NCBI RefSeq assembly: GCF_003148625.1
Contig: NZ_QGGO01000012.1
Coordinates: 1 to 64,000 of the forward strand
Reading direction: 5' to 3'
Source of the DNA: Arcicella aurantiaca
GTDB taxonomy: Bacteria; Bacteroidota; Bacteroidia; Cytophagales; Spirosomataceae
DNA length: 64,000 nucleotides
A program made the position numbers and the translations under genes. Below, piece after piece: positions 1 through 64,000 of the stretch (its first letter is position 1; each line of letters begins with the position of its first letter). The notes beneath the pieces were generated by a model. The model saw only the letters and a program-made list of their open reading frames with translations, searched no databases and was not told the DNA's origin.

Positions 1-2
1 CA

Positions 3-203
3 ATTGAGGTAGAGTCAGCTTTTGGAGACATCAAGTATAATATGAAATACGATAGGTTTATTCTCAGAGGAAAAGAAAAAGTATATATCGAATATGGAAT
101 TCTCTCAATGGCTCATAATCTCAGAAAGGTTTACTGCCAACAAAGTGGCTGTTGGAAGGAGTATTATGTCCAAAGAGCCAGTAAAAAGGGTAAAAAGGCA
201 TGA
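3..203 (+). CDS. IS1182-type transposase, C-terminal fragment (cut by window edge)
   Basis: The open frame enters from the left edge and ends at a TGA after 66 codons. It reads as the C-terminal end of a DDE transposase of the IS1182 group: the stretch VESAFGDIKYNMKYDRF followed by a GILSMAHNLRKV-like segment is the typical closing block, carrying the glutamate (ESAFG) that usually completes the DDE triad. The tail is basic (SKKGKKA), as is common in these transposases. Only this end is inside the window, so whether the element is intact cannot be said. The stop codon lies inside a 15-bp inverted repeat that may mark the element end or terminate its transcript. Confidence 0.75.
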   Translation: MEVESAFGDIKYNMKYDRFILRGKEKVYIEYGILSMAHNLRKVYCQQSGCWKEYYVQRASKKGKKA

Positions 204-235
204 AAAAGCCGTTTTATTCACTTTTTCATGCCTTT
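194..235 (+). terminator. Inverted repeat at transposase 3' end
   Basis: A perfect 15-bp stem (194-208 with 221-235) with a 12-nt loop overlaps the transposase stop codon. There is no T run after the stem, so it could be a terminator that relies on the hairpin alone, or part of the IS end. Confidence 0.45.
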
Positions 236-421
236 GAGAGCTAAAATGTTAGAAGTGAATCAACTCAATCTTGAATTTTGTAACAAAAATTACGGGGTTA
301 TGGACTTTTTACACAACCCCTAATGATTTGTTGTTGCCTAAAATCAGATAGCATTTAATCGAGTACCTCAAATACATTTAAAATTTTACCATTTTTCTCA
401 TTTTTTTAACTTAACAACTTT

Positions 422-3400
422 ATGAAAAATAAACATTTACGACAAAGTATTTTTTTATTGCTCACATTTCTGAGTTTTTATGCCTCTGCACAGGATAGAC
501 GTGTAACAGGTAAAGTCTCAGGGGTGGACGGACAAGGCATTCCTGGGGCATCTGTATTAGTGAAAGGTACACAAACGGGTACATCAACTGGAGCTAACGG
601 AGAATTTGCTATCAATGTAAAAAGTGGCAATGATGTATTAATGATTTCGTCTGTTGGATATACAGCAAGAGAAGTAAAGGTTGGTTCTCAATCAAATATC
701 GGAATTACGTTAACTGAAGATATTTCTGCCTTAGAAGAAGTGGTAGTGACTGGTTATGGTTCTCAATCAAAAAGAGACATTACAGGTGCAGTAACCACAG
801 TGGCAGCAAAAGATTTACAGTCTGTACCAGCAACTACTTTTGCACAACAATTGCAAGGTCGTGCTTCAGGTTTGAGTATTGTCAATGATGCTACGCCAGG
901 TGGTAACGCAACGGTGCGTATTCGTGGTTTTGGTACAATTGGTAACAACGACCCTCTATTTGTAATTGATGGTGTGCCAACTGAAAACCAAGGAAACTTA
1001 AACCCAAATGATATTGAGACTATCCAAATCTTGAAAGATGCTTCTTCTGCATCAATTTATGGTTCTCGTGCGGGTAATGGTGTTGTTATCATCACGACTA
1101 AAAAAGGAAAAGCAGGTGTGCCAAAAATCTCATTCAGTAGTTATTATGGTTCACAAAAAACATCGGAAGATGTTCAAGCTTTAAATGCTAAAGAATTGGG
1201 TCAGTATTTATATTTAGCTGATAAATATGCAGGAAAAACGCCTTCGCACGGTCAATATTCTTATGGAGCAAGTGGTGAAGTTACTATTCCAGCGTATGTA
1301 TTTCCAAGTAGAGGAGCAGAAGGAACTGCCGCAGTTGACCCTAAATTATATTCATTAACGCCTGATAATATCTACGCAATCACAAAATCAGCAGATACTG
1401 ATTGGTGGAAAGCTGTAACACAAACGGCACCGATTCAAAACTATCAATTGAATGCTACTGGTGGTACAGAAAATGGTCGTTATGCACTTTCATTGGGATA
1501 TTTCAACCAACAAGGTGTTGTGAAATTCATTGGCTATGAACGTTATACATTGCGTGCAAACACAGAATTCTCAGCAGTTAATAAGCGTTTGAGAGTAGGT
1601 GAAAACTTCACAGTATCTTTTGATAACAGACAAGGAGGTTTTGGAAATAACGAAGAACAAAATGCCGTTTCAGGTTCTTACAAACACCATCCATTATTAC
1701 CAATTTATGATATTGCAGGAAATTTTGCAGGTAGCCGTGGTGAGAACTTAGGTAACAACTCAAACCCTTATGCAACACTTTATCGTCAGAAAGATAACCA
1801 TACTTACCGTCTAAGAACTTTCGGTAATGCTTATGCTGAGTTTGACATTATTCCGAACTTAACAGCTAAAACAAGTTTCGGTATTGACTTAACTGGCGAG
1901 CGTGGATTGTATATCGGTCGTGCTAACCCAGAATATGTAGAAGGTAGCTTCAATAACGGTTCAACTTCACAAAATATCTACGATTATCAGTGGACTTGGC
2001 AAAATACATTGTCTTACAGCAAAACATTTAAAACTGTTCACAAATTTGATACTTACATTGGTCTTGAGTCTATCAAACGTTTTAGAGAAACTTTTGGAGC
2101 TGGTAGAAATGGTTATGCTTTCGAGACTAATCCAATTATTAGCTATTTAGATTTAGGAGACCCAACTAAGGTGTCTAACTATGGTGGTGTAAATGATGAC
2201 TTTACGCTTTGGTCGCAGTTTGGTAAAATCAACTATGCTTACGACAATAAATACTTAGTTCAATTTATCCTTCGTAATGACGCATCGTCTCGTTTCTTGA
2301 GTGCTTCTCGTAGTGCATTATTCCCTGCGGTCAGTTTAGGATGGCGTTTATCGGATGAGAAATTTATGAAAGAACAATTGCCAGCAGTAAATGACTTAAA
2401 ATTACGTTTCGGTTGGGGTAAAACAGGTAACCAAAAAATTGGTGACTACAATGCCTATACTACTTATCGTTCAGATATTTTCCATGCAGGTTATCCAATT
2501 GATGGTAGCCAAATCACGCCAACGATTGGTTATGATGCTCAAAGATTTGGTAATCCAAATGCAAAATGGGAAACAACAACTTCAACAAACTTTGGTTTAG
2601 ATGCAGCATTGTTAAACAGTAAATTGACATTTGAATTAGACTTCTGGACACGTACAACCTCTGATATGTTATTTACTGTACCTATTACTTTCACGGCTGG
2701 TGATGCAACACCTCCTGCCTTGAACGTAGGACAAATGACCAATAAAGGGATTGATTTTGGTTTGAATTACAAAAACTCAATTAAAGACTTCCGTTATAGT
2801 ATTGGTGCCAATATTTCATCTTACCGTAATAACGTAGATAAATTAGATGCCAGTCCAAATACAAGATATTTCGGTAATAGCTCACGTGTTCCAGCACTTA
2901 CACTTACACAAGCAGGTTTACCAATATCTTCATTCTTTGGTTATAAAGTATTAGGCATCTTCCAGTCTGACGAAGAAGCAAAAGCATGGGCTCCGTATGC
3001 AGATGGTTACAACAAAGCAGGTAAATTCAAGATTGCTGATATTAACGGTGATGGTAAAATTGATGATAGCGACCGTACAATTATTGGTAGTCCGCACCCA
3101 GATTTTGTATATGGTTTGAACTTGAACTTAGGTTACAAAGCATTTGATTTAACAGTTTTCATGAATGGTACACAAGGCAATAGCATCTTCAACTATACTC
3201 GTTATTTTACTGACTTCAACACATTCCAAGGAAACCGTTCTAAACGTGCCTTATACGAAGCATGGCAACCAACAAACAAAGGCGGTACTGTGCCAATTAT
3301 GGATGCAAACGACCAAGTTAGTAGCCGTCCATCAAGTTATTTTGTAGAAGATGGTTCATATTTCCGTATCAAAAACATTCAGTTGACTTACAACTTGCCA

Positions 3401-3592
3401 AGAAGCATTGGTAAAAAAGTTGGCTTGGATAACGCTCAGATTTATGTACAAGCACAAAACTTGGCAACATTTACGAAGTACACAGGTTTGAACCCAGAAA
3501 TTCAGACAGGTAATGACAACACAATCGGATTTGACGGTGGATATATGCCTGTGTCAAGAACGTTTATTTTAGGTTTGAATCTTGGATTCTAA
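422..3592 (+). CDS. SusC/RagA-family TonB-dependent outer-membrane transporter
   Basis: This 1056-residue protein is the outer-membrane barrel of a SusCD importer, which takes up oligosaccharides or other oligomers using TonB energy. It starts with a signal peptide ending near SFYASAQ. A carboxypeptidase-like regulatory domain follows (about residues 27-100), then a TonB-box/plug start (EEVVVTGYG near 105). The SusC-specific block SASIYGSRAGNGVVIITTKK lies around residue 208. The rest is a barrel with C-terminal aromatic ending FILGLNLGF. The SusD partner follows 84 bp downstream on the same strand, so the two are probably co-transcribed. No glycoside hydrolase lies nearby, so the substrate cannot be told. 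Confidence 0.96.
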   Translation: MKNKHLRQSIFLLLTFLSFYASAQDRRVTGKVSGVDGQGIPGASVLVKGTQTGTSTGANGEFAINVKSGNDVLMISSVGYTAREVKVGSQSNIGITLTEDISALEEVVVTGYGSQSKRDITGAVTTVAAKDLQSVPATTFAQQLQGRASGLSIVNDATPGGNATVRIRGFGTIGNNDPLFVIDGVPTENQGNLNPNDIETIQILKDASSASIYGSRAGNGVVIITTKKGKAGVPKISFSSYYGSQKTSEDVQALNAKELGQYLYLADKYAGKTPSHGQYSYGASGEVTIPAYVFPSRGAEGTAAVDPKLYSLTPDNIYAITKSADTDWWKAVTQTAPIQNYQLNATGGTENGRYALSLGYFNQQGVVKFIGYERYTLRANTEFSAVNKRLRVGENFTVSFDNRQGGFGNNEEQNAVSGSYKHHPLLPIYDIAGNFAGSRGENLGNNSNPYATLYRQKDNHTYRLRTFGNAYAEFDIIPNLTAKTSFGIDLTGERGLYIGRANPEYVEGSFNNGSTSQNIYDYQWTWQNTLSYSKTFKTVHKFDTYIGLESIKRFRETFGAGRNGYAFETNPIISYLDLGDPTKVSNYGGVNDDFTLWSQFGKINYAYDNKYLVQFILRNDASSRFLSASRSALFPAVSLGWRLSDEKFMKEQLPAVNDLKLRFGWGKTGNQKIGDYNAYTTYRSDIFHAGYPIDGSQITPTIGYDAQRFGNPNAKWETTTSTNFGLDAALLNSKLTFELDFWTRTTSDMLFTVPITFTAGDATPPALNVGQMTNKGIDFGLNYKNSIKDFRYSIGANISSYRNNVDKLDASPNTRYFGNSSRVPALTLTQAGLPISSFFGYKVLGIFQSDEEAKAWAPYADGYNKAGKFKIADINGDGKIDDSDRTIIGSPHPDFVYGLNLNLGYKAFDLTVFMNGTQGNSIFNYTRYFTDFNTFQGNRSKRALYEAWQPTNKGGTVPIMDANDQVSSRPSSYFVEDGSYFRIKNIQLTYNLPRSIGKKVGLDNAQIYVQAQNLATFTKYTGLNPEIQTGNDNTIGFDGGYMPVSRTFILGLNLGF

Positions 3593-3676
3593 AATTTTTG
3601 TAATTGCTTGATATATAAGTGATTGACGAACGATAAATAACGAAAAATATATTTTCACAAAAATTTTAATTAGAAA

Positions 3677-5473
3677 ATGAAAAGTAAAAATATCATAAAA
3701 TTTAGTTTGACTTTTGCATTAGCAGCAGGAATTGTTACAGCTTGTAACGACGATTTCTTGACTCGTGAACCACAAGGTCAATACAGCCCTTCTGCTTTAC
3801 AAACGGCAAAAGGAGTTGAAGGAGTTCTCTTGGGAGCTTACGCAATGTTAGATGGTCAAGGGTTGGACGGTCAAGATGCTTGGAACAACGATATTCAAAG
3901 TTGGGTATTCGGTGGACTTGCCTCTGACGATGCTTATAAAGGAACTGACGCAGGTGACCAACCTGAAGAATCATTTATCGAAAAATATGACTTTCAAGCT
4001 ACAAACGGACATATTAAGAATAAATGGAGAGGTCTTTTTAAAGGCGTTGCTCGTTCAAATGATGCTTTAAATACTTTGAAAGCCGTAACCGACATCAATG
4101 CTGACCGTAAAAAGCAAATTGAAGCAGAAGCTCGTTTCTTGCGTGGAGTATTCCATTTTGAAGCAAAGAAAATGTGGAAAAATATTCCATATATCGACGA
4201 CAAAACGTACAACTTGAATGACTTAGAAAGTACAAAAGTACCAAATGACAAAGATGCTTGGCCTTCAATTGAAGCTGATTTTCAAGCGGCAATGGCAGTT
4301 TTACCCGATAAACAAGCTCAGGTTGGTCGTCCGACGAAATGGGCAGCAATGGCATTTTTGGCAAAAGCTTATATGTTTCAAGGTTTTAACATCAGTACAG
4401 GTGCTGCCAATACCGCAAAATTGCAAGCAGCAAAAGCAATATTAGACCAAATAGTGGCAAGTGGAAGATTCAAATTGGTTGATAATTTCCGTGATAATCA
4501 TGATGCAAGTACTCGTAACAACGTAGAATCAATCTTCGAAATTCAGTATGCGGCTTCTTCTGCAAACGCTGATGCTGCCGATGCAGGTGTTGGTTTGGCT
4601 CACCCATATACTTCTCCTTGGGGATGTTGTGGATTTTATCAGCCATCACAAAACTTAGTGAATGCTTTTAGAACAGATGCCAATGGTTTACCACTTTTAG
4701 ATACTTTTAACGATGTAGATGTGAAAAATGACCAAGGTGTTGGACAAGATGACGCTTACGAACCATCAACGGCAAGTCTTGACCCACGTCTTGACCATAC
4801 TGTTGGACGTAGAGGTATTTTATTTATTGACTATAAAATCCACAACCGTGATTTTATCCGTGACCAAACGTATGCAGGCCCATATTCTCCTAAAAAACAC
4901 ATTCCTTCAAAAGCATTTACAGGTATTGCAGGATGGGGTAATTTAACAAGTAATAACTACCGTATTATGCGTTACAGCATGGTGTTGTTATGGTTAGCAG
5001 AATGTGAAGTTGAATTAGGAAATTTAGATAAAGGTAGAGCTTTGGTGAATCAAATTAGAACTCGTGCTGCTAATCCTTCAGGTTTTGTTCAAAAAGCAGT
5101 TCAAGGTTCAAGCCGTGACGCATATTCTTTAGTTTTCGACTCAAAGGGCAATCCCGTACCAGCGGCTAATTATGTTATCAAAACATATTCGTCACCTTGG
5201 ACAGACGCTGCTACTGCACGTAAGGCAGTTCGTTTTGAAACTCGTTTAGAATTTGGTATGGAAGGTCACCGTTTCTTCGACTTAGTACGTTGGGGTATTG
5301 CTGCTGAAACTTTGAACAAATACAATGCAGTTGAAGCAACTAAACGTGTTTATAAGAAAGGAGCAAACTTTGTGAAAGGAAAGCATGAATTCTTCCCAAT
5401 TCCTCAGGAAGCAATTGACCGTTCAGAAAAAGACGGGAAACCAACACTTACACAAGACCCTTCTTACAAATAG
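3677..5473 (+). CDS. SusD/RagB-family substrate-binding lipoprotein
   Basis: This is the surface lipoprotein lid of the SusC transporter encoded just upstream. Residues 1-23 form a lipoprotein signal (lipobox VTAC, Cys23), followed by NDDFLTREPQG, a typical SusD N-terminus. The middle is helical and TPR-like (EAEARFLRGVFHFEAKKMW). The C-terminal block RFETRLEFGMEGHRFFDLVRW, trimmed here to FGMEGHRFFDLVRWG, is the SusD signature, and the protein ends with FFPIPQEAIDRS. The length of 598 is usual for the family. A strong hairpin-T terminator 20 bp after the stop closes the SusCD unit. Confidence 0.96.
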   Translation: MKSKNIIKFSLTFALAAGIVTACNDDFLTREPQGQYSPSALQTAKGVEGVLLGAYAMLDGQGLDGQDAWNNDIQSWVFGGLASDDAYKGTDAGDQPEESFIEKYDFQATNGHIKNKWRGLFKGVARSNDALNTLKAVTDINADRKKQIEAEARFLRGVFHFEAKKMWKNIPYIDDKTYNLNDLESTKVPNDKDAWPSIEADFQAAMAVLPDKQAQVGRPTKWAAMAFLAKAYMFQGFNISTGAANTAKLQAAKAILDQIVASGRFKLVDNFRDNHDASTRNNVESIFEIQYAASSANADAADAGVGLAHPYTSPWGCCGFYQPSQNLVNAFRTDANGLPLLDTFNDVDVKNDQGVGQDDAYEPSTASLDPRLDHTVGRRGILFIDYKIHNRDFIRDQTYAGPYSPKKHIPSKAFTGIAGWGNLTSNNYRIMRYSMVLLWLAECEVELGNLDKGRALVNQIRTRAANPSGFVQKAVQGSSRDAYSLVFDSKGNPVPAANYVIKTYSSPWTDAATARKAVRFETRLEFGMEGHRFFDLVRWGIAAETLNKYNAVEATKRVYKKGANFVKGKHEFFPIPQEAIDRSEKDGKPTLTQDPSYK

Positions 5474-5493
5474 TACGATTATTATAAAATAGC

Positions 5494-5526
5494 AAAAAGA
5501 GACGGTAGCAATGCCGTCTCTTTTTT
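5494..5526 (+). terminator. Rho-independent terminator of the SusCD unit
   Basis: A 12-bp stem (5494-5505 with 5514-5525), an 8-nt loop and a run of T. It follows the SusD gene and separates it from the FG-GAP protein gene. Confidence 0.9.
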
Positions 5527-5682
5527 ATGGATATAACTTCATGATTAACAAATGCTCATTAGAGTTTTCAATTTAGGATAAATTAAACTCTAATGATTTT
5601 AGAAATCTTACATAAAATCGTATTAAATTTATATTTTTATATAAAATCAAAAAAGTATTTCAATTCTGAAAGCATTAGAGTT

Positions 5683-8600
5683 ATGACCCGCAAATACCAA
5701 CTTTTACTATCAATAATTATTTCCTGCTTTTTATATTCTTGTGGTGATGATACCGTTTTTACAAAACTCCCAACAGAAAAAACCAATATCAGTTTCTCTA
5801 ATCGTATTACCGAATTAGATACCATGAATATTCTCACTTTTGAGTATGTAAATAATGGTGGAGGAGTTGCATTGGGAGATTTTAACAATGATAAATTAGT
5901 GGATGTTTACTTTACGGGAAACCAAGTTGACAACAAACTTTACCTCAATAAAGGAGATATGAAGTTTGAAGACGTTTCTCAAAAAGCCAATGTGGAAGCG
6001 AAAGGAAAATGGTGTTCGGGCGTGGCAGTGGTGGATATTAACAATGATAAATTATTAGATATTTATGTATGTGCAACCGTAAAAAAAGTAGCTAATGAGC
6101 GTGCCAATTTATTATATGTAAATCAAGGAGTTGGAAAAGATGGTGTGCCAATTTTTAAAGAAATGGCTAAAGAATATGGCATTGCCGACACCACACATAC
6201 AACCAATGCGGTTTTCTTTGATTATGACAATGATAGTGATTTAGATTTATATGTATTGGTAAATGAAATGGATGATACTCGTTTTCCGAATAAATATCAC
6301 GATAAAATTGTAGATGGCTCGTCGAAACGTACTGATAGATTATACCGTAACGATTTCTCAAAAGAACTTAATCATCCCGTTTATACCGACATTAGCAAAG
6401 AAGCAGGAATTTTAGTAGAAGGTTATGGTTTGGGGGTAAATATTACGGATATTAACCGTGATGGGTGGAAAGATATTTACGTAACCAACGACTATTTAAC
6501 CAATGACTTACTCTACATCAATAGTGGAAGTGTAAATGGTGCTTCGCCAAGATTTACAGACCAAGCGACTGATTATTTTAAGCATACTTCGCATTCGGCA
6601 ATGGGTAATGATGTAGAAGACTTGAATAATGATGGTTTGGTAGATATGATGTCGGTAGATATGATGCCAGCGGATAATTATCGCAAGAAAATGATGACGA
6701 TGGCAAATAATTATTTAGTTTATCAAAACAACGAACAATATCATTATACCTTTCAATACCCAAGAAATACTTTACAGATAAATCAAGGTATTAATCCTAA
6801 AACTGGAAAGCCTGTTTTTAGTGAAATGGGTTTACTGGCAGGCGTAGCAGAAACGGATTGGAGCTGGACGCCCATGATTACCGACTTTGATAATGACGGT
6901 TTCAGAGATATTATCGTTACCAACGGATTTCCTAAAGATATTACCGACCAAGATTTTATGGCGTATCGAAACGACGTTGGAAATTACACCGAAACAATGT
7001 CGCTTTTAGAATTAGTACCCTCTGTGAAAATCTCTAATTATGCCTTTAAAAATAAAAGTAAAGTAGGCGATGCCCAAATTGGTTTTGAAGACGTAACAAA
7101 AGCATGGGGAATAGATGTACCAAGTTTTTCAAATGGAGCCGCTTATGCAGATTTGGACAATGATGGCGATTTAGACTATGTTGTCAATAATATTAACGAT
7201 TCGGCTTCGGTTTATCGTAATAATTCAATCCAACTAAAACCCGAAGAAAGTAATTACCTCAGAGTAAAATTCAATGGTTTGTCGAATAATATAAACGGAA
7301 TTGGAGCATGGGTAGAAATTGCTTACGATAATGGACAAAAACAGGTTTATGAAAATACGCCTTATCGTGGATATTTATCAACCATTGAAAATGTGGCTCA
7401 TTTTGGTTTAGGTAAAACCAAAAAAATTGATGAAGTAAAAATTATCTGGCAAAGTGGCAAACAACAAATCCTCAAGAATATTCCTGCTAATCAAGTGTTA
7501 ATTGTTGATGAAAGATTGGCGGTGAGTAGTACAAACAATGCAAATACTACGGTATCATTATTTAAAGACGTAACTGATTCGTTAGCTATCAATTATGTCC
7601 ATTCAGAATTTGATGCGATTGACTTTAACATTCAAAAATTATTACCTCATAAACTTTCTCAATTTGGACCTGCCATTGCCGTTGGAGATGTCAATGGAGA
7701 TGGCTTAGAAGATGTATTCATTGGTGGTTCGATGAAAAAGAAAGGCGTGTTTTTAGTACAGAATGCCGCAGGGAAATTTGTAAAATCAGATTTAATCTTG
7801 AATGAAACCGACGAAACAAAATTAGCGGAGGATATGGGCGTGCTTTTATTTGATGCCGACCACGATAACGACCTTGATTTGTACATTGTGAGTGGTAGTA
7901 ATGAATTGCCCAAAGATTCACCCGATTATCAAGATAGATTTTATGAAAATGATGGAAAAGGACATTTTGCACAGAATAAAAATGCACTACCCAAATTCTT
8001 GAAAAGTGGTTCATGCGTGAAAGCAACAGATTATGACCATGACGGCGACCTTGACCTTTTTGTGGGTGGACGAATGGAAGTAAGTGCATATCCAAAACCT
8101 GTTTCAAGTTATATTTTACGGAATGACTCTCGTGCTGGACAACCTGCAAAATTTACAGACGTTACCGCTCAAATCGCTCCAAATTTGAATAATATCGGTT
8201 TAGTTTGTGATGCTCTGTGGACTGATTTTGATAACGATGGTTGGGTTGATTTAATGCTTGCAGGTGAATGGATGCCGATAACAATTTTGAAAAATACTAA
8301 CGGAAAATTTGCGAACATAACGCCAAGTACCGCCTCGTTGAACAAAGAAGTGGGTTTGTGGACAAGCTTAACAGCGGGAGATTTTGACAATGATGGAGAT
8401 ATGGATTATATCGCAGGAAATATGGGTGTAAATTCCCTCATGCGTGCGTCTGACGAATATCCTGTGAGTATTTATGCCAAAGATTTTAATACTGATGGTA
8501 ATTATGATGCCATTCCAACGGTATTTTATAAAACTAAAGAAGGGGAAAGAATAGAAGTTACTTTTCATGGAAGAGACGATTTGGCAAAACAAATGAATAC

Positions 8601-9267
8601 CATTCGTAAGAAATTTGATAACTTCTCGAAGTTTGCCAATGCAGGAATTAAAGACGTTTTATCGGAAGATGATTTGAAAGACGCATTGATATTTAAAGCC
8701 AATCATCTAAAAACCAGTTATATTGAAAATCTTGGAAAAGGAGAGTTTAAAATTTCAGCTTTGCCTTTGCAAACACAAACCGCTCCAATAAACGGAATGT
8801 TAGTGGAGGATTTTGATGCTGATGGAAACTTAGATATTTTGATGGTGGGTAACGACTTCGGTACAGAAGTTTCAGTGGGGCGTTTTGATGCCTTCAATGG
8901 TTTATTATTGAAAGGAAATGGCAAAGGACAGTTCAAACCATTGACATTATCCGAAACTGCTTTCTGTGTGGGTGGCGATGCTAAAGGTTTGGTAAGAGTT
9001 ACCAATGCCAAAGGACAACCTTTGATGATGGCAACGCAAAACTTAGCCGAACTGAAAACCTTTAAAGGCACGAAAAACTATATTTCAAAACCTCTACAAT
9101 CGGGTGATATAGTAGCGATTGAGAAATTGAAAAATGGCAAAAGTAGGAGAGTAGAAGTTGGTTATGGAACGTCATTCTTATCTCAATCATCAAGAAATTT
9201 ATTACTTTCTCCCGATGTAAAATCGGTTGAAGTGATTGATAGCAAAGGGAAAAAGAGAAATTTGTAA
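5683..9267 (+). CDS. FG-GAP/VCBS repeat lipoprotein with ASPIC/UnbV domain
   Basis: I place the start at the ATG at 5683, because the protein then opens with a lipoprotein signal peptide (MTRKYQLLLSIIISCF, lipobox LYSC then Gly). The frame stays open 30 codons further upstream. The mature protein of about 1170 residues is built of many FG-GAP-type blades carrying calcium-binding-like loops of the form DFNNDKLVDVYF, DINRDGWKDIYV, DFDNDGFRDIIV and DYDHDGDLDLFVGG. These fall in two runs around an ASPIC/UnbV domain (INGIGAWVEIAYDNG to IDEVKIIWQSGKQQ). Such proteins are predicted beta-propellers on the cell surface, and in Bacteroidota they often sit beside SusCD pairs, as here. A role in binding or processing the imported substrate is inference. 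Confidence 0.9.
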   Translation: MTRKYQLLLSIIISCFLYSCGDDTVFTKLPTEKTNISFSNRITELDTMNILTFEYVNNGGGVALGDFNNDKLVDVYFTGNQVDNKLYLNKGDMKFEDVSQKANVEAKGKWCSGVAVVDINNDKLLDIYVCATVKKVANERANLLYVNQGVGKDGVPIFKEMAKEYGIADTTHTTNAVFFDYDNDSDLDLYVLVNEMDDTRFPNKYHDKIVDGSSKRTDRLYRNDFSKELNHPVYTDISKEAGILVEGYGLGVNITDINRDGWKDIYVTNDYLTNDLLYINSGSVNGASPRFTDQATDYFKHTSHSAMGNDVEDLNNDGLVDMMSVDMMPADNYRKKMMTMANNYLVYQNNEQYHYTFQYPRNTLQINQGINPKTGKPVFSEMGLLAGVAETDWSWTPMITDFDNDGFRDIIVTNGFPKDITDQDFMAYRNDVGNYTETMSLLELVPSVKISNYAFKNKSKVGDAQIGFEDVTKAWGIDVPSFSNGAAYADLDNDGDLDYVVNNINDSASVYRNNSIQLKPEESNYLRVKFNGLSNNINGIGAWVEIAYDNGQKQVYENTPYRGYLSTIENVAHFGLGKTKKIDEVKIIWQSGKQQILKNIPANQVLIVDERLAVSSTNNANTTVSLFKDVTDSLAINYVHSEFDAIDFNIQKLLPHKLSQFGPAIAVGDVNGDGLEDVFIGGSMKKKGVFLVQNAAGKFVKSDLILNETDETKLAEDMGVLLFDADHDNDLDLYIVSGSNELPKDSPDYQDRFYENDGKGHFAQNKNALPKFLKSGSCVKATDYDHDGDLDLFVGGRMEVSAYPKPVSSYILRNDSRAGQPAKFTDVTAQIAPNLNNIGLVCDALWTDFDNDGWVDLMLAGEWMPITILKNTNGKFANITPSTASLNKEVGLWTSLTAGDFDNDGDMDYIAGNMGVNSLMRASDEYPVSIYAKDFNTDGNYDAIPTVFYKTKEGERIEVTFHGRDDLAKQMNTIRKKFDNFSKFANAGIKDVLSEDDLKDALIFKANHLKTSYIENLGKGEFKISALPLQTQTAPINGMLVEDFDADGNLDILMVGNDFGTEVSVGRFDAFNGLLLKGNGKGQFKPLTLSETAFCVGGDAKGLVRVTNAKGQPLMMATQNLAELKTFKGTKNYISKPLQSGDIVAIEKLKNGKSRRVEVGYGTSFLSQSSRNLLLSPDVKSVEVIDSKGKKRNL

Positions 9268-9283
9268 GTAGGGGTTGGGATTT

Positions 9284-9395
9284 GGGGGCTTTTCATCAAA
9301 CTGTGTCAATTTCTACTTTTGGTTTCAAAAATGCTTATTTCAAGGCAATGAGACCACTTTTTAAAATACTTGACACAGTTTGATGAAAAGCCCCC
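9284..9395. mobile_element. MITE-like element with 26-bp perfect terminal inverted repeats
   Basis: The 112-bp segment begins at 9284 with GGGGGCTTTTCATCAAACTG and ends at 9395 with its exact complement; the arms are 9284-9309 and 9370-9395. The 60-bp interior has no gene. Long perfect G-rich ends on so short a body suggest a non-autonomous IS derivative. I see no clear target duplication in the flanks. It lies between two convergent genes, so it could also work as a terminator. Confidence 0.6.
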
Positions 9396-9401
9396 TGTAA
9401 T

Positions 9402-9869
9402 CTATTCTCTATCATCTATAATCTGCTCTCTATCTTCTTCTTGGCTTCCTCTAAAACGTTCTTGATAGTTTTCCAAAAGCTTTTCTAATTGCCAAGAAGT
9501 GATGGAAAGTTTATTGATTGGAAATTCTTGAATGCGTCCATTATTGGTAAAAATGAAAGTTTCTGAATATTCACTTTTCTTTATATCAGGACGAATTTGT
9601 AGTCCATGCACCATCGCCCAAGACACAAAAGGCTGACCGATTACTTGTATGCCATCTTGACTAAGAATGAGCTTTGGCTGAGCCTGTGAGCTTTTTATAT
9701 ATCTGTAAATCAGAAAAACAGATATTGCCAAAAACAAAATTCCGAGAAAATACTCCGTTTCAATCAAGAAAAAAATCATGTACAAAGCATTCCCCAAACC
9801 GCCTAAAAGAAACATAAGGTGGTCGGTCGGACGAGTATAAATGATGGTGTGTTCGGGTATTTCATTCAC
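9402..9869 (-). CDS. Hypothetical membrane protein with two transmembrane helices
   Basis: This 155-residue protein starts at a GTG. It has a short N-terminal region, a hydrophobic hairpin of two helices (about residues 19-60), and a soluble part of about 90 residues (ILSQDGIQVIGQPFVSWAMV) that resembles the PH-like/YcxB type of domain seen in small bacterial membrane proteins. The C-terminus is acidic and polar (SQEEDREQIIDDRE). I do not recognise a specific function. The next gene on the strand, YqgE-like, lies 123 bp upstream across a word-repeat spacer. Confidence 0.6.
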   Translation of the reverse strand: MNEIPEHTIIYTRPTDHLMFLLGGLGNALYMIFFLIETEYFLGILFLAISVFLIYRYIKSSQAQPKLILSQDGIQVIGQPFVSWAMVHGLQIRPDIKKSEYSETFIFTNNGRIQEFPINKLSITSWQLEKLLENYQERFRGSQEEDREQIIDDRE

Positions 9870-9992
9870 GTGTTTGGGATATTTATTGGTTATTAGTTAT
9901 TGGGAATTGGTTATTGGGAATTAGTTCTTGAAAGAATAAAATCACAACTCACTAATTCATAATTCACTAATTCTCAATTCAAAAATTCACAA
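9870..9992. repeat. Low-complexity intergenic spacer with opposed short words
   Basis: The left half repeats GGTTATTGGGAATT-like words and the right half repeats CTAATTC/AATTCAC words. Together they can form an imperfect hairpin. The pattern is the same kind as at 11101, 12671 and 22996. Confidence 0.5.
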
Positions 9993-10547
9993 CTAATTAA
10001 GTCTCGGGTCGATTGGGTAATTTGCCATTACTTTAAAATCTCCGCCCATATCTTTCAAAATATTTCGCCAAAAATTTTCCGCAGGCGTATCAAAAATTAC
10101 ATCTGCGGTTGTTTTAGAAACAATCCAAGAATCCTTTTTTAGTTCATTATCAAGTTGGTCAATTTCCCAACCCGAATAACCGATAAAGCAACGAATATCA
10201 TTGGCAGACAAAACGCCATTGTTCAATAACTCCTTGACTTGCTGAAAGTTACCGCCCCATGTTACGCCTTTCATTACTTCTATTCCACCATCAATCACAT
10301 CTGGGCGACGATGCAAATAATGTAAAGTATTATGTTGCACAGGACCACCCACAAAAAGAGGAATATCTGGATAAATATTTTCTTCTAAAACATCTGCCAG
10401 AAATAGACTTGAGGTTTGATTCAAAATCAAACCAAACGAACCTTGAGTAGTTTCGTGTTCACAAATCAACACGACACTTCTTGAGAAATTTGGGTCACCC
10501 AAAAACGGTTCAGAAATCAACACAGAGCCTTTTGATATATTTCGCAT
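9993..10547 (-). CDS. YqgE/AlgH family protein
   Basis: A 184-residue cytosolic protein of the UPF0301 (YqgE/AlgH) family. It carries the typical start GSVLISEPFLGDPNFSRSVVLICEH, here shortened to SEPFLGDPNFSRSVVLICEH, the block GSFGLILNQ, the GGPVQ motif and the CFIGYSGWE segment. Members have a known fold but no settled biochemical function; AlgH was named as a regulator of alginate production in Pseudomonas. It is divergent from folK, 79 bp away, so the two may share a promoter region. Confidence 0.93.
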   Translation of the reverse strand: MRNISKGSVLISEPFLGDPNFSRSVVLICEHETTQGSFGLILNQTSSLFLADVLEENIYPDIPLFVGGPVQHNTLHYLHRRPDVIDGGIEVMKGVTWGGNFQQVKELLNNGVLSANDIRCFIGYSGWEIDQLDNELKKDSWIVSKTTADVIFDTPAENFWRNILKDMGGDFKVMANYPIDPRLN

Positions 10548-10604
10548 TTGTTTTATGAGGTGTTTATAAGCCCAAATGAATAAAAATTAGGCTGTTTATT
10601 TACG

Positions 10605-10612
10605 TATCTTTG
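10605..10612 (+). promoter_or_regulatory. Candidate -7 box for folK
   Basis: TATCTTTG matches the Bacteroidota TAnnTTTG consensus and lies 14 bp before the folK ATG, which would give a very short leader. I see no convincing -33 TTTG at the usual distance. Confidence 0.5.
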
Positions 10613-10626
10613 TTATTAAAAATACG

Positions 10627-11100
10627 ATGCAAACGGCAAATCTCCAAACTGTATATTTACTTTTAGGCTCTAATTTAGGAAATAGAGAAGAAATACTCAA
10701 TCAAGCTATTACCGCAATTCAAGAAAATGTTGGTGTAATTATTTCACAATCAAAATATTATGAAACTCCTGCTTGGGGAAAAACTGACCAACCTGACTTT
10801 TTGAATATCGCTTTAGAAATAGCTACAAATTTAATGCCTTTAGTTGTTTTGGAGAAAACTCAGGCTATTGAACAACAGTTAGGAAGAGTAAGAATTGAAA
10901 AATGGGGAGCAAGATTAATTGATATTGATATTATTTTTTACGGGCAAGAAATCATTAATATTTCCGAGCATCTCAATATTCCGCACCCACTGATGCAAGA
11001 ACGACTTTTTGTATTAGAACCAATAGCAGAAATTGCTCCTGATTTTATACATCCTGTTTTGAAGAAATCTGTATCTGAACTTTTGGAAGAAATTAGTTGA
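10627..11100 (+). CDS. folK: 2-amino-4-hydroxy-6-hydroxymethyldihydropteridine pyrophosphokinase
   Basis: FolK transfers pyrophosphate from ATP to 6-hydroxymethyl-7,8-dihydropterin, the step before dihydropteroate synthase in folate synthesis. Family motifs are in order: LLLGSNLGNRE near the start, YETPAWGKTDQPDFLNIALE around residues 47-66, a RIEKWGARLIDIDIIFYG block with the Arg and Asp pair that bind ATP and magnesium, and PHPLMQERLFVLEP near 127-140. The length of 157 is normal. It stands alone; the other folate genes are not in the window. It converges on the histidine kinase gene across a word-repeat spacer. Confidence 0.96.
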   Translation: MQTANLQTVYLLLGSNLGNREEILNQAITAIQENVGVIISQSKYYETPAWGKTDQPDFLNIALEIATNLMPLVVLEKTQAIEQQLGRVRIEKWGARLIDIDIIFYGQEIINISEHLNIPHPLMQERLFVLEPIAEIAPDFIHPVLKKSVSELLEEIS

Positions 11101-11284
11101 TTGGTTATTGGTGGATTGGTTATTAGTTATTAGTGGATTGGTGGATTGGTTATTGGTGGATTGGAAACTGGTTATTGGTACATTGGTAAATTAAGACCGA
11201 TACTTAAATACAAAACTCGACCAATTAACTAAGCCACCAATCAACCATTAACCAATCAACCAATAACCAATCAACCAATAACCA
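11101..11284. repeat. Inverted low-complexity repeat between convergent genes
   Basis: The left arm (about 11101-11185) is made of shuffled TTGGTTATTGG and TGGATTGG words, and the right arm (about 11216-11284) of their complements (CCAATCAACCAATAACC). The arms can pair into a long imperfect hairpin between the folK and histidine-kinase stop codons. It may act as a two-way terminator. Confidence 0.6.
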
Positions 11285-12670
11285 TTAACCAATGCCAACT
11301 TTAGCACCGACTGAATACGGTAACCAAAGCACAAAAACTGTCTGATTATCAATACATTGCACTTTGATGTTTCCTCCGTGCAGTTTTACAATTCTATTTA
11401 CCAACGACAATCCAACACCGTAACCTTTGATACTTGCAGTGTTTTGACTGCGGTAAAAAGGTTCGAAAATCAGGTCTATTTCTGGCTTTTCCATTTTCCC
11501 TTGATTGATAAATTGAACCTCAATATGGTCTTTCAAAAAGTGTAAACTTACTTTTACCAAATGGTTTTCGGAAAACTTACAGCCATTTTCCATCAAATTT
11601 ACAAAAGCAGTTTTGAGTAATTGAGCATTTCCTTTTACCACCAATTGTGTATCTTCTTCCAATTCATCGGCAAAATCTACTTGTACTTGATAATTTTGTT
11701 CGGCTTGCAAAAGTAAATCGCCCGCTTCCCAAATTGTTTCATCCAAACGGACTTCATCGTACATCAATTTATGATTCAAATCGCTCACTTTTGCCAACTC
11801 TAAAAGTGTGTTTGAGAGCTGTCCCATTTCTCGAATATCCTGCCTAACAGACTGCAAAATAGTTAAATATTCCTCTGGCGAACGACTTTTCAGCAAGGCA
11901 ACATCAATCTGTGAACCGATTTTCATTAAAGGGTTTTTCATCTCATGCGAGACATTGGACACGAATAAATTTTGTAGTCTGAAAACCTCACTTAAACGTT
12001 CTAAAAGTTCATTAAAAGTAGCGGTAAGTCGCCCGATTTCGTCCTTAGGATTTTGTATCGTCAATCTTTGGTTGACATTCTGTGGATAAATGGTTTGTAC
12101 CTGCTGAATAACCTCCGAAATGGGCGATAAAGCTCGTACTGCAAAATAATATCCTACAAAAGTTACCAATAAAAACACACATAAAAACAACCAAACCATG
12201 GTATTAAATAGGTTTTGTAAGTCTTTTTTACCCGATAAATCCATCGCCCCTGCTACCGTAACCACACGATTGAAGCGGTCAGTATAAAGCATTCCTACAA
12301 TTTTAAACTCCCCTTGCTTAAACCTTGCAAAATGTTGTTTCCTGATTTGATTTAGCATTTCGGGAGAAATCTTAAAACGACTCGTATCGTTTCTGGAATA
12401 TACTTTTAGGTTTTTATAGTCGTAAATAATGAGGTTTTCACGATAAAGAACGTCGTTATTGGCTTTCTCAATTTTCTTTAAAAGTTTTGCATTTACTTCT
12501 TTAACGGTTACCAATAATTCTGCTGATGTTGTGGCTTTTTGAGTAAGGCGTTTGTAAAATTCTTCCTCAATATAGTTATGACGAAGCCAATAAATTACCA
12601 CGAAGATTGCCAAAACAATCACCGAAACTAATAACGTAAATTGTAAAGTAAGTTTGGCTCGTATTTGCAT
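11285..12670 (-). CDS. Sensor histidine kinase (two-component, HAMP type)
   Basis: A 461-residue inner-membrane sensor kinase. It has an N-terminal transmembrane helix (about 8-29), a periplasmic domain of about 120 residues, a second helix (about 157-177), and a HAMP region (RALSPISEVIQQ to EIGRLTATFNELLERL). The dimerisation domain carries the phospho-acceptor His242 in NVSHEMKNPL. The ATPase domain has an N-box (FVNLMENGCKFS) and a G-box (GYGVGLSLVNRIVKLHGG). Its response regulator lies upstream on the same strand, 259 bp away. The stimulus is unknown. Confidence 0.94.
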   Translation of the reverse strand: MQIRAKLTLQFTLLVSVIVLAIFVVIYWLRHNYIEEEFYKRLTQKATTSAELLVTVKEVNAKLLKKIEKANNDVLYRENLIIYDYKNLKVYSRNDTSRFKISPEMLNQIRKQHFARFKQGEFKIVGMLYTDRFNRVVTVAGAMDLSGKKDLQNLFNTMVWLFLCVFLLVTFVGYYFAVRALSPISEVIQQVQTIYPQNVNQRLTIQNPKDEIGRLTATFNELLERLSEVFRLQNLFVSNVSHEMKNPLMKIGSQIDVALLKSRSPEEYLTILQSVRQDIREMGQLSNTLLELAKVSDLNHKLMYDEVRLDETIWEAGDLLLQAEQNYQVQVDFADELEEDTQLVVKGNAQLLKTAFVNLMENGCKFSENHLVKVSLHFLKDHIEVQFINQGKMEKPEIDLIFEPFYRSQNTASIKGYGVGLSLVNRIVKLHGGNIKVQCIDNQTVFVLWLPYSVGAKVGIG

Positions 12671-12929
12671 ATTTTCAGTGAACAGTTAGCAGTGAACAGT
12701 TATCAGTTAACAGTAAACAGTTAACAGTAAACAGTTAGCAGTGAACAGTAAACAGTTAGCAGTAAACAGTTAGCAGTGAACAGTTAGCAGTTAGCAGTGA
12801 ACAGTAAACAGTTATGAATTGAACATTGGTAACTGTTCACTATCTACTGTTAACTGTTAATTGTTCACTATCTACTGTTAACTGTTAATTGTTAACTGCT
12901 AACTGTTAACTGTTAACTGATAACTGAAA
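12671..12929. repeat. Long inverted array of AACAGTTAGCAGTG-type words inside a two-component operon
   Basis: Left half: many copies of AACAGTTAGCAGTGAACAG-like words. Right half: their complements (ACTGTTAACTGTTAATTG, TAACTGCTAACTG). The whole spacer can fold into a long imperfect hairpin between the response-regulator stop and the kinase start, and could weaken kinase expression relative to the regulator. Confidence 0.65.
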
Positions 12930-13613
12930 TTATTCTTCCATTTTTAGTACATATCCTACGCCATATTGCGTATGAATGAGCTTAGTGTCGTAATTTTTAT
13001 CTACTTTTTTTCGTAACATGGTCATAAAAACCTCAATGACATTTGTTCCCATATCAATTCTGCTATCCCATACTTTTTCAGCAATATCAGCTTTTGAAAT
13101 TACCTTTCCGTGATTTCTTAAAAGGTATTCCAACAGAGCAAACTCACGAGCAGTTAAATCAATTTTACTGCCACCTCTTGTAACTGTATGAGCATCAAGA
13201 TTCATTTCTAAATCCCCATAATTTAGCAAATTACCTGTCAAGGGTAAAAGCGACTGCGTGCGTTTTGCCAAGACTTTTATTCGTGCCAAAAGTTCTAAGA
13301 AATCGAATGGTTTTACTAAATAATCATCAGCTCCTGCATCAAAACCCATCAATTTTTCTTCGATACTTCCCAAAGCAGTCAACATCAAAATGGGCGTTGT
13401 AATACCTTCCGCTCGTAATTCTTTGCTGAGTTGTAAGCCATTCATTCCCGGCATAATAATGTCGGTAACAATAATTTGATATTGGTTTTTTTTAGCAAGA
13501 TGCTTCCCTATCATTCCATCGTAAGCAATATCTACCTCAAAGCCATTTTCTTCAAGTCCTTGTCGGAGAGATTGTAACGTTTTGGGTTCGTCTTCAATTA
13601 GCAATATTTTCAT
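12930..13613 (-). CDS. OmpR-family response regulator
   Basis: This 227-residue regulator has a receiver domain (acidic pair in LLIEDEP, phospho-acceptor Asp51 in IIVTDIIMPGMNG, Thr/Lys switch residues in LMLTALG and YLVKPFDF) and a C-terminal winged-helix DNA-binding domain (LTAREFALLEYLLRN to HTQYGVGYVL). It is the partner of the histidine kinase encoded downstream. The ATG start gives the standard N-terminus MKILLIEDE. Regulator-before-kinase order is common for this group in Bacteroidota. Confidence 0.96.
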   Translation of the reverse strand: MKILLIEDEPKTLQSLRQGLEENGFEVDIAYDGMIGKHLAKKNQYQIIVTDIIMPGMNGLQLSKELRAEGITTPILMLTALGSIEEKLMGFDAGADDYLVKPFDFLELLARIKVLAKRTQSLLPLTGNLLNYGDLEMNLDAHTVTRGGSKIDLTAREFALLEYLLRNHGKVISKADIAEKVWDSRIDMGTNVIEVFMTMLRKKVDKNYDTKLIHTQYGVGYVLKMEE

Positions 13614-13622
13614 AACTTATGA

Positions 13623-13687
13623 GTAGGACAGGTTTCTAATCTGTCTGTTTTGTTTTGACACTTGACAGGTTGGCAACCTGTCCTACT
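13623..13687. repeat. Paired REP-like hairpins with GTAG/CTAC feet (BIME-like)
   Basis: GTAG is followed by an imperfect hairpin (GACAGGTTTCTAATCTGTC). After a short spacer comes a second, perfect hairpin (GACAGGTTGGCAACCTGTC) closed by CTAC. Two inverted palindromes with GTAG at the outer feet resemble the bacterial interspersed elements mobilised by Y1 (RAYT) transposases. No such transposase is in the window. Confidence 0.55.
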
Positions 13688-13709
13688 AAATCTATCCAAA
13701 GATAAAATA

Positions 13710-13748
13710 AAAAACTCCACATGAAGCATTATGCTATGTGGAGTTTTT
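13710..13748 (-). terminator. Rho-independent terminator of the hydroxylase gene
   Basis: A perfect 13-bp stem (13710-13722 with 13736-13748) has an A-rich left flank, which gives a U run in the leftward transcript. It follows the hydroxylase gene. Its T run on the other side would let it work in both directions. Confidence 0.8.
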
Positions 13749-13872
13749 GTTTGTAATTTATACCGAACTGATTACTGTTTGTAAAAAAGGAGTAATTTAA
13801 GCTATTGATTTTCAGTAATTTACTCATTCACTTTCTCGCAAATCGCTTTTCGCTTAGTATAATATCTCAATG

Positions 13873-14523
13873 TTAAAGATTTTCTGAAACTTTCGATTTA
13901 TCCATCGTTGCCATTGTTCCAAAAACATAATCCCAAATTGGAGACGATACTCCAAAAACGGCATTTCCATCTTTGTAATGATGCACAGCGTGATTAATCC
14001 ATAATTGTTTTAAGAAATTTTTGGGTGGTGCATACGCATGAACAGCATAGTGTACCAATAAATACGCAGCATATCCCCAAATAAAACCGGGAAAAAATGA
14101 ATAAGCAGCTTCGCCCATTAAAACAAAAAATATCGTAAAAAGCGTGATTGCAGCTATTGCAGCAAGAATTGGCGGCATTGCCAAACGAGTTTTATCTTTC
14201 GGATACTCGTGATGTACACCGTGAGCCACGTATTGAAATTTCGCTCTGGCTTCGGTAGTTGGTTCGATGTGGTAAACACTACGATGAACCCAATATTCAA
14301 CGAAAGTAAATGTGATTGCTCCTAAAGCAAACAAACCACCAATTGCGGTATTACTAAAATTTGTATGCGTAAAAGCATAGTAGCCCAAAATTGCTCCTGA
14401 AATGAAAAACATTGATACAGGAACTGCTATATGGGTATGCGATAGTTTTTCTAAAATTGGGTTGTCAAACAACTGTTTTGTCCCACTATTTTTAGGTCTT
14501 ATCTTTTTTTGTGTTGCTTCCAT
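13873..14523 (-). CDS. Sterol desaturase / fatty-acid hydroxylase family membrane protein
   Basis: This 216-residue integral membrane di-iron oxygenase belongs to the fatty-acid hydroxylase superfamily. All the histidine motifs are visible: His80 and His85 (HRSVYH), His101-His105 (HGVHH), His158/His162 (HYAVH) and His178-His182 (HAVHH). Several hydrophobic segments run between them. The arrangement and length resemble the catalytic part of fatty-acid 2-hydroxylases, which act on sphingolipid acyl chains. That substrate would suit a Bacteroidota cell but is inference. It stands alone between two terminator-like regions. Confidence 0.85.
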   Translation of the reverse strand: MEATQKKIRPKNSGTKQLFDNPILEKLSHTHIAVPVSMFFISGAILGYYAFTHTNFSNTAIGGLFALGAITFTFVEYWVHRSVYHIEPTTEARAKFQYVAHGVHHEYPKDKTRLAMPPILAAIAAITLFTIFFVLMGEAAYSFFPGFIWGYAAYLLVHYAVHAYAPPKNFLKQLWINHAVHHYKDGNAVFGVSSPIWDYVFGTMATMDKSKVSENL

Positions 14524-14794
14524 AAAACTCTTTTACTCGTAGGTTTTAGCTTATTTTGTTGAGAGATTGTACTCTTAATGAAATTGTACTTATTTAATAA
14601 ATATTCAAGAATAGTTATCTTTTCATTGAATTATAACCACAAAGATACGGAATAAATTAATTTGAATATTGAGGTTTTACAAAAAAATAGTAATCGGCTA
14701 TAAGCTTCAGCTATAAGTTTTGTGACATCAATTAATCCAATTACAATTCTCTCTTCTAATTTGAATTGTTCAGCAACTGATTGATTAAAACCTT

Positions 14795-16078
14795 TTAACT
14801 CTTCGGCGACTTAGCCCTAATAATTAATCTCAACGATTGGTCATAAGTAACATAATTCCAAAGCCAGTTTATGAAAATTAAAAGTCTGTTTTTTACGCCT
14901 ACAATGGCTATTAAGTGAACAAACATCCACGTCAGCCAAGCGAAAAATCCTTGAAAACGCCAAAAAGGCAAATCAACCACCGCTAAATTTCTTCCAACGG
15001 TAGCCATCGAGCCTAAATCTTTATAAAAGAACTCAGAAAGTATGTTTCCACGAATGAGATTTCTCAGGTTTTTTGCTAACAATTTACCTTGTTGAATGGC
15101 TGGTTGTGCCACTTGCGGGTGTCCGTTAGGATATTTTTCTTCGGTCATAAAAGCAACGTCACCCAAAGCAAAAATGTTTTCATAACCTTCTACCTGATTA
15201 TAACGATTTACTTTCATGCGTCCACCTCTGGCTAAAACATCAGGATTAATTCCTTCAATTGCATTTGCCTTCACTCCTGCTGCCCAAACTAAATTATTGG
15301 TACGAATCGTCGTTCCATCATTGATATACACAAATTCACCGTCAAAATCGGTAACTCTTGTACTTAATCGCACATTTACGCCCAATTGTTCAAGATATTC
15401 CTTTGATTTTATCTGAGCATTTTTTGACATTGGTCCTAACAACTCCGCTCCTGATTCAATGATATGAATTTGCATCAAATCAAAATCTAATTCGGGATAG
15501 TCTTTCGGAAGAACGTGTTTTTTCATTTCTGCCAAAGTCCCCGAAACTTCCACACCAGTTGGACCTCCACCAACCACAACCACATTCATCAACCCAACTC
15601 TATCTTCTTGATTATCAGAAACCAATGCTTTTTCAAAATTTTCTAAAAGTCTATTTCTCAAACCCAATGCTTCTCCAACAGACTTCATTGGCAAAGCTTT
15701 TTCTTGAATATTTTTATTGCCAAAAAAGTTGGTATCTGCTCCAATTGCCAATACTAAATAATCGTATTGTAATTCCCCCAAATCCGTTTCAATGGTATTG
15801 GTTTCTGTAACAATCTTCGTCACCGAAGCCACACGTACATGAACATTGGGGTGATTATGAAACGCCAAACGAAGCGGAAAAGAAATCGCCGATGGCTCAA
15901 GTCCAGCGGTGGCAACCTGATAAAAAAGCGGTTGAAATTGATGATAATTGTTTTTATCAATCAAAACTACTTGAAAATCGCTATCTCCAGCAAGGCTCTG
16001 AGCAAGTTGCAATCCTCCAAAACCTGCTCCAATAATAATTACTTTTTTCTGATTAGTTTGTGGAATATTTAAGGGCAT
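14795..16078 (-). CDS. Type II NADH:quinone oxidoreductase (NDH-2 like)
   Basis: A 427-residue FAD enzyme that passes electrons from NADH to the quinone pool without pumping protons. The FAD-binding Rossmann motif VIIIGAGFGGLQLAQ is at residues 13-27. The NAD(P)-binding motif VVVVGGGPTGVEVSG lies in the middle, the second FAD motif NIFALGDVAF follows, and AQPAIQQGKLLAKNL is a family block. The hydrophobic C-terminal segment (FFAWLTWMFVHLIAIVGV) is the membrane anchor seen in NDH-2 enzymes. It stands alone. A different quinone reductase of the same superfamily is possible. Confidence 0.9.
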   Translation of the reverse strand: MPLNIPQTNQKKVIIIGAGFGGLQLAQSLAGDSDFQVVLIDKNNYHQFQPLFYQVATAGLEPSAISFPLRLAFHNHPNVHVRVASVTKIVTETNTIETDLGELQYDYLVLAIGADTNFFGNKNIQEKALPMKSVGEALGLRNRLLENFEKALVSDNQEDRVGLMNVVVVGGGPTGVEVSGTLAEMKKHVLPKDYPELDFDLMQIHIIESGAELLGPMSKNAQIKSKEYLEQLGVNVRLSTRVTDFDGEFVYINDGTTIRTNNLVWAAGVKANAIEGINPDVLARGGRMKVNRYNQVEGYENIFALGDVAFMTEEKYPNGHPQVAQPAIQQGKLLAKNLRNLIRGNILSEFFYKDLGSMATVGRNLAVVDLPFWRFQGFFAWLTWMFVHLIAIVGVKNRLLIFINWLWNYVTYDQSLRLIIRAKSPKS

Positions 16079-16188
16079 AATAGACTATAATTTAAGTAAT
16101 GGATAATTAACAATGGACAATTCGACAAAACACTGTCAATCAAAAATTCAGTAAAGAGGAAAATCAATTATTTAACGGAACTATCTAC

Positions 16189-16373
16189 TATTTGGCGGAA
16201 GATTTAAGGTTAAACTTCTTCGAAGTTTACTACTACACTTTCAATTTTTCTACAAAGGTTAAACCTCTCCGAGGTATAATTTGACATAATTTCGGAGAAA
16301 TTTAACCTTTGTAGAACCAAAACAATATCAGTTTAGGGGCTTCGGAGAAGCCTAACCTTAAATCCGCCAAATA
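16189..16373. repeat. Nested palindrome cluster
   Basis: An outer inverted repeat (16189-16211 with 16353-16373, TATTTGGCGGA and ATTTAAGGTTA arms) encloses three smaller hairpins: one at AAACTTCTTCGAAGTTT (about 16212-16229), a pair of arms TTTCTACAAAGGTTAAA and its near complement (about 16247-16317), and one at TTAGGGGCTTCGGAGAAGCC. Nothing in it codes. It abuts the element at 16370. Confidence 0.6.
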
Positions 16374-16554
16374 TTAGACTTCCTGCGAAAGTGTTTTATG
16401 ATTGAAAAATGGTATATTTTCGAGTGAAAATAGAGAAAATTTTGAAAGCATAGCAGAGAAATGGGGGATGCCCAATCTTGAAAAACTTTCGCTATTTGTA
16501 GCCGAAAAGATGTTGTTTGACGACTTAAAACACTTTCGCAGGAAGTCTAATATT
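16370..16554. mobile_element. MITE-like element with 29-bp perfect terminal inverted repeats
   Basis: The arms 16370-16398 and 16526-16554 are exact complements (AATATTAGACTTCCTGCGAA at the left end, complement at the right). They bound 127 bp of interior. A short open frame starts inside and runs out through the right arm, which I do not regard as a gene. It is probably a non-autonomous derivative of an IS whose family I cannot name. The rest of 16079-16615 is otherwise AT-rich spacer. Confidence 0.65.
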
Positions 16555-16615
16555 AAAGTCTATTTTCTCCATCACTTACAATTTATAACATGATTAGTTT
16601 CACATTTTACAAACT

Positions 16616-17776
16616 TTACTTCTCAGCACAAATCTGTGCGGGGAATTTCCAACTTGTTGCCGTTATTTTTTCATAATAACGCTCGTACAAAGGTAAAATA
16701 TTTTCAATATCAAATTCTTTTGCTCTTTCCAAAGCATTATGTTTAAATTGATTCAACCTATCGTCATCTTCCAAAAGTGAAATTGCATTTTTTGCCATAT
16801 CATCTACGTCTCCAACTTTTGAAACATAACCTGTTACTCCGTGAATATTAACTTCTGGTATTCCGCCTGCATCTGATGAAATAATTGGCACTTCACAAGC
16901 CATTGCTTCTAAAGCCGCTAATCCAAAACTTTCTTTCTCGGAAGTCAAGAAAAATAAATCTGCTAAAGATAAAACTTCTTCAATAACATCTAATTTTCCT
17001 AAAAATCTAACGTCTTGTTGAACACCTAATTCACGACAAAGCATTTCAATACTTGTACGTTCTGGGCCATCACCAACCAATAATAATTTACTCGGAATTT
17101 TCTGGTTCACTCGATGAAAAACTTGTACGATGTCTTCAATTCTCTTCACTTTTCGGAAGTTAGAAGTGTGCATCAATAATTTTTCTCCGTTCGGACAAAT
17201 CGCTATTTTAAAATGGTCTTTTCTTAGTTTTTTGAAACGTTCTAAGTCAATGAAATTGGGAATTACTTCAATTTTGTTAACAATTTCAAATTCTTCGTAA
17301 GTTTCTTTTTTCAAGCTTTCAGAAACCGCCGTCACGCCGTCTGATTCGTTGATTGAGAAGGTAACGACTGGTTCAAATGATGGGTCTTTACCAACCAAAG
17401 TAATATCTGTACCGTGAAGTGTGGTAATAAATGGAATGTGGATTCCTTTGGATTTCAGAATTTGTTTTGCCAAATAAGCAGCAGAAGCGTGTGGAATAGC
17501 ATAATGAACGTGTAATAAATCAAGGCGTTCGTTAACAACTACATCTACAATTTTACTCGCCAAAGCCGACTCATACGGTAAATATTGGAAAAGCGGATAA
17601 GATGAAATACTCACTTCGTGGTAAAAGATATTTTCATTAAAAAAATCTAACCTTGAAGGCTGAGAATACGTAATAAAATGCACTTGATGACCCACTTTAG
17701 CAAGGGCTTTTCCTAATTCGGTGGCTACTACACCACTACCTCCGTAGGTTGGATAACAAACAATTCCGATTTTCAT
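16616..17776 (-). CDS. bshA: N-acetyl-alpha-D-glucosaminyl L-malate synthase
   Basis: BshA joins GlcNAc from UDP-GlcNAc to L-malate, the first step of bacillithiol synthesis. The 386-residue protein is a GT4/GT-B glycosyltransferase with the family-specific start MKIGIVCYPTYGGSGVVATE and the block HVHYAIPHASAAYLAK. It also has TTLHGTDITLVGKDPSF and the C-terminal nucleotide-sugar site SEKESFGLAALEAMACE followed by GGIPE. These blocks separate BshA from other GT4 enzymes. bshB and bshC are not in the window. Confidence 0.94.
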   Translation of the reverse strand: MKIGIVCYPTYGGSGVVATELGKALAKVGHQVHFITYSQPSRLDFFNENIFYHEVSISSYPLFQYLPYESALASKIVDVVVNERLDLLHVHYAIPHASAAYLAKQILKSKGIHIPFITTLHGTDITLVGKDPSFEPVVTFSINESDGVTAVSESLKKETYEEFEIVNKIEVIPNFIDLERFKKLRKDHFKIAICPNGEKLLMHTSNFRKVKRIEDIVQVFHRVNQKIPSKLLLVGDGPERTSIEMLCRELGVQQDVRFLGKLDVIEEVLSLADLFFLTSEKESFGLAALEAMACEVPIISSDAGGIPEVNIHGVTGYVSKVGDVDDMAKNAISLLEDDDRLNQFKHNALERAKEFDIENILPLYERYYEKITATSWKFPAQICAEK

Positions 17777-18030
17777 TTATCAATATTCAATGTGGAAAGA
17801 AATAATGAGCGATTGACAGAATGTTGATTTAGATTAAACACTAAAACCTAATTTTAACATCTATTCATAATTAGAACAAAGAAAATATAAAAATGTCTCA
17901 TTCATTAAAAGATTTTCTTTTTTGGGGGACTAAAAAGAGATAATTTTGGGTATTGGGGATAAGAAATTGGGATTTAGTTGTTCATAAAATTATGACCTCC
18001 TACCTTCTAAGTTTTAATCTCTAAAACAAT

Positions 18031-18918
18031 ATGAAAGAACCTCGCAAAGTAACATATCTCCAAACCTTACAAGGATTTATACGTTTAATTCGTTGGCAGA
18101 ATTTGGCGATTATTGTCTTTACTCAATACTTCACCAGATTCTTTTTAATTGAAGATAAAACACTATCAATCAATCATTTATTTGAAATCCTCAAAGAGAG
18201 AAACCTGTTTTTTATTTCACTTTCAACAGTTTTGATTGCCGCTTCGGGTTATATCATTAACGATTATTATGATGTAAAAATTGACTTAGTTAATAAACCT
18301 GAAAGAGTTGTTATTGGTCGATATATCAAACGTCGTTGGGCTTTGTTGATTCATCAAATTTTCAATGGTTCTGGCATTTTGTTGGGTTTATTTGTCAGCC
18401 GAAAAGTGGCTTTGGTGAATTTGGCAGCCGTTTTTTGCTTGTGGCTTTATTCCAATCAATTGAAGCGGTTAGCTTTTTGGGGAAATTTGATGGTTGCCAT
18501 TCTCACGGGATTTTCTTTGTTGGTTTTAGCTGTTTATTATCCCGGGCATCAACGAGAAGTATGGATTTATGCTATTTTTTCATTTTTCATAACCCTGATT
18601 CGGGAAATAATTAAAGATATGGAAGACGTGAAAGGTGATGAAAAACATGGTTGCAGAACATTACCAATCATTTGGGGAATTGCCCGTACCAAATTATTGC
18701 TTTACTTCCTGATTGCTTCTTTTATTTCAACGCTTTTCATTTTAGCAACACAACTTCCAAACAATAGAATTGCTTATATTTTTTTATTAATGATGTTTCC
18801 TGTGGGATTTTTGACATACAAATTAGTGTATGCCGACAAACCCCGAGACTTTTCTTTTTTGAGTAACGCCTGTAAAATTATTATGCTAATTGGCGTTTTG
18901 ACGATGATTTTTGTATGA
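18031..18918 (+). CDS. UbiA-family prenyltransferase (geranylgeranylglycerol-phosphate geranylgeranyltransferase-like)
   Basis: A 295-residue integral membrane prenyltransferase with about eight hydrophobic segments. It has both aspartate-rich motifs that bind prenyl diphosphate through magnesium: NDYYDVKID after the second helix and DMEDVKGDEKHG in the later loop. Bacteroidota homologues are often annotated as geranylgeranylglycerol-phosphate geranylgeranyltransferase, but the acceptor is not settled by sequence. Its stop TGA overlaps an ATG (ATGA at 18915-18918) that was evidently once the start of purN; see the direct repeat there. Confidence 0.85.
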   Translation: MKEPRKVTYLQTLQGFIRLIRWQNLAIIVFTQYFTRFFLIEDKTLSINHLFEILKERNLFFISLSTVLIAASGYIINDYYDVKIDLVNKPERVVIGRYIKRRWALLIHQIFNGSGILLGLFVSRKVALVNLAAVFCLWLYSNQLKRLAFWGNLMVAILTGFSLLVLAVYYPGHQREVWIYAIFSFFITLIREIIKDMEDVKGDEKHGCRTLPIIWGIARTKLLLYFLIASFISTLFILATQLPNNRIAYIFLLMMFPVGFLTYKLVYADKPRDFSFLSNACKIIMLIGVLTMIFV

Positions 18919-18942
18919 AAAACCTTGCCATTTTTGCATCAG
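18915..18942 (+). repeat. 28-bp direct repeat, left copy: orphaned purN start
   Basis: The 28 bases from 18915 to 18942 (ATGAAAAACCTTGCCATTTT and on) are identical to the first 28 bases of purN at 19686-19713. Here they encode only MKNLAIFASV and then a stop. The match ends abruptly on both sides. It is the scar of the insertion that placed the toxin-antitoxin pair between the prenyltransferase gene and purN. Confidence 0.9.
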
Positions 18943-18982
18943 TATAAAGCAAAGTTGGTTAGTGAATAAAAATCAAATTTTA

Positions 18983-19002
18983 TACATTTGTATTAAACAA
19001 AT
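18983..19002 (+). promoter_or_regulatory. Candidate toxin-antitoxin promoter with overlapping operator
   Basis: TACATTTG at 18983-18990 fits the TAnnTTTG -7 box. An inverted repeat (ATTTGT, 5-base spacer, ACAAAT; 18986-19002) overlaps it, as expected if the antitoxin represses its own promoter. Regulation is inferred. Confidence 0.5.
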
Positions 19003-19032
19003 CAATTTGAGCATTATAAAATATTTAAAATC

Positions 19033-19272
19033 ATGCTACAAACTTATGAAGGCACATTGAATAATGGGCAAATTACTTGGAATCACCCAAATGATATTCC
19101 TCGTAAGGCAAAGGTTTTGATTACGATATTGGAGGAAGAAAAAGAGGTTGAAAAAAAAACAAAACCTTCTCTACAATTTAGAGGAGCTTTAAAACATTTA
19201 AGTCAGGAACAGAAAGACCAAAATAACCAAGAACTCCAAAATTTACGTGACGAATGGGAAAGAGCTATCTAA
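19033..19272 (+). CDS. Putative antitoxin of a PIN-domain toxin-antitoxin pair
   Basis: This 79-residue protein begins LQTYEGTLNNGQITW, a short beta-type N-terminus like that of small antitoxins with an AbrB/DUF2281-like fold. It continues with a charged helical half (ILEEEKEVEKKTKPSLQ to LQNLRDEWERAI) that would wrap the toxin. It overlaps the PIN toxin gene by 19 bp, showing translational coupling. I rest the antitoxin call on size, charge and position rather than on a clear family match. Confidence 0.75.
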   Translation: MLQTYEGTLNNGQITWNHPNDIPRKAKVLITILEEEKEVEKKTKPSLQFRGALKHLSQEQKDQNNQELQNLRDEWERAI

Positions 19273-19646
19273 TTGATACCAATGTATTTACAAAATATAT
19301 TCAGGGAGAGTTGTCCGAAAAAGGCGACGAGTTGTTAGATAACATTTTCAATACTTTTAGTTGTAAAATTTCAGTGATTACACGTATTGAATTATTAAGT
19401 TGGAATACCAATCCGACTACATTAAGTTTAATTGAAGAATTCATCAATATTTCAGAAGAGTTTGGATTAACTGAAGACGTTATTGGTAAGACTTCTGAAA
19501 TACGAAGAAATTTAAAAGTGAGACTTCCCGATGCCGTAATTGCTGCTACTGCATTTGTCAATGACTTAATCTTAATTTCTGACAATGACAGCGATTTTGG
19601 AAAAATTCCTTCTTTAAGATATATCAATCCCACGAAACTTAAATAA
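19254..19646 (+). CDS. PIN-domain ribonuclease toxin (VapC-like)
   Basis: A 130-residue PIN-domain protein. The acidic residues that bind the catalytic metal are in place: Asp in YLIDTNVF, Glu in ITRIELLSW, Asp in LPDAVIAATA, and the last acidic site in LISDNDSDFG. VapC-type toxins cut tRNA or rRNA and are held inactive by their antitoxin. It overlaps the antitoxin gene in front. Together the pair occupies an insertion flanked by a duplicated purN start. Confidence 0.9.
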   Translation: MGKSYLIDTNVFTKYIQGELSEKGDELLDNIFNTFSCKISVITRIELLSWNTNPTTLSLIEEFINISEEFGLTEDVIGKTSEIRRNLKVRLPDAVIAATAFVNDLILISDNDSDFGKIPSLRYINPTKLK

Positions 19647-19685
19647 AATTCGGGTTTACATTCAACTAATTATCCGAAAACAATA

Positions 19686-20252
19686 ATGAAAAACCTTGCC
19701 ATTTTTGCATCAGGCTCTGGCTCTAATGCCGAGCGAATTGTTGAATATTTTGCTAACTCTCAGGAGATTAACGTAAAAATGTTCCTTTGTAATAATCCCG
19801 AAGCTGGCGTTATCCAACGTGCCGAAAGATTACAAATTCCCTTAGTGATGTTCGACCGCCCTGCTTTTAAGTCGGGAGAAGTCGTGAAAACTTTACAAGA
19901 AAACCAAATTGATTGGGTGATTTTAGCGGGTTTTCTGTGGCTTGTACCCAAAAATATGGTAGAGGCTTTTCCAAACAAAATCATCAATATTCACCCTGCA
20001 CTTTTACCAAAATTTGGAGGAAAAGGAATGTACGGGCATTTTGTACATGAAGCCGTTGTGGAAAACAAAGAAACGGAATCGGGTATTACCATTCATTTTG
20101 TTAATGAACATTACGACGAAGGAGCAATCATTTTTCAAGCGTCATACCCCGTTACGCCTACCGACACCCCTGAAGACGTAGCCGCCAAAGGGCAAGTTTT
20201 AGAACATAAACACTTTCCAGAAGTGATTGAGAAAGTGGTTTTAAACTCGTAA
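19686..20252 (+). CDS. purN: Phosphoribosylglycinamide formyltransferase
   Basis: PurN transfers a formyl group from 10-formyl-tetrahydrofolate to GAR in purine synthesis. The protein is 188 residues, a normal length, and has LAIFASGSGSNAERIVEYF at the start with the phosphate-binding loop, VILAGFLWLVP in the middle, and the catalytic block IINIHPALLPKFGGKGMYG with Asn and His. SGITIHFVNEHYDEG then brings the catalytic Asp. The first 28 bases are duplicated 771 bp upstream, so the gene has lost its old overlap with the upstream prenyltransferase gene and now depends on transcription through, or from within, the inserted toxin-antitoxin module. Confidence 0.96.
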   Translation: MKNLAIFASGSGSNAERIVEYFANSQEINVKMFLCNNPEAGVIQRAERLQIPLVMFDRPAFKSGEVVKTLQENQIDWVILAGFLWLVPKNMVEAFPNKIINIHPALLPKFGGKGMYGHFVHEAVVENKETESGITIHFVNEHYDEGAIIFQASYPVTPTDTPEDVAAKGQVLEHKHFPEVIEKVVLNS

Positions 20253-20262
20253 AACTATCAAA

Positions 20263-20308
20263 AAATAACGCTTTGCATTGGTTCAACAATACAAAGCGTT
20301 ATTTTTTT
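20263..20308 (+). terminator. Two-way terminator between purN and the MFS gene
   Basis: A 13-bp stem (20263-20275 with 20292-20304), a 16-nt loop and a T run on the right, A run on the left. It serves the convergent purN and MFS genes. Confidence 0.85.
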
Positions 20309-20326
20309 GAATAGATATTTATCACA

Positions 20327-21580
20327 TTATTCAACGAAATCTAAATCCTTAGAAAACGTTTCTTCTAATTTATAAGTCCCCAATAAAGCGGCACCATAAC
20401 AAATTATTCCTATAATTAAAGCAGCAGTAACAAGCCCAAAAGATGGAATCAAAGCTTTGAAACCAACCGTAATTGGAATTAATGCCCCACGTACAAAATT
20501 AGGAACAGTAGTTGTTGCAGTTGCTCTGATATTTGTACCAAATTGCTCTGAAGCCATCGTAACGAAAACAGCCCAAAAACCTCCTCCAAAACCTAAAAGT
20601 AAACAAAGAATGTAAAAAACATTGGCAGATAAACCGTTGGCATTGAGAAAAACAATGGTGACTAAAACGGCAAAAATCACAAATATGTAAACGGTTTTCT
20701 TTCTACTTTTCAAAACTTGGCTTACCCAACCACTCAAAAAATCACCCAAAGAAAGTCCTGTGTAGCAAAACATAATGGTTTTTCCTCCTGTAATTTCTCC
20801 TTGAATATTCAATACTTTGCTCATTTCTGGAGCAGTTAAAATTAAAATCCCCACAACGTACCAAACAGGTAAACCAATCAAAATACAGTAAAAATATTTC
20901 ATAAAACGTTCTCGATTCGAGAAAAGACTTAGGAAATTCCCTTTCTCTATACCTGCTTCTACCTTCTGAAAAAGTACCGATTCAAAAGTTCCAAAACGTA
21001 AAATCAATAAGAAAAGCCCCATTCCTCCACCAATAAAGTAGCAAATTCTCCACCATTCTGGGTCTTGACTTGCACCCCCAACTGCTGCCGCTGTTACGGC
21101 TCCTAATGCACCTGTTCCAGCAATCACCAACGCTCCGATTCCTCTTTTTTCTCTTGGTAAAGTTTCATTAACTAAGGTAATTCCAGCTCCTAATTCTCCT
21201 GCTAAACCAACTCCTGCCATAAACCTGAGGATTCCGTATTGTGTTATTGCTTCTAAAAATGCAGTATCTTGAACAAATCCATTCAAAACATTGGCAGTTG
21301 AATACATCAAAATTGAGCCAAACAATACCGATTTACGCCCTTTTTTATCTCCCCAAATTCCCCATAACATTCCGCCAATCAACATTCCTGCCATTTGAAT
21401 ATTAAACAGAGAAAGCCCTTCTGATAATTGTTGTGCTTTATCTAAACCTAAATTAGCAAGACTCGGATTACGCACTACCCCGAAAAGAATAAGGTCATAA
21501 ACATCCACAAAATAGCCCAAAGCAGCTACGGCAATCAGTATTTTTGCATTTTTAGAAATAGAGGTATCTGTTGTGGTCAT
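20327..21580 (-). CDS. MFS transporter (sugar/organic-acid carrier type)
   Basis: A 417-residue major facilitator with twelve predicted helices. The N-terminal half has the loop GDKKGRKSVLFG between helices 2 and 3, the MFS signature that fits the sugar-porter and metabolite:H+ symporter groups, plus RFMAGVGLAGELGAGITLVNE, here quoted as GVGLAGELGAGITLVNE. The substrate cannot be fixed from sequence. It is downstream of rodA on the same strand (125 bp gap) but is probably not functionally tied to it. Confidence 0.85.
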   Translation of the reverse strand: MTTTDTSISKNAKILIAVAALGYFVDVYDLILFGVVRNPSLANLGLDKAQQLSEGLSLFNIQMAGMLIGGMLWGIWGDKKGRKSVLFGSILMYSTANVLNGFVQDTAFLEAITQYGILRFMAGVGLAGELGAGITLVNETLPREKRGIGALVIAGTGALGAVTAAAVGGASQDPEWWRICYFIGGGMGLFLLILRFGTFESVLFQKVEAGIEKGNFLSLFSNRERFMKYFYCILIGLPVWYVVGILILTAPEMSKVLNIQGEITGGKTIMFCYTGLSLGDFLSGWVSQVLKSRKKTVYIFVIFAVLVTIVFLNANGLSANVFYILCLLLGFGGGFWAVFVTMASEQFGTNIRATATTTVPNFVRGALIPITVGFKALIPSFGLVTAALIIGIICYGAALLGTYKLEETFSKDLDFVE

Positions 21581-21705
21581 ATTGGAATTGTATGTTAGAG
21601 ATTGACGATTAATCTTTTGTTTGAACTACGATTTATTGATTTTAGGATTTAGCACTCTCTCCAACTATTATTCGTAAATCGTAATTCAAAAAATCTTTAT
21701 TCTTT

Positions 21706-22995
21706 TTACCATCTTGATAAAACCTGAGAACGGTGAGCATCAATTTTTAAGAAAATGAATAATAAAATAGAGAACGACCAAAGCGAAGAACCTCCATAAC
21801 TAAAAAACGGCAAAGGAATCCCGATTACGGGCATTAAGCCAATTGTCATTCCAATATTAACCATAAAGTGGAAAAACAAAATTGAAACAACGCCATAGCC
21901 ATAGACTCGGGCAAATCGAGATTTTTGTCGCTCTGCTAAGTAAATAACTCTCAATAATAAGCTCAGAAACAAGCCCACCACTAATAAACTTCCTGCAAAA
22001 CCTTCTTCTTCGCCAACAGTACAAAAAATAAAGTCGGTACTTTGTTCGGGTACGAAATCAAATTTGGTTTGTGTTCCTTGTAAATAACCTTTCCCAATTA
22101 ATCCACCCGAACCAATTGCAATTTTAGCTTGACGAACATTATACCCCGTTTTCTTACGGTCAAAATCAGGGTCGATTAATACTTTTATACGGTTTCTCTG
22201 GTGTTCTTGGAGAACATTATTAATTGCCCAATCAACCCCCGTAGCAAAAACACCCATCGCAAAAGCAACGCCCAAAATCATCAGAATATTCCGAGTTTTG
22301 CGTTCATAACGTGGTAAAATCCAGATTATTAATCCCGATAAAACCGCCAAACCCACAAATATTTGCCAAGAAGGATAAATCAGTGACAATACAAATAATA
22401 TAATAATACTCAGAAATGATGCAGGATAAACTCCCGGAAGACCTTCACGATATAACAAAACCATGAATGAAGCAAAAACCAATGCAACTCCCGTTTCTTT
22501 TGAAAGTAATATCAACACAGGTGGAATCAAGATGATAAGAGCTACATTAAATTGGTCTTTGAAACGAGACAAATTAACCATTGGCGTACTCACGTATTTT
22601 GCCAGAGCTAAAGCCGTTGCCATTTTAGCAAACTCAGCGGGCTGTATCTGAAAACCGCCAATCCGAATCCATGAGTGCGAACCTTTAATCTCAGCCCCAA
22701 TCACAAAAACGGAAATTAGCATGAAAATAAAGAAACCATAAATGAAAAATGCAGTCGTTTCATAAAAACGGTAATCAATTACTAAAATCGCAATAATTAA
22801 TAAAACCGTAGTGCCAATCCAGATAAGTTGTTTACCTGCATTGGTATCGAAAAAGCCAGCGTCGCCAATCCAAAGCGGGTTTTCGGGATTATAAATTGCT
22901 GCATATATATTTGCCCAGCCTACTATCACACACACGATGAAAAGGAGGACAGTAATCCAATCTAAATTTTTTGATATTTTCTCTTGTCTTGCCAT
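21706..22995 (-). CDS. rodA: Peptidoglycan glycosyltransferase of the elongation complex
   Basis: This 429-residue SEDS protein polymerises lipid II during lateral wall growth. Ten hydrophobic helices are visible. Family blocks are FQIQPAEFAKMATALALAKY (the GxQPSE-like motif), YQRNRIKV-like sequence EHQRNRIKVLIDP, GSGGLIGKGYLQGTQ, FVPEQSTDFIF followed by EEGF, and the C-terminal GMTIGLMPVIGIPLPFFSYGG, shortened here to TIGLMPVIGIPLPFFSYGG. It follows mrdA on the same strand across 207 bp, the usual PBP2-RodA pairing. Confidence 0.95.
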   Translation of the reverse strand: MARQEKISKNLDWITVLLFIVCVIVGWANIYAAIYNPENPLWIGDAGFFDTNAGKQLIWIGTTVLLIIAILVIDYRFYETTAFFIYGFFIFMLISVFVIGAEIKGSHSWIRIGGFQIQPAEFAKMATALALAKYVSTPMVNLSRFKDQFNVALIILIPPVLILLSKETGVALVFASFMVLLYREGLPGVYPASFLSIIILFVLSLIYPSWQIFVGLAVLSGLIIWILPRYERKTRNILMILGVAFAMGVFATGVDWAINNVLQEHQRNRIKVLIDPDFDRKKTGYNVRQAKIAIGSGGLIGKGYLQGTQTKFDFVPEQSTDFIFCTVGEEEGFAGSLLVVGLFLSLLLRVIYLAERQKSRFARVYGYGVVSILFFHFMVNIGMTIGLMPVIGIPLPFFSYGGSSLWSFSILLFIFLKIDAHRSQVLSRW

Positions 22996-23202
22996 TATTT
23001 TAGTGATTAGTGATTGGTTACCGATAATTAGGAATTGGTTATCTCAAATAAGTAGGGGTTGGGATTTAGGTGTTAGGATTTAGCACCATCATAAGCCTGA
23101 TTATCAATGGCTTATAAAATTCCAAAAATGGTTTAAATTTGAACGATTACTTATTTAAGCACAACCAATAACTAATAACCAATTAACCAATAACTATTTC
23201 CT
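22996..23202. repeat. Word-repeat spacer between mrdA and rodA
   Basis: TAGTGATTGGTTA and GGAATTGGTTA words on the left are mirrored by CCAATAACTAATAACC words on the right. The middle holds AGTAGGGGTTGGGATTTAGG, whose first part recurs at 9268. No coding sequence is seen. Confidence 0.5.
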
Positions 23203-25206
23203 TTACCTCTTCGGTTTCATCGGAATTTTAAAGGTATTTGGTTTTTCTGCCCCCATGAGTGGTAAAGTTTGTGGGGTTGTTAAAAACAATTCTTCATCTA
23301 CTTTTTTCACAACACTGTCTTTCTTAGCAGAAGGGTTTTTAGAATTGTCTGATTTGGGAGTAGTTCTAATTATATTGATTGGATAGCCCTTATTCATCCA
23401 TTTTGTTTCAATGGCTTTTCTGTCAGAATGCCCTTTAATGTATTTTTCAACACATAATGAAGCAATTGGAGCTGCATGAGCCCCACCAGAACCTGCATTT
23501 TCGACAAAAACAGCAATGGCAATTTTAGGATTTTCTCTCGGAGCAAAAGCTATAAAAATGGAGTGGTTTTCTCCGTGTCGGTTTTGTGACGTTCCTGTTT
23601 TTCCACACATCTGAATATCACTCAAACGTCCGTCTCCCGAAACTGTACCATTATTAACTGCCGCAACCATTCCACCGATAACGGTTTCAAAATGACGGCG
23701 GTCAATGCCTACGGAAATTTTTTCTTTATATTTTTCGTCAATATCCCCAACTTTCCCAATTCCTTTGACTAAGTGTGGGCGATAATACCAGCCTCTATTG
23801 GCAATAATTGCTGCTACATTTGCCATTTTCAGAGGATTTACAATAATTTCTCCTTCTCCAATACTATTACTGGCAATATTTGAAAACTTCCAACGAAGCG
23901 GTGCTTTTTCTTGCCCTCCGTACATTTTATCATAATACGGAACATCGGGCAATTTTCCTTTTTTCTCATTCGGAAGGTCAATTTCTAAAGATTGTCCTAT
24001 ACCGAATTTAGCAACCATTTCGTCCCATTTTTCTAAACCTACTGCCGATTTTTTAAAAACATTGGTTTCATTGTTCTTATAAATCATTCGTTTGTAAGTC
24101 TGGTAAAAATATGGGTTACAAGAATACTGAATGGCTTTTTGTACATCACTTGCTACGGGGTGATTGTGGCTACAATTTATTGGAGAGCCGCCATGCCCAA
24201 AACCTGTTCCTGCCGAAATAGCCCCCATTTGCAAAGCAACCAATGCTTGGATAATCTTAAATGTTGAACCTGGTCGATAATACGCACTTGGTGGACGATT
24301 CAACAACGGATGTAATGGATTTAGATTTAAGGTTTGGAAGTATTTAGAGTACGTTCTTCCCGATAACAAACTTGGGTCATAAGTTGGAGCAGAAACCATC
24401 GCTAAAACTTCACCTGTTGAGGGTTCAATGGCTACCACACTACCTACTTTGTGTTGCATCAAACTATCTGCATAGGCTTGCAAATTGATGTCGATAGACG
24501 TAATTAAATTTTTACCAGCAATAGGGTCTTTATCAAAAGCACCGTTTTTAAACGCACCTTTTTCAACACCCCGACTGTTTACCATCATGTATTTAATGCC
24601 TCTTTCTCCTCTGAGTTTTTCCTCATATTGGCGTTCCAAACCTGTAACGCCTACATAGTCACCCTGACGATAATAGTCGTCTCCAGTTTCCTCTTGTTTC
24701 AATAAGCGTTCTGGACTGATTTCCCCAACATATCCTAAAGCATTAGCCATAGCTTTCGAGTCGTAGGTACGTAAAGCACTAACCTGAAAGTCGAATCCAG
24801 GATAATCAACCATTGCATCTTGTACACGAGCATAGTCTTGTCGAGAAAGCTGACGTAACATCAATGACGGACGAACGGGAGAGTAAATTCTGGCAAGATG
24901 AGTAAGGCTGTCAAACTCAGGGCGAGTAATACCAAAAATCTCACAGAAACGAAGCGTATCTGCAACTTTTGCTTTTTTGGGCGTAACATACAAATCATAA
25001 ACAACGGTATTGCTTACAATCAGTTTTTTGTTTCGGTCATAAACCAAACCCCGAAAAGGTACTTGAATCAACTTTCTGATGGCATTATTTTCAGCATCAA
25101 GTTTATAAGTTTCGTCGATGACTTGTAAATAGAATAATCTGCTAACGTAAATCAACGCTATCAGAATAAAAAATCCTTGAATAAATCGTTTTCTAATCTC
25201 TTCCAT
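23203..25206 (-). CDS. mrdA: Penicillin-binding protein 2 (class B transpeptidase)
   Basis: A 667-residue peptidoglycan transpeptidase that works with RodA in elongation. It has one N-terminal transmembrane helix (about 9-29), a PBP dimer domain (QVPFRGLVYDRNKKLIVSN to GDYVGVTGLERQYE), and the transpeptidase domain with Ser314-Lys317 (PGSTFK), an SCN-type motif (QYSCNPYFYQT) and KTGT (CGKTGTSQNR). The C-terminal tail after the catalytic domain is rich in Lys, Ser and Pro and probably disordered. rodA follows downstream. Confidence 0.96.
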   Translation of the reverse strand: MEEIRKRFIQGFFILIALIYVSRLFYLQVIDETYKLDAENNAIRKLIQVPFRGLVYDRNKKLIVSNTVVYDLYVTPKKAKVADTLRFCEIFGITRPEFDSLTHLARIYSPVRPSLMLRQLSRQDYARVQDAMVDYPGFDFQVSALRTYDSKAMANALGYVGEISPERLLKQEETGDDYYRQGDYVGVTGLERQYEEKLRGERGIKYMMVNSRGVEKGAFKNGAFDKDPIAGKNLITSIDINLQAYADSLMQHKVGSVVAIEPSTGEVLAMVSAPTYDPSLLSGRTYSKYFQTLNLNPLHPLLNRPPSAYYRPGSTFKIIQALVALQMGAISAGTGFGHGGSPINCSHNHPVASDVQKAIQYSCNPYFYQTYKRMIYKNNETNVFKKSAVGLEKWDEMVAKFGIGQSLEIDLPNEKKGKLPDVPYYDKMYGGQEKAPLRWKFSNIASNSIGEGEIIVNPLKMANVAAIIANRGWYYRPHLVKGIGKVGDIDEKYKEKISVGIDRRHFETVIGGMVAAVNNGTVSGDGRLSDIQMCGKTGTSQNRHGENHSIFIAFAPRENPKIAIAVFVENAGSGGAHAAPIASLCVEKYIKGHSDRKAIETKWMNKGYPINIIRTTPKSDNSKNPSAKKDSVVKKVDEELFLTTPQTLPLMGAEKPNTFKIPMKPKR

Positions 25207-25299
25207 TGGGGAACGAGTAATTGGGTAAAAGATGGATGAGTAATGGGTAATTAATAATGGACAATGAGCAATTAGTAAAGTGAGTAATTATCAATTAAT

Positions 25300-25662
25300 C
25301 TATCTCAACAACGTCAAAGCTAAAGCAATAATTGCAGGCATTGCTTGCGTAAAAAATATTGATTTTTGTGCTGTCAAAGCACCGTAAATTCCTGCCACGA
25401 TAATACAACCTAAAAAGAAGCAAGCCACATTGACGCTCCATTGTGAGTCGGTAATTAATAAAGACCACACAAGTCCTGCTCCCAAAAAGCCATTATACAA
25501 TCCTTGATTTGCCGCTAAACTTTTGGTTGGCACAAACAAATCTTTCGGAAAACCTTTAAATATTTTTGGACCTTTGGTTGTCCAAGCAAACATTTCAATA
25601 TACAAAATATAAAAAGCCTCTAAGGCAACTAAACCAATAGCGATTTCAGAAAGTATTTTCAT
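25300..25662 (-). CDS. DUF1304 family small membrane protein
   Basis: This 120-residue protein has four hydrophobic helices. It matches the DUF1304 pattern: an N-terminal helix with ALEAFYILYIEMFAW, the loop FVPTKSLAANQGLYNGFLGAG, and a C-terminal helix pair. The function of the family is not known. It lies between mrdA and atpZ, with a long word-repeat array upstream. Confidence 0.85.
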   Translation of the reverse strand: MKILSEIAIGLVALEAFYILYIEMFAWTTKGPKIFKGFPKDLFVPTKSLAANQGLYNGFLGAGLVWSLLITDSQWSVNVACFFLGCIIVAGIYGALTAQKSIFFTQAMPAIIALALTLLR

Positions 25663-25990
25663 TTTTTTAGGGGATTTAGGGGGGTAAGAGTTAAGAGGTA
25701 AGAGTTAAGAGTTAAGAGTTAAGAGTTAAGAGTTAAGAGTTAATTTTTCCCTTACTCACAAACTTATCACTCATAAACTCACAAACTTATCACTCATAAA
25801 CTCACAAACTTATCACTTATAAACTCACAAACTTATCACTCATAAACTTATCACTCATAAACTCACAAACTTATCACTCATAAACTCATAACTCATAAAC
25901 TCACAAACTTATCACTCATAAACTCACAAACTTATCACTCATAAACTCATAAACTTATCACTCATAAACTCATAAACTCACAAACTCCCA
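25663..25990. repeat. 23-bp minisatellite array plus GAGTTAA repeats
   Basis: From about 25685 there are several copies of AAGAGTTAAGAGTT words. From about 25751 to 25985 a 23-bp unit (AAACTCACAAACTTATCACTCAT) is repeated about ten times in full or shortened forms such as AAACTCAT and AAACTTATCACTCAT. There is no spacer/repeat alternation, so it is not a CRISPR array. Copy number is likely to vary between strains. Confidence 0.85.
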
Positions 25991-26197
25991 TCACTCCTTC
26001 GGTAATCCTTTGATAAATAAGTACATTCCTGCAAAAATGAAAAACAACGAACACCCAACAGTAAACCACGGCGTTTGCATTTTGAATTTTTCATCCAACC
26101 AAGTACCCAGATATACGCCAATGACAATCGTCACGAGCATCTGCATTCCTGCCCCTGCATAACGTGCATATTTATTGGGAGTATTATTTTGTTCCAT
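25991..26197 (-). CDS. atpZ: AtpZ/AtpI family F0F1 ATPase-associated protein
   Basis: I choose the ATG at 26197, giving 68 residues that start MEQNNTPNKYARYAG; upstream codons are open but do not look coding. Two transmembrane helices fit the AtpZ/AtpI family: GMQMLVTIVIGVYLGTWLDEK, quoted here as MLVTIVIGVYLGTWLDEK, then PWFTVGCSLFFIFAGMYLFI. These small proteins assist assembly of ATP synthase or act as a magnesium/calcium carrier next to atp genes. No atp operon follows here; DUF1304 does. Confidence 0.8.
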   Translation of the reverse strand: MEQNNTPNKYARYAGAGMQMLVTIVIGVYLGTWLDEKFKMQTPWFTVGCSLFFIFAGMYLFIKGLPKE

Positions 26198-26472
26198 TTT
26201 ACAAAAATAAACCTTTGTTAGCACAATAGAAATATTAGACAAGATAGTTTTTTGAAGAATTATTTTCAAGGTAAAAAAGCAGTCAAAAAACCATATATTT
26301 TGCTCTGATTGTTTAATTTTCAATCAATTATAACCTTGTATTTGAATTCTTATTCCTTTGGCATGGAAACTGATACTATTTTTGTGTAAAATTGCGTTTT
26401 AAAATTACGGTTAGTTAGCCGTTTTCTCTTTGTGCCTCTGTGCGACTGTCACCTTGTGCCTCTTTTCAAGAA

Positions 26473-28617
26473 ATGAACAAAAAATACTTTCTATACATAG
26501 CCATCATTTGTGGAATCCTTTTGGGATGTTCACAATATAGCAGTTCGCCTTTAAGCGTTGGTTTTCACAATGTTAATGCAAAATACAATGCTCTTATTCA
26601 GGCTAATGTAAAAATGCAAGAGGCAGAAAAAATCCTTTTTGAGGCACATAAAGACAATTATTCTCAACAATTACCAATCTTAATTCCGATTGACTCCAAC
26701 TCAGCAGGGTCTGTTAGCGAACAATTAACATCCATTATCAAAAAGGCATCCTTAGTTGCTGAACGTCATCAAAATTCAAAATGGTTGGATGATGCCTATG
26801 TTCTTATCGGAAAGGCTCGTTTGATGAAAGCTGACTATAAAAATGCGATTGAAACTTTTAAATATGTGAATACCAATGCCACGAGCGACAAAGCACGTGA
26901 TGCGGCACTTATCGGACTTATGCGTGCATACGTTGAGCAAGGCGAGTACCAAACAGCATTGAGAGTTGCAGAATTATTGAGAGAAGAACCTTTGGACAAA
27001 GAAAATACTCGTGATTTTTATTTGACAAAAGCATATTTACACCAACTAAAAGGCGAATACGAAACCTCCGTTGCCATTATTGAAGAAGCCTTGCCATACA
27101 TGAAAAAGAATGAGCAAAAAGCTCGTGTATTGTACGCAGCGGGACAAATGTATGAAGGATTAGACGAAAAAGATGCCGCTTCTGAAATGTATTTGGCAGT
27201 CAATAAAAGTCGTCCATCTTATGATTTAGGATTTTACGCAAAACTTAATAATGCTTTAGTATTAGGACAAACAGAAGGTTTTGAAAAACTTTTGAAAGAC
27301 TCTAAAAATAAAGATTTGCAAGATAAAATCTACGAAGCGATGTCGATGGTAGAAATGCGAAAAGGGAATTCAAAAGATGGCGTGAAATTATTACAAGCCT
27401 CTGCCCGCAATAGCCAGAATTTGCAACAATTACCTTATACTTTCCTGAAATTAGCTGATTTGTATTACAATAAAATGGGCAATTATGAACTGGCAGCAGC
27501 ATATTACGACAGCACGGCTTCATTATTACCTCCGCAAGACCCTGCTTACAAACGAGTGCTTGAAAAGCAACGTTCTTTGGGTGATTTTGTTAAACAATTC
27601 ACCATTATCAAAACGGAAGATTCTTTGCAAAAATTAGCTAAAATGAATCCTGCTCAATTAGATAAGGTTTTAGAAAAAATAGTTTTAGACAGAAAAGCAA
27701 AACAACAAGCCGATTTACGTAAAGCTCAAGAAGTGGTAAACAGAGGCATACAACAACAGGTAAAATCAAATACCGATGTTTTTACTGACCCTAATAAAAC
27801 CTCTTGGTATTTTACAAATCCCATTGCTCAACAACAAGGAAAAACCTCCTTTACAACTGTTTGGGGAACAAGAACTTTGGAAGATAACTGGCGAAGAAAA
27901 AGTAAAGACAATGTCATGAGTTTTGACAGCCCCGCCAACAATACACAGGCAAATAATAACAATACAAGTTTAAGAAACCTTAGTGTTCCACAAGATTCAG
28001 AAAACAAAGCAGACATAACAGAATTAAAAGCTAAAATTCCATTTTCGGCAGAGGCTTTAGTGGCATCTCAAAAACGCAAAGAAGAAGCCTCTTTTGAATT
28101 AGGGAAAGTCTATAAATTCAAATTAAATGAGCCACGAAATGCCGTAATTACCTTTGAGCATTTTTTGAGTGATTATCCAAAATCATCGCACGAACCAGAA
28201 GCCTTATATTTACTGTGTTTATTGAATGAAGATAATCCCGCAGGAAAAGAAACGTACAGAAAAAGGTTGATGAAAGATTATGAAGACTCCTATTTCGCTC
28301 GATTATTAAACCGAAATACCAACGAAACATTAACGACAGGCAAAGAGTCGGAAGCTCAAAAACTTTATGCAGAAGCTTATGATTATTACACCCAGAATAA
28401 TTTTACGGATGCACAAACGTTTGTTGATACAGGTTTAAAACAATATCCAAACAGTCAAATTGAAGATAAATTTGTATTCTTAAAAACAATGCTTTTAGCC
28501 AAAACACAATCATCAGAAGTTTATCAAAAAGCATTAAAAAATTTCATTACCGATTATCCTAAAAGTCAATTAATTGCAATGGCAAAAGAACGCTTACAAG
28601 CTGCCGAAAAAAAATAG
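26473..28617 (+). CDS. porW: TPR lipoprotein, PorW/SprE-like type IX secretion component
   Basis: I start at the ATG at 26473, since it gives a lipoprotein signal (MNKKYFLYIAIICGILLG, lipobox LLGC). The mature protein of about 690 residues opens with a stretch typical of SprE/PorW (VGFHNVNAKYNALIQANVKM and later LPILIPIDS), then tetratricopeptide repeats (WLDDAYVLIGKARLMKADY, YKNAIETFKYVN, YETSVAIIEEAL). A Gln/Asn-rich linker and more TPR-like segments near the C-terminus follow. SprE/PorW is a periplasmic lipoprotein needed for type IX secretion and gliding. The other core genes are not in the window. Confidence 0.78.
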   Translation: MNKKYFLYIAIICGILLGCSQYSSSPLSVGFHNVNAKYNALIQANVKMQEAEKILFEAHKDNYSQQLPILIPIDSNSAGSVSEQLTSIIKKASLVAERHQNSKWLDDAYVLIGKARLMKADYKNAIETFKYVNTNATSDKARDAALIGLMRAYVEQGEYQTALRVAELLREEPLDKENTRDFYLTKAYLHQLKGEYETSVAIIEEALPYMKKNEQKARVLYAAGQMYEGLDEKDAASEMYLAVNKSRPSYDLGFYAKLNNALVLGQTEGFEKLLKDSKNKDLQDKIYEAMSMVEMRKGNSKDGVKLLQASARNSQNLQQLPYTFLKLADLYYNKMGNYELAAAYYDSTASLLPPQDPAYKRVLEKQRSLGDFVKQFTIIKTEDSLQKLAKMNPAQLDKVLEKIVLDRKAKQQADLRKAQEVVNRGIQQQVKSNTDVFTDPNKTSWYFTNPIAQQQGKTSFTTVWGTRTLEDNWRRKSKDNVMSFDSPANNTQANNNNTSLRNLSVPQDSENKADITELKAKIPFSAEALVASQKRKEEASFELGKVYKFKLNEPRNAVITFEHFLSDYPKSSHEPEALYLLCLLNEDNPAGKETYRKRLMKDYEDSYFARLLNRNTNETLTTGKESEAQKLYAEAYDYYTQNNFTDAQTFVDTGLKQYPNSQIEDKFVFLKTMLLAKTQSSEVYQKALKNFITDYPKSQLIAMAKERLQAAEKK

Positions 28618-28743
28618 CATTATTCAGATAATTATAAAAACACACATTTAGGGCTTAGGTATTGGTCAATGAGGATTTCTCCGTTGTTCAATGTCTAAGC
28701 CCTAACATCTATCTTGACTATAAGAATTGTCATTTAATATTTC

Positions 28744-28751
28744 TAAATTTG
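28744..28751 (+). promoter_or_regulatory. Candidate -7 box for the class A PBP gene
   Basis: TAAATTTG matches TAnnTTTG and lies 76 bp before the start codon. The -33 element is not clear. Confidence 0.4.
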
Positions 28752-28827
28752 TATAATCGAGCTATTTCAAATATTTTGTATAAAAATAGCTTTCCCTAAT
28801 TCTAAAAATCCTTACAATTTATATAGT

Positions 28828-31179
28828 ATGATTCAATTACAAAAAGGTAAATATCAATCCATTATAGCTAAAATTTGGCAATGGTCTGGCTTTGGTCTGG
28901 CTTCATTTTTATTATATATTTTAGCCGTTCAGTTCAATTTCCTTTGGTTATTTGGTGGTATGCCCAGTTTACAAGAATTGGAAAATCCCAAGAGCCAAGT
29001 TGCCTCAGTTTTATATTCCGAAGATGGTGTAGAATTGGGCAAATATTTCCGTGAAAACCGTTCACCTGTTGAATACGAAGAACTTTCTCCTAATTTAATC
29101 AAAGCTCTTATTGCTACTGAAGATGCTCGGTTTACGCAACATTCGGGGATAGATTTACGCTCTACATTCAGAGTAATTACACACTTGGGAAGTGCAGGGG
29201 GTGGTAGTACATTATCTCAACAATTAGCCAAAAATTTATTTGATACCCGCCATAGTGCCGAAGAAGACAACACAGAAGATGGAACAAGTTACAAAGGAAT
29301 TTTAGCCAAAATTCCATTAATCAGAACCGTTATTGCCAAGACCAAAGAATGGATTTTGGCGGTACGTTTAGAAAGCCGTTATACCAAACAGGAGATTTTA
29401 AAAATGTACCTCAACGAAGTATCATTTGGTAATAATGCCTATGGAATTAGAGTAGCTTGTAAAACGTATTTCGGAAAAGATGTCAATAATGTAACTGAAA
29501 AAGAAGCCGCAACTTTAATTGGAATGTTACAAAATCCTTCACTTTATGACCCACGTCGTCATCCAGAACGTTGTGTAACTCGTAGAAATGTTGTGCTTGG
29601 ACAAATGTATCGTTATGGTTATATCGACAAAGAAGAAGCCATTGATTTACAAGAAAAAACACTTGGACTTAATTTCAAAGTAGAAAATCAGAATACTGGC
29701 GATGCTCCATATTTCCGTGAAGCCCTTAAAAAACAATTGCAGAATGCTTTAGCAGACATCAATTCAACTCGTGATGATAACGATAAATTGAACCTTTATA
29801 CCAGTGGATTAAGAATTTACACGACCATAGATTCAAGAATGCAACAATACGCTCAGGAATCTTTGGACGAACACATGAAAGACCAACAAAAAAAGTTTTA
29901 TGCTCATTGGAAAGGGCGTAATCCTTGGGTTGATGAAAAAATGCACGAAATCAAAGGTTTTTTGAAAGATGCTATGAAACGTACTCAACGTTATAAATCT
30001 TTGATGGAAGAATATAACGGCGATGAAGAAGCTGTTTGGAAAATATTGAAAACGCCTGTGAAAATGACCGTTTTTTCATGGCAAGGCGACCGAGACACAA
30101 CACTTTCACCTTTGGATTCGATGAATTATTATAAGAGAATCTTAAACTGTGGTTTTATGGCGATGAATCCAAACGATGGTCACGTAAAAGCATGGGTTGG
30201 CGGTATCAATTTTAAATTTTTCAAGTTCGACCACGTTCGCCAATCGAAACGTCAACCAGGTTCAACATTTAAGCCATTTGTATATGCGGCGGCATTGGAA
30301 AACGGTTCTGCAAGCCTTTGTGAAAATGTAGTAGATGAACCCGTAACTTTTGGAGCTGAAGATGGATTAGTTGGCAAAACATGGACTCCGCAAAACTCAG
30401 AAGGACGATATTCTTATGCAAGCATGAGTTTACGTCACGCTATGGGGCTTTCGATTAATTCGGTTTCTGCCAAATTAATGAAGGCTTTAGGCCCAGAAAA
30501 AGTAGCAGAATTTGCCCACCGTGCAGGAATCCAAAGTACATTAAATGAAACGCCTGCTTTGTGTTTGGGTGCAAGTGAGGTCTCCGTTTATGAGCAAGTG
30601 GCAGCATATTGTACTTTCATGAACGAAGGTGAAAGAATTGACCCAATCTTGATTTTAAGAATTGAAGATAAAAACGGCAACGAATTAAAGCGTTTTGAAA
30701 CTACTTCTAAAAAAGTAATCAGCTCGGAAACTGCCTACCAAATGACCCACATGTTGAAAGGAGCAATCCAAGAATCTGGAGGAACGGCACAAGGTTTGAA
30801 CCGATATAATTGCACTAAAGAAAATGACATTGGAGCAAAAACAGGTACAACTTCCAATTATTCAGATGGTTGGTTTATGGGGGTAACTCAAAACTTAGTG
30901 GCAGGTGTTTGGGTTGGTGGCGACGACCGCAGTATTCACTACCGTAGTTTATCGCTTGGACAAGGAGCAAAAATGGCAATGCCTGCCTATGCTATGTTTA
31001 TGGATAAAGTTTATGCCGATAAATCTTTAGCCATTGCAGGTTTCAAAAAAGAGCCTTTCCGTAAGCCAGAAGGTGCCGACTTGGGCTGTAATTCAAGTTA
31101 TACCATCAGTACAGATTCAACGGGAATGCAACAGCCAACCGCCAAACCAAAAGAAGATGAGGAGGGCTTTTTGAAGTAG
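28828..31179 (+). CDS. Class A penicillin-binding protein 1A (transglycosylase/transpeptidase)
   Basis: A 783-residue bifunctional wall synthase. It has an N-terminal membrane helix (about 19-40) and a GT51 transglycosylase domain with catalytic Glu98 in ATEDARFTQHSGID, followed by GGGSTLSQQLAKNLF and RLESRYTKQEILKMYLNEV. The transpeptidase domain has Ser479-Lys482 (QPGSTFKPF), an SxN motif (LSINSVSAKLM) and KTGT (GAKTGTTSNYSDGWFMG). The C-terminal tail is short and Glu/Lys-rich. It is followed 3 bp later by a GntR regulator, so the two may be co-transcribed. Confidence 0.96.
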   Translation: MIQLQKGKYQSIIAKIWQWSGFGLASFLLYILAVQFNFLWLFGGMPSLQELENPKSQVASVLYSEDGVELGKYFRENRSPVEYEELSPNLIKALIATEDARFTQHSGIDLRSTFRVITHLGSAGGGSTLSQQLAKNLFDTRHSAEEDNTEDGTSYKGILAKIPLIRTVIAKTKEWILAVRLESRYTKQEILKMYLNEVSFGNNAYGIRVACKTYFGKDVNNVTEKEAATLIGMLQNPSLYDPRRHPERCVTRRNVVLGQMYRYGYIDKEEAIDLQEKTLGLNFKVENQNTGDAPYFREALKKQLQNALADINSTRDDNDKLNLYTSGLRIYTTIDSRMQQYAQESLDEHMKDQQKKFYAHWKGRNPWVDEKMHEIKGFLKDAMKRTQRYKSLMEEYNGDEEAVWKILKTPVKMTVFSWQGDRDTTLSPLDSMNYYKRILNCGFMAMNPNDGHVKAWVGGINFKFFKFDHVRQSKRQPGSTFKPFVYAAALENGSASLCENVVDEPVTFGAEDGLVGKTWTPQNSEGRYSYASMSLRHAMGLSINSVSAKLMKALGPEKVAEFAHRAGIQSTLNETPALCLGASEVSVYEQVAAYCTFMNEGERIDPILILRIEDKNGNELKRFETTSKKVISSETAYQMTHMLKGAIQESGGTAQGLNRYNCTKENDIGAKTGTTSNYSDGWFMGVTQNLVAGVWVGGDDRSIHYRSLSLGQGAKMAMPAYAMFMDKVYADKSLAIAGFKKEPFRKPEGADLGCNSSYTISTDSTGMQQPTAKPKEDEEGFLK

Positions 31180-31182
31180 ATA

Positions 31183-32199
31183 ATGAAAAAGCCACTACAA
31201 ATAGAACCTAATTCTCAAACACCAAAATACCAGCAAATAACTGATGAAATCATTGAAAGAATTCAGCAGGGTGTTTTGAAAAGAGGTGACCAATTACCTA
31301 CTATCAATGAGATTACGAGTTCGTTGGGTGTTGCCCGCATGACGGTTATTCGTGCGTATGAGGAATTGCGTGAGCGAGGCATTGTAGCTCCACAACATGG
31401 AAAAGGCTACTATATTATTTCTACCGATGTTCAAGCAAAAATGCACGTTTTTGTCTTGTTCGATGCAATGAATTCCTACAAAGAAGCTCTTTTTCTTTCG
31501 CTTCGTGAAGCTCTTGGCGAGAAGGTTTCTATTGATTTATACTTTCATTATCACGAATTGAATGTATTTGAAAATGTGATTGTCAATAACCTTGGCAACT
31601 ATCATTTTTACATCATCATGCCTCACTTCAATGAAGACGTTTCTGAAATTGTGAAGCAGATTCCGAAAGATAAATTATTGATTTTGGATATTGATGTAGA
31701 ACAATTAGACGATACGTATCCAACGCTTTATCAAGATTTTGAGCAAAACTTTTATCAAGGACTAACCGACGCTTTGCCCCAAATCCAAAAATATAAAAGC
31801 CTAACTTTATTTTTGAGTAAAAATCAGTTTCAATATACTCCAAAAGGGATTTTGAAGGGTTTTCTAAAATTTTGCGAAGCCAATCATATCAAAAATGAAG
31901 TGGTTGATAGCTTAGTTTTTGAATCTTTAGCAGAGGAAAACGCTTATATTTTATTCTTAGAAAATGACCTTGTTCGCTTTGTAAATTATGCAAATAGGAA
32001 GGGATTGAAATTAGGAAAAGACATCGGACTTTTGTCTTACGACGATACGCCCATCAAAGAGATTTTAGCAGAAGATGGCATCACTACCATTTCAAATGAT
32101 TTTGTGGAAATGGGAAAATTAGCAGGCAGAATGGTTCACAATAAACAAAAAGGAAAAGTAAGAAGCGAAAGCAGATTGATTGTGAGAGGGTCTTTGTGA
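31183..32199 (+). CDS. GntR-family transcriptional regulator with LacI-like effector domain
   Basis: A 338-residue regulator. Residues 1-80 form a GntR winged helix (TPKYQQITDEIIERIQQG, GDQLPTINEITSSLGVARMT, VIRAYEELRERGIV). The rest looks like a periplasmic-binding-protein fold of the LacI/GalR type (DIGLLSYDDTPIKEILAEDG), which usually binds a sugar. It converges on xylA, whose promoter carries three TGTTCT boxes, so a role as a xylose-responsive regulator is a reasonable inference. The start is only 3 bp after the PBP stop. Confidence 0.88.
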   Translation: MKKPLQIEPNSQTPKYQQITDEIIERIQQGVLKRGDQLPTINEITSSLGVARMTVIRAYEELRERGIVAPQHGKGYYIISTDVQAKMHVFVLFDAMNSYKEALFLSLREALGEKVSIDLYFHYHELNVFENVIVNNLGNYHFYIIMPHFNEDVSEIVKQIPKDKLLILDIDVEQLDDTYPTLYQDFEQNFYQGLTDALPQIQKYKSLTLFLSKNQFQYTPKGILKGFLKFCEANHIKNEVVDSLVFESLAEENAYILFLENDLVRFVNYANRKGLKLGKDIGLLSYDDTPIKEILAEDGITTISNDFVEMGKLAGRMVHNKQKGKVRSESRLIVRGSL

Positions 32200-32222
32200 G
32201 TTAGCAGTTAGCAGTTAGCAGT

Positions 32223-32268
32223 AAAAAAGCCAGCTTGGGGATTGTTAGTTCCACAAACTGGCTTTTTT
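32223..32268 (+). terminator. Two-way terminator between GntR regulator and xylA
   Basis: An 11-bp stem (32223-32233 with 32258-32268) starting in A6 and ending in T6. It is flanked by AGTTAGCAGT words on the left and their complements (ACTGTTAACTGCTAACTG) on the right. Confidence 0.8.
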
Positions 32269-32322
32269 AATACTTTTTTATTTTCGGTTACTGTTAACTG
32301 CTAACTGTTTACTGTAAACTGA

Positions 32323-33654
32323 CTAAATGTATTGATTAACAATATTTTCGAATAACTCCTGTTTTCCGCTTGTTTGAGCAGGTTCGCCAGCTTCGAAAGC
32401 GTAGTTTCTCAAGTCTTCTAAAGTCAAGATTCCTGATTCATAATCAGCACCTTTTCCTGCATCAAACGACGCATAACGGTCTTTGCGAAGTTTCTTATAT
32501 GGAGATTTTGTTAAAATATCATCTGCGATAACCAATGCACGAGCAAAAGCGTCCATTCCACCGATATGTGCCAAGAAAATATCATCTAAATCAGTAGAAT
32601 TTCTACGAGTTTTAGCATCAAAGTTGATACCACCGTGCGTAATTCCACCCGCTTCTAAAATAATCAACATTGATTCTGTCAATTCATTTAAGTTTGTCGG
32701 GAATTGGTCAGTATCCCAACCATTTTGGTAATCTCCACGGTTAGCATCAATACTTCCTAAGAAACCACTATCAGCTGCAATTTGCAATTCATGTTGGAAA
32801 GTATGACCCGCCAAAGTAGCGTGGTTTACTTCGATATTCAACATAAAATCGTTTTCTAAACCGTGTTCTTTCAAGAAACCAATTACTGTTTCAGAATCGT
32901 AATCGTATTGATGTTTTGTTGGTTCACATGGTTTTGGTTCGATAAAGAATTTACCTGTAAATCCATTTTTACGAGCATAATCACGTGAAATTGTTAAGAA
33001 TTTCGCTAAATGAGCTTTTTCACGCTTCATGTCAGTATTCAACAAAGTCATATAACCTTCACGACCTCCCCAGAATACATAGTTTTCTCCACCTAAAGCA
33101 ATTGTTGCATCAATCGCATTTTTCACTTGCGTACCTGCATGAGCCAACACATTGAAATCTGGGTTGGTAGAAGCACCATTCATGTATCTCGGATTAGAGA
33201 AAACGTTGGCAGTTCCCCACAATAATTTCACACCACTAACTGCTTGCTTTTGTTTAGCATAGTCAACAATAGCCGCCAAATTACTTTCGTATTCCGAAAG
33301 AGAATTTCCTTCGTCAACCAAGTCAATATCATGGAAGCAGTAATATGGAGTACCTAATTTTGTCATGAATTCAAAAGCAGCATCCATTTTATCTTTTGCA
33401 CGCCCAACAGCATCATTTTTAGCGTCCCATGCAAATTGTTTTGTTCCCGGTCCAAATGGGTCAGCACCTGTTCCGCAGAAAGTATGCCAGTAAGCCGTTG
33501 CAAAACGCATGTGGTCTTTCATTGATTTACCTGCCACAATACGGTTTTCGTCGTACCATTTAAACGCTAAAGGATTGTCAGATTCTCTACCCTCAAACTG
33601 AATTTTGCCAATGTTTGCAAAATATTCTTTGTCTCCTAACGTGATGTTTGCCAT
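32323..33654 (-). CDS. xylA: Xylose isomerase
   Basis: XylA interconverts D-xylose and D-xylulose. The 443-residue length is that of class II xylose isomerases. Conserved stretches include [20 protein letters not shown], shortened here to [29 protein letters not shown] with the catalytic His and Asp, [33 protein letters not shown] with the metal-binding Glu, and [18 protein letters not shown] and [19 protein letters not shown] with further metal ligands. No xylulokinase or xylose transporter is adjacent. The promoter upstream fits the Bacteroidota consensus exactly. Confidence 0.97.
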
Positions 33655-33699
33655 TGTTTTGAAATGTTGATTGTTTATTTTTTGAATGTTTTAATCAAG

Positions 33700-33746
33700 T
33701 GTTCTATACTGTTCTATAAATTTAAAACAAAAGTATAATTTGTTCT
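33700..33746 (-). promoter_or_regulatory. Three TGTTCT boxes, candidate operator of xylA
   Basis: On the plus strand TGTTCT occurs at 33700-33705, 33710-33715 and 33741-33746. The spacings are 10 and 31 bp, about whole helical turns, and the boxes bracket the -7 element and start site of xylA. They look like binding sites for a regulator such as the adjacent GntR or AraC proteins. Confidence 0.5.
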
Positions 33747-33758
33747 AAGAAAATCAAA
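33728..33758 (-). promoter_or_regulatory. xylA promoter (TTTG-N19-TACTTTTG)
   Basis: Read on the minus strand, TTTG at 33758-33755, a 19-bp spacer, then TACTTTTG at 33735-33728. This is an exact match to the Bacteroidota -33/-7 consensus, about 75 bp before the xylA ATG. Confidence 0.75.
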
Positions 33759-33816
33759 ATAAATTCATTGAATTTTATTGATTTTCTTCAATTTGCGTAA
33801 AATGAAAACTTGGAAT

Positions 33817-34692
33817 TTATGCCTTTTGCTTTATTTGCCATTCATATCTATATGCTAAGGGAGTTGTTCCATTAAAACGCTTAAACATTCGATTAAAAAA
33901 AGACTGACTCCCATAGCCTGATTCGTAAGCGATAGTTTCTATACTTTTATTGGTATGAGCCAATAATTTACAAGCATGAGCAAGCCTGTATTCATTCAAT
34001 GCTTCTTTAAAGGTTTTTTGTGTATGTTTTTGGAAAAAACGGCAAAATGAAGAATCCGTAAAATGTAATAATTCTGCTACATTTTGACTACGAATATCGT
34101 TCATGAAATTATTGGTAATAAAATTGAAAACCTTATCAATACGCTCAATACTGAGTGAAGGAATGTGCGTATTTAAAGTGGCTTCTACACTTGTATAATT
34201 TTCATTCGACATTAAGTGCAAGATTTCAAAAAAAACTAATATTTGTCGAACAGGTTGAACACTAAAAAGCTCTTCAAAATATTTATGAAAAAAGTCGTGT
34301 TCTTCCTCCAATCGCAAAATTATTCCCTGTTTAGACGCTTTTAACATTTGTTCTATTTTATCAAATTCGGGAAATAGAACTGAAATATTATCCAGTTTCT
34401 CAGGCAAAACTTGCACAAGATATTCTTCGTAAATTTCATTCTCAAAGCCAAAATCAAAACAACGATGTGGTATATTTGAGTGCAATAAAATAATTACTCC
34501 ATTCTCATAAGGTTTGACTACATTGGAAATATACAATCTACCTTTTCCTCTGGGTATATAAACCAATTCAATCTCTGGGTGAAAGTGCCATGCTAATTTT
34601 AAACACGGTGACTTTGCTCGTAAATGTTTTAACACTAACGAACTCCCATACTTAGCTGATATAACTTCCAATGCTATCTTTTTAGCCTTCAT
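33817..34692 (-). CDS. AraC-family transcriptional regulator
   Basis: A 291-residue regulator with an N-terminal cupin sensor domain (PCLKLAWHFHPEIELVYIPRG, quoted here as LAWHFHPEIELVYIPRG) and a C-terminal double helix-turn-helix (about 195-285: FTDSSFCRFFQKHTQKTFKE, then HTNKSIETIAYESGYGSQSF and FKRFNGTTPLAYR). It is upstream of xylA on the same strand (162 bp gap) and divergent from the DUF1080 gene. The ligand is probably a sugar but is not shown by the sequence. Confidence 0.93.
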   Translation of the reverse strand: MKAKKIALEVISAKYGSSLVLKHLRAKSPCLKLAWHFHPEIELVYIPRGKGRLYISNVVKPYENGVIILLHSNIPHRCFDFGFENEIYEEYLVQVLPEKLDNISVLFPEFDKIEQMLKASKQGIILRLEEEHDFFHKYFEELFSVQPVRQILVFFEILHLMSNENYTSVEATLNTHIPSLSIERIDKVFNFITNNFMNDIRSQNVAELLHFTDSSFCRFFQKHTQKTFKEALNEYRLAHACKLLAHTNKSIETIAYESGYGSQSFFNRMFKRFNGTTPLAYRYEWQIKQKA

Positions 34693-34890
34693 TTTTCCTT
34701 ATTTTTTCAATAAATCTTCTATTCAGACAATTTAGTTCAAAATATGGAAAATCAAATTAAAGACTCTTGTTTTTATACAACTTTACTTTGCACTCATATT
34801 TAAACTTTCATGGAAGAACTTATACAATTAAAGTTATTTATCAAAAAAGAATTTCAAATAGTATTAACAGAGTCTCAAAATTAAATTAAA

Positions 34891-35610
34891 ATGAAAAAAG
34901 TAATCACAACACTTTGCTTATTGATAAGCATTTTTAGTTCATTTTCACAAAATAGAACTTTAACAAACCAATTATCTACTAAGGAAAAAAAAGAGGGTTG
35001 GCAGTTGTTGTTTGATGGTAAAACAAGTAATGGCTGGCACTTGTACAACAAAGGAAAAGTCGCTTCGGCTTGGGTAGTTAAAAATGGAGAATTGAAGTGT
35101 GATGCCACGATTCTGGATGTAGAGCGTGAAGATTTAGTGACCGACAAAGAATTTGAAAATTTTGACTTAAAATTTGAATGGAAAATTTCAAAGGAAGGAA
35201 ATAGCGGTGTTTTTTTTAATGTTGTAGAAAAGGAAGATGTTCCAAAGGCTTGGGCTTCTGGACCTGAATATCAATTATTAGAAAAAACTCACCATGATTA
35301 CGCTTTTAGTACCAAAAAACGCTCAGGGTGTTTGTATGGATTTTATGAACAAAAGAATCCTGCTCCTGATAAATCAGCAGGACAATGGAATCAGTCTGAA
35401 ATTAAACAAGTAAATGGAAAAATTGAGTTCTATTTGAATGGTGTTCTTACTGCAACAGAAGACCTAAACAGCGAAAATTGGAAAAGTTTGGTTGCCAATT
35501 CGGGCTTCAAGTCTTTCCCAGAGTTTGGAAAACATACTAAAGGACGTATTTCTTTACAAGATTGGTCTAAAGGTATTTCTTTCAGAAATATTAAAGTTAA
35601 AGAACTTTGA
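34891..35610 (+). CDS. Secreted DUF1080 protein (3-keto-disaccharide hydrolase family)
   Basis: A 239-residue exported protein with a signal peptide ending near IFSSFSQ. It then has the DUF1080 pattern: EGWQLLFDGKTSNGWHLYN, FENFDLKFEWKISKEGNSGV, PEYQLLEKTHHDY, AGQWNQSEIKQVNGKIEFYL and GRISLQDWSKGISFRNIKVKEL, each a family block. The fold is a LamG-like jelly roll. Some members cleave 3-keto-glycosides. It lies near xylA and an AraC regulator, which suggests sugar use. Confidence 0.92.
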   Translation: MKKVITTLCLLISIFSSFSQNRTLTNQLSTKEKKEGWQLLFDGKTSNGWHLYNKGKVASAWVVKNGELKCDATILDVEREDLVTDKEFENFDLKFEWKISKEGNSGVFFNVVEKEDVPKAWASGPEYQLLEKTHHDYAFSTKKRSGCLYGFYEQKNPAPDKSAGQWNQSEIKQVNGKIEFYLNGVLTATEDLNSENWKSLVANSGFKSFPEFGKHTKGRISLQDWSKGISFRNIKVKEL

Positions 35611-35890
35611 AATTGTTAATCTCGTCCTCGCTAACTCTGATTTGCAATCAGGCGTGAAGTGGTTTTGCATTGTTAAGGCTAAAAAGAGTGGTTCAAGCGA
35701 GGACGTTTGAACCAGAGATAAGAATTACTAACTCTTGAGTAGTTAGTAATTCTATGTCAAGCGAGGACGCCTAACCATAAGGAAATTGCGGCACAGTCGC
35801 CAAACCATTTATGCACTAATTGAAAATTAGTACAAGCGAGAGTTGTTCAAGCGAGGACGTTTGAACCAGAGGACAGAGCAGATTTTAGAT
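35611..35890. repeat. Cluster of GCGAGGACG hairpin repeats
   Basis: The 9-mer GCGAGGACG occurs at 35697, 35761 and 35851, and inverted at 35623-35631. Two copies sit in the loop of a TTCAA/TTGAA hairpin (35689-35714 with an 8-bp stem, and 35845-35866 with a 6-bp stem). Between them lies a perfect 13-bp-stem palindrome (35721-35733 with 35741-35753). There is no coding sequence. The set resembles REP-type repeats. Confidence 0.65.
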
Positions 35891-36014
35891 GATAATGATA
35901 GAGAATAGATAGTAGAGAATAGGTTACAGAGCAGAATTTCATAGAAAAAATCTCTATCCTCTATCCTCTATCCTCTATCCTCTATCCTCTATCCTCTATC
36001 CTCTATCCTCTATT
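35891..36014. repeat. CTCTATC heptamer tandem repeat
   Basis: From 35952 the heptamer CTCTATC is repeated eight times in full, then CTCTAT, ending just before the pirin stop codon. The left flank (35888-35925) holds the opposite words GATAGAGAATAG, so the two can pair. Copy number is likely variable. Confidence 0.85.
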
Positions 36015-36734
36015 TTAAATTTCCATCGGAACGTCCATCAATAAAATTTGGGCATCGTCAGAATTGGCAGTGATGGTAATTTTATCAGTATCCCAAATTC
36101 CGAAACCGTCTCTTGTATTTAATAGTGTACCTTCAATGGTTACGTCACCTTTCAAAATAAAGGCATAAACGCCGTTTCCTGCTCGTTTGATGCTATATTC
36201 TGTTGAAAAATCTTTATCAAAATTCCCCATCGAAAACCATGCATCTTGGTGAATCCAAACACCTTCATCATCTGGATTTGGAGAAAGAACTTGCTGAAAT
36301 TTATTATGACGGTCGTTTTCATTCAACGTAATTTGGTCATAACGTGGCGTAACATTTCTTTTATTTGGAAATACCCAAATTTGTAAAAACTTCACCAATT
36401 CATCTTGATTACGGTTGTATTCGCTGTGAGAAATACCTGTTCCCGCACTCATTATTTGAATATCTCCTTTTCTGATAACCGCCAAATTGCCCATACTGTC
36501 TTTGTGTTCGAGGTCGCCTTCTAATGGAATAGAAATAATTTCCATATTGTCGTGTGGGTGCGTTCCAAAGCCTTTTCCCGAAGAAACTGTATCGTCATTC
36601 AACACTCTCAAAACGCCAAAGTGCATTCTTTCTGCGTTACGATAACTTGCAAAACTAAAAGTATGAAAGCTGTTAAGCCAACCGTGATTAGCGTGTCCAC
36701 GTGTTTCTGCTTTATGAATTACTGTATTTGCCAT
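36015..36734 (-). CDS. Pirin family protein
   Basis: A 239-residue bicupin of the pirin family. The N-terminal cupin has the metal-binding His residues in GFGTHPHDNMEIISIPLEGD, shortened here to FGTHPHDNMEIISIPL, the VIRKGDIQIMSAGTGISHSE block and Glu nearby. The second cupin is less conserved. Some pirins are quercetin dioxygenases and others are transcription cofactors; which applies is not shown. It starts 140 bp from the Crp-like regulator gene on the same strand. Confidence 0.93.
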   Translation of the reverse strand: MANTVIHKAETRGHANHGWLNSFHTFSFASYRNAERMHFGVLRVLNDDTVSSGKGFGTHPHDNMEIISIPLEGDLEHKDSMGNLAVIRKGDIQIMSAGTGISHSEYNRNQDELVKFLQIWVFPNKRNVTPRYDQITLNENDRHNKFQQVLSPNPDDEGVWIHQDAWFSMGNFDKDFSTEYSIKRAGNGVYAFILKGDVTIEGTLLNTRDGFGIWDTDKITITANSDDAQILLMDVPMEI

Positions 36735-36874
36735 GATTTCTAAATCTGTTAAATGGTTGAATTTTTGTCGAGGGTAAGAAAATGCCTATGTCCTAAAACC
36801 TAAACCCTTTTACCTTTTTGACGATACAAAGTTGGTACATTCTCGAAGCCAAAGCATTGAACTATGACAAGAAA

Positions 36875-37465
36875 TTAACGTTTCGTTGCCATTTTTGCTC
36901 TAATTTTACTCAGAAACTCCGCTGAAATTCCCAAATAAGCAGCGATATAATGTTGAGCTACTCGTTGAGCAACGGACGGATAACGTTCCAAAAACTCAAC
37001 ATAGCGGTCGTGGGCAGGTTTTGCAATAGTATTTACCAAACGATTTTGAGTAACCGACAAATTTCGCTGAACCATTAATCTAAAAACACGCTCAAATTGT
37101 GGAATTTTAGCCAATAATTCTTCTTTTGCTTCGTGCGTAAGTATGAGTAATTCACAATTTTCTAACGTCTCGATATACAATTTACTGGGCGTTTGCTCAT
37201 GAAAACTGGCAATGTCACTGACCCACCAATCTTCTACGGCAAATTGTAGGATAACCTCCGCACCATTTTCGTCCATACAAAAAGTACGAATACAACCTTT
37301 GAGAATATAGGCTTCAAAATTGCAAATTTCCCCTTCACGCAAAAGCATGGTTTTCTTTTTTACCGTTTTTTGTTGCAATAAACTATCAAAAAGCTGAATT
37401 TCGGTTTCTGAAAAAACGGCACATTTATTAACATATTGATTGATAGCGTTGAAAGTAGATTGCAT
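36875..37465 (-). CDS. Crp/Fnr-family transcriptional regulator
   Basis: A 196-residue regulator with a cyclic-nucleotide-binding-like beta roll (LLREGEICNFEAYILKGCIR, then EDWWVSDIASFHEQTPSKLY) and a C-terminal helical region. A helix-turn-helix lies near the end (RVAQHYIAAYLGISAEFLSKIRA). It is of the short Bacteroidota type, without cysteines for an iron-sulphur cluster. It precedes the pirin gene on the same strand and may control it. The effector is unknown. Confidence 0.9.
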   Translation of the reverse strand: MQSTFNAINQYVNKCAVFSETEIQLFDSLLQQKTVKKKTMLLREGEICNFEAYILKGCIRTFCMDENGAEVILQFAVEDWWVSDIASFHEQTPSKLYIETLENCELLILTHEAKEELLAKIPQFERVFRLMVQRNLSVTQNRLVNTIAKPAHDRYVEFLERYPSVAQRVAQHYIAAYLGISAEFLSKIRAKMATKR

Positions 37466-37774
37466 GGTTGAATGGCTTTATAAAGAAGCGTTTGGATTTA
37501 GAAATAATGATTGAAATCAATCTCGAATAAAAATATCTGTCGGAGATAAGTTTCTATTTAGTACCTGTACTGGTTCGTTAAGTTGTACTCAAATCCAATT
37601 CAAGTACCCGTTATAAAATAGTTTATGTTTTATTTTAGGATAATCTATTTATTATCAATGTATTATGGTAATAAATCCTAATGCCTAAATCCCAACACCT
37701 ACTTTATAAACTGAAAATTACCTTTAGAAAATCTATTAAACAAACCCTCAAATCAATATTTAAGAATATAATTT
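37466..37774. other. AT-rich divergent intergenic region, no gene seen
   Basis: This 309-bp gap lies between the divergent Crp-like and alcohol-dehydrogenase genes and should hold both promoters. I see two GTAC-bounded segments (around 37561-37607) and an AATCCCAACACCTAC word like those elsewhere. There is no RNA gene or coding sequence. Confidence 0.4.
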
Positions 37775-38788
37775 ATGAAAACATTAGTTTGCAATACTCC
37801 TAAACAATTTGAATATAAAGAAGGAGAAAAACCTCAACTTACTGAGGGCTATGCGATTTTAAAAGTTAAAAGAATTGGTATTTGTGGAACAGATTTGCAC
37901 GCCTTTGAAGGCACCCAACCATTTTTTAGTTATCCTCGAATTTTAGGACATGAGTTGGCTTGTGAAATCGTTGAAATTGAAGAAAATCCTGATTTTTCGG
38001 TGGGTGATGCTGTTACTTTTATTCCATATTTCAACTGCGAAAAATGCGTAGCTTGTCGCAATGGGAAACCAAATTGTTGTACTGATATTCAAGTTTTTGG
38101 CGTGCATATTGATGGTGGAATGGCAGAATATATCCGTGTGCCAATCAGGCTTTTGATTGCCAGCGAAGGACTTTCTTTTGATGAATTGGCATTGGTTGAA
38201 CCTTTAGCAATTGGGGCTCATGGCGTAAGACGTGCCGATGTACAAACAGATGAGTTTGTGTTAATTGTAGGTGCAGGACCAATCGGTTTGGGGTGTATGG
38301 AATTTGCCCGAATAGCAGGAGCAAAAGTGATTGCTTTAGACGTAAATGAGTCGAGATTGAATTTCTGCAAAGAAAAATTAGGCGTTGATTTTACCATAAA
38401 TGCAATTGCTGAAAATGTTTTTGAGAGATTACAAGAAATCACCAATAACGATATGCCAACTGTCATTATTGATGCTACGGGCAATCAAAAAGCGATTTTG
38501 AATGCTTTTCAATACTTAGCACATGGCGGAAGATATGTTTTAGTAGGTTTGCAAAAAGGCGAAATTTCATTCAGTCACCCCGAATTTCATAAACGAGAAT
38601 CGACCTTGATGAGTAGTAGAAATGCCACTCGCCAAGATTTTGAAAAAGTGGTTAATTCAATGAAAAAAGGTTTAGTAAAGCCAACAACTTATATAACTCA
38701 CAGAGTTTCTTTTGACCAAGTAAAAGATAATTTTGAGTCGTGGCTTGACCCTAAAAATGGGGTTATTAAAGCGGTTGTAGAGGTTTGA
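37775..38788 (+). CDS. Zinc-dependent alcohol/polyol dehydrogenase
   Basis: A 337-residue medium-chain dehydrogenase. The catalytic zinc ligands are Cys37 (ICGTDLHAF), His59 and Glu60 (GHE). The structural zinc ligands are Cys88, Cys91, Cys94 and Cys102 (NCEKCVACRNGKPNCC). The Rossmann motif is VGAGPIGLGCMEFA. It groups by eye with L-galactonate/L-threonine/sorbitol-type dehydrogenases that oxidise sugar acids or polyols with NAD. Its neighbours (xylA, DUF1080) point to sugar metabolism, but the substrate is not fixed. Confidence 0.9.
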   Translation: MKTLVCNTPKQFEYKEGEKPQLTEGYAILKVKRIGICGTDLHAFEGTQPFFSYPRILGHELACEIVEIEENPDFSVGDAVTFIPYFNCEKCVACRNGKPNCCTDIQVFGVHIDGGMAEYIRVPIRLLIASEGLSFDELALVEPLAIGAHGVRRADVQTDEFVLIVGAGPIGLGCMEFARIAGAKVIALDVNESRLNFCKEKLGVDFTINAIAENVFERLQEITNNDMPTVIIDATGNQKAILNAFQYLAHGGRYVLVGLQKGEISFSHPEFHKRESTLMSSRNATRQDFEKVVNSMKKGLVKPTTYITHRVSFDQVKDNFESWLDPKNGVIKAVVEV

Positions 38789-38921
38789 AAATAAGAAATC
38801 TAATCGCTTAAATATTCTTTATCCTCATTTTTGATATATCTTTGCAAAAAACGAAAACAACCAATTTATCGAATAAAAAACGAAAAAGACATATAAATTT
38901 TAGCGTTTAGCTTAAAAATCC

Positions 38922-39042
38922 TGCCCAATCAAAACCTGAGAAATTTTGTAGCACAGCGGGAAACGGAGCAAGAAACGTCATGCGGTATGTGTGACGTTAC
39001 TTCGTTTTGCTGTGCAGGTCTTCTCAGGTACCTTGATGGGCA
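38922..39042 (+). ncRNA. Long nested stem-loop, possible structured RNA or repeat element
   Basis: Three nested pairings are visible: GCCCA..CCTGAGAA (38923-38942) with TTCTCAGG..TGGGC (39021-39041), GCACAGC (38951-38957) with GCTGTGC (39009-39015), and AACGTCA (38974-38980) with TGACGTT (38992-38998). Pairing runs with small bulges over about 120 nt, higher in GC than its surroundings, 40 bp before the restriction-modification operon. It may be a leader structure, a small RNA or a mobile repeat. Confidence 0.4.
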
Positions 39043-39084
39043 AACAAGTAACGTTCACGCTATTTTTATGCCCTTTCTGACCGT

Positions 39085-41013
39085 ATGGCGAAAACCCGAA
39101 TAACAAACGAAAAAGTAACTGATTTTTTTATAGGCAAATTACTTGATTTAGCGAGTATCAAGTTTACTCCTAATAGTAGTAGTATCATCGAAATTCAAGA
39201 TGCTCTAAAAAGTGCTTCAAAGAAAGGAAATGGAAAAGCTGGCTTTCCTGATTTTGTAGGAAAATCGAAAGATTTTATCCTTGTTATTGAAGATAAAGCC
39301 GAATTAGATAAACAAGTATATTATCAAGATGATGAAAAAAAATCATTGTCTATGGATGCCCATGCTATTATCAATTATGCAGAAAATGGTGCATTGCATT
39401 ATGCTAATGAAATAATACAAAAAACTGGCTTCAAAAAAGTATTTGCTTTTGGCTGTTCTGGGGATGAAAAACACCATGTTATTAAACCTTTGTTTGTAGA
39501 TGAACATGGTTATAAAATGCTTAAAGAAGTTGAAAATTTTGAGAACTTCTCTGAGCAAAATATCGAAAAATATTACCGAGAACAAGTATTAGGAGAAACT
39601 CCACCAGAAACGCTTGCACTTGAAGAAGTCCTAAAAAAATCTGCCGAACTCCACGAAGCTCTTCGTAATTATGGGCAATTAGGTGATTCCGAAAAACCGT
39701 TGGTTGTTTCTGCGATTCTTTTAGCTTTACAAGAACCGTCTTTCTCTTTGGATGCCCTGACAGGCGATACCATTAAAACAGATGGGCAAAAGATTTTTGA
39801 TGCCCTTTCTACTTATATGGTACGTGTAGAGGTAAGACCAGAAACCAAAAAAGAACAGGTTTTGAGTCAATTCAATATCATTAAAGACCGTACTCTCCTC
39901 AATCAGGTAGATGAACGCCTAAAAAATAAAGATTCAGAATTAGGGAAAACACCTTTGAAATACTTTACTGAATTTCTTAGTAAAAATATTCTTTCTACCG
40001 TCGTCGCTAATTCTACGGAAGATGTTTTAGGACGTTTTTATGGCGAATTTATTAGGTATAGCGGAGGTGATGGACAGACTTTGGGCGTAGTCTTGACTCC
40101 AAGCCATATCACCGAATTATTCTGTGATTTGATAGATTTAAAACCTACCGATATTGTATTTGACCCATGCTGTGGAACAGGTGGTTTCTTGATTGCAGCC
40201 ATGCACAAAATGCTTGAAAAAGCAAAGCCAGAGGAAAGAGAGATAATCAAAAAAGATAGAATTCATGGTATTGAGATTAGAGAGGATATGTTCTCTATTG
40301 CCACGACCAATATGATTCTTAGAGGTGATGGAAAAAGTAATCTTATCAAAGACGATTTCTTGAAACAAGATGTAAAAAAACTAAGACAGTTTAACCTCTC
40401 TGTAGGCTTTATCAATCCTCCTTACTCGCAATCTAAAGGAAAAGATACTGCCCATCTCTCTGAAATTCATTTCATTAAACATATTTTAGATAGTTTAGCC
40501 GATGGAGGAAGATGTGTAGTAATTGTTCCACAATCAACAATGGTAGGGAAAACAAAAGAGGATAAATTAGTAAAAAAGAGAATTCTACAAGACCATACCT
40601 TAGAAGGAGTAATAACGCTTAACAAAGAAACCTTTTATGGCGTAGGCACAAACCCTTGTATTGCCATTTTTACGGCTCACAAACCCCACTCTACTAAAAA
40701 ATACTGCAAATTTATCAACTACGAAGACGATGGTTTTATCATTCGTAAGCATGTTGGACTTATAGAAACCGAGCGAGCAAAAGAACGCAAAGCTCATCTT
40801 ATCAACTGTTGGTTACATGATGCTCCTGCTGAAAGTAAATTTATGGTAAAAACCACAATTGATGCAGATGATGAATGGCTACATTCTTTCTATTATTTCA
40901 ATGATGAAATACCCAAAGATGAAGATTTTGAAAAAACAATTGCCGATTACCTAACTTTTGAGTTTAGTATGATTGCACAAGGAAGAGGCTATTTATTTGA
41001 AAACACTTTATAA
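39085..41013 (+). CDS. Restriction-modification A subunit: PD-(D/E)XK nuclease fused to N6-adenine methylase (BcgI-like)
   Basis: A 642-residue fusion. The N-terminal 130 residues carry a PD-(D/E)XK nuclease core: Asp56 in GFPDFVG, then Glu69-Asp70-Lys71 in VIEDKAEL. After a helical linker comes an N6-adenine methylase of the HsdM type, with SAM-binding motif I FDPCCGTGG (residues 359-367) and catalytic NPPY (444-447). The specificity subunit follows 1 bp after the stop. The nuclease fusion, the length and the lack of an hsdR gene match type IIB enzymes such as BcgI (A subunit about 637 residues, B about 341), which cut on both sides of their site. Confidence 0.85.
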   Translation: MAKTRITNEKVTDFFIGKLLDLASIKFTPNSSSIIEIQDALKSASKKGNGKAGFPDFVGKSKDFILVIEDKAELDKQVYYQDDEKKSLSMDAHAIINYAENGALHYANEIIQKTGFKKVFAFGCSGDEKHHVIKPLFVDEHGYKMLKEVENFENFSEQNIEKYYREQVLGETPPETLALEEVLKKSAELHEALRNYGQLGDSEKPLVVSAILLALQEPSFSLDALTGDTIKTDGQKIFDALSTYMVRVEVRPETKKEQVLSQFNIIKDRTLLNQVDERLKNKDSELGKTPLKYFTEFLSKNILSTVVANSTEDVLGRFYGEFIRYSGGDGQTLGVVLTPSHITELFCDLIDLKPTDIVFDPCCGTGGFLIAAMHKMLEKAKPEEREIIKKDRIHGIEIREDMFSIATTNMILRGDGKSNLIKDDFLKQDVKKLRQFNLSVGFINPPYSQSKGKDTAHLSEIHFIKHILDSLADGGRCVVIVPQSTMVGKTKEDKLVKKRILQDHTLEGVITLNKETFYGVGTNPCIAIFTAHKPHSTKKYCKFINYEDDGFIIRKHVGLIETERAKERKAHLINCWLHDAPAESKFMVKTTIDADDEWLHSFYYFNDEIPKDEDFEKTIADYLTFEFSMIAQGRGYLFENTL

Positions 41014-41014
41014 C

Positions 41015-42082
41015 ATGGAAAAGCAGCTAAAAGATGTTAACTGGGGAGAGTTTTATCTCAAAGATATTTTCAAAGATATTCAAAGAGGAAAAAGGTTAAA
41101 AAAAAATAACCATATAGAAGGTAAAATTCCATATATATCCTCTACAGGCATTAATAATGGTGTTGATAATTTCGTTGGGAATATAAATAACGTTCGTATT
41201 TTCTCGAATTGTCTAACTATTGCTAATAGTGGAAGTGTTGGTGTTAGTTTTTATCAATCATTTTACTTCGTAGCAAGTGACCATATAACTAAATTGAAAA
41301 ATGAAAATTTTGAAAAGTACGTTTATCTTTTTCTTTCGATGATTGTTTCTCAATTAGGTGAAAAATATAGCTTCAACAGAGAGATAAATGACAGTAGAAT
41401 TTATAAAGAAAGAATTCTCCTACCAATGACACCTCAAGAGCAACCAGATTATGTCTTCATGGAGGAGTATATGCGAGAAAAAGAACAGGAGAAAATAAAT
41501 GCGTTTCAAAAACAGATTGCCCAAAGGATTGTTGAAGTAAAGAATTATAAAGAAGTAATACCACTTTCTGAAAAGGAGTGGAAAGCGTTTAAAATTGGAG
41601 ACTTATTTATCAAATTGGAACAAGGAAAGTCCAAAGGATTGAATCATTTAAGAAAGACTAATTTGGGGGTCAATTATTTGGGAGCAACTAACTTAAATAA
41701 CGGTGTACTTTGTCAAGTAGAAAAGCAAAATAACTTAATTCAAAAGGGCAATTCAATAGCTTTTATCAGAAATGGAGAAGGCTCAATGGGGTATGCTATA
41801 TATAAACTCGAAGATTTTATCGCAACGTCTGATATAAGTGTCGGGTATAGTCCCGAATTAAACAGATATGTAGGACTATTCATTACGACTGTGGCAGATA
41901 GAGTAAGAGGTAAATATAATTTTGGCTATAAACGTAGTGGTGAAAGATTGAGAAAAGAAAGTATTCTTCTTCCAATAAACACTAATGGACAACCTGATTA
42001 TGAATACATGGAGCATTACATAAAAAAGATAGAATACCAAAAGCTGATGGCGTTTTTAGAGATGAAGAAGATTTCGCTATAG
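41015..42082 (+). CDS. Restriction-modification specificity subunit (HsdS/BcgIB-like)
   Basis: I take the ATG at 41015, one base after the A-subunit stop, giving 355 residues; the frame is open further upstream inside the A gene. Two target-recognition domains are seen, each opening with a similar phrase: WGEFYLKDIFKDIQRGK near residue 9 and WKAFKIGDLFIKLEQGK near 188. Each is followed by a helical spacer (EEYMREKEQEKINAFQKQIA and EHYIKKIEYQKLMAFLE). Such a two-domain protein reads a split DNA site and directs both cutting and methylation. A two-way terminator follows. Confidence 0.9.
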   Translation: MEKQLKDVNWGEFYLKDIFKDIQRGKRLKKNNHIEGKIPYISSTGINNGVDNFVGNINNVRIFSNCLTIANSGSVGVSFYQSFYFVASDHITKLKNENFEKYVYLFLSMIVSQLGEKYSFNREINDSRIYKERILLPMTPQEQPDYVFMEEYMREKEQEKINAFQKQIAQRIVEVKNYKEVIPLSEKEWKAFKIGDLFIKLEQGKSKGLNHLRKTNLGVNYLGATNLNNGVLCQVEKQNNLIQKGNSIAFIRNGEGSMGYAIYKLEDFIATSDISVGYSPELNRYVGLFITTVADRVRGKYNFGYKRSGERLRKESILLPINTNGQPDYEYMEHYIKKIEYQKLMAFLEMKKISL

Positions 42083-42098
42083 GGTTAATCTTAAACTC

Positions 42099-42144
42099 AA
42101 AAAACCGCTTCAAAACCCAATAAAGGCTTTTGAAGCGGTTTTTT
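42099..42144 (+). terminator. Two-way terminator between the RM operon and rho
   Basis: A 17-bp stem (42099-42115 with 42128-42144) begins in A6 and ends in T6, between the convergent specificity-subunit and rho genes. Confidence 0.9.
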
Positions 42145-42161
42145 GTAACCAAAACAAAAAT

Positions 42162-43871
42162 CTATCTATTCATCGAAACCAAGAACTCTTCATTCGTTCT
42201 TGTTCCTTTCATTTGCTGTTGTAAAAACTCCATGGCTTCCACAGAGTTCATATCGCTCATGTGTTTACGCAAAATCCATACACGTTGAAGCGTTTCTTTA
42301 TCCATCAATAAATCTTCTCTACGTGTACCAGATGCCGTAACGTCAATTGCAGGATACATTCTACGGTTCGATAACTTACGGTCAAGTTGGAGTTCCATGT
42401 TACCCGTACCCTTGAATTCTTCAAAGATAACTTCGTCCATTTTAGAACCTGTATCAATCAAAGCCGTTGCGATGATGGTCAATGAACCACCATTTTCAAC
42501 ATTACGAGCCGCTCCGAAGAAACGTTTTGGTTTGTGAAGAGCATTCGCATCAACCCCACCCGATAAAATCTTACCCGATGAAGGAACGACTGTATTATAC
42601 GCACGAGCCAAACGAGTAATTGAATCCAATAAAATCACCACGTCGTGACCACACTCAACCATACGTTTTGCTTTTTCCAAAACAATACTTGCCACTTTTA
42701 CATGGCGTTCAGCTTGTTCATCAAAAGTTGAAGAAATTACTTCTGCACGTACACTACGTTGCATATCTGTTACCTCTTCAGGACGTTCATCAATCAATAA
42801 AATCAATAAATAAACTTCTGGGTGATTTTTAGAAATGGCATTCGCAATTTCCTTTAAAAGCACCGTTTTACCCGTTTTAGGTTGTGCCACAATCATACCA
42901 CGTTGACCTTTACCGATTGGAGCAAATAAGTCTAATATACGTGTTGAATATTGGTCTGGACGAGAAGATAATCTTAATTTTTCTTCTGGGAAAAGTGGCG
43001 TTAAATATTCAAATGGAATTCTATCACGAATTTCTTCGGTAGTCTTTCCGTTGACAGACTCTACTCTTAAAAGGGCAAAATATTTCTCTCCTTCTTTCGG
43101 TGGACGAATTGCCCCACGAACGGTATCACCTGTTTTCAAACCAAATAATTTGATTTGTGATGGAGACACATAAATATCATCGGGAGAAGCCAAATAGTTA
43201 TAATCTGCCGAACGCAAGAATCCATAACCACCATCTTGCATAATTTCCAAAACACCTTCATTTTCAATAATTCCATCAAATTCTCTAATGGCTTGATTGT
43301 AAATAGGTTTTTTGAAATTGCTATTTGATTGTCTGGTTTCTGGACGAGTTTCTGGTTCTTGTGGTAAGCCAGAAGTTTCATCAGGTGTGATGAAAGATGT
43401 ATCTACTGAAAAATCTTCTTCAATATCAGAAGGGAAATCAACGATTGGTTCTTCGTCAAACTCATAACTTAATGATTCAGCGGGAGTTTCAGAAGTATTT
43501 GCAGTAGGTTTTGCTTCACGAACTGCCTTTGTTTTTGTTTGGTCAGGTATATACGCAGGCTCATTAACTGCCACAGATTCGATAGTCGAGACTTCGTTTT
43601 CATCTTTAGAAATACGTTGTCTTTTAGGCCGTGGTGCGTCAGACTTTGAGGCGGATTCTTTTCTTACCTTTCTTTCGGTTTTATTATCGTCTTGCATGAT
43701 GTTGTTGCTGGCAGGTTTACGGTCTGTTATTGGCATTACCGCCTGTTTATTAAGTATTTTGTAGATAAGTTCTTGCTTAGGAAGGTTAATTATTTCAGGG
43801 ATAGCATACTTTTGGGCAAGTTCACGAAGCTCTGAAATGAGCATCATCTCTAATTCTTCAATTTTATACAT
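42162..43871 (-). CDS. rho: Transcription termination factor Rho, extended Bacteroidota type
   Basis: A 569-residue RNA-dependent ATPase that ends transcripts. Residues 1-45 form the Rho N-terminal helical domain ([18 protein letters not shown]). Then comes an insert of about 140 residues that is charged and low in complexity ([38 protein letters not shown]). The RNA-binding cold-shock-like domain follows ([17 protein letters not shown]). The ATPase domain has Walker [11 protein letters not shown] and Walker [17 protein letters not shown], with the Q-loop region [20 protein letters not shown], quoted as [20 protein letters not shown]. coli Rho is 419 residues and lacks the insert. Confidence 0.97.
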
Positions 43872-44249
43872 AAAAATTTATTATCGAAAACTTACAAAGC
43901 AAACACTTTGTTGTTTGGTGGTTAAGTAAAGAAAAATTCTTTGAAAAATGTAAAGATTAAAATCAAATTGGGAAATCTTGGTACGAGATGGATGTTTGAC
44001 GTTAATCTCTTGTTAATCAGAGTTTTAACGGGAGAAATCACAGGTTAGTGAAATGTTCTGCAATGATAATACCAATATTTGGGATTATCAAGATTTTTTT
44101 TAATTATTTAGGATTATTCTGTATTTTACCGTAAAAATATAGTCTTTTTACAGAAAATATTTCAAAAGATGTTTAATAATACAGAGGCAATTTTTTTAAT
44201 TAAGGATACTGCACTAAATTTGCATAATTAAAAACAGAATTTTACGAAA
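43872..44249. other. Divergent intergenic region with hairpin, no gene seen
   Basis: The 378-bp gap between rho and a small lipoprotein gene should include a rho leader. A hairpin with arms GATAAT..CC and GG..ATTATC lies at 44065-44089, followed by a T run, and could be a terminator or attenuator. No coding sequence or known RNA family is recognised. Confidence 0.4.
44215..44222 (+). promoter_or_regulatory. Candidate -7 box for the small lipoprotein gene
   Basis: TAAATTTG fits TAnnTTTG, 27 bp before the ATG. The region upstream is a T tract rather than a clean TTTG. Confidence 0.5.
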
Positions 44250-44498
44250 ATGAATCGCAAAAATATTTTAACCATCGCTGGGATTGCTCTATTAGCAACA
44301 GCTTGTAATTATCAGAAAAACAACACTATCAAGCAGGCAGACCTCAACGAAAATGATGCGTATGTTTATGGAGTTCATCCAGATTCTGCAGCACGTCAGA
44401 CTAAAAATAAATATGCTTCTAAGCCTGAGAATGAAGTAAGAGCTAATAAAATTCGTGAAAAATTATTTAGCGATAGCACTAACGCTCAAGGTAACTAA
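44250..44498 (+). CDS. Small hypothetical lipoprotein
   Basis: An 82-residue precursor with a lipoprotein signal (MNRKNILTIAGIALLATAC; lipobox ATAC). The mature part is about 63 residues, polar and charged (NDAYVYGVHPDSAARQTKNK, KPENEVRANKIREKLFSDST), with no recognised domain. It has its own promoter-like box and a terminator, so it is a single-gene unit. The function is unknown; it probably sits on the inner face of the outer membrane. Confidence 0.75.
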   Translation: MNRKNILTIAGIALLATACNYQKNNTIKQADLNENDAYVYGVHPDSAARQTKNKYASKPENEVRANKIREKLFSDSTNAQGN

Positions 44499-44541
44499 TT
44501 TAGTAATTAGCAACTGGTTTACAGCTTTTTAAAATATTACA

Positions 44542-44576
44542 AAAAAGCGTTGCGGTATAACTTCGTAACGCTTTTT
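44542..44576 (+). terminator. Terminator of the small lipoprotein gene
   Basis: A 10-bp stem (44542-44551 with 44567-44576) with a 15-nt loop and a closing T run. Confidence 0.85.
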
Positions 44577-44658
44577 GTATTACAAATAAGTTCAATTGAG
44601 AATATAAATATCTGTATTTCTAACTTGGACTCAAATCTTATAACTCATAAACTTACGT

Positions 44659-45720
44659 ATGAACATTGCACTTGTAACGGGTTCAGCGGGCTTAATTGGT
44701 AGTGAAGCCGTTAACTTTTTTTCAGATAAGTTTGATTTAGTGATTGGCGTTGATAATAATATGCGTCAATATTTCTTCGGTGAAGAGGCTTCTACGGCTT
44801 GGAATCGTAGTCGTTTAGAAGAAAAATATTCTAATTATAAACACTATCAGGCAGATATTCGTGAAGTATCTCAATTAGAAGTTATTTTCAAAGAATACGG
44901 AACTGATATTAAATGTGTTTTGCATACAGCTGCACAACCTTCGCATGACTGGGCTGCCAAAGAACCGTTTACTGATTTCTCAGTAAATGCAAACGGTACG
45001 CTAAATATGTTGGAAATGACTCGTCTGCACTGTCCAGAAGCGGTGTTTATTTTCACATCAACTAACAAGGTTTATGGAGATAATCCAAATTACTTGCCAT
45101 TGATTGAAACTGAAACTCGTTTTGAAATTGATGCAAACCACCCATATTTTGAGAATGGTATCGACGAATTACACAGTATCGACCATACGAAACACTCATT
45201 ATTTGGTGCGTCTAAAGTAGCGGCTGACGTATTGGTTCAAGAATATGGTCGTTATTTTGGAATGAAAACTGGTGTTTTCCGTGGAGGATGCTTAACAGGT
45301 CCAAATCACTCAGGAACGCAATTACACGGTTTCTTGGCGTATTTGATGAAATGTGCTATTACAGGAAATCACTATACAATATTTGGGTATAAAGGCAAAC
45401 AAGTTCGTGATAATATTCACTCTTACGATTTAGTAAATATGTTCTGGCATTTTTACCAAAACCCACGTTCTGGCGAAGTTTATAACGCAGGTGGTGGACG
45501 TTTTGCAAACTGCTCAATGTTGGAAGGAATTGCTATTTGTGAAGAAATTACAGGTAAGAAAATGAGTTATAGCTATTCAGAAACAAACCGTATTGGTGAC
45601 CATATTTGGTATATTTCTGATTTATCTAAATTTAAAGCTCATTATCCAACTTGGAATTGGACATTTGGTTTGAATGAAACCTTACAACAAATCCACGACG
45701 GTATCGCTTCGAGATTGTAA
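44659..45720 (+). CDS. NAD-dependent sugar-nucleotide epimerase (CDP-paratose 2-epimerase-like)
   Basis: A 353-residue extended short-chain dehydrogenase. The NAD-binding motif TGSAGLIG is at residues 7-14, [10 protein letters not shown] follows, and [10 protein letters not shown] carries the usual Ser/Thr. It resembles CDP-paratose 2-epimerases (block [20 protein letters not shown] and later [17 protein letters not shown]). The catalytic YxxxK is replaced by Phe182-Gly-Ala-Ser-Lys186 ([12 protein letters not shown]), so the usual general-acid tyrosine is missing. This may be a trait of a subfamily with a different chemistry. It stands alone with its own terminator. Confidence 0.82.
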
Positions 45721-45725
45721 ATAAT

Positions 45726-45760
45726 AAAAAATCCTCTGTTTAACTGACAGAGGATTTTTT
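45726..45760 (+). terminator. Two-way terminator, overlaps the 3' end of the facing gene
   Basis: A 14-bp stem (45726-45739 with 45747-45760) bounded by A and T runs. The right arm covers the last codons of the 63-residue minus-strand gene. Confidence 0.9.
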
Positions 45761-45931
45761 ATTGATTTTGGTCATTATTTCTTTGGGTAATCCATATTTT
45801 TGTATAGTTTGGATAGCTTCATCTAACTGTTTTTTGAAAATAACTTTATCTTCTAAATAATCAAGTGCAGGGTTGTACTTACTTTTGGGGAAATTCTGCT
45901 CTGATTTAATATTTCTGTTTGCTGTTTTCAT
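45740..45931 (-). CDS. Small hypothetical protein, partner of the DUF6934-like gene
   Basis: A 63-residue basic protein (KTANRNIKSEQNFPKSKYNP, LEDKVIFKKQLDEAIQTIQK) lying 13 bp downstream of the DUF6934-like gene on the same strand, so the two form one unit. I do not recognise a domain; the second half is likely helical. The size and pairing resemble small Bacteroidota modules of unknown role, possibly of toxin-antitoxin type. Confidence 0.6.
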   Translation of the reverse strand: MKTANRNIKSEQNFPKSKYNPALDYLEDKVIFKKQLDEAIQTIQKYGLPKEIMTKINKKSSVS

Positions 45932-45944
45932 GTTACTAAAATAA

Positions 45945-46424
45945 TTAATCTTTCTGTGAAATCAAAAAAGCTATATAGTTTTTATCTACTACAAATATTT
46001 CCCAACCAGTATCGGTTAATCCAAAAATATCGGCAACTTTATTGATTTCGGTAAAATACCTATTCATCCTCATTTGATATAATCTTGTTCTGAGTGGCTT
46101 TTCCCCTAATGGTTGGCTACCCTTGAAATACAAAAAAGCATCAGGGTATTCTTCCCAAAATTCATTTGTTGTATTGGCTACTGTAGCTAACACCTTATCT
46201 GTATCACCATTATTACTTGTTATTTGGTCGTTAAAATCTTTTATTGCGTCATCCCAATCACCAAACCCCAAATTATATACTTTTATTTCAGAAGGTAAAC
46301 CAATAAATGCGGGATTTAATTTACTATATTCTACTACCTTTACTATTGTTTTTTGTCCAATACTTTCAAAAATGTAGGTTAACTTATTAATAGATGCTTC
46401 TGTTGTATATTTTTCTAATTTCAT
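45945..46424 (-). CDS. DUF6934-like protein
   Basis: A 159-residue soluble protein. Its pattern fits the Bacteroidota family I know as DUF6934: an N-terminal strand with MKLEKYTTEASINKLTYIFES, quoted as LEKYTTEASINKLTYIFES, then VYNLGFGDWDDAIKDFND, the block SNNGDTDKVLATVANTTNEF, YPDAFLYFKGSQP and RTRLYQMRMNRYF. The function is unknown. It is paired with a 63-residue basic protein encoded 13 bp downstream. Confidence 0.75.
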   Translation of the reverse strand: MKLEKYTTEASINKLTYIFESIGQKTIVKVVEYSKLNPAFIGLPSEIKVYNLGFGDWDDAIKDFNDQITSNNGDTDKVLATVANTTNEFWEEYPDAFLYFKGSQPLGEKPLRTRLYQMRMNRYFTEINKVADIFGLTDTGWEIFVVDKNYIAFLISQKD

Positions 46425-46470
46425 TAGCTGTAAATAATTTATCTATGACAAAATTTCTTTTCTCATACTC

Positions 46471-46508
46471 AAAAAAAAACCTCCCTCTTGTAGATTAGAG
46501 AGAGGTGA
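46471..46508 (-). terminator. Terminator of the LysM gene
   Basis: Stem arms ACCTCCCTCT (about 46478-46488) and AGAGAGAGGT (about 46497-46507), with one mismatch; the leftward transcript ends in a long U run (A run at 46471-46479). Confidence 0.75.
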
Positions 46509-46527
46509 TGAGAAATATATCTAAAAC

Positions 46528-47187
46528 CTATTGCAACGGGATAATTAATTTTTCTCCACGTTCAGCCATATCTTTTGTTTTCTTGTTTGCATCTATCAAG
46601 GCCTGTTTGCTAATACCATATTTTTGAGCAACAACTCGAAGGACATCTCCAGCACCTACGGTATGGATGGTTCTAATTTTAACCTTCAATTTTGTTACAC
46701 CTACTTTAATACCCTCAGGTTTTACATCAGGATTAAGTGTTTGAAGCGTTGCTTTGCTAATATTGTAACGGTTTGCAATACCAAAAAAAGTTTCTCCCGA
46801 CTGTACGGTATGAGTTATCGTTTCTCCTTTTGGTATTTCTGTCTTTTTCACTGGTTTTTCCTTCTCACTTTCCTTTTTCTCTTTTGGCTCAACCGTTTTC
46901 TTTTCTTCTGGGTCTTCTGAAACTTCTTTCTTCTTTTCGTCTGTTGCAACATTGTCGCCTGTTTCTTCAAGAGGAGGAGGAATAACGACTTCTTCATTAT
47001 TTTGTCCAGACATTGCTACTGAGTTTGGACTCTTGCTAACGAGTTCTTCATCTTTTGTAGAGCTGTTTCTTACAGACTGCCAACCCACATAAAGTAGGGC
47101 AATTACCATAGCAATTAATACAAATAGCGTAATAGTGGGAAGTTTTGAAGTTTCTTCAACGGGGCGAGGATTACGGTTTTCTTCCAT
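46528..47187 (-). CDS. Membrane-anchored protein with two LysM domains
   Basis: A 219-residue protein with a single N-terminal membrane helix (about 13-35, TITLFVLIAMVIALLYVGW). A charged Glu/Lys-rich linker of about 80 residues follows (EKKTVEPKEKKESEKEKPVK), then two LysM peptidoglycan-binding domains: HTVQSGETFFGIANRYNISK at about 129 and HTVGAGDVLRVVAQKYGISK at about 173. It would hold the inner membrane to the cell wall. There is no catalytic domain. purE lies 61 bp upstream in the gene order. Confidence 0.92.
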   Translation of the reverse strand: MEENRNPRPVEETSKLPTITLFVLIAMVIALLYVGWQSVRNSSTKDEELVSKSPNSVAMSGQNNEEVVIPPPLEETGDNVATDEKKKEVSEDPEEKKTVEPKEKKESEKEKPVKKTEIPKGETITHTVQSGETFFGIANRYNISKATLQTLNPDVKPEGIKVGVTKLKVKIRTIHTVGAGDVLRVVAQKYGISKQALIDANKKTKDMAERGEKLIIPLQ

Positions 47188-47248
47188 AATAACGTTTTTT
47201 ACGAGTAAGGAGGTTATGAGTGAGTACGAAATTTAACTTCTGAAAAAA

Positions 47249-47731
47249 TTATTTATTTCTTAATTCCGAAACCATTTCCGCTACTTTATCACTCAATTCT
47301 GTTTTATATTTTTGCAATTTAATAGCAATTTCCTGATTTTCAATACCTATCATCTGAATTGCTAAAATTCCTGCATTTTTTGCTCCGTTTAAAGCAACTG
47401 TCGCAACGGGTACACCTGATGGCATTTGAAGAATAGACAAAACTGAGTCCCAACCATCAATAGAATTGGAAGATTTTACAGGTACACCAATAACTGGTAA
47501 AGTGGTAACTGATGCTACCATTCCCGGTAAATGAGCTGCTCCGCCTGCACCTGCAATGATGACTTTTACGCCACGTTCACGTGCTGTTTGGGCATATTCT
47601 ACCATTTTCAAAGGAGTACGGTGAGCCGAAACGATGTCGATTTCGTAAGCTACGCCAAATTGTTTACAAATTTCTACGGCTTCTTCCATGACTTTTAAGT
47701 CTGAAATACTACCCATGATGATTCCTACCAT
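47249..47731 (-). CDS. purE: N5-carboxyaminoimidazole ribonucleotide mutase
   Basis: PurE converts N5-CAIR to CAIR in purine synthesis. At 160 residues it is a class I PurE, with [34 protein letters not shown] with the key His, [27 protein letters not shown] and [20 protein letters not shown]. Its partner purK is just upstream on the strand; a hairpin between them may tune their ratio. Confidence 0.97.
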
Positions 47732-47780
47732 TTTTATATAAGGATGTTTATTTACAGCAAAGTTAATTTTAAAAACTGAA

Positions 47781-47812
47781 AAACCCTTTGAATACCTAAA
47801 TTCAAAGGGTTT
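47781..47812 (-). terminator. Hairpin between purK and purE
   Basis: A 12-bp stem (47781-47792 with 47801-47812), with a U run possible in the leftward transcript. It lies inside the purK-purE unit, so it would act as a partial terminator or leave purE dependent on its own promoter. Confidence 0.7.
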
Positions 47813-47818
47813 TATACT

Positions 47819-48940
47819 TTATGCTACGACCTTCAAAGTTTCTTTTACCTTTGAAACTTTAGCTTTTAGACTTTCTAAATCTTCATCTACAACGGTAATA
47901 TGTCCCATTTTACGGAATGGTTTGGTTATTTTTTTTCCGTATAAAAATGGATATACTCCCGATATACTAAGACTTTCCTCCATGCCTTGATACTTTGCTT
48001 CACCTGTGAAACCGTCTTCACCCAAAAGATTTACCATTGCCGCTTTTGAATGTGCGGTAGTATCGCCCAAAGGCAATCCTAAAACAGCTCTGAGGTGTTG
48101 CTCAAATTGTGAAGTATGATTTGCTCTGATGGTATGATGCCCGCTGTTGTGTGTGCGTGGAGCAACTTCATTGATAAGAATTTGTCCATCTTTAGTCAAA
48201 AACATTTCTACCGCCAACAAACCGACAATGCCTAATTTTGCTGCCGTTTCAATGGCAATTTTGCAAGCTTCATCATGAATTTGGGTTGAAACTTCAGCAG
48301 GAGCGAAAAGATATTCTACCAAATTATGAACAGGATGAAAAACACATTCAACCGTTGGGAAAGTCTTGATTTCTCCGTGTTCGTTACGAGCTACGATTAC
48401 GGCAATTTCTTTGTCGAAATCAATGGCTTTTTCTAATAAACTGGGTTCTGTGAATGCTAATGAAATATCTGCTTCGGAAGATAATTTTTGTACGCCACGA
48501 CCATCATAACCGCCTTTTCCTAATTTATTGAAGGCAGGTAAAAAGTCAATGTTTTGCTTAATGTCCTCAATAGAATCGGTCAAGATAAAATCGGAAGTAG
48601 GCAGGTTATTATCTTGATAAAATTGCTTTTGAATACGTTTATCCTGAATAATTTCTAACACTTCGGGTTGAGGAAATACTTTTTTCCCTTCCGCTTGTAA
48701 TTTTTTAAGAGCTTCAAGATTGACATTTTCAATTTCGATGGTAATCACATCACAATCTTGCCCAAATTGATAAACGGTATCAAAGTCTAAGAAAGAACCC
48801 ACCACAAATTCGGGGGCAATTTTGGCACAAGGAGCGTCTGGGTCTGGGTCAAGTGATTTTACATGAATATCTAAATCCATAGCAGCTTGGAGCAACATTT
48901 TACCCAATTGTCCGCCACCTAATAATCCTAATTTTTGCAT
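47819..48940 (-). CDS. purK: N5-carboxyaminoimidazole ribonucleotide synthase
   Basis: PurK makes N5-CAIR from AIR, ATP and bicarbonate, feeding PurE. The 373-residue ATP-grasp enzyme starts LGLLGGGQLGKMLLQAAMDL. It has LPAFNKLGKGGYDGRGVQKL in the ATP-binding domain, EKAIDFDKEIAVIVAR, and the metal-binding block ILINEVAPRTHNSGHHTI. Length and motifs are normal. Confidence 0.97.
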   Translation of the reverse strand: MQKLGLLGGGQLGKMLLQAAMDLDIHVKSLDPDPDAPCAKIAPEFVVGSFLDFDTVYQFGQDCDVITIEIENVNLEALKKLQAEGKKVFPQPEVLEIIQDKRIQKQFYQDNNLPTSDFILTDSIEDIKQNIDFLPAFNKLGKGGYDGRGVQKLSSEADISLAFTEPSLLEKAIDFDKEIAVIVARNEHGEIKTFPTVECVFHPVHNLVEYLFAPAEVSTQIHDEACKIAIETAAKLGIVGLLAVEMFLTKDGQILINEVAPRTHNSGHHTIRANHTSQFEQHLRAVLGLPLGDTTAHSKAAMVNLLGEDGFTGEAKYQGMEESLSISGVYPFLYGKKITKPFRKMGHITVVDEDLESLKAKVSKVKETLKVVA

Positions 48941-49070
48941 TTTTTTAGCGATATGCTATAAGCGATATGCTGTAAGCGGTCGGACTCATAGAAAAAGCCT
49001 ATTGCTTAAAGCCTGTGCGTAGAGCAAACATTTATTTCCTCAAAATTACGCTGAAATCTCTAAACCTTCT

Positions 49071-49078
49071 TAAATTTG
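49071..49078 (+). promoter_or_regulatory. Candidate -7 box for the DUF6580 gene
   Basis: TAAATTTG fits TAnnTTTG, 44 bp before the start codon. No clear -33 element and no riboswitch-like structure are seen in the leader. Confidence 0.4.
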
Positions 49079-49122
49079 TAGAATAGAATTAATTAGCGAC
49101 TATCAAAATCGCTTTATGTAAT

Positions 49123-49695
49123 ATGAAAAATTCAGTAAATCTTCGTTTTGGAGTAATTTCGGGAATGATATTATTAGCGGCAATTAGTCGTTTTATACCA
49201 GTGATGATACCTTCATTGTCAAATTTTTCTCCAGTTGGAGCAATGGCATTGTTCGGTGGAGCCTATTTTACTCGTAAATCTTGGGCTTTTGCAGTTCCAT
49301 TATTTGCTCTTTGGATTTCTAACTTGGTATTAAATAATGTTTTTTATAAGCAATATTACCCAACATTTTCTTTTGGTTTTGAAACTACCGTTTTCATTAG
49401 TATTTCTGTGATGGTAGCTATCGGAATCGTAACGTTGAAGAAAGTGAATGTAACAAATGTATTATTAGCCAATCTTTTAGGAACGATTGCTTTTTTTACA
49501 GTATCAAACTTCTTGGTTTGGAATGGCGGAACAATGTATCCTAAAACTATGGAGGGTTTAGTTACGTGTTATACAATGGCATTACCATTTTTGAAAAATT
49601 CTTTAATGAGTAATTTATTGTTTTCGGCTGTGATGTTTGGAATGTACGAATATGCTAAAACACAAGTGAAAGAATTAGCTGTTGTTCGTGCATAA
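49123..49695 (+). CDS. DUF6580 family putative membrane transporter
   Basis: A 190-residue membrane protein with about five to six hydrophobic helices. It has the family opening LLAAISRFIPVMIPSLSNFS followed by PVGAMALFGGAYF, resembling the substrate-specific (S) components of ECF vitamin transporters. The loop NFLVWNGGTMYPKTMEGLVT and the C-terminal helix LMSNLLFSAVMFGMYEYAK match DUF6580. The substrate is unknown. It is a single-gene unit ended by a strong palindrome. Confidence 0.8.
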   Translation: MKNSVNLRFGVISGMILLAAISRFIPVMIPSLSNFSPVGAMALFGGAYFTRKSWAFAVPLFALWISNLVLNNVFYKQYYPTFSFGFETTVFISISVMVAIGIVTLKKVNVTNVLLANLLGTIAFFTVSNFLVWNGGTMYPKTMEGLVTCYTMALPFLKNSLMSNLLFSAVMFGMYEYAKTQVKELAVVRA

Positions 49696-49712
49696 TCATT
49701 TCACGAGCAAAT

Positions 49713-49748
49713 AAAAAGCCTGCAAATTTTAAAATTTGCAGGCTTTTT
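49713..49748 (+). terminator. Terminator with an 18-bp perfect palindrome
   Basis: AAAAAGCCTGCAAATTTT (49713-49730) is followed directly by its complement (49731-49748) and more T. The AT-rich tip would open into the loop. Confidence 0.9.
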
Positions 49749-49816
49749 TTGTTGTAATTTGTCGGAACTTGGATTGATTAGATTAATGGATTTTAAGATT
49801 TTGGTATAATAAAATC

Positions 49817-49920
49817 AATCTTCTGTAAAAACCAATCTACCAATTACTAATTTCCAGTAACTACTTACAATCTTCTGTAAAAACCACTCTATCAATAACC
49901 AATTTCCAGTAACCACTTAC
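49817..49920. repeat. Two tandem copies of a 52-bp unit at the der 3' end
   Basis: 49817-49868 and 49869-49920 are about 90% alike (AATCTTCTGTAAAAACCA at the start, CCAGTAAC/TCACTTAC-type ends). The second copy runs into the der stop codon and the der tail itself starts with a similar TTCTGTCTAAAG, so the unit may have grown from the gene end. Confidence 0.75.
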
Positions 49921-51239
49921 TTCTGTCTAAAGAAAATCTGAATGGGTACACCCGTAAAGTCGAAGTGTTCACGCATTTGATTTTCTAAATAACGTTCATA
50001 ACTTTCACGAATATATTGTGGTAAATTACAGAACATCACAAACGATGGTGACTTAGTTGGTAATTGCGTCATGTATTTGATTTTGATGTATTTCCCTTTC
50101 CAAGCTGGTGGAGGATAATTTTCGATTACCTTCAACATCACATCGTTTAATTTTGAAGTAGGAATTTTCTTCGTTTTGTTCTCATAAACGTCCAAAATCA
50201 TTTCAACTGCTTGGAAAATACGTTGTTTTTCTTTCACAGATGTAAAAATGATAGGCATATAATTTAGAGGAGCCATACGCTGACGAATTGCATCTTCCAT
50301 ACGCTTAGAAGTCATTGAATCTTTTTCAACCAAATCCCACTTATTAATCATCAACACGATTCCTTTTTTAGCACGGTCAGCCATTGAAATAATGTTCATG
50401 TCTTGTGCCTGTAAACCTGTCTGTAAATCAATCGTAGTAGCATCAATCAAAATAACCGCAATATCACATTCTTCCATTGCCTTGATAGTACGCAAGAATG
50501 AATAATACTCGATGTTATCTTCCATTTTTGCCTTGCGACGAATCCCAGCGGTATCGGTAATGATAAAATCCTTCCCGAACATATTATAGTGATTGTCGAT
50601 AGCATCACGAGTTGTTCCCGCAATATCTGTAACAATACTTCTTTCTTTACCCAAAAGTGCATTCAAGAATGAAGATTTACCAACGTTTGGTTTTCCAAGA
50701 ATAGCAATTTTGGGAATTCCTGCATTTGGATTTTCAACGCCTTCTTCTTCAAAATGACTAACTACGGCATCTAATAAATCTCCCGTTCCCGAACCACTTT
50801 CTGCGGCAATAGCGAAAGGGTCGCCCATGCCTAATTCATAAAACTCAACGGCATCCATACCTTTTTCGTAGGTATCAGCTTTGTTAGCAACGATGTAAAC
50901 AGGTTTTTTTGATTTACGAAGAACTTTTGCGAAGTCTTTGTCCAAATCAGTAATACCCGTAGTACAATCCACCACGAAAAGACAAACGTCTGCTTCTTCG
51001 ATTGCCAATTCTACTTGCTCACGGATAGCACCTTCAAAGGTATCTTCAGAGCCAACAACGTATCCACCCGTATCAATGACGGTGTAATATTTTCCAATCC
51101 ACTCGCCGTATCCGTAGTGGCGGTCACGAGTTACCCCCGAAACGTTGTCCATGATTGCCTTTTTCTGTTCGATAAGGCGATTAAAAAGTGTTGATTTTCC
51201 CACGTTCGGGCGACCAACAATTGCAACAATATTTGACAT
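49917..51239 (-). CDS. der: Ribosome-assembly GTPase Der (EngA)
   Basis: A 440-residue essential GTPase that acts in assembly of the 50S subunit. It has two GTPase domains in tandem, each with a G1 loop (GRPNVGKST near 8 and GKPNVGKSS near 182), G3 (DTGG and DTAG) and G4 (NKAD and NKWD). The C-terminal KH-like domain holds PPAWKGKYIKIKYMTQ and SYERYLENQMREHFDFTGVP. era lies upstream on the same strand, with a PIN toxin-antitoxin pair in between. Confidence 0.97.
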   Translation of the reverse strand: MSNIVAIVGRPNVGKSTLFNRLIEQKKAIMDNVSGVTRDRHYGYGEWIGKYYTVIDTGGYVVGSEDTFEGAIREQVELAIEEADVCLFVVDCTTGITDLDKDFAKVLRKSKKPVYIVANKADTYEKGMDAVEFYELGMGDPFAIAAESGSGTGDLLDAVVSHFEEEGVENPNAGIPKIAILGKPNVGKSSFLNALLGKERSIVTDIAGTTRDAIDNHYNMFGKDFIITDTAGIRRKAKMEDNIEYYSFLRTIKAMEECDIAVILIDATTIDLQTGLQAQDMNIISMADRAKKGIVLMINKWDLVEKDSMTSKRMEDAIRQRMAPLNYMPIIFTSVKEKQRIFQAVEMILDVYENKTKKIPTSKLNDVMLKVIENYPPPAWKGKYIKIKYMTQLPTKSPSFVMFCNLPQYIRESYERYLENQMREHFDFTGVPIQIFFRQK

Positions 51240-51410
51240 TTTACTTGTTTTTTGAGCTGTTCCCTACAAACTGTGAATTAATTAAAAACCTAAATTTTAG
51301 TGTTTTAATCTTAGCTTGCAAGCACCTCGATTTTTGAATAATATACTTTTAAGGAGGGGTAGAAAATGGTGATTAATATTTATGTTATCATTAAAAATCA
51401 GTAACGCAAA

Positions 51411-51797
51411 CTACCTTTTATCAATAGCAGGCAGTAAAATAACATTTACTGTTTTTAAAGATTCAAATTTTTCGTCACAAGTGATTAATGAGATATTGCT
51501 TTGTTGGGCGGTCGCTCCAACGATGGCATCCATTAATTTCAAACGAGTGGTAAGTCTTATCTTAATGGCTAACTGTTTGATGTTTTCTGAAAGAGGAATG
51601 ATAATGGTCGTATTCAAAAACTCTTTCAACATCTCTCGTTCACCTTTACTTATGTTTGGATTACACTGAATTTCCATTTCGGTAATTTCAGAAATGATGA
51701 TTTGTTTATCTCCCACTAAATCCATTTCAAATGAATAGCCTTCTAAATAATTCATTAAGGTATTCGTATCAAGAACAATACAGGTTTGATTATTCAT
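51411..51797 (-). CDS. PIN-domain protein, VapC-like toxin
   Basis: A 128-residue PIN-domain protein with the acidic sites in order: Asp in VLDTNTLMNY, Glu in ISEITEMEIQ, Asp in LKLMDAIVGATA, and Asp/Glu in LITCDEKFES. Such proteins are endoribonuclease toxins. The gene overlaps the stop codon of a 51-codon gene in front by one base, which fits a coupled antitoxin-toxin pair. The pair sits between era and der. Confidence 0.88.
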   Translation of the reverse strand: MNNQTCIVLDTNTLMNYLEGYSFEMDLVGDKQIIISEITEMEIQCNPNISKGEREMLKEFLNTTIIIPLSENIKQLAIKIRLTTRLKLMDAIVGATAQQSNISLITCDEKFESLKTVNVILLPAIDKR

Positions 51798-51952
51798 CAG
51801 CGTAAATCTCTTTGAAATGCTAAAGAGTCTATTTTAAAATTGAATTTACCTGCAAAATCTTTAGATTTTTTCTGAGGGTTATTTTTAGCTACTTTAGTGA
51901 AAATATCTTCTAATTGTGCCTTTGTGGCATTTTGAGGAACTTTAATAGTCAT
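51797..51952 (-). CDS. Short putative antitoxin of the PIN toxin
   Basis: A 51-residue frame starts at the ATG complement of 51950-51952 and ends at a TGA that shares one base with the PIN start codon. It reads MTIKVPQNATKAQLEDIFTK, then a basic stretch NNPQKKSKDFAGKF ending SLAFQRDLR. Small size, mixed charge and one-base coupling to a PIN gene are typical of an antitoxin. No family is recognised. Confidence 0.75.
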   Translation of the reverse strand: MTIKVPQNATKAQLEDIFTKVAKNNPQKKSKDFAGKFNFKIDSLAFQRDLR

Positions 51953-52048
51953 GACTGTTTAGATTTAAAATATTTCACAAGATGTTAAATATATACAATG
52001 TCGGCGTTTAGACTTTATATCAATATTTTTTTCAAATATTCTCTAATC

Positions 52049-52954
52049 TCAATCCTGCCCATACCCAAACATTCGTAATTTTTGAGCTTTTTGTCTCCAA
52101 TCGGGTTCTACTTTGATGAACTGCTCCAAGAAAACTTTTTTACCAAAGAATTTTTCCATTGCTTCACGAGCTTGCGTACCTACTTTTTTGATGGATTCGC
52201 CTTTGTGACCAATCAAAATGGCTCTTTGGGTTACTCGCTCCACGTAAATTTCGGCTGAAATTCTAATCAAATTATCTTCTTCTTTAAATGCTGCAATTGA
52301 TACTTCGCAAGAATAAGGCACTTCTTTTTTATAATTTAAAAATATCTTTTCTCTGATTATCTCTGAAGCAAAAAAGCGTTCGGGCTTATCGGTCAGCTCT
52401 TCTTTGTCAAAATACGGCGGATGATTCGGTAAATGTTCAACGATTGAATCAAAAATTTCACCTGTATTTTGTTCTTTCAAAGCAGAAATTGGAATAATTG
52501 CTTGTGTTGGGAAACGTTCACGCCAATGAGCAATTTTTTCGGCAATTTGTTCTTCGGTTGCTAAGTCAATTTTATTAATCAATAATAAAACTGGAATATG
52601 GTCAATACGAGCAAGCTTGTCGATAACATCATCTTCATCGTATTTTTCAAAAATATCCGTTACAAACAAAATCACATCGGCATCTTCCAAAGAGCTATGC
52701 ACGAAGGTCATCATAGATTTATGTAACTCATATTTGGGAAGAATAATTCCCGGAGTATCAGAGTAAACTAATTGAAAATCAGTGCCATTATGAGTTCCAT
52801 TCAAAATGCCCATAATACGATGACGAGTAGTTTGAGCTTTTGAAGTAATAATACTGAGACGTTCCCCGACCAAGACATTCATTAGTGTTGATTTACCCAC
52901 ATTAGGTTTTCCAACAATACTAACAAAGCCTGCTTTATGATTGATTTGTTCCAT
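52049..52954 (-). CDS. era: Ribosome-assembly GTPase Era
   Basis: Era helps mature the 30S subunit by binding the 3' end of 16S rRNA. I choose the ATG at 52954, which gives 301 residues starting MEQINHKAGFVSIVG; the frame is open a little further upstream from a TTG. The GTPase domain has GKPNVGKSTLMN, DTPG and NKID. The C-terminal KH domain has the AILIGHKGESIKKVGTQARE block and ends WRQKAQKLRMFGY. The endonuclease-like gene ends 8 bp before this start, so the two may share a transcript. Confidence 0.96.
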   Translation of the reverse strand: MEQINHKAGFVSIVGKPNVGKSTLMNVLVGERLSIITSKAQTTRHRIMGILNGTHNGTDFQLVYSDTPGIILPKYELHKSMMTFVHSSLEDADVILFVTDIFEKYDEDDVIDKLARIDHIPVLLLINKIDLATEEQIAEKIAHWRERFPTQAIIPISALKEQNTGEIFDSIVEHLPNHPPYFDKEELTDKPERFFASEIIREKIFLNYKKEVPYSCEVSIAAFKEEDNLIRISAEIYVERVTQRAILIGHKGESIKKVGTQAREAMEKFFGKKVFLEQFIKVEPDWRQKAQKLRMFGYGQD

Positions 52955-52962
52955 TTTCTGAA

Positions 52963-53394
52963 CTATTGAATAGCTGATTTGAGTAAATGCCAAGCTTCTC
53001 TGTATTCGGCAGACTTGGGCTTTCGTTGTCTTTTTTCGGATTCTACAAAATGAATTTCAGAACTGTAACTGATGAATACATGAATTGGTAGAATGTAAAA
53101 GACTTGAATTTTGTCTAAATAAATAATGGCAAAGTCGAAGTCTGTTTCATGATACTTTTCTCTTAACATTACTCGTCGATTTGTTTTTGTACGACGATTA
53201 TCAGCCACATAATTTTGTCTGGACTCGTCAAACCAAGCACCTTTTACTTGAATTTTGATAAACTTTCCATCAATATCAAAAACCATATCGTAAGGTAATC
53301 TGTCTCCAAGTGGTTTCAGGACGTTCCAACCTTGTTTTAAAGCATGAAGGATAACGGCTTGTTCGGCAATATCTCCTTTGAGTTTTGTATCCAT
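52963..53394 (-). CDS. PD-(D/E)XK homing-endonuclease-like protein (I-Ssp6803I family)
   Basis: I choose the ATG at 53394, giving 143 residues that start MDTKLKGDIAEQAVIL. The residues Glu11, Asp36 (LPYDMVF), Gln49 and Lys51 (IKIQVKGAW) match, in type and spacing, the catalytic core of I-Ssp6803I as I recall it. That enzyme is the small PD-(D/E)XK endonuclease that homes into the cyanobacterial tRNA-fMet group I intron. A DNA-binding role is further suggested by NRRTKTNRRVMLREK in the middle and a basic C-terminal part. The gene lies 74 bp downstream of an intron-interrupted tRNA-fMet gene on the same strand, but outside the intron. Members of this family are also found without introns, so function remains inferred. 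Confidence 0.8.
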   Translation of the reverse strand: MDTKLKGDIAEQAVILHALKQGWNVLKPLGDRLPYDMVFDIDGKFIKIQVKGAWFDESRQNYVADNRRTKTNRRVMLREKYHETDFDFAIIYLDKIQVFYILPIHVFISYSSEIHFVESEKRQRKPKSAEYREAWHLLKSAIQ

Positions 53395-53422
53395 ATAGTG
53401 ATTTGATAATTGTAGAAAAAAG

Positions 53423-53462
53423 AAAAAAGCCAACTACTTTTTTATTAAGTAATTGGCTTTAA
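53423..53462 (-). terminator. Terminator of the tRNA-fMet transcript
   Basis: A 14-bp stem (53426-53439 with 53447-53460, one G-U pair) with a U run in the leftward transcript. It lies between the tRNA 3' end and the endonuclease-like gene, which therefore probably has its own promoter or relies on read-through. Confidence 0.8.
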
Positions 53463-53468
53463 AATTAG

Positions 53469-53803
53469 TAGCAGGAACAGGACTCGAACCTGTGACCTTT
53501 GGGTTATGCTTACCACTATAGTTTTCACTACCCTTACGGTTTGTGGTCTGGACTGTCTCTTTACCTTCAACTTAACTTGGTAAGGTTCTTGCCATTCAGT
53601 CTCTACACCTTCCTTATTGCTAAGGCTTGGCTCGGGATTGCCATACTTAAAGGGTTCCCCGAATTTGACAAATAATCACGTAAAAGTTTCTTTTTACGCA
53701 GCCCTCTTGCAAATTGATTGAATAAATTTTAAATAAGTAAATTTTAAAATTCTCAATTAACAATAATTTGAGCCCAACGAGCTACCTACTGCTCCATCCT
53801 GCG
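53469..53803 (-). tRNA. Initiator tRNA-fMet(CAU), interrupted by a group I intron
   Basis: Exon 1 (53803-53771, 33 nt) is the acceptor 5' strand CGCAGGA, the D arm GAGCAGTAGGTAGCTC and the anticodon 5' stem TTGGG plus CT. Exon 2 (53508-53469, 40 nt) starts with the anticodon CAT and holds the anticodon 3' stem CCCAA, the T arm ACAGGTTCGAGTCCTGT and the acceptor 3' strand TCCTGCT plus A73. Joined, this is a 73-nt initiator tRNA: three G-C pairs in the anticodon stem and an unpaired 1-72 position (C with U), the hallmarks of initiators. CCA is not encoded. The 262-nt insertion lies after U33. Confidence 0.93.
53509..53770 (-). ncRNA. Group I intron in the anticodon loop of tRNA-fMet
   Basis: The 262-nt insert follows U33 and ends in G (53509), as group I introns do. 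Core pairings are visible on the RNA strand: CGGG (53661-53658) with CCCG (53636-53633) for P4, GACUG (53601-53597) with CAGUC (53555-53551) for P7, and a P2-like hairpin CGUAAAA/UUUUACG (53698-53679). AAUUCGGGGAACCC and AAUCCCGAGCC match the usual P and Q strand styles. The first 65 nt are very AT-rich. P1 and the guide sequence are not firmly assigned. No reading frame lies inside the intron. Subgroup IC3 is likely by analogy to other bacterial tRNA introns. Confidence 0.88.
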
Positions 53804-53828
53804 GTGTTGTTTCCATTTGATTGGACTG

Positions 53829-53859
53829 CAAAGGTACGAAAGTTTTTTGGTTATGCAAG
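53829..53859 (-). promoter_or_regulatory. tRNA-fMet promoter (CTTG-N19-TACCTTTG)
   Basis: On the minus strand, CTTG at 53859-53856, a 19-bp spacer and TACCTTTG at 53836-53829, a near-perfect Bacteroidota promoter about 26 bp before the tRNA 5' end. Confidence 0.7.
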
Positions 53860-53893
53860 CACTTGATTGAAAAAAAATAAAATATTTTTAAAA

Positions 53894-54514
53894 CTACTGA
53901 ATATTTGGGTCAATATCTTCGGCTTCTCCAATTTCAATTAGGCGGTCGAGGGTGAGTTTGCAGAGGGTGAACCATGATTTTAATATTTCAATGTCTTCTT
54001 CAATACCTATATTTTCAATTTGTATCCAAAGTATTTTTGTAGGTATTTTTTTTAGAAAGAAAACAGGATGGTCATCGTTTATCTTCAAAACTAAGTCTGT
54101 ACCTTCAAATGCTTCAAGAAATTTTTCTTGAAGATATTTTGTATCTAAGAATGTTAATAAACGTTTTTTTTGATTTGACTGTAAATAGATTTCGGCATCA
54201 AACTTTGTATTTCCAATTTCAATATCATTTATTCCAATATATTTTGCTGCGTAGCTAATTGCATTCTCCGAAGAAATTTCAAATGTAAATCTGTTTGTAG
54301 TAATGTACGGGCAAATGATTCTGGTATAAGTTTTTGAACTCCTTCCATTACCTTTTGAAAAAATATCTAATGTAATTTCTGTATTTCTATAATTAAATTT
54401 AACTTCGTTCGTTTCCCAAAATCCACCATCTACAAATTTTCCTTGTATTTCATGTGCTAATAATTTCCAATTTTCTTTTGCCCTCGAATAGAATAAATCT
54501 GTAAAAAAACTCAT
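53894..54514 (-). CDS. Hypothetical protein
   Basis: The ATG at 54514 gives 206 residues starting MSFFTDLFYSRAKENWKLLA. I recognise no family. The protein looks soluble and mixed alpha/beta: an amphipathic N-terminal helix, strands (NEVKFNYRNTEITLDIFSKG, YTRIICPYITTNRFTFEISS), a Lys-rich middle (QSNQKKRLLTFLDTKYLQE) and an acidic C-terminal helix (LCKLTLDRLIEIGEAEDIDP). It follows the ABC ATPase gene on the same strand by 30 bp and may share its transcript. Confidence 0.6.
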   Translation of the reverse strand: MSFFTDLFYSRAKENWKLLAHEIQGKFVDGGFWETNEVKFNYRNTEITLDIFSKGNGRSSKTYTRIICPYITTNRFTFEISSENAISYAAKYIGINDIEIGNTKFDAEIYLQSNQKKRLLTFLDTKYLQEKFLEAFEGTDLVLKINDDHPVFFLKKIPTKILWIQIENIGIEEDIEILKSWFTLCKLTLDRLIEIGEAEDIDPNIQ

Positions 54515-54544
54515 AGTTTTCAACTAATTACAATTAACCAATAA

Positions 54545-55276
54545 CTAATCCTGTGATTTCAAGTTCATCATCAATTCCTTAGCTTGCTTTACATTCGGGT
54601 TGATTTTATCTGTTTCTACCAAGCCGTCACGTAGGCGAACGATGCGGTGGGCGTATTGGGCAATGTCGTCTTCGTGCGTAACCATCACGATGGTGTTGCC
54701 TTTTGAATATAATTGGTCAAATAAATCCATGATTTCATAGGAAGTCTTGGTATCTAAGTTCCCTGTTGGTTCATCCGCCAAAAGAATAGAAGGGTCGTTT
54801 ACCAAAGCACGAGCAATGGCTACACGTTGACGTTGTCCACCCGAAAGTTCGTTTGGTTTATGTCCTGCACGGTTTTCAAGTCCGACACCTTTCAAAGCAA
54901 GCATGGCTTTTTCGATACGGTCGGCTTTGTTATAACCTGCATAAATTAAAGGTAAAGCAACGTTTTCAAGCGAAGATTGACGTGGTAAGAGGTTAAATGT
55001 TTGGAAAACAAACCCAATTTCTTTGTTACGAACAGTTGCCAATTCGTTTTCGGTCATTTGGCTAACGTCTTGATTATTAAGAATATATTGTCCAGAAGTA
55101 GGCGTGTCTAAACAACCAACAATGTTCATCAGTGTTGATTTTCCCGAACCCGAAGGACCCATGAAAGCCACGTATTCGCCTCGATTTACTGAAATAGAAA
55201 CGTCTTTAAGAGCTTGAATGATTTCTTCGCCCATGACGTAACGTCTTGAAATATTGGTAGTTTTGATGATTTCCAT
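54545..55276 (-). CDS. ABC transporter ATP-binding protein (MacB/LolD type)
   Basis: I start at the ATG at 55276, giving 243 residues from [13 protein letters not shown]; eight more codons are open upstream. It is a 24-kDa-class ATPase of the MacB/LolD/FtsE group with Walker [14 protein letters not shown]-loop [20 protein letters not shown], signature [15 protein letters not shown], Walker [13 protein letters not shown] and the switch His in MVTHEDD. Partners would be MacB-like or LolCE permeases for lipoprotein or antibiotic export, but no permease gene is adjacent. Confidence 0.93.
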
Positions 55277-55377
55277 GTTAAAAATATATCGGTTGAGCAT
55301 AGATGCTCACAGTTATGATTCAAGTTTGTTGAGATGAGCCAATATTAAAACCCATTCTACAAAACAAACTTAGTAAT

Positions 55378-57819
55378 TTACTGAAAACCAGCACTTGCCT
55401 TTTCGATGGATTGTTGTTTGGCTTGATAGGTTGGCAGAAAACGCTGATAATCGGTTGGAGATAGTTTTTGAAGAATTGCCAAACCGTCATTGGCATATTC
55501 TTTCATGCCAATATTTTGGGCTTGCGTGATATAGATTTCGTATAATTTCGGAGAATCTTTTCGCCAAGAAATCGCTCGCATCACTACGTCGTAGGCTTTT
55601 TCTGGTTGTTTATTTTGGTTGTAAAGATTAACCGCTTTTTCAACAACAGTCTCATGCAATGGAAACTGCTTTAAAACTTGCTCTGCTTCTTTAATCGACT
55701 TAAAATCAGGTGTTTTTGTATTGGAAAGAGCTTCTTTTTTCAAAAATGTATTTAACAGAAGTCCAAAATATTTCCCTTTTTTATCGGTTGAATCAGCATT
55801 TGACCACATTTGCAAATTCTGAAATGCCAATAATTTATCGCCTTTGTAATAATCTTGAATCATATTGGCAAATGAAAGGTCTTCGGCATATTCTTCGTTG
55901 CCTTCTTCTTCGGCAAGTTTGCGAAGTGAAAGGGTATCACCTTGTGATTTTTGAGCCAAAGCATAATTGTAAATCCACGCAAAATCTGACACATTTCCTT
56001 TACTTAGTGGAGGTACTTCTGTTTCCGTATTTTCAGTAGATTGTGCAACTAATTTTAAGGCTAATTTATTGCCTTGAAACGAATTGTACGCAATATTTTC
56101 GGTTTTACTTAATATGTCTTTGGCGGTGCTATTTTTGCCATTGGTTGCCCAAAATGCCAATAAATTGCTGGCTGGCACTTCTGATTTTTTAGCATTTTTT
56201 ACCGCCATTTCATAATAAATTACGGTAGAATCGGGCAAGTTAGATTTGTTGTAGAGATAGGCTAAATTGTTCTGTAATTCGCCCGATTTTGGGAATTTTT
56301 GCAAGCCTTCTTTCAAAGTAAAAATAGCATCAAAGAAACTTTTTGCATCAAATAATGAGCGACTTAGTGCTTCATACGAGTAGGCAGAAGGATTTTTCGC
56401 CAAAGCCTGACGGAAATAAACGCCCGCCGTTTCATTGTCGCCCTGCGTGAGAGAAAGTGATGCTAAAGCGTAATTGGTTTTATGATTGCGATGTTCATAA
56501 GCTAAGGCTAATTTGTATTCAACTTCGGCAAATTTATAGTCTTTTTCGGTGGTGTAATAATCGCCAAGACCGTTATAAAATGCAGCGGAAGCTTGTTTTA
56601 CAGGGAAAAAATCTTTTAAAACTAATAACGAAGCAATGACGATAACGGCTAAAATTTGAAACATCCAAACGGGGAACTTCAAAGGTTTAAAAACCACTTT
56701 ATGAACCTCCAAGTTTTGCTTAAATAATCCCGAAAAATTGACAAGAACATAGCCTAAAAACATAATGCCCATTGCCAAATGAGAATAGGTAATGGCATCT
56801 TCCAAAGCTTCGGTCATGGGGTCGTTGGCGGTGGCAAAAGAAAGTCCGCAAGTGGCAAGTGTAATGATGGCTAATCCTACGTAAATAAATGCTCCAGATT
56901 CTTCAAAATCCATGATTGAAGCACTCAAATTTCTACGACTTCGGAAGCCCCAAATTCCCAAAATACTTGAAATGATTAATAGCAAGAATGGACTCAAATA
57001 AATCATATTCCAGTCGATAATCTTGTTGTTGTTTAGGAATGTTAATAATACATTTGCTAAGTAGATAATGCTGATAATCAAAAAGTTATTAAGTGGCTGG
57101 TCGCTTTTGGTAGAAGTTGAGATGAATAAAAAAACGTTAACAATTTCATACGAAATCAAGAATGTAAATCCAATACTTAACAACATTGCACCCGCAGTTC
57201 GGTAGCTGGCGAGCAGTAAAAAAGGATGGCTTACTGATGAAAATTTATAGATGCCAATTCCCAATAAAACGGTGATGAAAATAAACGTTCCAAAGCGTTT
57301 TAGAATGTCAATATCTGGGCGAAAAGCGTGGAAAAAATAGCTTGAGCCTACATACAAAACGATGAGTCCAACGTTGAGATAATTATTGGCAAGGTTGAAA
57401 ATTAATCCAAAATTGAAGGTCACAATCAGCAAAATAACTGAACCCATGAAAATCAAGTACCAAAAACGATTTACAGCTGATAATGCCGAAAGGATTAACA
57501 AAAAACCAATCACGAAAAGCCCTAAAAATATATAATTTCCAACGGTATTAATTGCCATCGACGAAGCCACAAATTGCTCTGTAACGGTGATTGCTTTGGC
57601 AGGAATGGTAAGCGTTTCGTCGGGCGAAACTTTAAATTGGTCAAGCACAACGGGCAAATCGTTTAATTCACTGAGTACGTCCCAATGGATAACATTTTCT
57701 AAACCTCTGAAATAGGCTATTCCGAAAATTATCAGTGAAATAACAAGAATAGATAACGAGAAAAGATAAAGAATACGGGTAGGCTTTTGCCAATTCGCCC
57801 AAAATTGTAATTGATTCAT
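55378..57819 (-). CDS. Polytopic membrane protein with C-terminal TPR domain
   Basis: An 813-residue protein. The N-terminal half has about twelve hydrophobic helices (e.g. ILYLFSLSILVISLIIFGIA, NYIFLGLFVIGFLLILSAL), ending with a helix near 395-410. The C-terminal half of about 390 residues is built of tetratricopeptide repeats (NGLGDYYTTEKDYKFAEVEY, GELQNNLAYLYNKSNLPDST). The function is unknown; TPR proteins of this design often act as scaffolds in envelope complexes. Two helices with an intervening loop near residues 20-80 may face the periplasm. It is upstream of the ABC ATPase gene by about 100 bp. Confidence 0.75.
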   Translation of the reverse strand: MNQLQFWANWQKPTRILYLFSLSILVISLIIFGIAYFRGLENVIHWDVLSELNDLPVVLDQFKVSPDETLTIPAKAITVTEQFVASSMAINTVGNYIFLGLFVIGFLLILSALSAVNRFWYLIFMGSVILLIVTFNFGLIFNLANNYLNVGLIVLYVGSSYFFHAFRPDIDILKRFGTFIFITVLLGIGIYKFSSVSHPFLLLASYRTAGAMLLSIGFTFLISYEIVNVFLFISTSTKSDQPLNNFLIISIIYLANVLLTFLNNNKIIDWNMIYLSPFLLLIISSILGIWGFRSRRNLSASIMDFEESGAFIYVGLAIITLATCGLSFATANDPMTEALEDAITYSHLAMGIMFLGYVLVNFSGLFKQNLEVHKVVFKPLKFPVWMFQILAVIVIASLLVLKDFFPVKQASAAFYNGLGDYYTTEKDYKFAEVEYKLALAYEHRNHKTNYALASLSLTQGDNETAGVYFRQALAKNPSAYSYEALSRSLFDAKSFFDAIFTLKEGLQKFPKSGELQNNLAYLYNKSNLPDSTVIYYEMAVKNAKKSEVPASNLLAFWATNGKNSTAKDILSKTENIAYNSFQGNKLALKLVAQSTENTETEVPPLSKGNVSDFAWIYNYALAQKSQGDTLSLRKLAEEEGNEEYAEDLSFANMIQDYYKGDKLLAFQNLQMWSNADSTDKKGKYFGLLLNTFLKKEALSNTKTPDFKSIKEAEQVLKQFPLHETVVEKAVNLYNQNKQPEKAYDVVMRAISWRKDSPKLYEIYITQAQNIGMKEYANDGLAILQKLSPTDYQRFLPTYQAKQQSIEKASAGFQ

Positions 57820-57911
57820 AATTGGTTGTTTTTCTTAGAACAAAGTTAGGCAGGAAATATTGTTTGGGAAATGAAGTTTGTTGCTGGGATTACGGAGTTT
57901 AAGATAAAGTT

Positions 57912-57944
57912 AACGTAGTCAGCGTTCAAAACGCTGACTACGTT
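57912..57944. repeat. REP-like perfect palindrome with GTAG/CTAC feet
   Basis: A perfect 15-bp stem (57912-57926 with 57930-57944) and a CAA loop, containing GTAGTCAGCGTT and its complement. The GTAG..CTAC frame is the same as in the element at 13623, with a different stem core. Confidence 0.65.
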
Positions 57945-58009
57945 GCTGATTTCGTAAAACAAGTTTTGTGAAAATCTTATCTATATCAAATTTACTGATT
58001 TTTGTTTTT

Positions 58010-58429
58010 TTAACGCTTCTCAATAATTGCCGTAGTCAATCGGCTAACACAAACTAAATCGCCTGTTTCGTTAGTAATTTTTATGTCCCAAATGTGCATG
58101 GTTCTACCCACTTTCAAAGGCGTACATTTGGCATAAACGTATCCATCACGAGCAGATTTTAAGTGATTGGCATTGATTTCCACGCCTACTGCTGCTTGTT
58201 TTTCGGGGTCAATTGATAAATAGGAAGCAATACTTCCAACTGATTCTGCTAAAACCACCGACGCTCCACCGTGCAGAAGTCCCATTGGTTGTTTGGTTCG
58301 GTTATCGACAGGCATTTTTGCACAAATATATTCAGGATTTAGTTCGGTAAATTCTATGCCAAGCAGTCCAACCATATTATTTTCGCTCATTTTATTAAGC
58401 ATTTCCAATGAAACGGAGGTATTTATCAT
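58010..58429 (-). CDS. Hotdog-fold thioesterase (PaaI family)
   Basis: The ATG at 58429 gives 139 residues starting MINTSVSLEMLNKMSENNM. The hotdog fold of PaaI-type acyl-CoA thioesterases is clear: LGIEFTELNPEYICAKMPVD, the catalytic-helix block QPMGLLHGGASVVLAESVGS, and GVEINANHLKSARDGYVYAK. Such enzymes hydrolyse aromatic or short acyl-CoA esters. In Bacteroidota a similar protein often acts on the DHNA-CoA step of menaquinone synthesis, which is possible here but not shown by its neighbours. Confidence 0.92.
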   Translation of the reverse strand: MINTSVSLEMLNKMSENNMVGLLGIEFTELNPEYICAKMPVDNRTKQPMGLLHGGASVVLAESVGSIASYLSIDPEKQAAVGVEINANHLKSARDGYVYAKCTPLKVGRTMHIWDIKITNETGDLVCVSRLTTAIIEKR

Positions 58430-58715
58430 TTTAATCTGTTGTTTTAAGTAACTCAATAACTGAAGTGGCAGAATATTTTTTCGTTAAATTCCGCTAACAT
58501 TTAGCAAAAATATTATCAATCTATCTTAGTTTACCATCAATCTTCAAATAAGTGTTCGCATTTGGCTGAAAACCTGTACTTTTGCGTGAAAATTAGTAAC
58601 CACAGAAGTAATATTAGAAGGCAGTGGTTGCAAGAAGTAAATTTCCTCTCAAAGTATTGTTAGTAGATTTACTTTTCTCAAATCGCACTTCGCTCAAATT
58701 TAACCTTACGAATCA
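58430..58715. other. Divergent intergenic region
   Basis: The 286-bp gap between the thioesterase and phosphatase genes has a candidate -7 box TACTTTTG at 58577-58584 for the rightward gene, with TTTG 13 bp upstream of it (closer than usual). No RNA gene or coding sequence is seen. Confidence 0.4.
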
Positions 58716-59372
58716 ATGTCTAACGACCAATCACCAATTCATCATACCAAGACCATTTATTTAATTCGTCACGGAGAAACTGATTTCAACCGTCAGGGAG
58801 TTGTTCAAGGAAGTGGCGTAGATTCTTCTCTTAATGCGTTGGGGCAAGCTCAAGCAGAAGCGTTTTTTCAGGCTTATCAGCATCTTAATTTTGATAAAGT
58901 TTATACCTCTGTTTTGCAAAGAACGCACCAATCGGTAAAGAAATTTCTTGAAAGAGGTCATGCTTGGGAACAACACGAAGGCTTAAATGAGATTAGTTGG
59001 GGCGTGCGTGAAGGCAAAATTCCCAATAGTCGTGATAACGAATATTACAAAATTCTAATTGATAGTTGGATTGAAGGCAAAACTGATATGCCCTCTGAAG
59101 GCGGTGAAAGTCCAGAAGACGTGGTGGCTCGTCAGAAACCTGTTTTTGAGTTAATTTTGAGCCGTCCAGAAGAACAATTAATTTTGGTTGCCATGCACGG
59201 GCGTGCCATTCGTATTCTTTTGACACACTTATTAGAACGTCCTCTACACGAAATGGATACTTTTGACCATGCTAACTTGTGTTTATACAAATTGATTTAC
59301 GATTATAAAACATCAAAATTTAGTGTTGAATTAGCCTGTGATGTTTCGCACTTGGAAGGAATCTCAGAATAA
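58716..59372 (+). CDS. Histidine phosphatase family protein
   Basis: A 218-residue phosphatase of the branch-1 phosphoglycerate-mutase-like superfamily. The catalytic motif LIRHGETDFNRQG is at about 16-28 with His19, the second Arg in VYTSVLQRTHQSVKKF, the acid Glu near NEISWGVREGKIPN, and the second His in LVAMHGRAIRILLTHLL. Substrates of this group range from 2,3-bisphosphoglycerate to alpha-ribazole phosphate; none is indicated here. It precedes the LytS-type kinase gene on the same strand by 120 bp. Confidence 0.93.
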   Translation: MSNDQSPIHHTKTIYLIRHGETDFNRQGVVQGSGVDSSLNALGQAQAEAFFQAYQHLNFDKVYTSVLQRTHQSVKKFLERGHAWEQHEGLNEISWGVREGKIPNSRDNEYYKILIDSWIEGKTDMPSEGGESPEDVVARQKPVFELILSRPEEQLILVAMHGRAIRILLTHLLERPLHEMDTFDHANLCLYKLIYDYKTSKFSVELACDVSHLEGISE

Positions 59373-59492
59373 TTGACCTTTCAAAATCTTCCGTTTATCC
59401 ACATTACTTTCCGTTTACTCAATTTTTTCAACGTTTTCGACACGATTACGCTAAATTGTTGTTGTCTAAAGGTAAAACTTTATTAAAAATTC

Positions 59493-60584
59493 ATGTCAAG
59501 AACAAAACTATATTGGACGCTGCAAATCTTTGGCTGGTCGGCTTGGCTCGCCAATGAAGCCTTGATATATGCCAATAATTATGGGTGGTCGCTTGACTGG
59601 TTTGTTGCTGCCGATTTGAACGTCGTCATTGCGATTGTAATGACCAATAATTTCAGAAAAGTTATAAAAAAATACGGTTGGGTTGAACTTCCCATTGAAA
59701 TGGTGATGCCCCGTATTTTATTGGCAGTTGGCTCAATGTCGATTTTCATGGCTTTAGTCAATATTCCACTCGACTCATATTTATTGAAAGAACACGAAGA
59801 AGCTAATCTGTGGTCATTTTTCTTCATTTTGCAGTACATTTTTAGTTGGGCAAAACCTCTCATGATTTGGACGCTTTTTTATTACGCTTCGCATTATTTT
59901 GAACGAAAATCAGAAGTTGAAGTTGATAAAATTCGTTTAGAATCATCGGTAAAAGAAACAGAATCGAAGGTTTTGAGAGCTCAAATGAATCCGCATTTTA
60001 TGTTTAATGCCCTAAATTCAATTCGAGCCTTGATTTTGGAAGACCCCGATAAAGCTCAAAAAGCTGTAACACAATTATCAAATATTTTGAGAAGTTCGCT
60101 TTTGGCGGATAGAAGAAAAACGGTTTCACTTTCGGAAGAATTAAGAACGGTAGAAGATTATTTAGCTTTGGAAAAAATCCGTTATGAAGAACGTTTGCAA
60201 GTTCGGAAGAATATTTACCCCGAATCTTTGACGGTGCAAGTTCCGCCAATGTTATTACAGACTTTGGTAGAAAACGCTATCAAACATGGCGTTTCTAAAC
60301 CCGTAAAAGGTGGTTTTGTGAGTTTGGAAGCACAGGTAATTGATAAAGTTTTGTTGATGACTATTAGTAACACAGGCGTTTTGGAAAGTACAGAATCGGA
60401 AGGATTTGGCTTGCAAAATACCGCCCACCGCTTGGAATTATTGTTTGGACCAGAGTCAAAATTCAAAATATTTCAATCTGCCAAAGAAGTGGTAACGGCT
60501 GAAATCACCATTCCAATTCCACAGATAGAATCAGAAAAAGCTAATCCTTTGACGAAGATTACTAATTTGGTGAAAGTGGGGTGA
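59493..60584 (+). CDS. LytS/YehU-type sensor histidine kinase
   Basis: A 363-residue membrane kinase. The first 135 residues hold about four hydrophobic helices with no separate sensor domain. A coiled linker leads to the His_kinase domain with the motif RAQMNPHFMFNALNSIRAL (His168), typical of LytS-type kinases. The ATPase part has VPPMLLQTLVENAIKHGVSK (N-box) and GFGLQNTAHRLELLFG (G-box). The LytTR response regulator gene follows 68 bp downstream, so these form one two-component system. The signal is unknown. Confidence 0.95.
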   Translation: MSRTKLYWTLQIFGWSAWLANEALIYANNYGWSLDWFVAADLNVVIAIVMTNNFRKVIKKYGWVELPIEMVMPRILLAVGSMSIFMALVNIPLDSYLLKEHEEANLWSFFFILQYIFSWAKPLMIWTLFYYASHYFERKSEVEVDKIRLESSVKETESKVLRAQMNPHFMFNALNSIRALILEDPDKAQKAVTQLSNILRSSLLADRRKTVSLSEELRTVEDYLALEKIRYEERLQVRKNIYPESLTVQVPPMLLQTLVENAIKHGVSKPVKGGFVSLEAQVIDKVLLMTISNTGVLESTESEGFGLQNTAHRLELLFGPESKFKIFQSAKEVVTAEITIPIPQIESEKANPLTKITNLVKVG

Positions 60585-60652
60585 TAATATCCACGCTCGT
60601 CCAGATTTACAATTTGGATTAGCAACATTCTTAAAACTGATAACTGAATAAT

Positions 60653-61390
60653 ATGAAAGCTCTAATCGTAGATGATGAACGTTTGGCAAGAAATGAACTG
60701 AAACGCTTGCTTGAAAATTTCCCTAAAATTAATATCGTTGGTGAAGCTGCCAATGCTGAGGAAGCCGTTGAGTTGATTGACCAATTGCATCCAGACCTTT
60801 TGTTTTTGGATATTCAGATGCCGGGGAAAACGGGTTTCGACTTGTTGACAGACCTTGAAGGATACGTTCCAGAAGTTATTTTTACGACTGCCTACGATGA
60901 ATATGCCATCAAAGCTTTTGAGTTTAATGCTTTGGATTATCTTTTGAAACCCATTGAATTACACCGACTTAGCGAAGCCGTTCAGAAAGTTGAGGAGGAA
61001 TTTGACCGTCAAAAACAATTGACCGAAACGGTAAAAGACAACACAACGGTACTTTCTGAAAACGACCAAGTTTTTGTAAAAGACGGTGAAAAATGTTGGT
61101 TTGTGCGTTTAGGAAATGTTCGCCTTTTTGAATCAATGGGAAATTATGTACGTCTTTATTTTGACGACCAAAAGCCTTTGGTTCTCAAATCTTTAAATGC
61201 TTTGGAAGACCGTTTAGACCCTAAAATTTTCTTCCGTGCCAACCGTAAGCATATTATCAATTTGAAATATATCCAAAAGATAGAGCCTTGGTTTTCAGGA
61301 GGTTTACAAGTAACCTTGCGTGAAAGTGGCGATAAAATTGAAATCTCTCGTCGTCAAGCAATTCGTTTTAAAGAATTATTGAGTTTGTAA
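60653..61390 (+). CDS. LytTR-family response regulator
   Basis: A 245-residue regulator with a receiver domain (VDDERLARNELKRLL at the start, phospho-acceptor Asp53 in LLFLDIQMPGKTGFD, Lys in YLLKPIELHRL) and a C-terminal LytTR DNA-binding domain (VFVKDGEKCWFVRLGNVRLF, then FFRANRKHIINLKYIQKIE and QVTLRESGDKIEISRRQAIR). It is the partner of the kinase gene directly upstream. Confidence 0.96.
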   Translation: MKALIVDDERLARNELKRLLENFPKINIVGEAANAEEAVELIDQLHPDLLFLDIQMPGKTGFDLLTDLEGYVPEVIFTTAYDEYAIKAFEFNALDYLLKPIELHRLSEAVQKVEEEFDRQKQLTETVKDNTTVLSENDQVFVKDGEKCWFVRLGNVRLFESMGNYVRLYFDDQKPLVLKSLNALEDRLDPKIFFRANRKHIINLKYIQKIEPWFSGGLQVTLRESGDKIEISRRQAIRFKELLSL

Positions 61391-61434
61391 AATAGTTGGG
61401 GTATCTGGATAATATAGAATTATTGATAAACAAT

Positions 61435-61442
61435 TATCTTTG
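61435..61442 (+). promoter_or_regulatory. Candidate -7 box for the Rpn-like gene
   Basis: TATCTTTG fits TAnnTTTG, 30 bp before the ATG at 61473. No good -33 match is seen. Confidence 0.5.
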
Positions 61443-61472
61443 TCTATCAATTCAAAAATATATTGCAAAATC

Positions 61473-62312
61473 ATGTCGAAATACATTAATCCATATACGG
61501 ATTTTGGTTTTAAAAAACTGTTCGGGGAAGAAGGTAATAAGGATTTATTGATAGACTTTTTAAATCAGTTGTTACCAACTCATCATCAGATTGAAACCTT
61601 AACTTTTCGTAATAATGAGAATTCTTCGGAATTTGCATTTGAGCGTAAAGCTGTTTTTGATATTCATTGTCATGCCCAAAATGGAGAAAGATTCATTGTA
61701 GAAATGCAAAAAGCTAAAGTGAATTACTTTAAAGACCGTTCTCTTTTTTATACCACTTTCCCGATTAGAGAACAAGCGAAACGGGGTGAAGCATGGGATT
61801 TTAGATTGACTCCAGTTTATATGATTGCCATTTTGGATTTTCTTTATGATGAAGAAGCCGAAAAGCAAAAGTTCTTGCGTTCGGTAGCTTTAAAAGACCA
61901 AGACGGGGAAATATTTTACGATAAGTTACACTTCAAGTTTATACAAATGCCTTTGTTCAATAAGGGCGAAAATGAGCTGAAAACGCATTTTGACAAGTGG
62001 ATTTATTTTTTGAAAAATTTAGATTCATTCAATGATATTCCTCTAATTCTGAAAGAACCAATTTTTGAGAAAGCATTTCATGAGGCAGAAATTGCAGCAA
62101 TGACCGCTCCGCAATTTGAACAATATCAAGAGAGTTTGATGAGTTATATTGAAATTCGAGAGGTTATCAATACCGCAATACAAAGTGCTGAGAATGATGG
62201 GAGAAAAAAGGAAAAGTATAATATTGCCAAAGAAATGAAGAAAGATGGGGAGCCATTAGATAAAATAATGAGATACACAGGACTTTCAGAAAAAGAAATT
62301 AACGGTTTGTAA
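61473..62312 (+). CDS. Rpn-family PD-(D/E)XK nuclease (transposase-like)
   Basis: The ATG at 61473 gives 279 residues starting SKYINPYTDFGFKKLFGEEG after Met, the hallmark opening of the PDDEXK_2/Rpn family. The nuclease core is visible: Asp in VFDIHCHAQNGERFIVEMQK with Glu-x-Gln-Lys (VEMQKAKV). The C-terminal helical half (YQESLMSYIEIREVINTAIQ) ends with GLSEKEINGL. Rpn proteins are DNA endonucleases thought to promote recombination, often in many copies per genome. It has its own promoter-like box and terminator, which suits an independently moving gene. Confidence 0.92.
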   Translation: MSKYINPYTDFGFKKLFGEEGNKDLLIDFLNQLLPTHHQIETLTFRNNENSSEFAFERKAVFDIHCHAQNGERFIVEMQKAKVNYFKDRSLFYTTFPIREQAKRGEAWDFRLTPVYMIAILDFLYDEEAEKQKFLRSVALKDQDGEIFYDKLHFKFIQMPLFNKGENELKTHFDKWIYFLKNLDSFNDIPLILKEPIFEKAFHEAEIAAMTAPQFEQYQESLMSYIEIREVINTAIQSAENDGRKKEKYNIAKEMKKDGEPLDKIMRYTGLSEKEINGL

Positions 62313-62326
62313 GCAAATCTTACTTG

Positions 62327-62359
62327 AAGGGTTTTGACAGTCTGTTGAAACCCTTTTTT
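62327..62359 (+). terminator. Terminator of the Rpn-like gene
   Basis: An 8-bp stem (62327-62334 with 62348-62355), a 13-nt loop and a T6 run. Confidence 0.8.
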
Positions 62360-62444
62360 CATATCCATAGTTTTGTCTTTATGAAAGACTTTCAACAAAA
62401 CCACCGAATTTGTCTTTAATTTTACAGGAATTTTAAGAAATGAT

Positions 62445-62987
62445 ATGAGAAAATTAACTTATTTATTGATATTGAGTGTGTTTTTGACCTCTTGCGGAGC
62501 TGAAAATCAGGGAGAACAAACAAAGAAATATTTTGATTTGAAAGGATTAATCGAACAACAAATTAAAGTTTTGGAAAAGAGAAAGCCGATGATTCAAAAG
62601 ACTATTTCAATGGCTGAAAAATCTGAAAGTCAGCAAATTAAATCGGTTGATTGGACGAAAGAATTAGAACTATTCACCCAAGCAGATTTGAATAAACCCG
62701 CATTTATCAGCAGTTATAACATAGATAGTTCAGCGAATGGAATAAAGTACGTTTTGAAAGAAACGGAAAAATTGCCAATTAAATATTTGACAATCAGTAA
62801 AGTAGGAGGGAGGACAACCCAAATTGAAACTTTAATGAGTAATGAAAATTATTTATATCAATCAGAAAAGCATTTGAAATTATCATTGATTAATGAGCAA
62901 TTATCTGATTATCAGATTGATGGATTTCAAAAAGTGGTGTTTGGTGATAAAAAAGATTTTAAGATTAACGGTAAAATTGCACAATGA
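62445..62987 (+). CDS. Hypothetical lipoprotein
   Basis: A 180-residue precursor with a lipoprotein signal (MRKLTYLLILSVFLTSCG; lipobox LTSC). The mature part is helical near the start (LKGLIEQQIKVLEKRKPMIQ) and probably beta-rich later (LPIKYLTISKVGGRTTQIET, HLKLSLINEQLSDYQIDGFQ). I do not recognise a family. Its stop overlaps the start of the SGNH-like gene (ATGA), so the two are translated together and probably act together in the envelope. Confidence 0.75.
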   Translation: MRKLTYLLILSVFLTSCGAENQGEQTKKYFDLKGLIEQQIKVLEKRKPMIQKTISMAEKSESQQIKSVDWTKELELFTQADLNKPAFISSYNIDSSANGIKYVLKETEKLPIKYLTISKVGGRTTQIETLMSNENYLYQSEKHLKLSLINEQLSDYQIDGFQKVVFGDKKDFKINGKIAQ

Positions 62988-63937
62988 TAATTCAGTTTCT
63001 CAAGAAAGTTTTTGTGCTTTGTTTCTTACTGGTAATAAGTCTCTACGCCTTGTCGTATATGGTTGATGCTGGACTTCGGAAGTCACGAAACGATTATTTT
63101 GCCTCATGGAATGATTTGTATTCTTCCAAGATTAATGCCGATTTACTCATTATGGGTTCTTCACGGGCGGCATTTCATATTTCTCCCCAAATTATAGACG
63201 CTACTCTTTCTCTAAATTCTTACAATTTAGGACTTTCCGCTTGGCATTTTGATATGCAAAATGCACGTTTCAAAATGTATTTACAGCATAATCGAAAACC
63301 TAAATATGTTATCCTAAATGTAGATGTTTATGGTTTTTCAAAACGTGCAGATGTGGCTGATTATCAGCAGTTTTTGCCATATATTCAAGATACTGTTTTA
63401 CAAAAAACAATTCGTGGGCATAAAGGCGAATTTGACGTTTATCAAAGAAATATTCCCTTGTTGAAATATAGAAACCTACAAAACTTAGCTTTTGAAGGCA
63501 TTTTTACGTTTTTCGATTTTACGAATTTATATGACTCTACAAGAAACTATAAAGGTTATAGAGGCAATGACTATGCTTGGACTCAAGATTTTGAACGATT
63601 CAAAAAACGCTTTCCCAAAGGAGCAAAATATACTTTTAACAAAGAAGTAAAACATCAATTTAATGAGTTTTTAGCCTTTTGTCAACGTGAAAAAATCAAA
63701 GTATTTTTGGTATATGCTCCAGAATATTTTGAAGTTCAACCTTATTATAAAAACAAAACTGAATTAATTAATTTATGTATCGAATCAGCTAAAAAATACC
63801 AATGTCATTTCTTTGATTATTCTAAGGATTCACTTTGCTATAATCGCCAATATTTTTACAACTCTCAACATCTAAACAAAAAAGGAGCAGAGTTATATTC
63901 TAAGGATTTAGCGAAGAAAGTAAAATTGCTTCTATAA
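62984..63937 (+). CDS. Membrane-anchored SGNH-hydrolase-like protein
   Basis: A 317-residue protein with an N-terminal membrane anchor (about 7-26) and a periplasmic domain of SGNH/DltD-like style: LLIMGSSRAAFHISPQIIDA gives the block with candidate nucleophile Ser59 or Ser60, NSYNLGLSAWHFDM follows, and YFYNSQHLNKKGAELYS near the C-terminus supplies the His of the catalytic pair. Relatives move or remove acyl groups on cell-surface sugars. The four-base overlap with the lipoprotein gene in front shows one operon. Activity is inferred. Confidence 0.78.
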   Translation: MIIQFLKKVFVLCFLLVISLYALSYMVDAGLRKSRNDYFASWNDLYSSKINADLLIMGSSRAAFHISPQIIDATLSLNSYNLGLSAWHFDMQNARFKMYLQHNRKPKYVILNVDVYGFSKRADVADYQQFLPYIQDTVLQKTIRGHKGEFDVYQRNIPLLKYRNLQNLAFEGIFTFFDFTNLYDSTRNYKGYRGNDYAWTQDFERFKKRFPKGAKYTFNKEVKHQFNEFLAFCQREKIKVFLVYAPEYFEVQPYYKNKTELINLCIESAKKYQCHFFDYSKDSLCYNRQYFYNSQHLNKKGAELYSKDLAKKVKLLL

Positions 63938-64000
63938 AAGGATGCAACCTTTTTAGTATTTTCTTGCGTCTTTCAATATTATATCAAAAATCATGTAGGA
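63938..64000. other. Short tail to window edge
   Basis: A small hairpin (AAAAGG ATGCAA CCTTTT, about 63938-63955) followed by a T-rich stretch may end the SGNH operon. Nothing else is seen. Confidence 0.35.

Follow-up and report, generated by a model that had tools for sequence, protein, structure and literature searches.

The initiator tRNA gene (tRNA-fMet) of Arcicella aurantiaca is interrupted by a group I intron, and a gene encoding a homologue of the homing endonuclease I-Ssp6803I lies just downstream of it. Judged from sequence comparison, the two probably make up a two-part mobile unit of the collaborative homing type in a bacterial chromosome; as in collaborative homing, a nuclease-free intron, here of 262 nt, stands next to a free-standing nuclease gene. 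The adjacent I-Ssp6803I homologue is the most informative part of the locus. A wider reading, which we regard as close to an even call, is that an intron and an endonuclease which share one target, the anticodon loop of the initiator tRNA gene, may have been repeatedly separated or rejoined across bacterial phyla while still travelling together, and that the outside pair acts as an addiction module from which the intron is lost only after the death of the enzyme. The features of the locus are collected in Table 1; the window is the whole 64,000-nt stretch of DNA that was analysed (contig NZ_QGGO01000012.1, positions 1 to 64,000).

Table 1. Features of the split tRNA-fMet locus, in window coordinates.
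Feature	Coordinates	Strand	Basis or remark
TACCTTTG, resembling a Bacteroidota-type -7 promoter element, upstream of the tRNA	53829..53836	-	read from the sequence
tRNA-fMet 5' half, nt 1-33, ending at U33	53771..53803	-	33 nt; identical over nt 1-33 to the uninterrupted G002 and G004 genes
Group I intron, 262 nt, last base G	53509..53770	-	RF00028, 72.4 bits over 53740-53527; covariation in 30 relatives
Internal guide sequence GGG (pairs with C32, U33 and intron C1 to form P1)	53702..53704	-	30-row alignment
P7 5' strand, GACU	53598..53601	-	4 pairs invariant in 30/30 rows
P7 3' strand, AGUC	53551..53554	-	30-row alignment
tRNA-fMet 3' half, nt 34-73, opening with anticodon CAU	53469..53508	-	40 nt; 100% match to spliced query nt 34-73
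Terminator-like hairpin, 14 pairs, and T run, between tRNA and nuclease gene	53426..53460	-	
Free-standing PD-(D/E)XK homing-endonuclease-like gene, 143 aa, I-Ssp6803I homologue	52963..53394	-	PF11645, 2OST
era (GTPase), next gene	52049..52954	-	opens 8 nt after the nuclease stop codon

When the two halves are joined they give a 73-nt tRNA with anticodon CAU, an anticodon stem of TTGGG/CCCAA and a loop of CTCATAA. With the C1/U72 mismatch and the A11:U24 pair within the D stem (GAGC/GCTC), these features identify it as an initiator tRNA, which bears out the initial annotation of an initiator tRNA with CAU, three G-C pairs in its stem and an unpaired 1-72 position. The unsplit gene of two genomes of the same genus (G002 and G004) is identical to the joined halves at 73 of 73 positions, so the split is not a chance resemblance, and since the same uninterrupted sequence is also present in three more genomes of the genus (G003, G005 and G007) the insertion site is fixed near U33/C34. 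A CA repeat permits the boundary to shift by 1-2 nt, and only the chosen boundary leaves a U.G pair and a final G; with that boundary the 262-nt insert follows U33 and ends in G, as had been proposed. Run without its intron option, ARAGORN detected no tRNA in the 64-kb window, while with that option it found the split tRNA with a boundary 3 nt off and called it Leu(CAA); routine annotation could therefore miss or mislabel such a gene. Upstream, elements like TACCTTTG also precede tRNA-fMet in relatives, and its promoter role is presumed from its likeness to TAnnTTTG, which we take to be the Bacteroidota-type -7 consensus. Two terminator-like sites were found in the stretch against 0.9 expected from shuffles. 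Also upstream of the tRNA, a 209-aa reading frame (53894-54523, - strand) has no Pfam match, and a similar frame occupies the same place in G002 (L214).

The insert is a group I intron with a P3-P8 core and a P7 pseudoknot. It matches RF00028 with 72.4 bits over model positions 1-253 (E 2e-16 over the 64-kb window), above the gathering cut-off of 50 bits, which settles the group I identity for which this search had been suggested, and it is the sole RF00028 match found in the 5.93-Mb genome (70 contigs, 99.88% complete). Folded as a single sequence the insert is only modestly better than shuffles (z -2.1), and the case for the fold therefore rests upon a comparative alignment of 30 introns without a full nuclease gene, drawn from several phyla. 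RNAalifold found 58 pairs in this alignment, 32 of them with compensatory changes. With a hand-set structure that included P1 and the P7 pseudoknot, 95.1% of 1437 cells were paired and 25 of 48 pairs changed on both sides, with none of 500 shuffles as high; the cells changed on both sides numbered 200 against a shuffled mean of 58.7, and the signal was destroyed by sliding the partners. Covariation is seen in P2, P3, P6, P8 and P9. The P4- and P7-type pairings noticed earlier are both conserved in the alignment, but P7 is invariant and P4 varies in one cell, so neither adds covariation. In P1 the guide GGGC is invariant, and the C32-G pair and U33.G wobble occur in 30/30 rows; the third pair, at the position of intron C1, is CG in 28 rows and UG in 2. 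A P1 with a U33-A pair, the first pairing considered, was dropped in favour of the invariant GGG guide sequence. The terminal intron base is G in 30/30 rows, although this G belonged to the search pattern by which most of them were found.

In a quick tree of 121 intron cores, which has several long branches and weak deep support, the window's intron groups with other fMet introns and apart from the tRNA-Leu and tRNA-Arg introns of its relatives, and the Spirosoma introns form a separate branch. An origin of the window's intron among the family's own tRNA-Leu(UAA) introns was rejected on this clustering. Among 59 genomes searched, 13 gave an RF00028 match, the window's genome included. The relatives' group I introns also lie in tRNA-Leu(UAA) (L035, L040, L041, L044 and L045, with L038 and L042 assigned to Leu by their 3' halves) and in tRNA-Arg(UCU) (L039 and L043); L032 and L037 belong to the same set of introns in other tRNAs, which includes an Ile(CAU)-like tRNA. 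By eye, L038 and L042 seem to contain an HNH-like reading frame.

The nuclease gene begins 75 nt past the tRNA, beyond the terminator-like hairpin. Its product matches PF11645 with 163.8 bits (E 3e-48, cut-off 26.1) and has one strong match among solved structures, PDB 2OST (202.8 bits, E 2.3e-59, 137 residues homologous), a record itself titled 'Putative endonuclease' that we take to be I-Ssp6803I. It retains E11, D36, Q49 and K51, the catalytic residues in I-Ssp6803I numbering; in 50 aligned nuclease copies D36, Q49 and K51 are present in 50/50 and E11 in 49/50, the remaining one being a gap. Compared with the three nearest relatives, dN/dS is 0.05-0.13 at synonymous distances of at least 1. 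A TTG start at 53433 was rejected, as homology begins at the ATG at 53394. The next gene is era, named from its protein sequence. In the intron-less G002, G005 and G007 the tRNA terminator is followed directly by era with no nuclease gene between, and no PF11645 match was found in the same-genus genomes G002-G005 and G007.

From its fold, the nuclease-free intron after U33 would be expected to self-splice with a guanosine cofactor and so yield a working tRNA-fMet. The free-standing nuclease, for its part, would cut unsplit tRNA-fMet genes at the intron insertion site. Repair of the break from this locus could then copy the intron and the nuclease gene jointly, since they lie about 115 nt apart, and the intron would shield the host's own tRNA-fMet gene from the neighbouring enzyme. 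This target and this protection are suggested by the example of I-Ssp6803I, by the co-occurrence of intron and nuclease, and by the broken state of all nine nuclease genes beside unsplit tRNAs (see below). As the target would be an initiator tRNA gene, an outside nuclease should make loss of the intron costly for as long as the enzyme works.

Split tRNA-fMet genes were sought in named genomes through 3' halves of tRNA-fMet in which a G stands where U33 would be, which gave at least 115 stretches. In 102 of the 115 listed, from many phyla, the 5' half can be recognised and an insert of 150 nt or longer lies at the same site; the other 13 include cut contigs and doubtful cases, such as Bifidobacterium L059 and L122 and several Acidobacteria with a differently ending insert. 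The 115 listed loci come from Bacteroidota, Cyanobacteriota, Chloroflexota, Nitrospirota, Omnitrophota, Rhodothermota, Planctomycetota and others. The initial annotation rightly placed the window in the Bacteroidota, its family being Spirosomataceae of that phylum, but its expectation that such an intron would be unusual there does not hold, as Bacteroidota account for 22 of the 115 listed loci and about 15 of 222 Spirosomataceae genomes are split. Fourteen of these 15 were found by the pattern and one (G162) by inspection, the exact pattern missing variants of this kind; both tRNA halves are visible in 14 of the 15, and G195 is scored as split though its 5' half falls beyond the contig end. 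By the pattern, 43 of the 222 genomes fit neither the split nor the unsplit form, and a T match may represent elongator tRNA-Met; 'others' in the family counts below are accordingly genomes without the split signature. Fibrella aquatilis (L108) is also a member of the Spirosomataceae (Cytophagales) in the NCBI taxonomy. In the window's genus 3 of 8 genomes are split, and such variation within one genus counts against an old, vertically inherited resident. The intron persists without the nuclease, no nuclease gene being counted in 64 of the 115 listed split loci.

A viral carrier was considered and rejected. A search of viral_contigs, sensitive to close relatives only, found none, nor was the split-fMet pattern found there; in 15 phage records the only relatives were below 60% identity (28-35% in the 10 rows listed). 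None were found in plasmids.

The position of the nuclease gene differs between loci. Of the 115 listed, 24 have a full-length gene within the intron and 17 have one a short way downstream; 6 have a fragment inside and 4 a fragment downstream, and none of the loci has a nuclease both inside and outside. The score covers the same strand only, from 1000 nt ahead of the 3' half to 400 nt beyond it, and the 64 loci scored as having none include L098, where a scan of whole loci on both strands found a full gene upstream on the other strand, and L082, L085, L138 and L142, which have less than 100 nt of downstream sequence. In the listed loci, introns with an inside gene are 624-695 nt long, the gene beginning near the 5' end in the P1 loop, and introns accompanied by a downstream gene are 244-340 nt. 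Of 18 full outside genes in named listed loci, 17 are on the same strand and start 65-103 nt past nt 73 (tabulated distances are this offset plus one); the sole non-downstream named locus is L098 (Candidatus Omnitrophota), with a nuclease at 2453-2872 (+) upstream of the split tRNA at 2018-2287 (-). The 17 downstream genes belong to Bacteroidota (8), Cyanobacteriota (8) and Omnitrophota (1), and downstream genes also occur in 10 rows from the window's family, 4 of which duplicate named loci. Carriers of the outside form include Spirosoma sordidisoli, S. oryzae, S. fluviale and Calothrix brevissima.

A nuclease tree of 54 rows, from which the duplicates L227, L231, L234 and L235 were dropped, requires the gene to have changed between inside and outside at least 7 times, and well-supported branches force 5 of these switches; shuffled labels need about 16.5; parsimony on this tree gives no direction for the switches. 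L161 was scored as inside though its 5' half was not found, and L226 (G006) was labelled as outside though an inserted stretch separates the nuclease from the tRNA. A sensitive profile search found no nuclease remnant inside the introns of the outside loci, the window's included; nuclease remnants inside an intron appeared in that search only in L080, L088, L105, L120 and L148. L050 and L058, whose introns exceed 400 nt, lay outside the search, and fragments in both are known from the whole-locus scan.

The outside nuclease is coupled to the intron. In Spirosomataceae a nuclease match above 90 bits is present in 12 of 15 split genomes against 1 of 207 others, and in a sample of 192 genomes from the cyanobacterial family of Calothrix brevissima (42 split, 150 others), a match above 100 bits is present in 35 of 42 split genomes against 0 of 150 others (p 3e-16 and 9e-32 respectively, values which overstate independence because the genomes are related). 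A full uninterrupted gene is found in 11/15 split Spirosomataceae and in 0/207 others; any nuclease trace is found in 35/42 split genomes of the Calothrix family and in at least 8/150 others. In the best 30 cyanobacterial loci, 29 nucleases follow the split tRNA on its own strand, at a distance of 67-139 nt in 21 loci and of 240-1189 nt in 8, and the thirtieth, in G743, lies about 2.1 kb from the tRNA. Furthermore, distances between outside nucleases correlate with those between their intron cores (r 0.88, n=24, 0/2000 permutations), as they do within Bacteroidota (r 0.82, n=15, 0/2000) and, more weakly, in cyanobacteria alone (r 0.78, n=8, 38/2000). For inside nucleases r is 0.71 (n=24). The correlation with the tRNA exons is lower (0.25, n=46), the exons being short and conserved and hence a weak control. 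Both the co-occurrence and the distance correlation derive in part from shared descent; intron and nuclease are both absent in 5 same-genus genomes and their distances correlate, and no direct transfer event was seen.

The nucleases found beside unsplit genes are broken. In G036 the tRNA is unsplit and a nuclease frame with an internal stop lies at the usual place. Nine weak fragments were read in genomes of the Calothrix family free of the split signature, and eight of these (in G798, G790, G750, G767, G782, G733, G810 and G752) proved to be remnants of fMet-type nucleases, in pieces or truncated, which directly follow an unsplit tRNA-fMet on the same strand; for the ninth, in G691, no tRNA-fMet was found nearby. 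Over the two families, full uninterrupted outside nucleases number 39 with a split tRNA (11 + 28) and 0 with an unsplit one, and broken or incomplete ones number 8 with a split and 9 with an unsplit tRNA (Fisher p 3e-6 against the full ones, again overstated by relatedness). The 28 are the stop-free loci among the 30 best cyanobacterial ones, the other 7 of 35 being scored as broken or incomplete. Broken genes alone beside unsplit tRNAs are what would be expected were an active enzyme incompatible with an unsplit target. The same pattern would equally result from introns being lost only once the enzyme has decayed, or from re-insertion of the intron by an enzyme that is still active.

These counts bear on two other accounts of the locus. 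The intron could be an old, mainly vertically inherited resident that splices and is immobile, with the nuclease as a separate intergenic homing gene for the same tRNA target ('intronless homing'). The 64 listed loci without a counted nuclease gene are consistent with this, as are the remnants by unsplit tRNAs in G036 and the eight cyanobacterial genomes, which look as if the nuclease were invading or outliving intron-free loci. However, full uninterrupted outside genes occur with the intron only, 39 to 0, all nine copies beside an unsplit tRNA are broken, and presence of the intron differs within one genus; we consider this account unlikely. A host takeover of the outside nuclease, which would have given up homing for another role such as defence or maintenance of the tRNA locus, is considerably less likely still. 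A homing gene is expected to come under weaker purifying selection after fixation, and the strong purifying selection on the nuclease at high synonymous divergence would suit such a takeover, but the outside nuclease is tied to the intron and broken copies are common: downstream fragments in 4 of the 115 listed loci, and those of G162, G036 and the eight cyanobacterial genomes. The two-part mobile unit is the reading that we prefer.

Whether the cell needs splicing depends on its other tRNAs. Five CAU tRNAs were found in the genome; besides the split gene they comprise an elongator tRNA-Met (C25:58421), a probable tRNA-Ile2 (C4:249388, so taken from its identity signature) and two initiator-like tRNAs in prophage-like regions (L219 and L220; G000:C8:200599-200671 and G000:C25:75278-75351). 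The latter two have A11:U24 and a 1-72 mismatch, and it is conceivable on these grounds that they serve initiation while the split gene is a silent pseudogene; Spirosoma sordidisoli, also split, likewise has an unsplit initiator-like CAU tRNA elsewhere in its genome. Both spares, though, have altered anticodon stems without the full GGG/CCC, and their surroundings include an integrase gene and methylase, PAPS-reductase and repressor genes of phage type. Further, the exons of the split gene are identical to the relatives' unsplit gene and the intron core is conserved, so that a silent pseudogene seems very improbable. The initial annotation made dependence on splicing conditional on this being the only initiator tRNA; in the genome searches it is the only copy with the canonical GGG/CCC stem, beside the two further initiator-like CAU tRNAs. 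In 19 genomes with an outside nuclease (17 full-length and 2 broken) a split tRNA-fMet gene was found in all, and matches to the unsplit form TCATAACCC..AGGTC occur in 4 of them only, all in the TAAGGTC form of the G000 elongator tRNA-Met, a pattern which divergent copies such as that of S. sordidisoli escape. It is likely that the cell depends on splicing for initiation, and a wider range of initiator tRNAs than before would probably need splicing before translation can start. tRNA-Met genes resembling the C8:200599 copy are common in phage records (263 records), and a phage tRNA copy with a changed anticodon region might escape a nuclease that cuts at the anticodon site.

To our knowledge collaborative homing is known from phages only. 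Gene 5.3 of phage T3 and I-TslI of phage PhiI, which Bonocora and Shub are said to have described in 2009, are reportedly free-standing and intronic homologues for one site; they concern a phage DNA polymerase gene and HNH nucleases, unlike the pair in the window. The tRNA-fMet intron known from cyanobacteria since 1994 likewise has the initiator tRNA as host gene and the same insertion site, and the core of the window's intron falls in one group with the cyanobacterial tRNA-fMet cores in the 121-core tree; the window's intron differs in being from another phylum, 262 nt long and nuclease-free. The window's nuclease resembles I-Ssp6803I over 137 homologous residues with the catalytic residues kept, but lies outside the tRNA gene, past a terminator-like hairpin, whereas I-Ssp6803I is described as a PD-(D/E)XK enzyme encoded inside a 655-nt Synechocystis tRNA-fMet intron (PMC1995217). 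F-CphI and the psbA intron of cyanophage S-PM2 provide a described case of collaborative homing, in which the intron blocks self-cleavage (PMC6083498), and a 2014 review reports collaborative homing from two different phages (PMC3984707). As here, the F-CphI gene is free-standing and adjoins an intron-bearing gene, but it is an Endo VII-type enzyme of a phage with a protein-coding host gene, in contrast to a PD-(D/E)XK enzyme beside a tRNA gene in bacterial chromosomes of three phyla.

The intron itself is of a known kind, and the outside nuclease in three phyla beside an essential tRNA gene is a new twist on the homing-intron theme. In the open-licence literature we recognised no report of an I-Ssp6803I homologue outside the tRNA-fMet intron or of a tRNA-fMet intron in Bacteroidota, though earlier mention is possible. 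The union of a self-splicing intron with a homing endonuclease into one mobile element is treated as an open question, discussed mainly from phage examples, in the 2014 review (PMC3984707). One site and one nuclease family present here the nuclease inside, the nuclease outside, a remnant inside, the intron alone, a decaying nuclease next to an uninterrupted tRNA, and sites that lack both, an arrangement that could show how mobile introns are assembled; since named species carry the outside form, its direction and mechanism are open to testing.

Other PDDEXK_5 proteins were met in the same searches. A second, distant group in Bacteroidota (L261-L265) is encoded inside tRNA introns, mostly of Arg-UCU; it shares the Pfam family and a tRNA as host gene with the window's nuclease but differs in its place inside the intron, in the tRNA concerned, and in scoring only 21-31 bits against the fMet-type profile. 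A third class, of about 58-87 bits and often in frames of 210-240 aa, is common in the cyanobacterial family of G641 and occurs also without a split tRNA-fMet (for example at G822:C1:1268225). In L252 (G195:C365:1-1500), the tRNA-fMet 3' half is followed downstream by a tandem array of three additional partial copies of itself and its terminator. In G006 the nuclease (L226) adjoins a repeat of the final 16 nt of tRNA-fMet (G006:C13:115107-115122), on a different contig from the tRNA (L217, G006:C31), and a 15-nt copy of the tRNA-fMet end is found at G004:C224:2697-2711. These short copies resemble attachment sites, as would be left by an integrative element that inserted at the tRNA-fMet 3' end and parted the tRNA from the nuclease.
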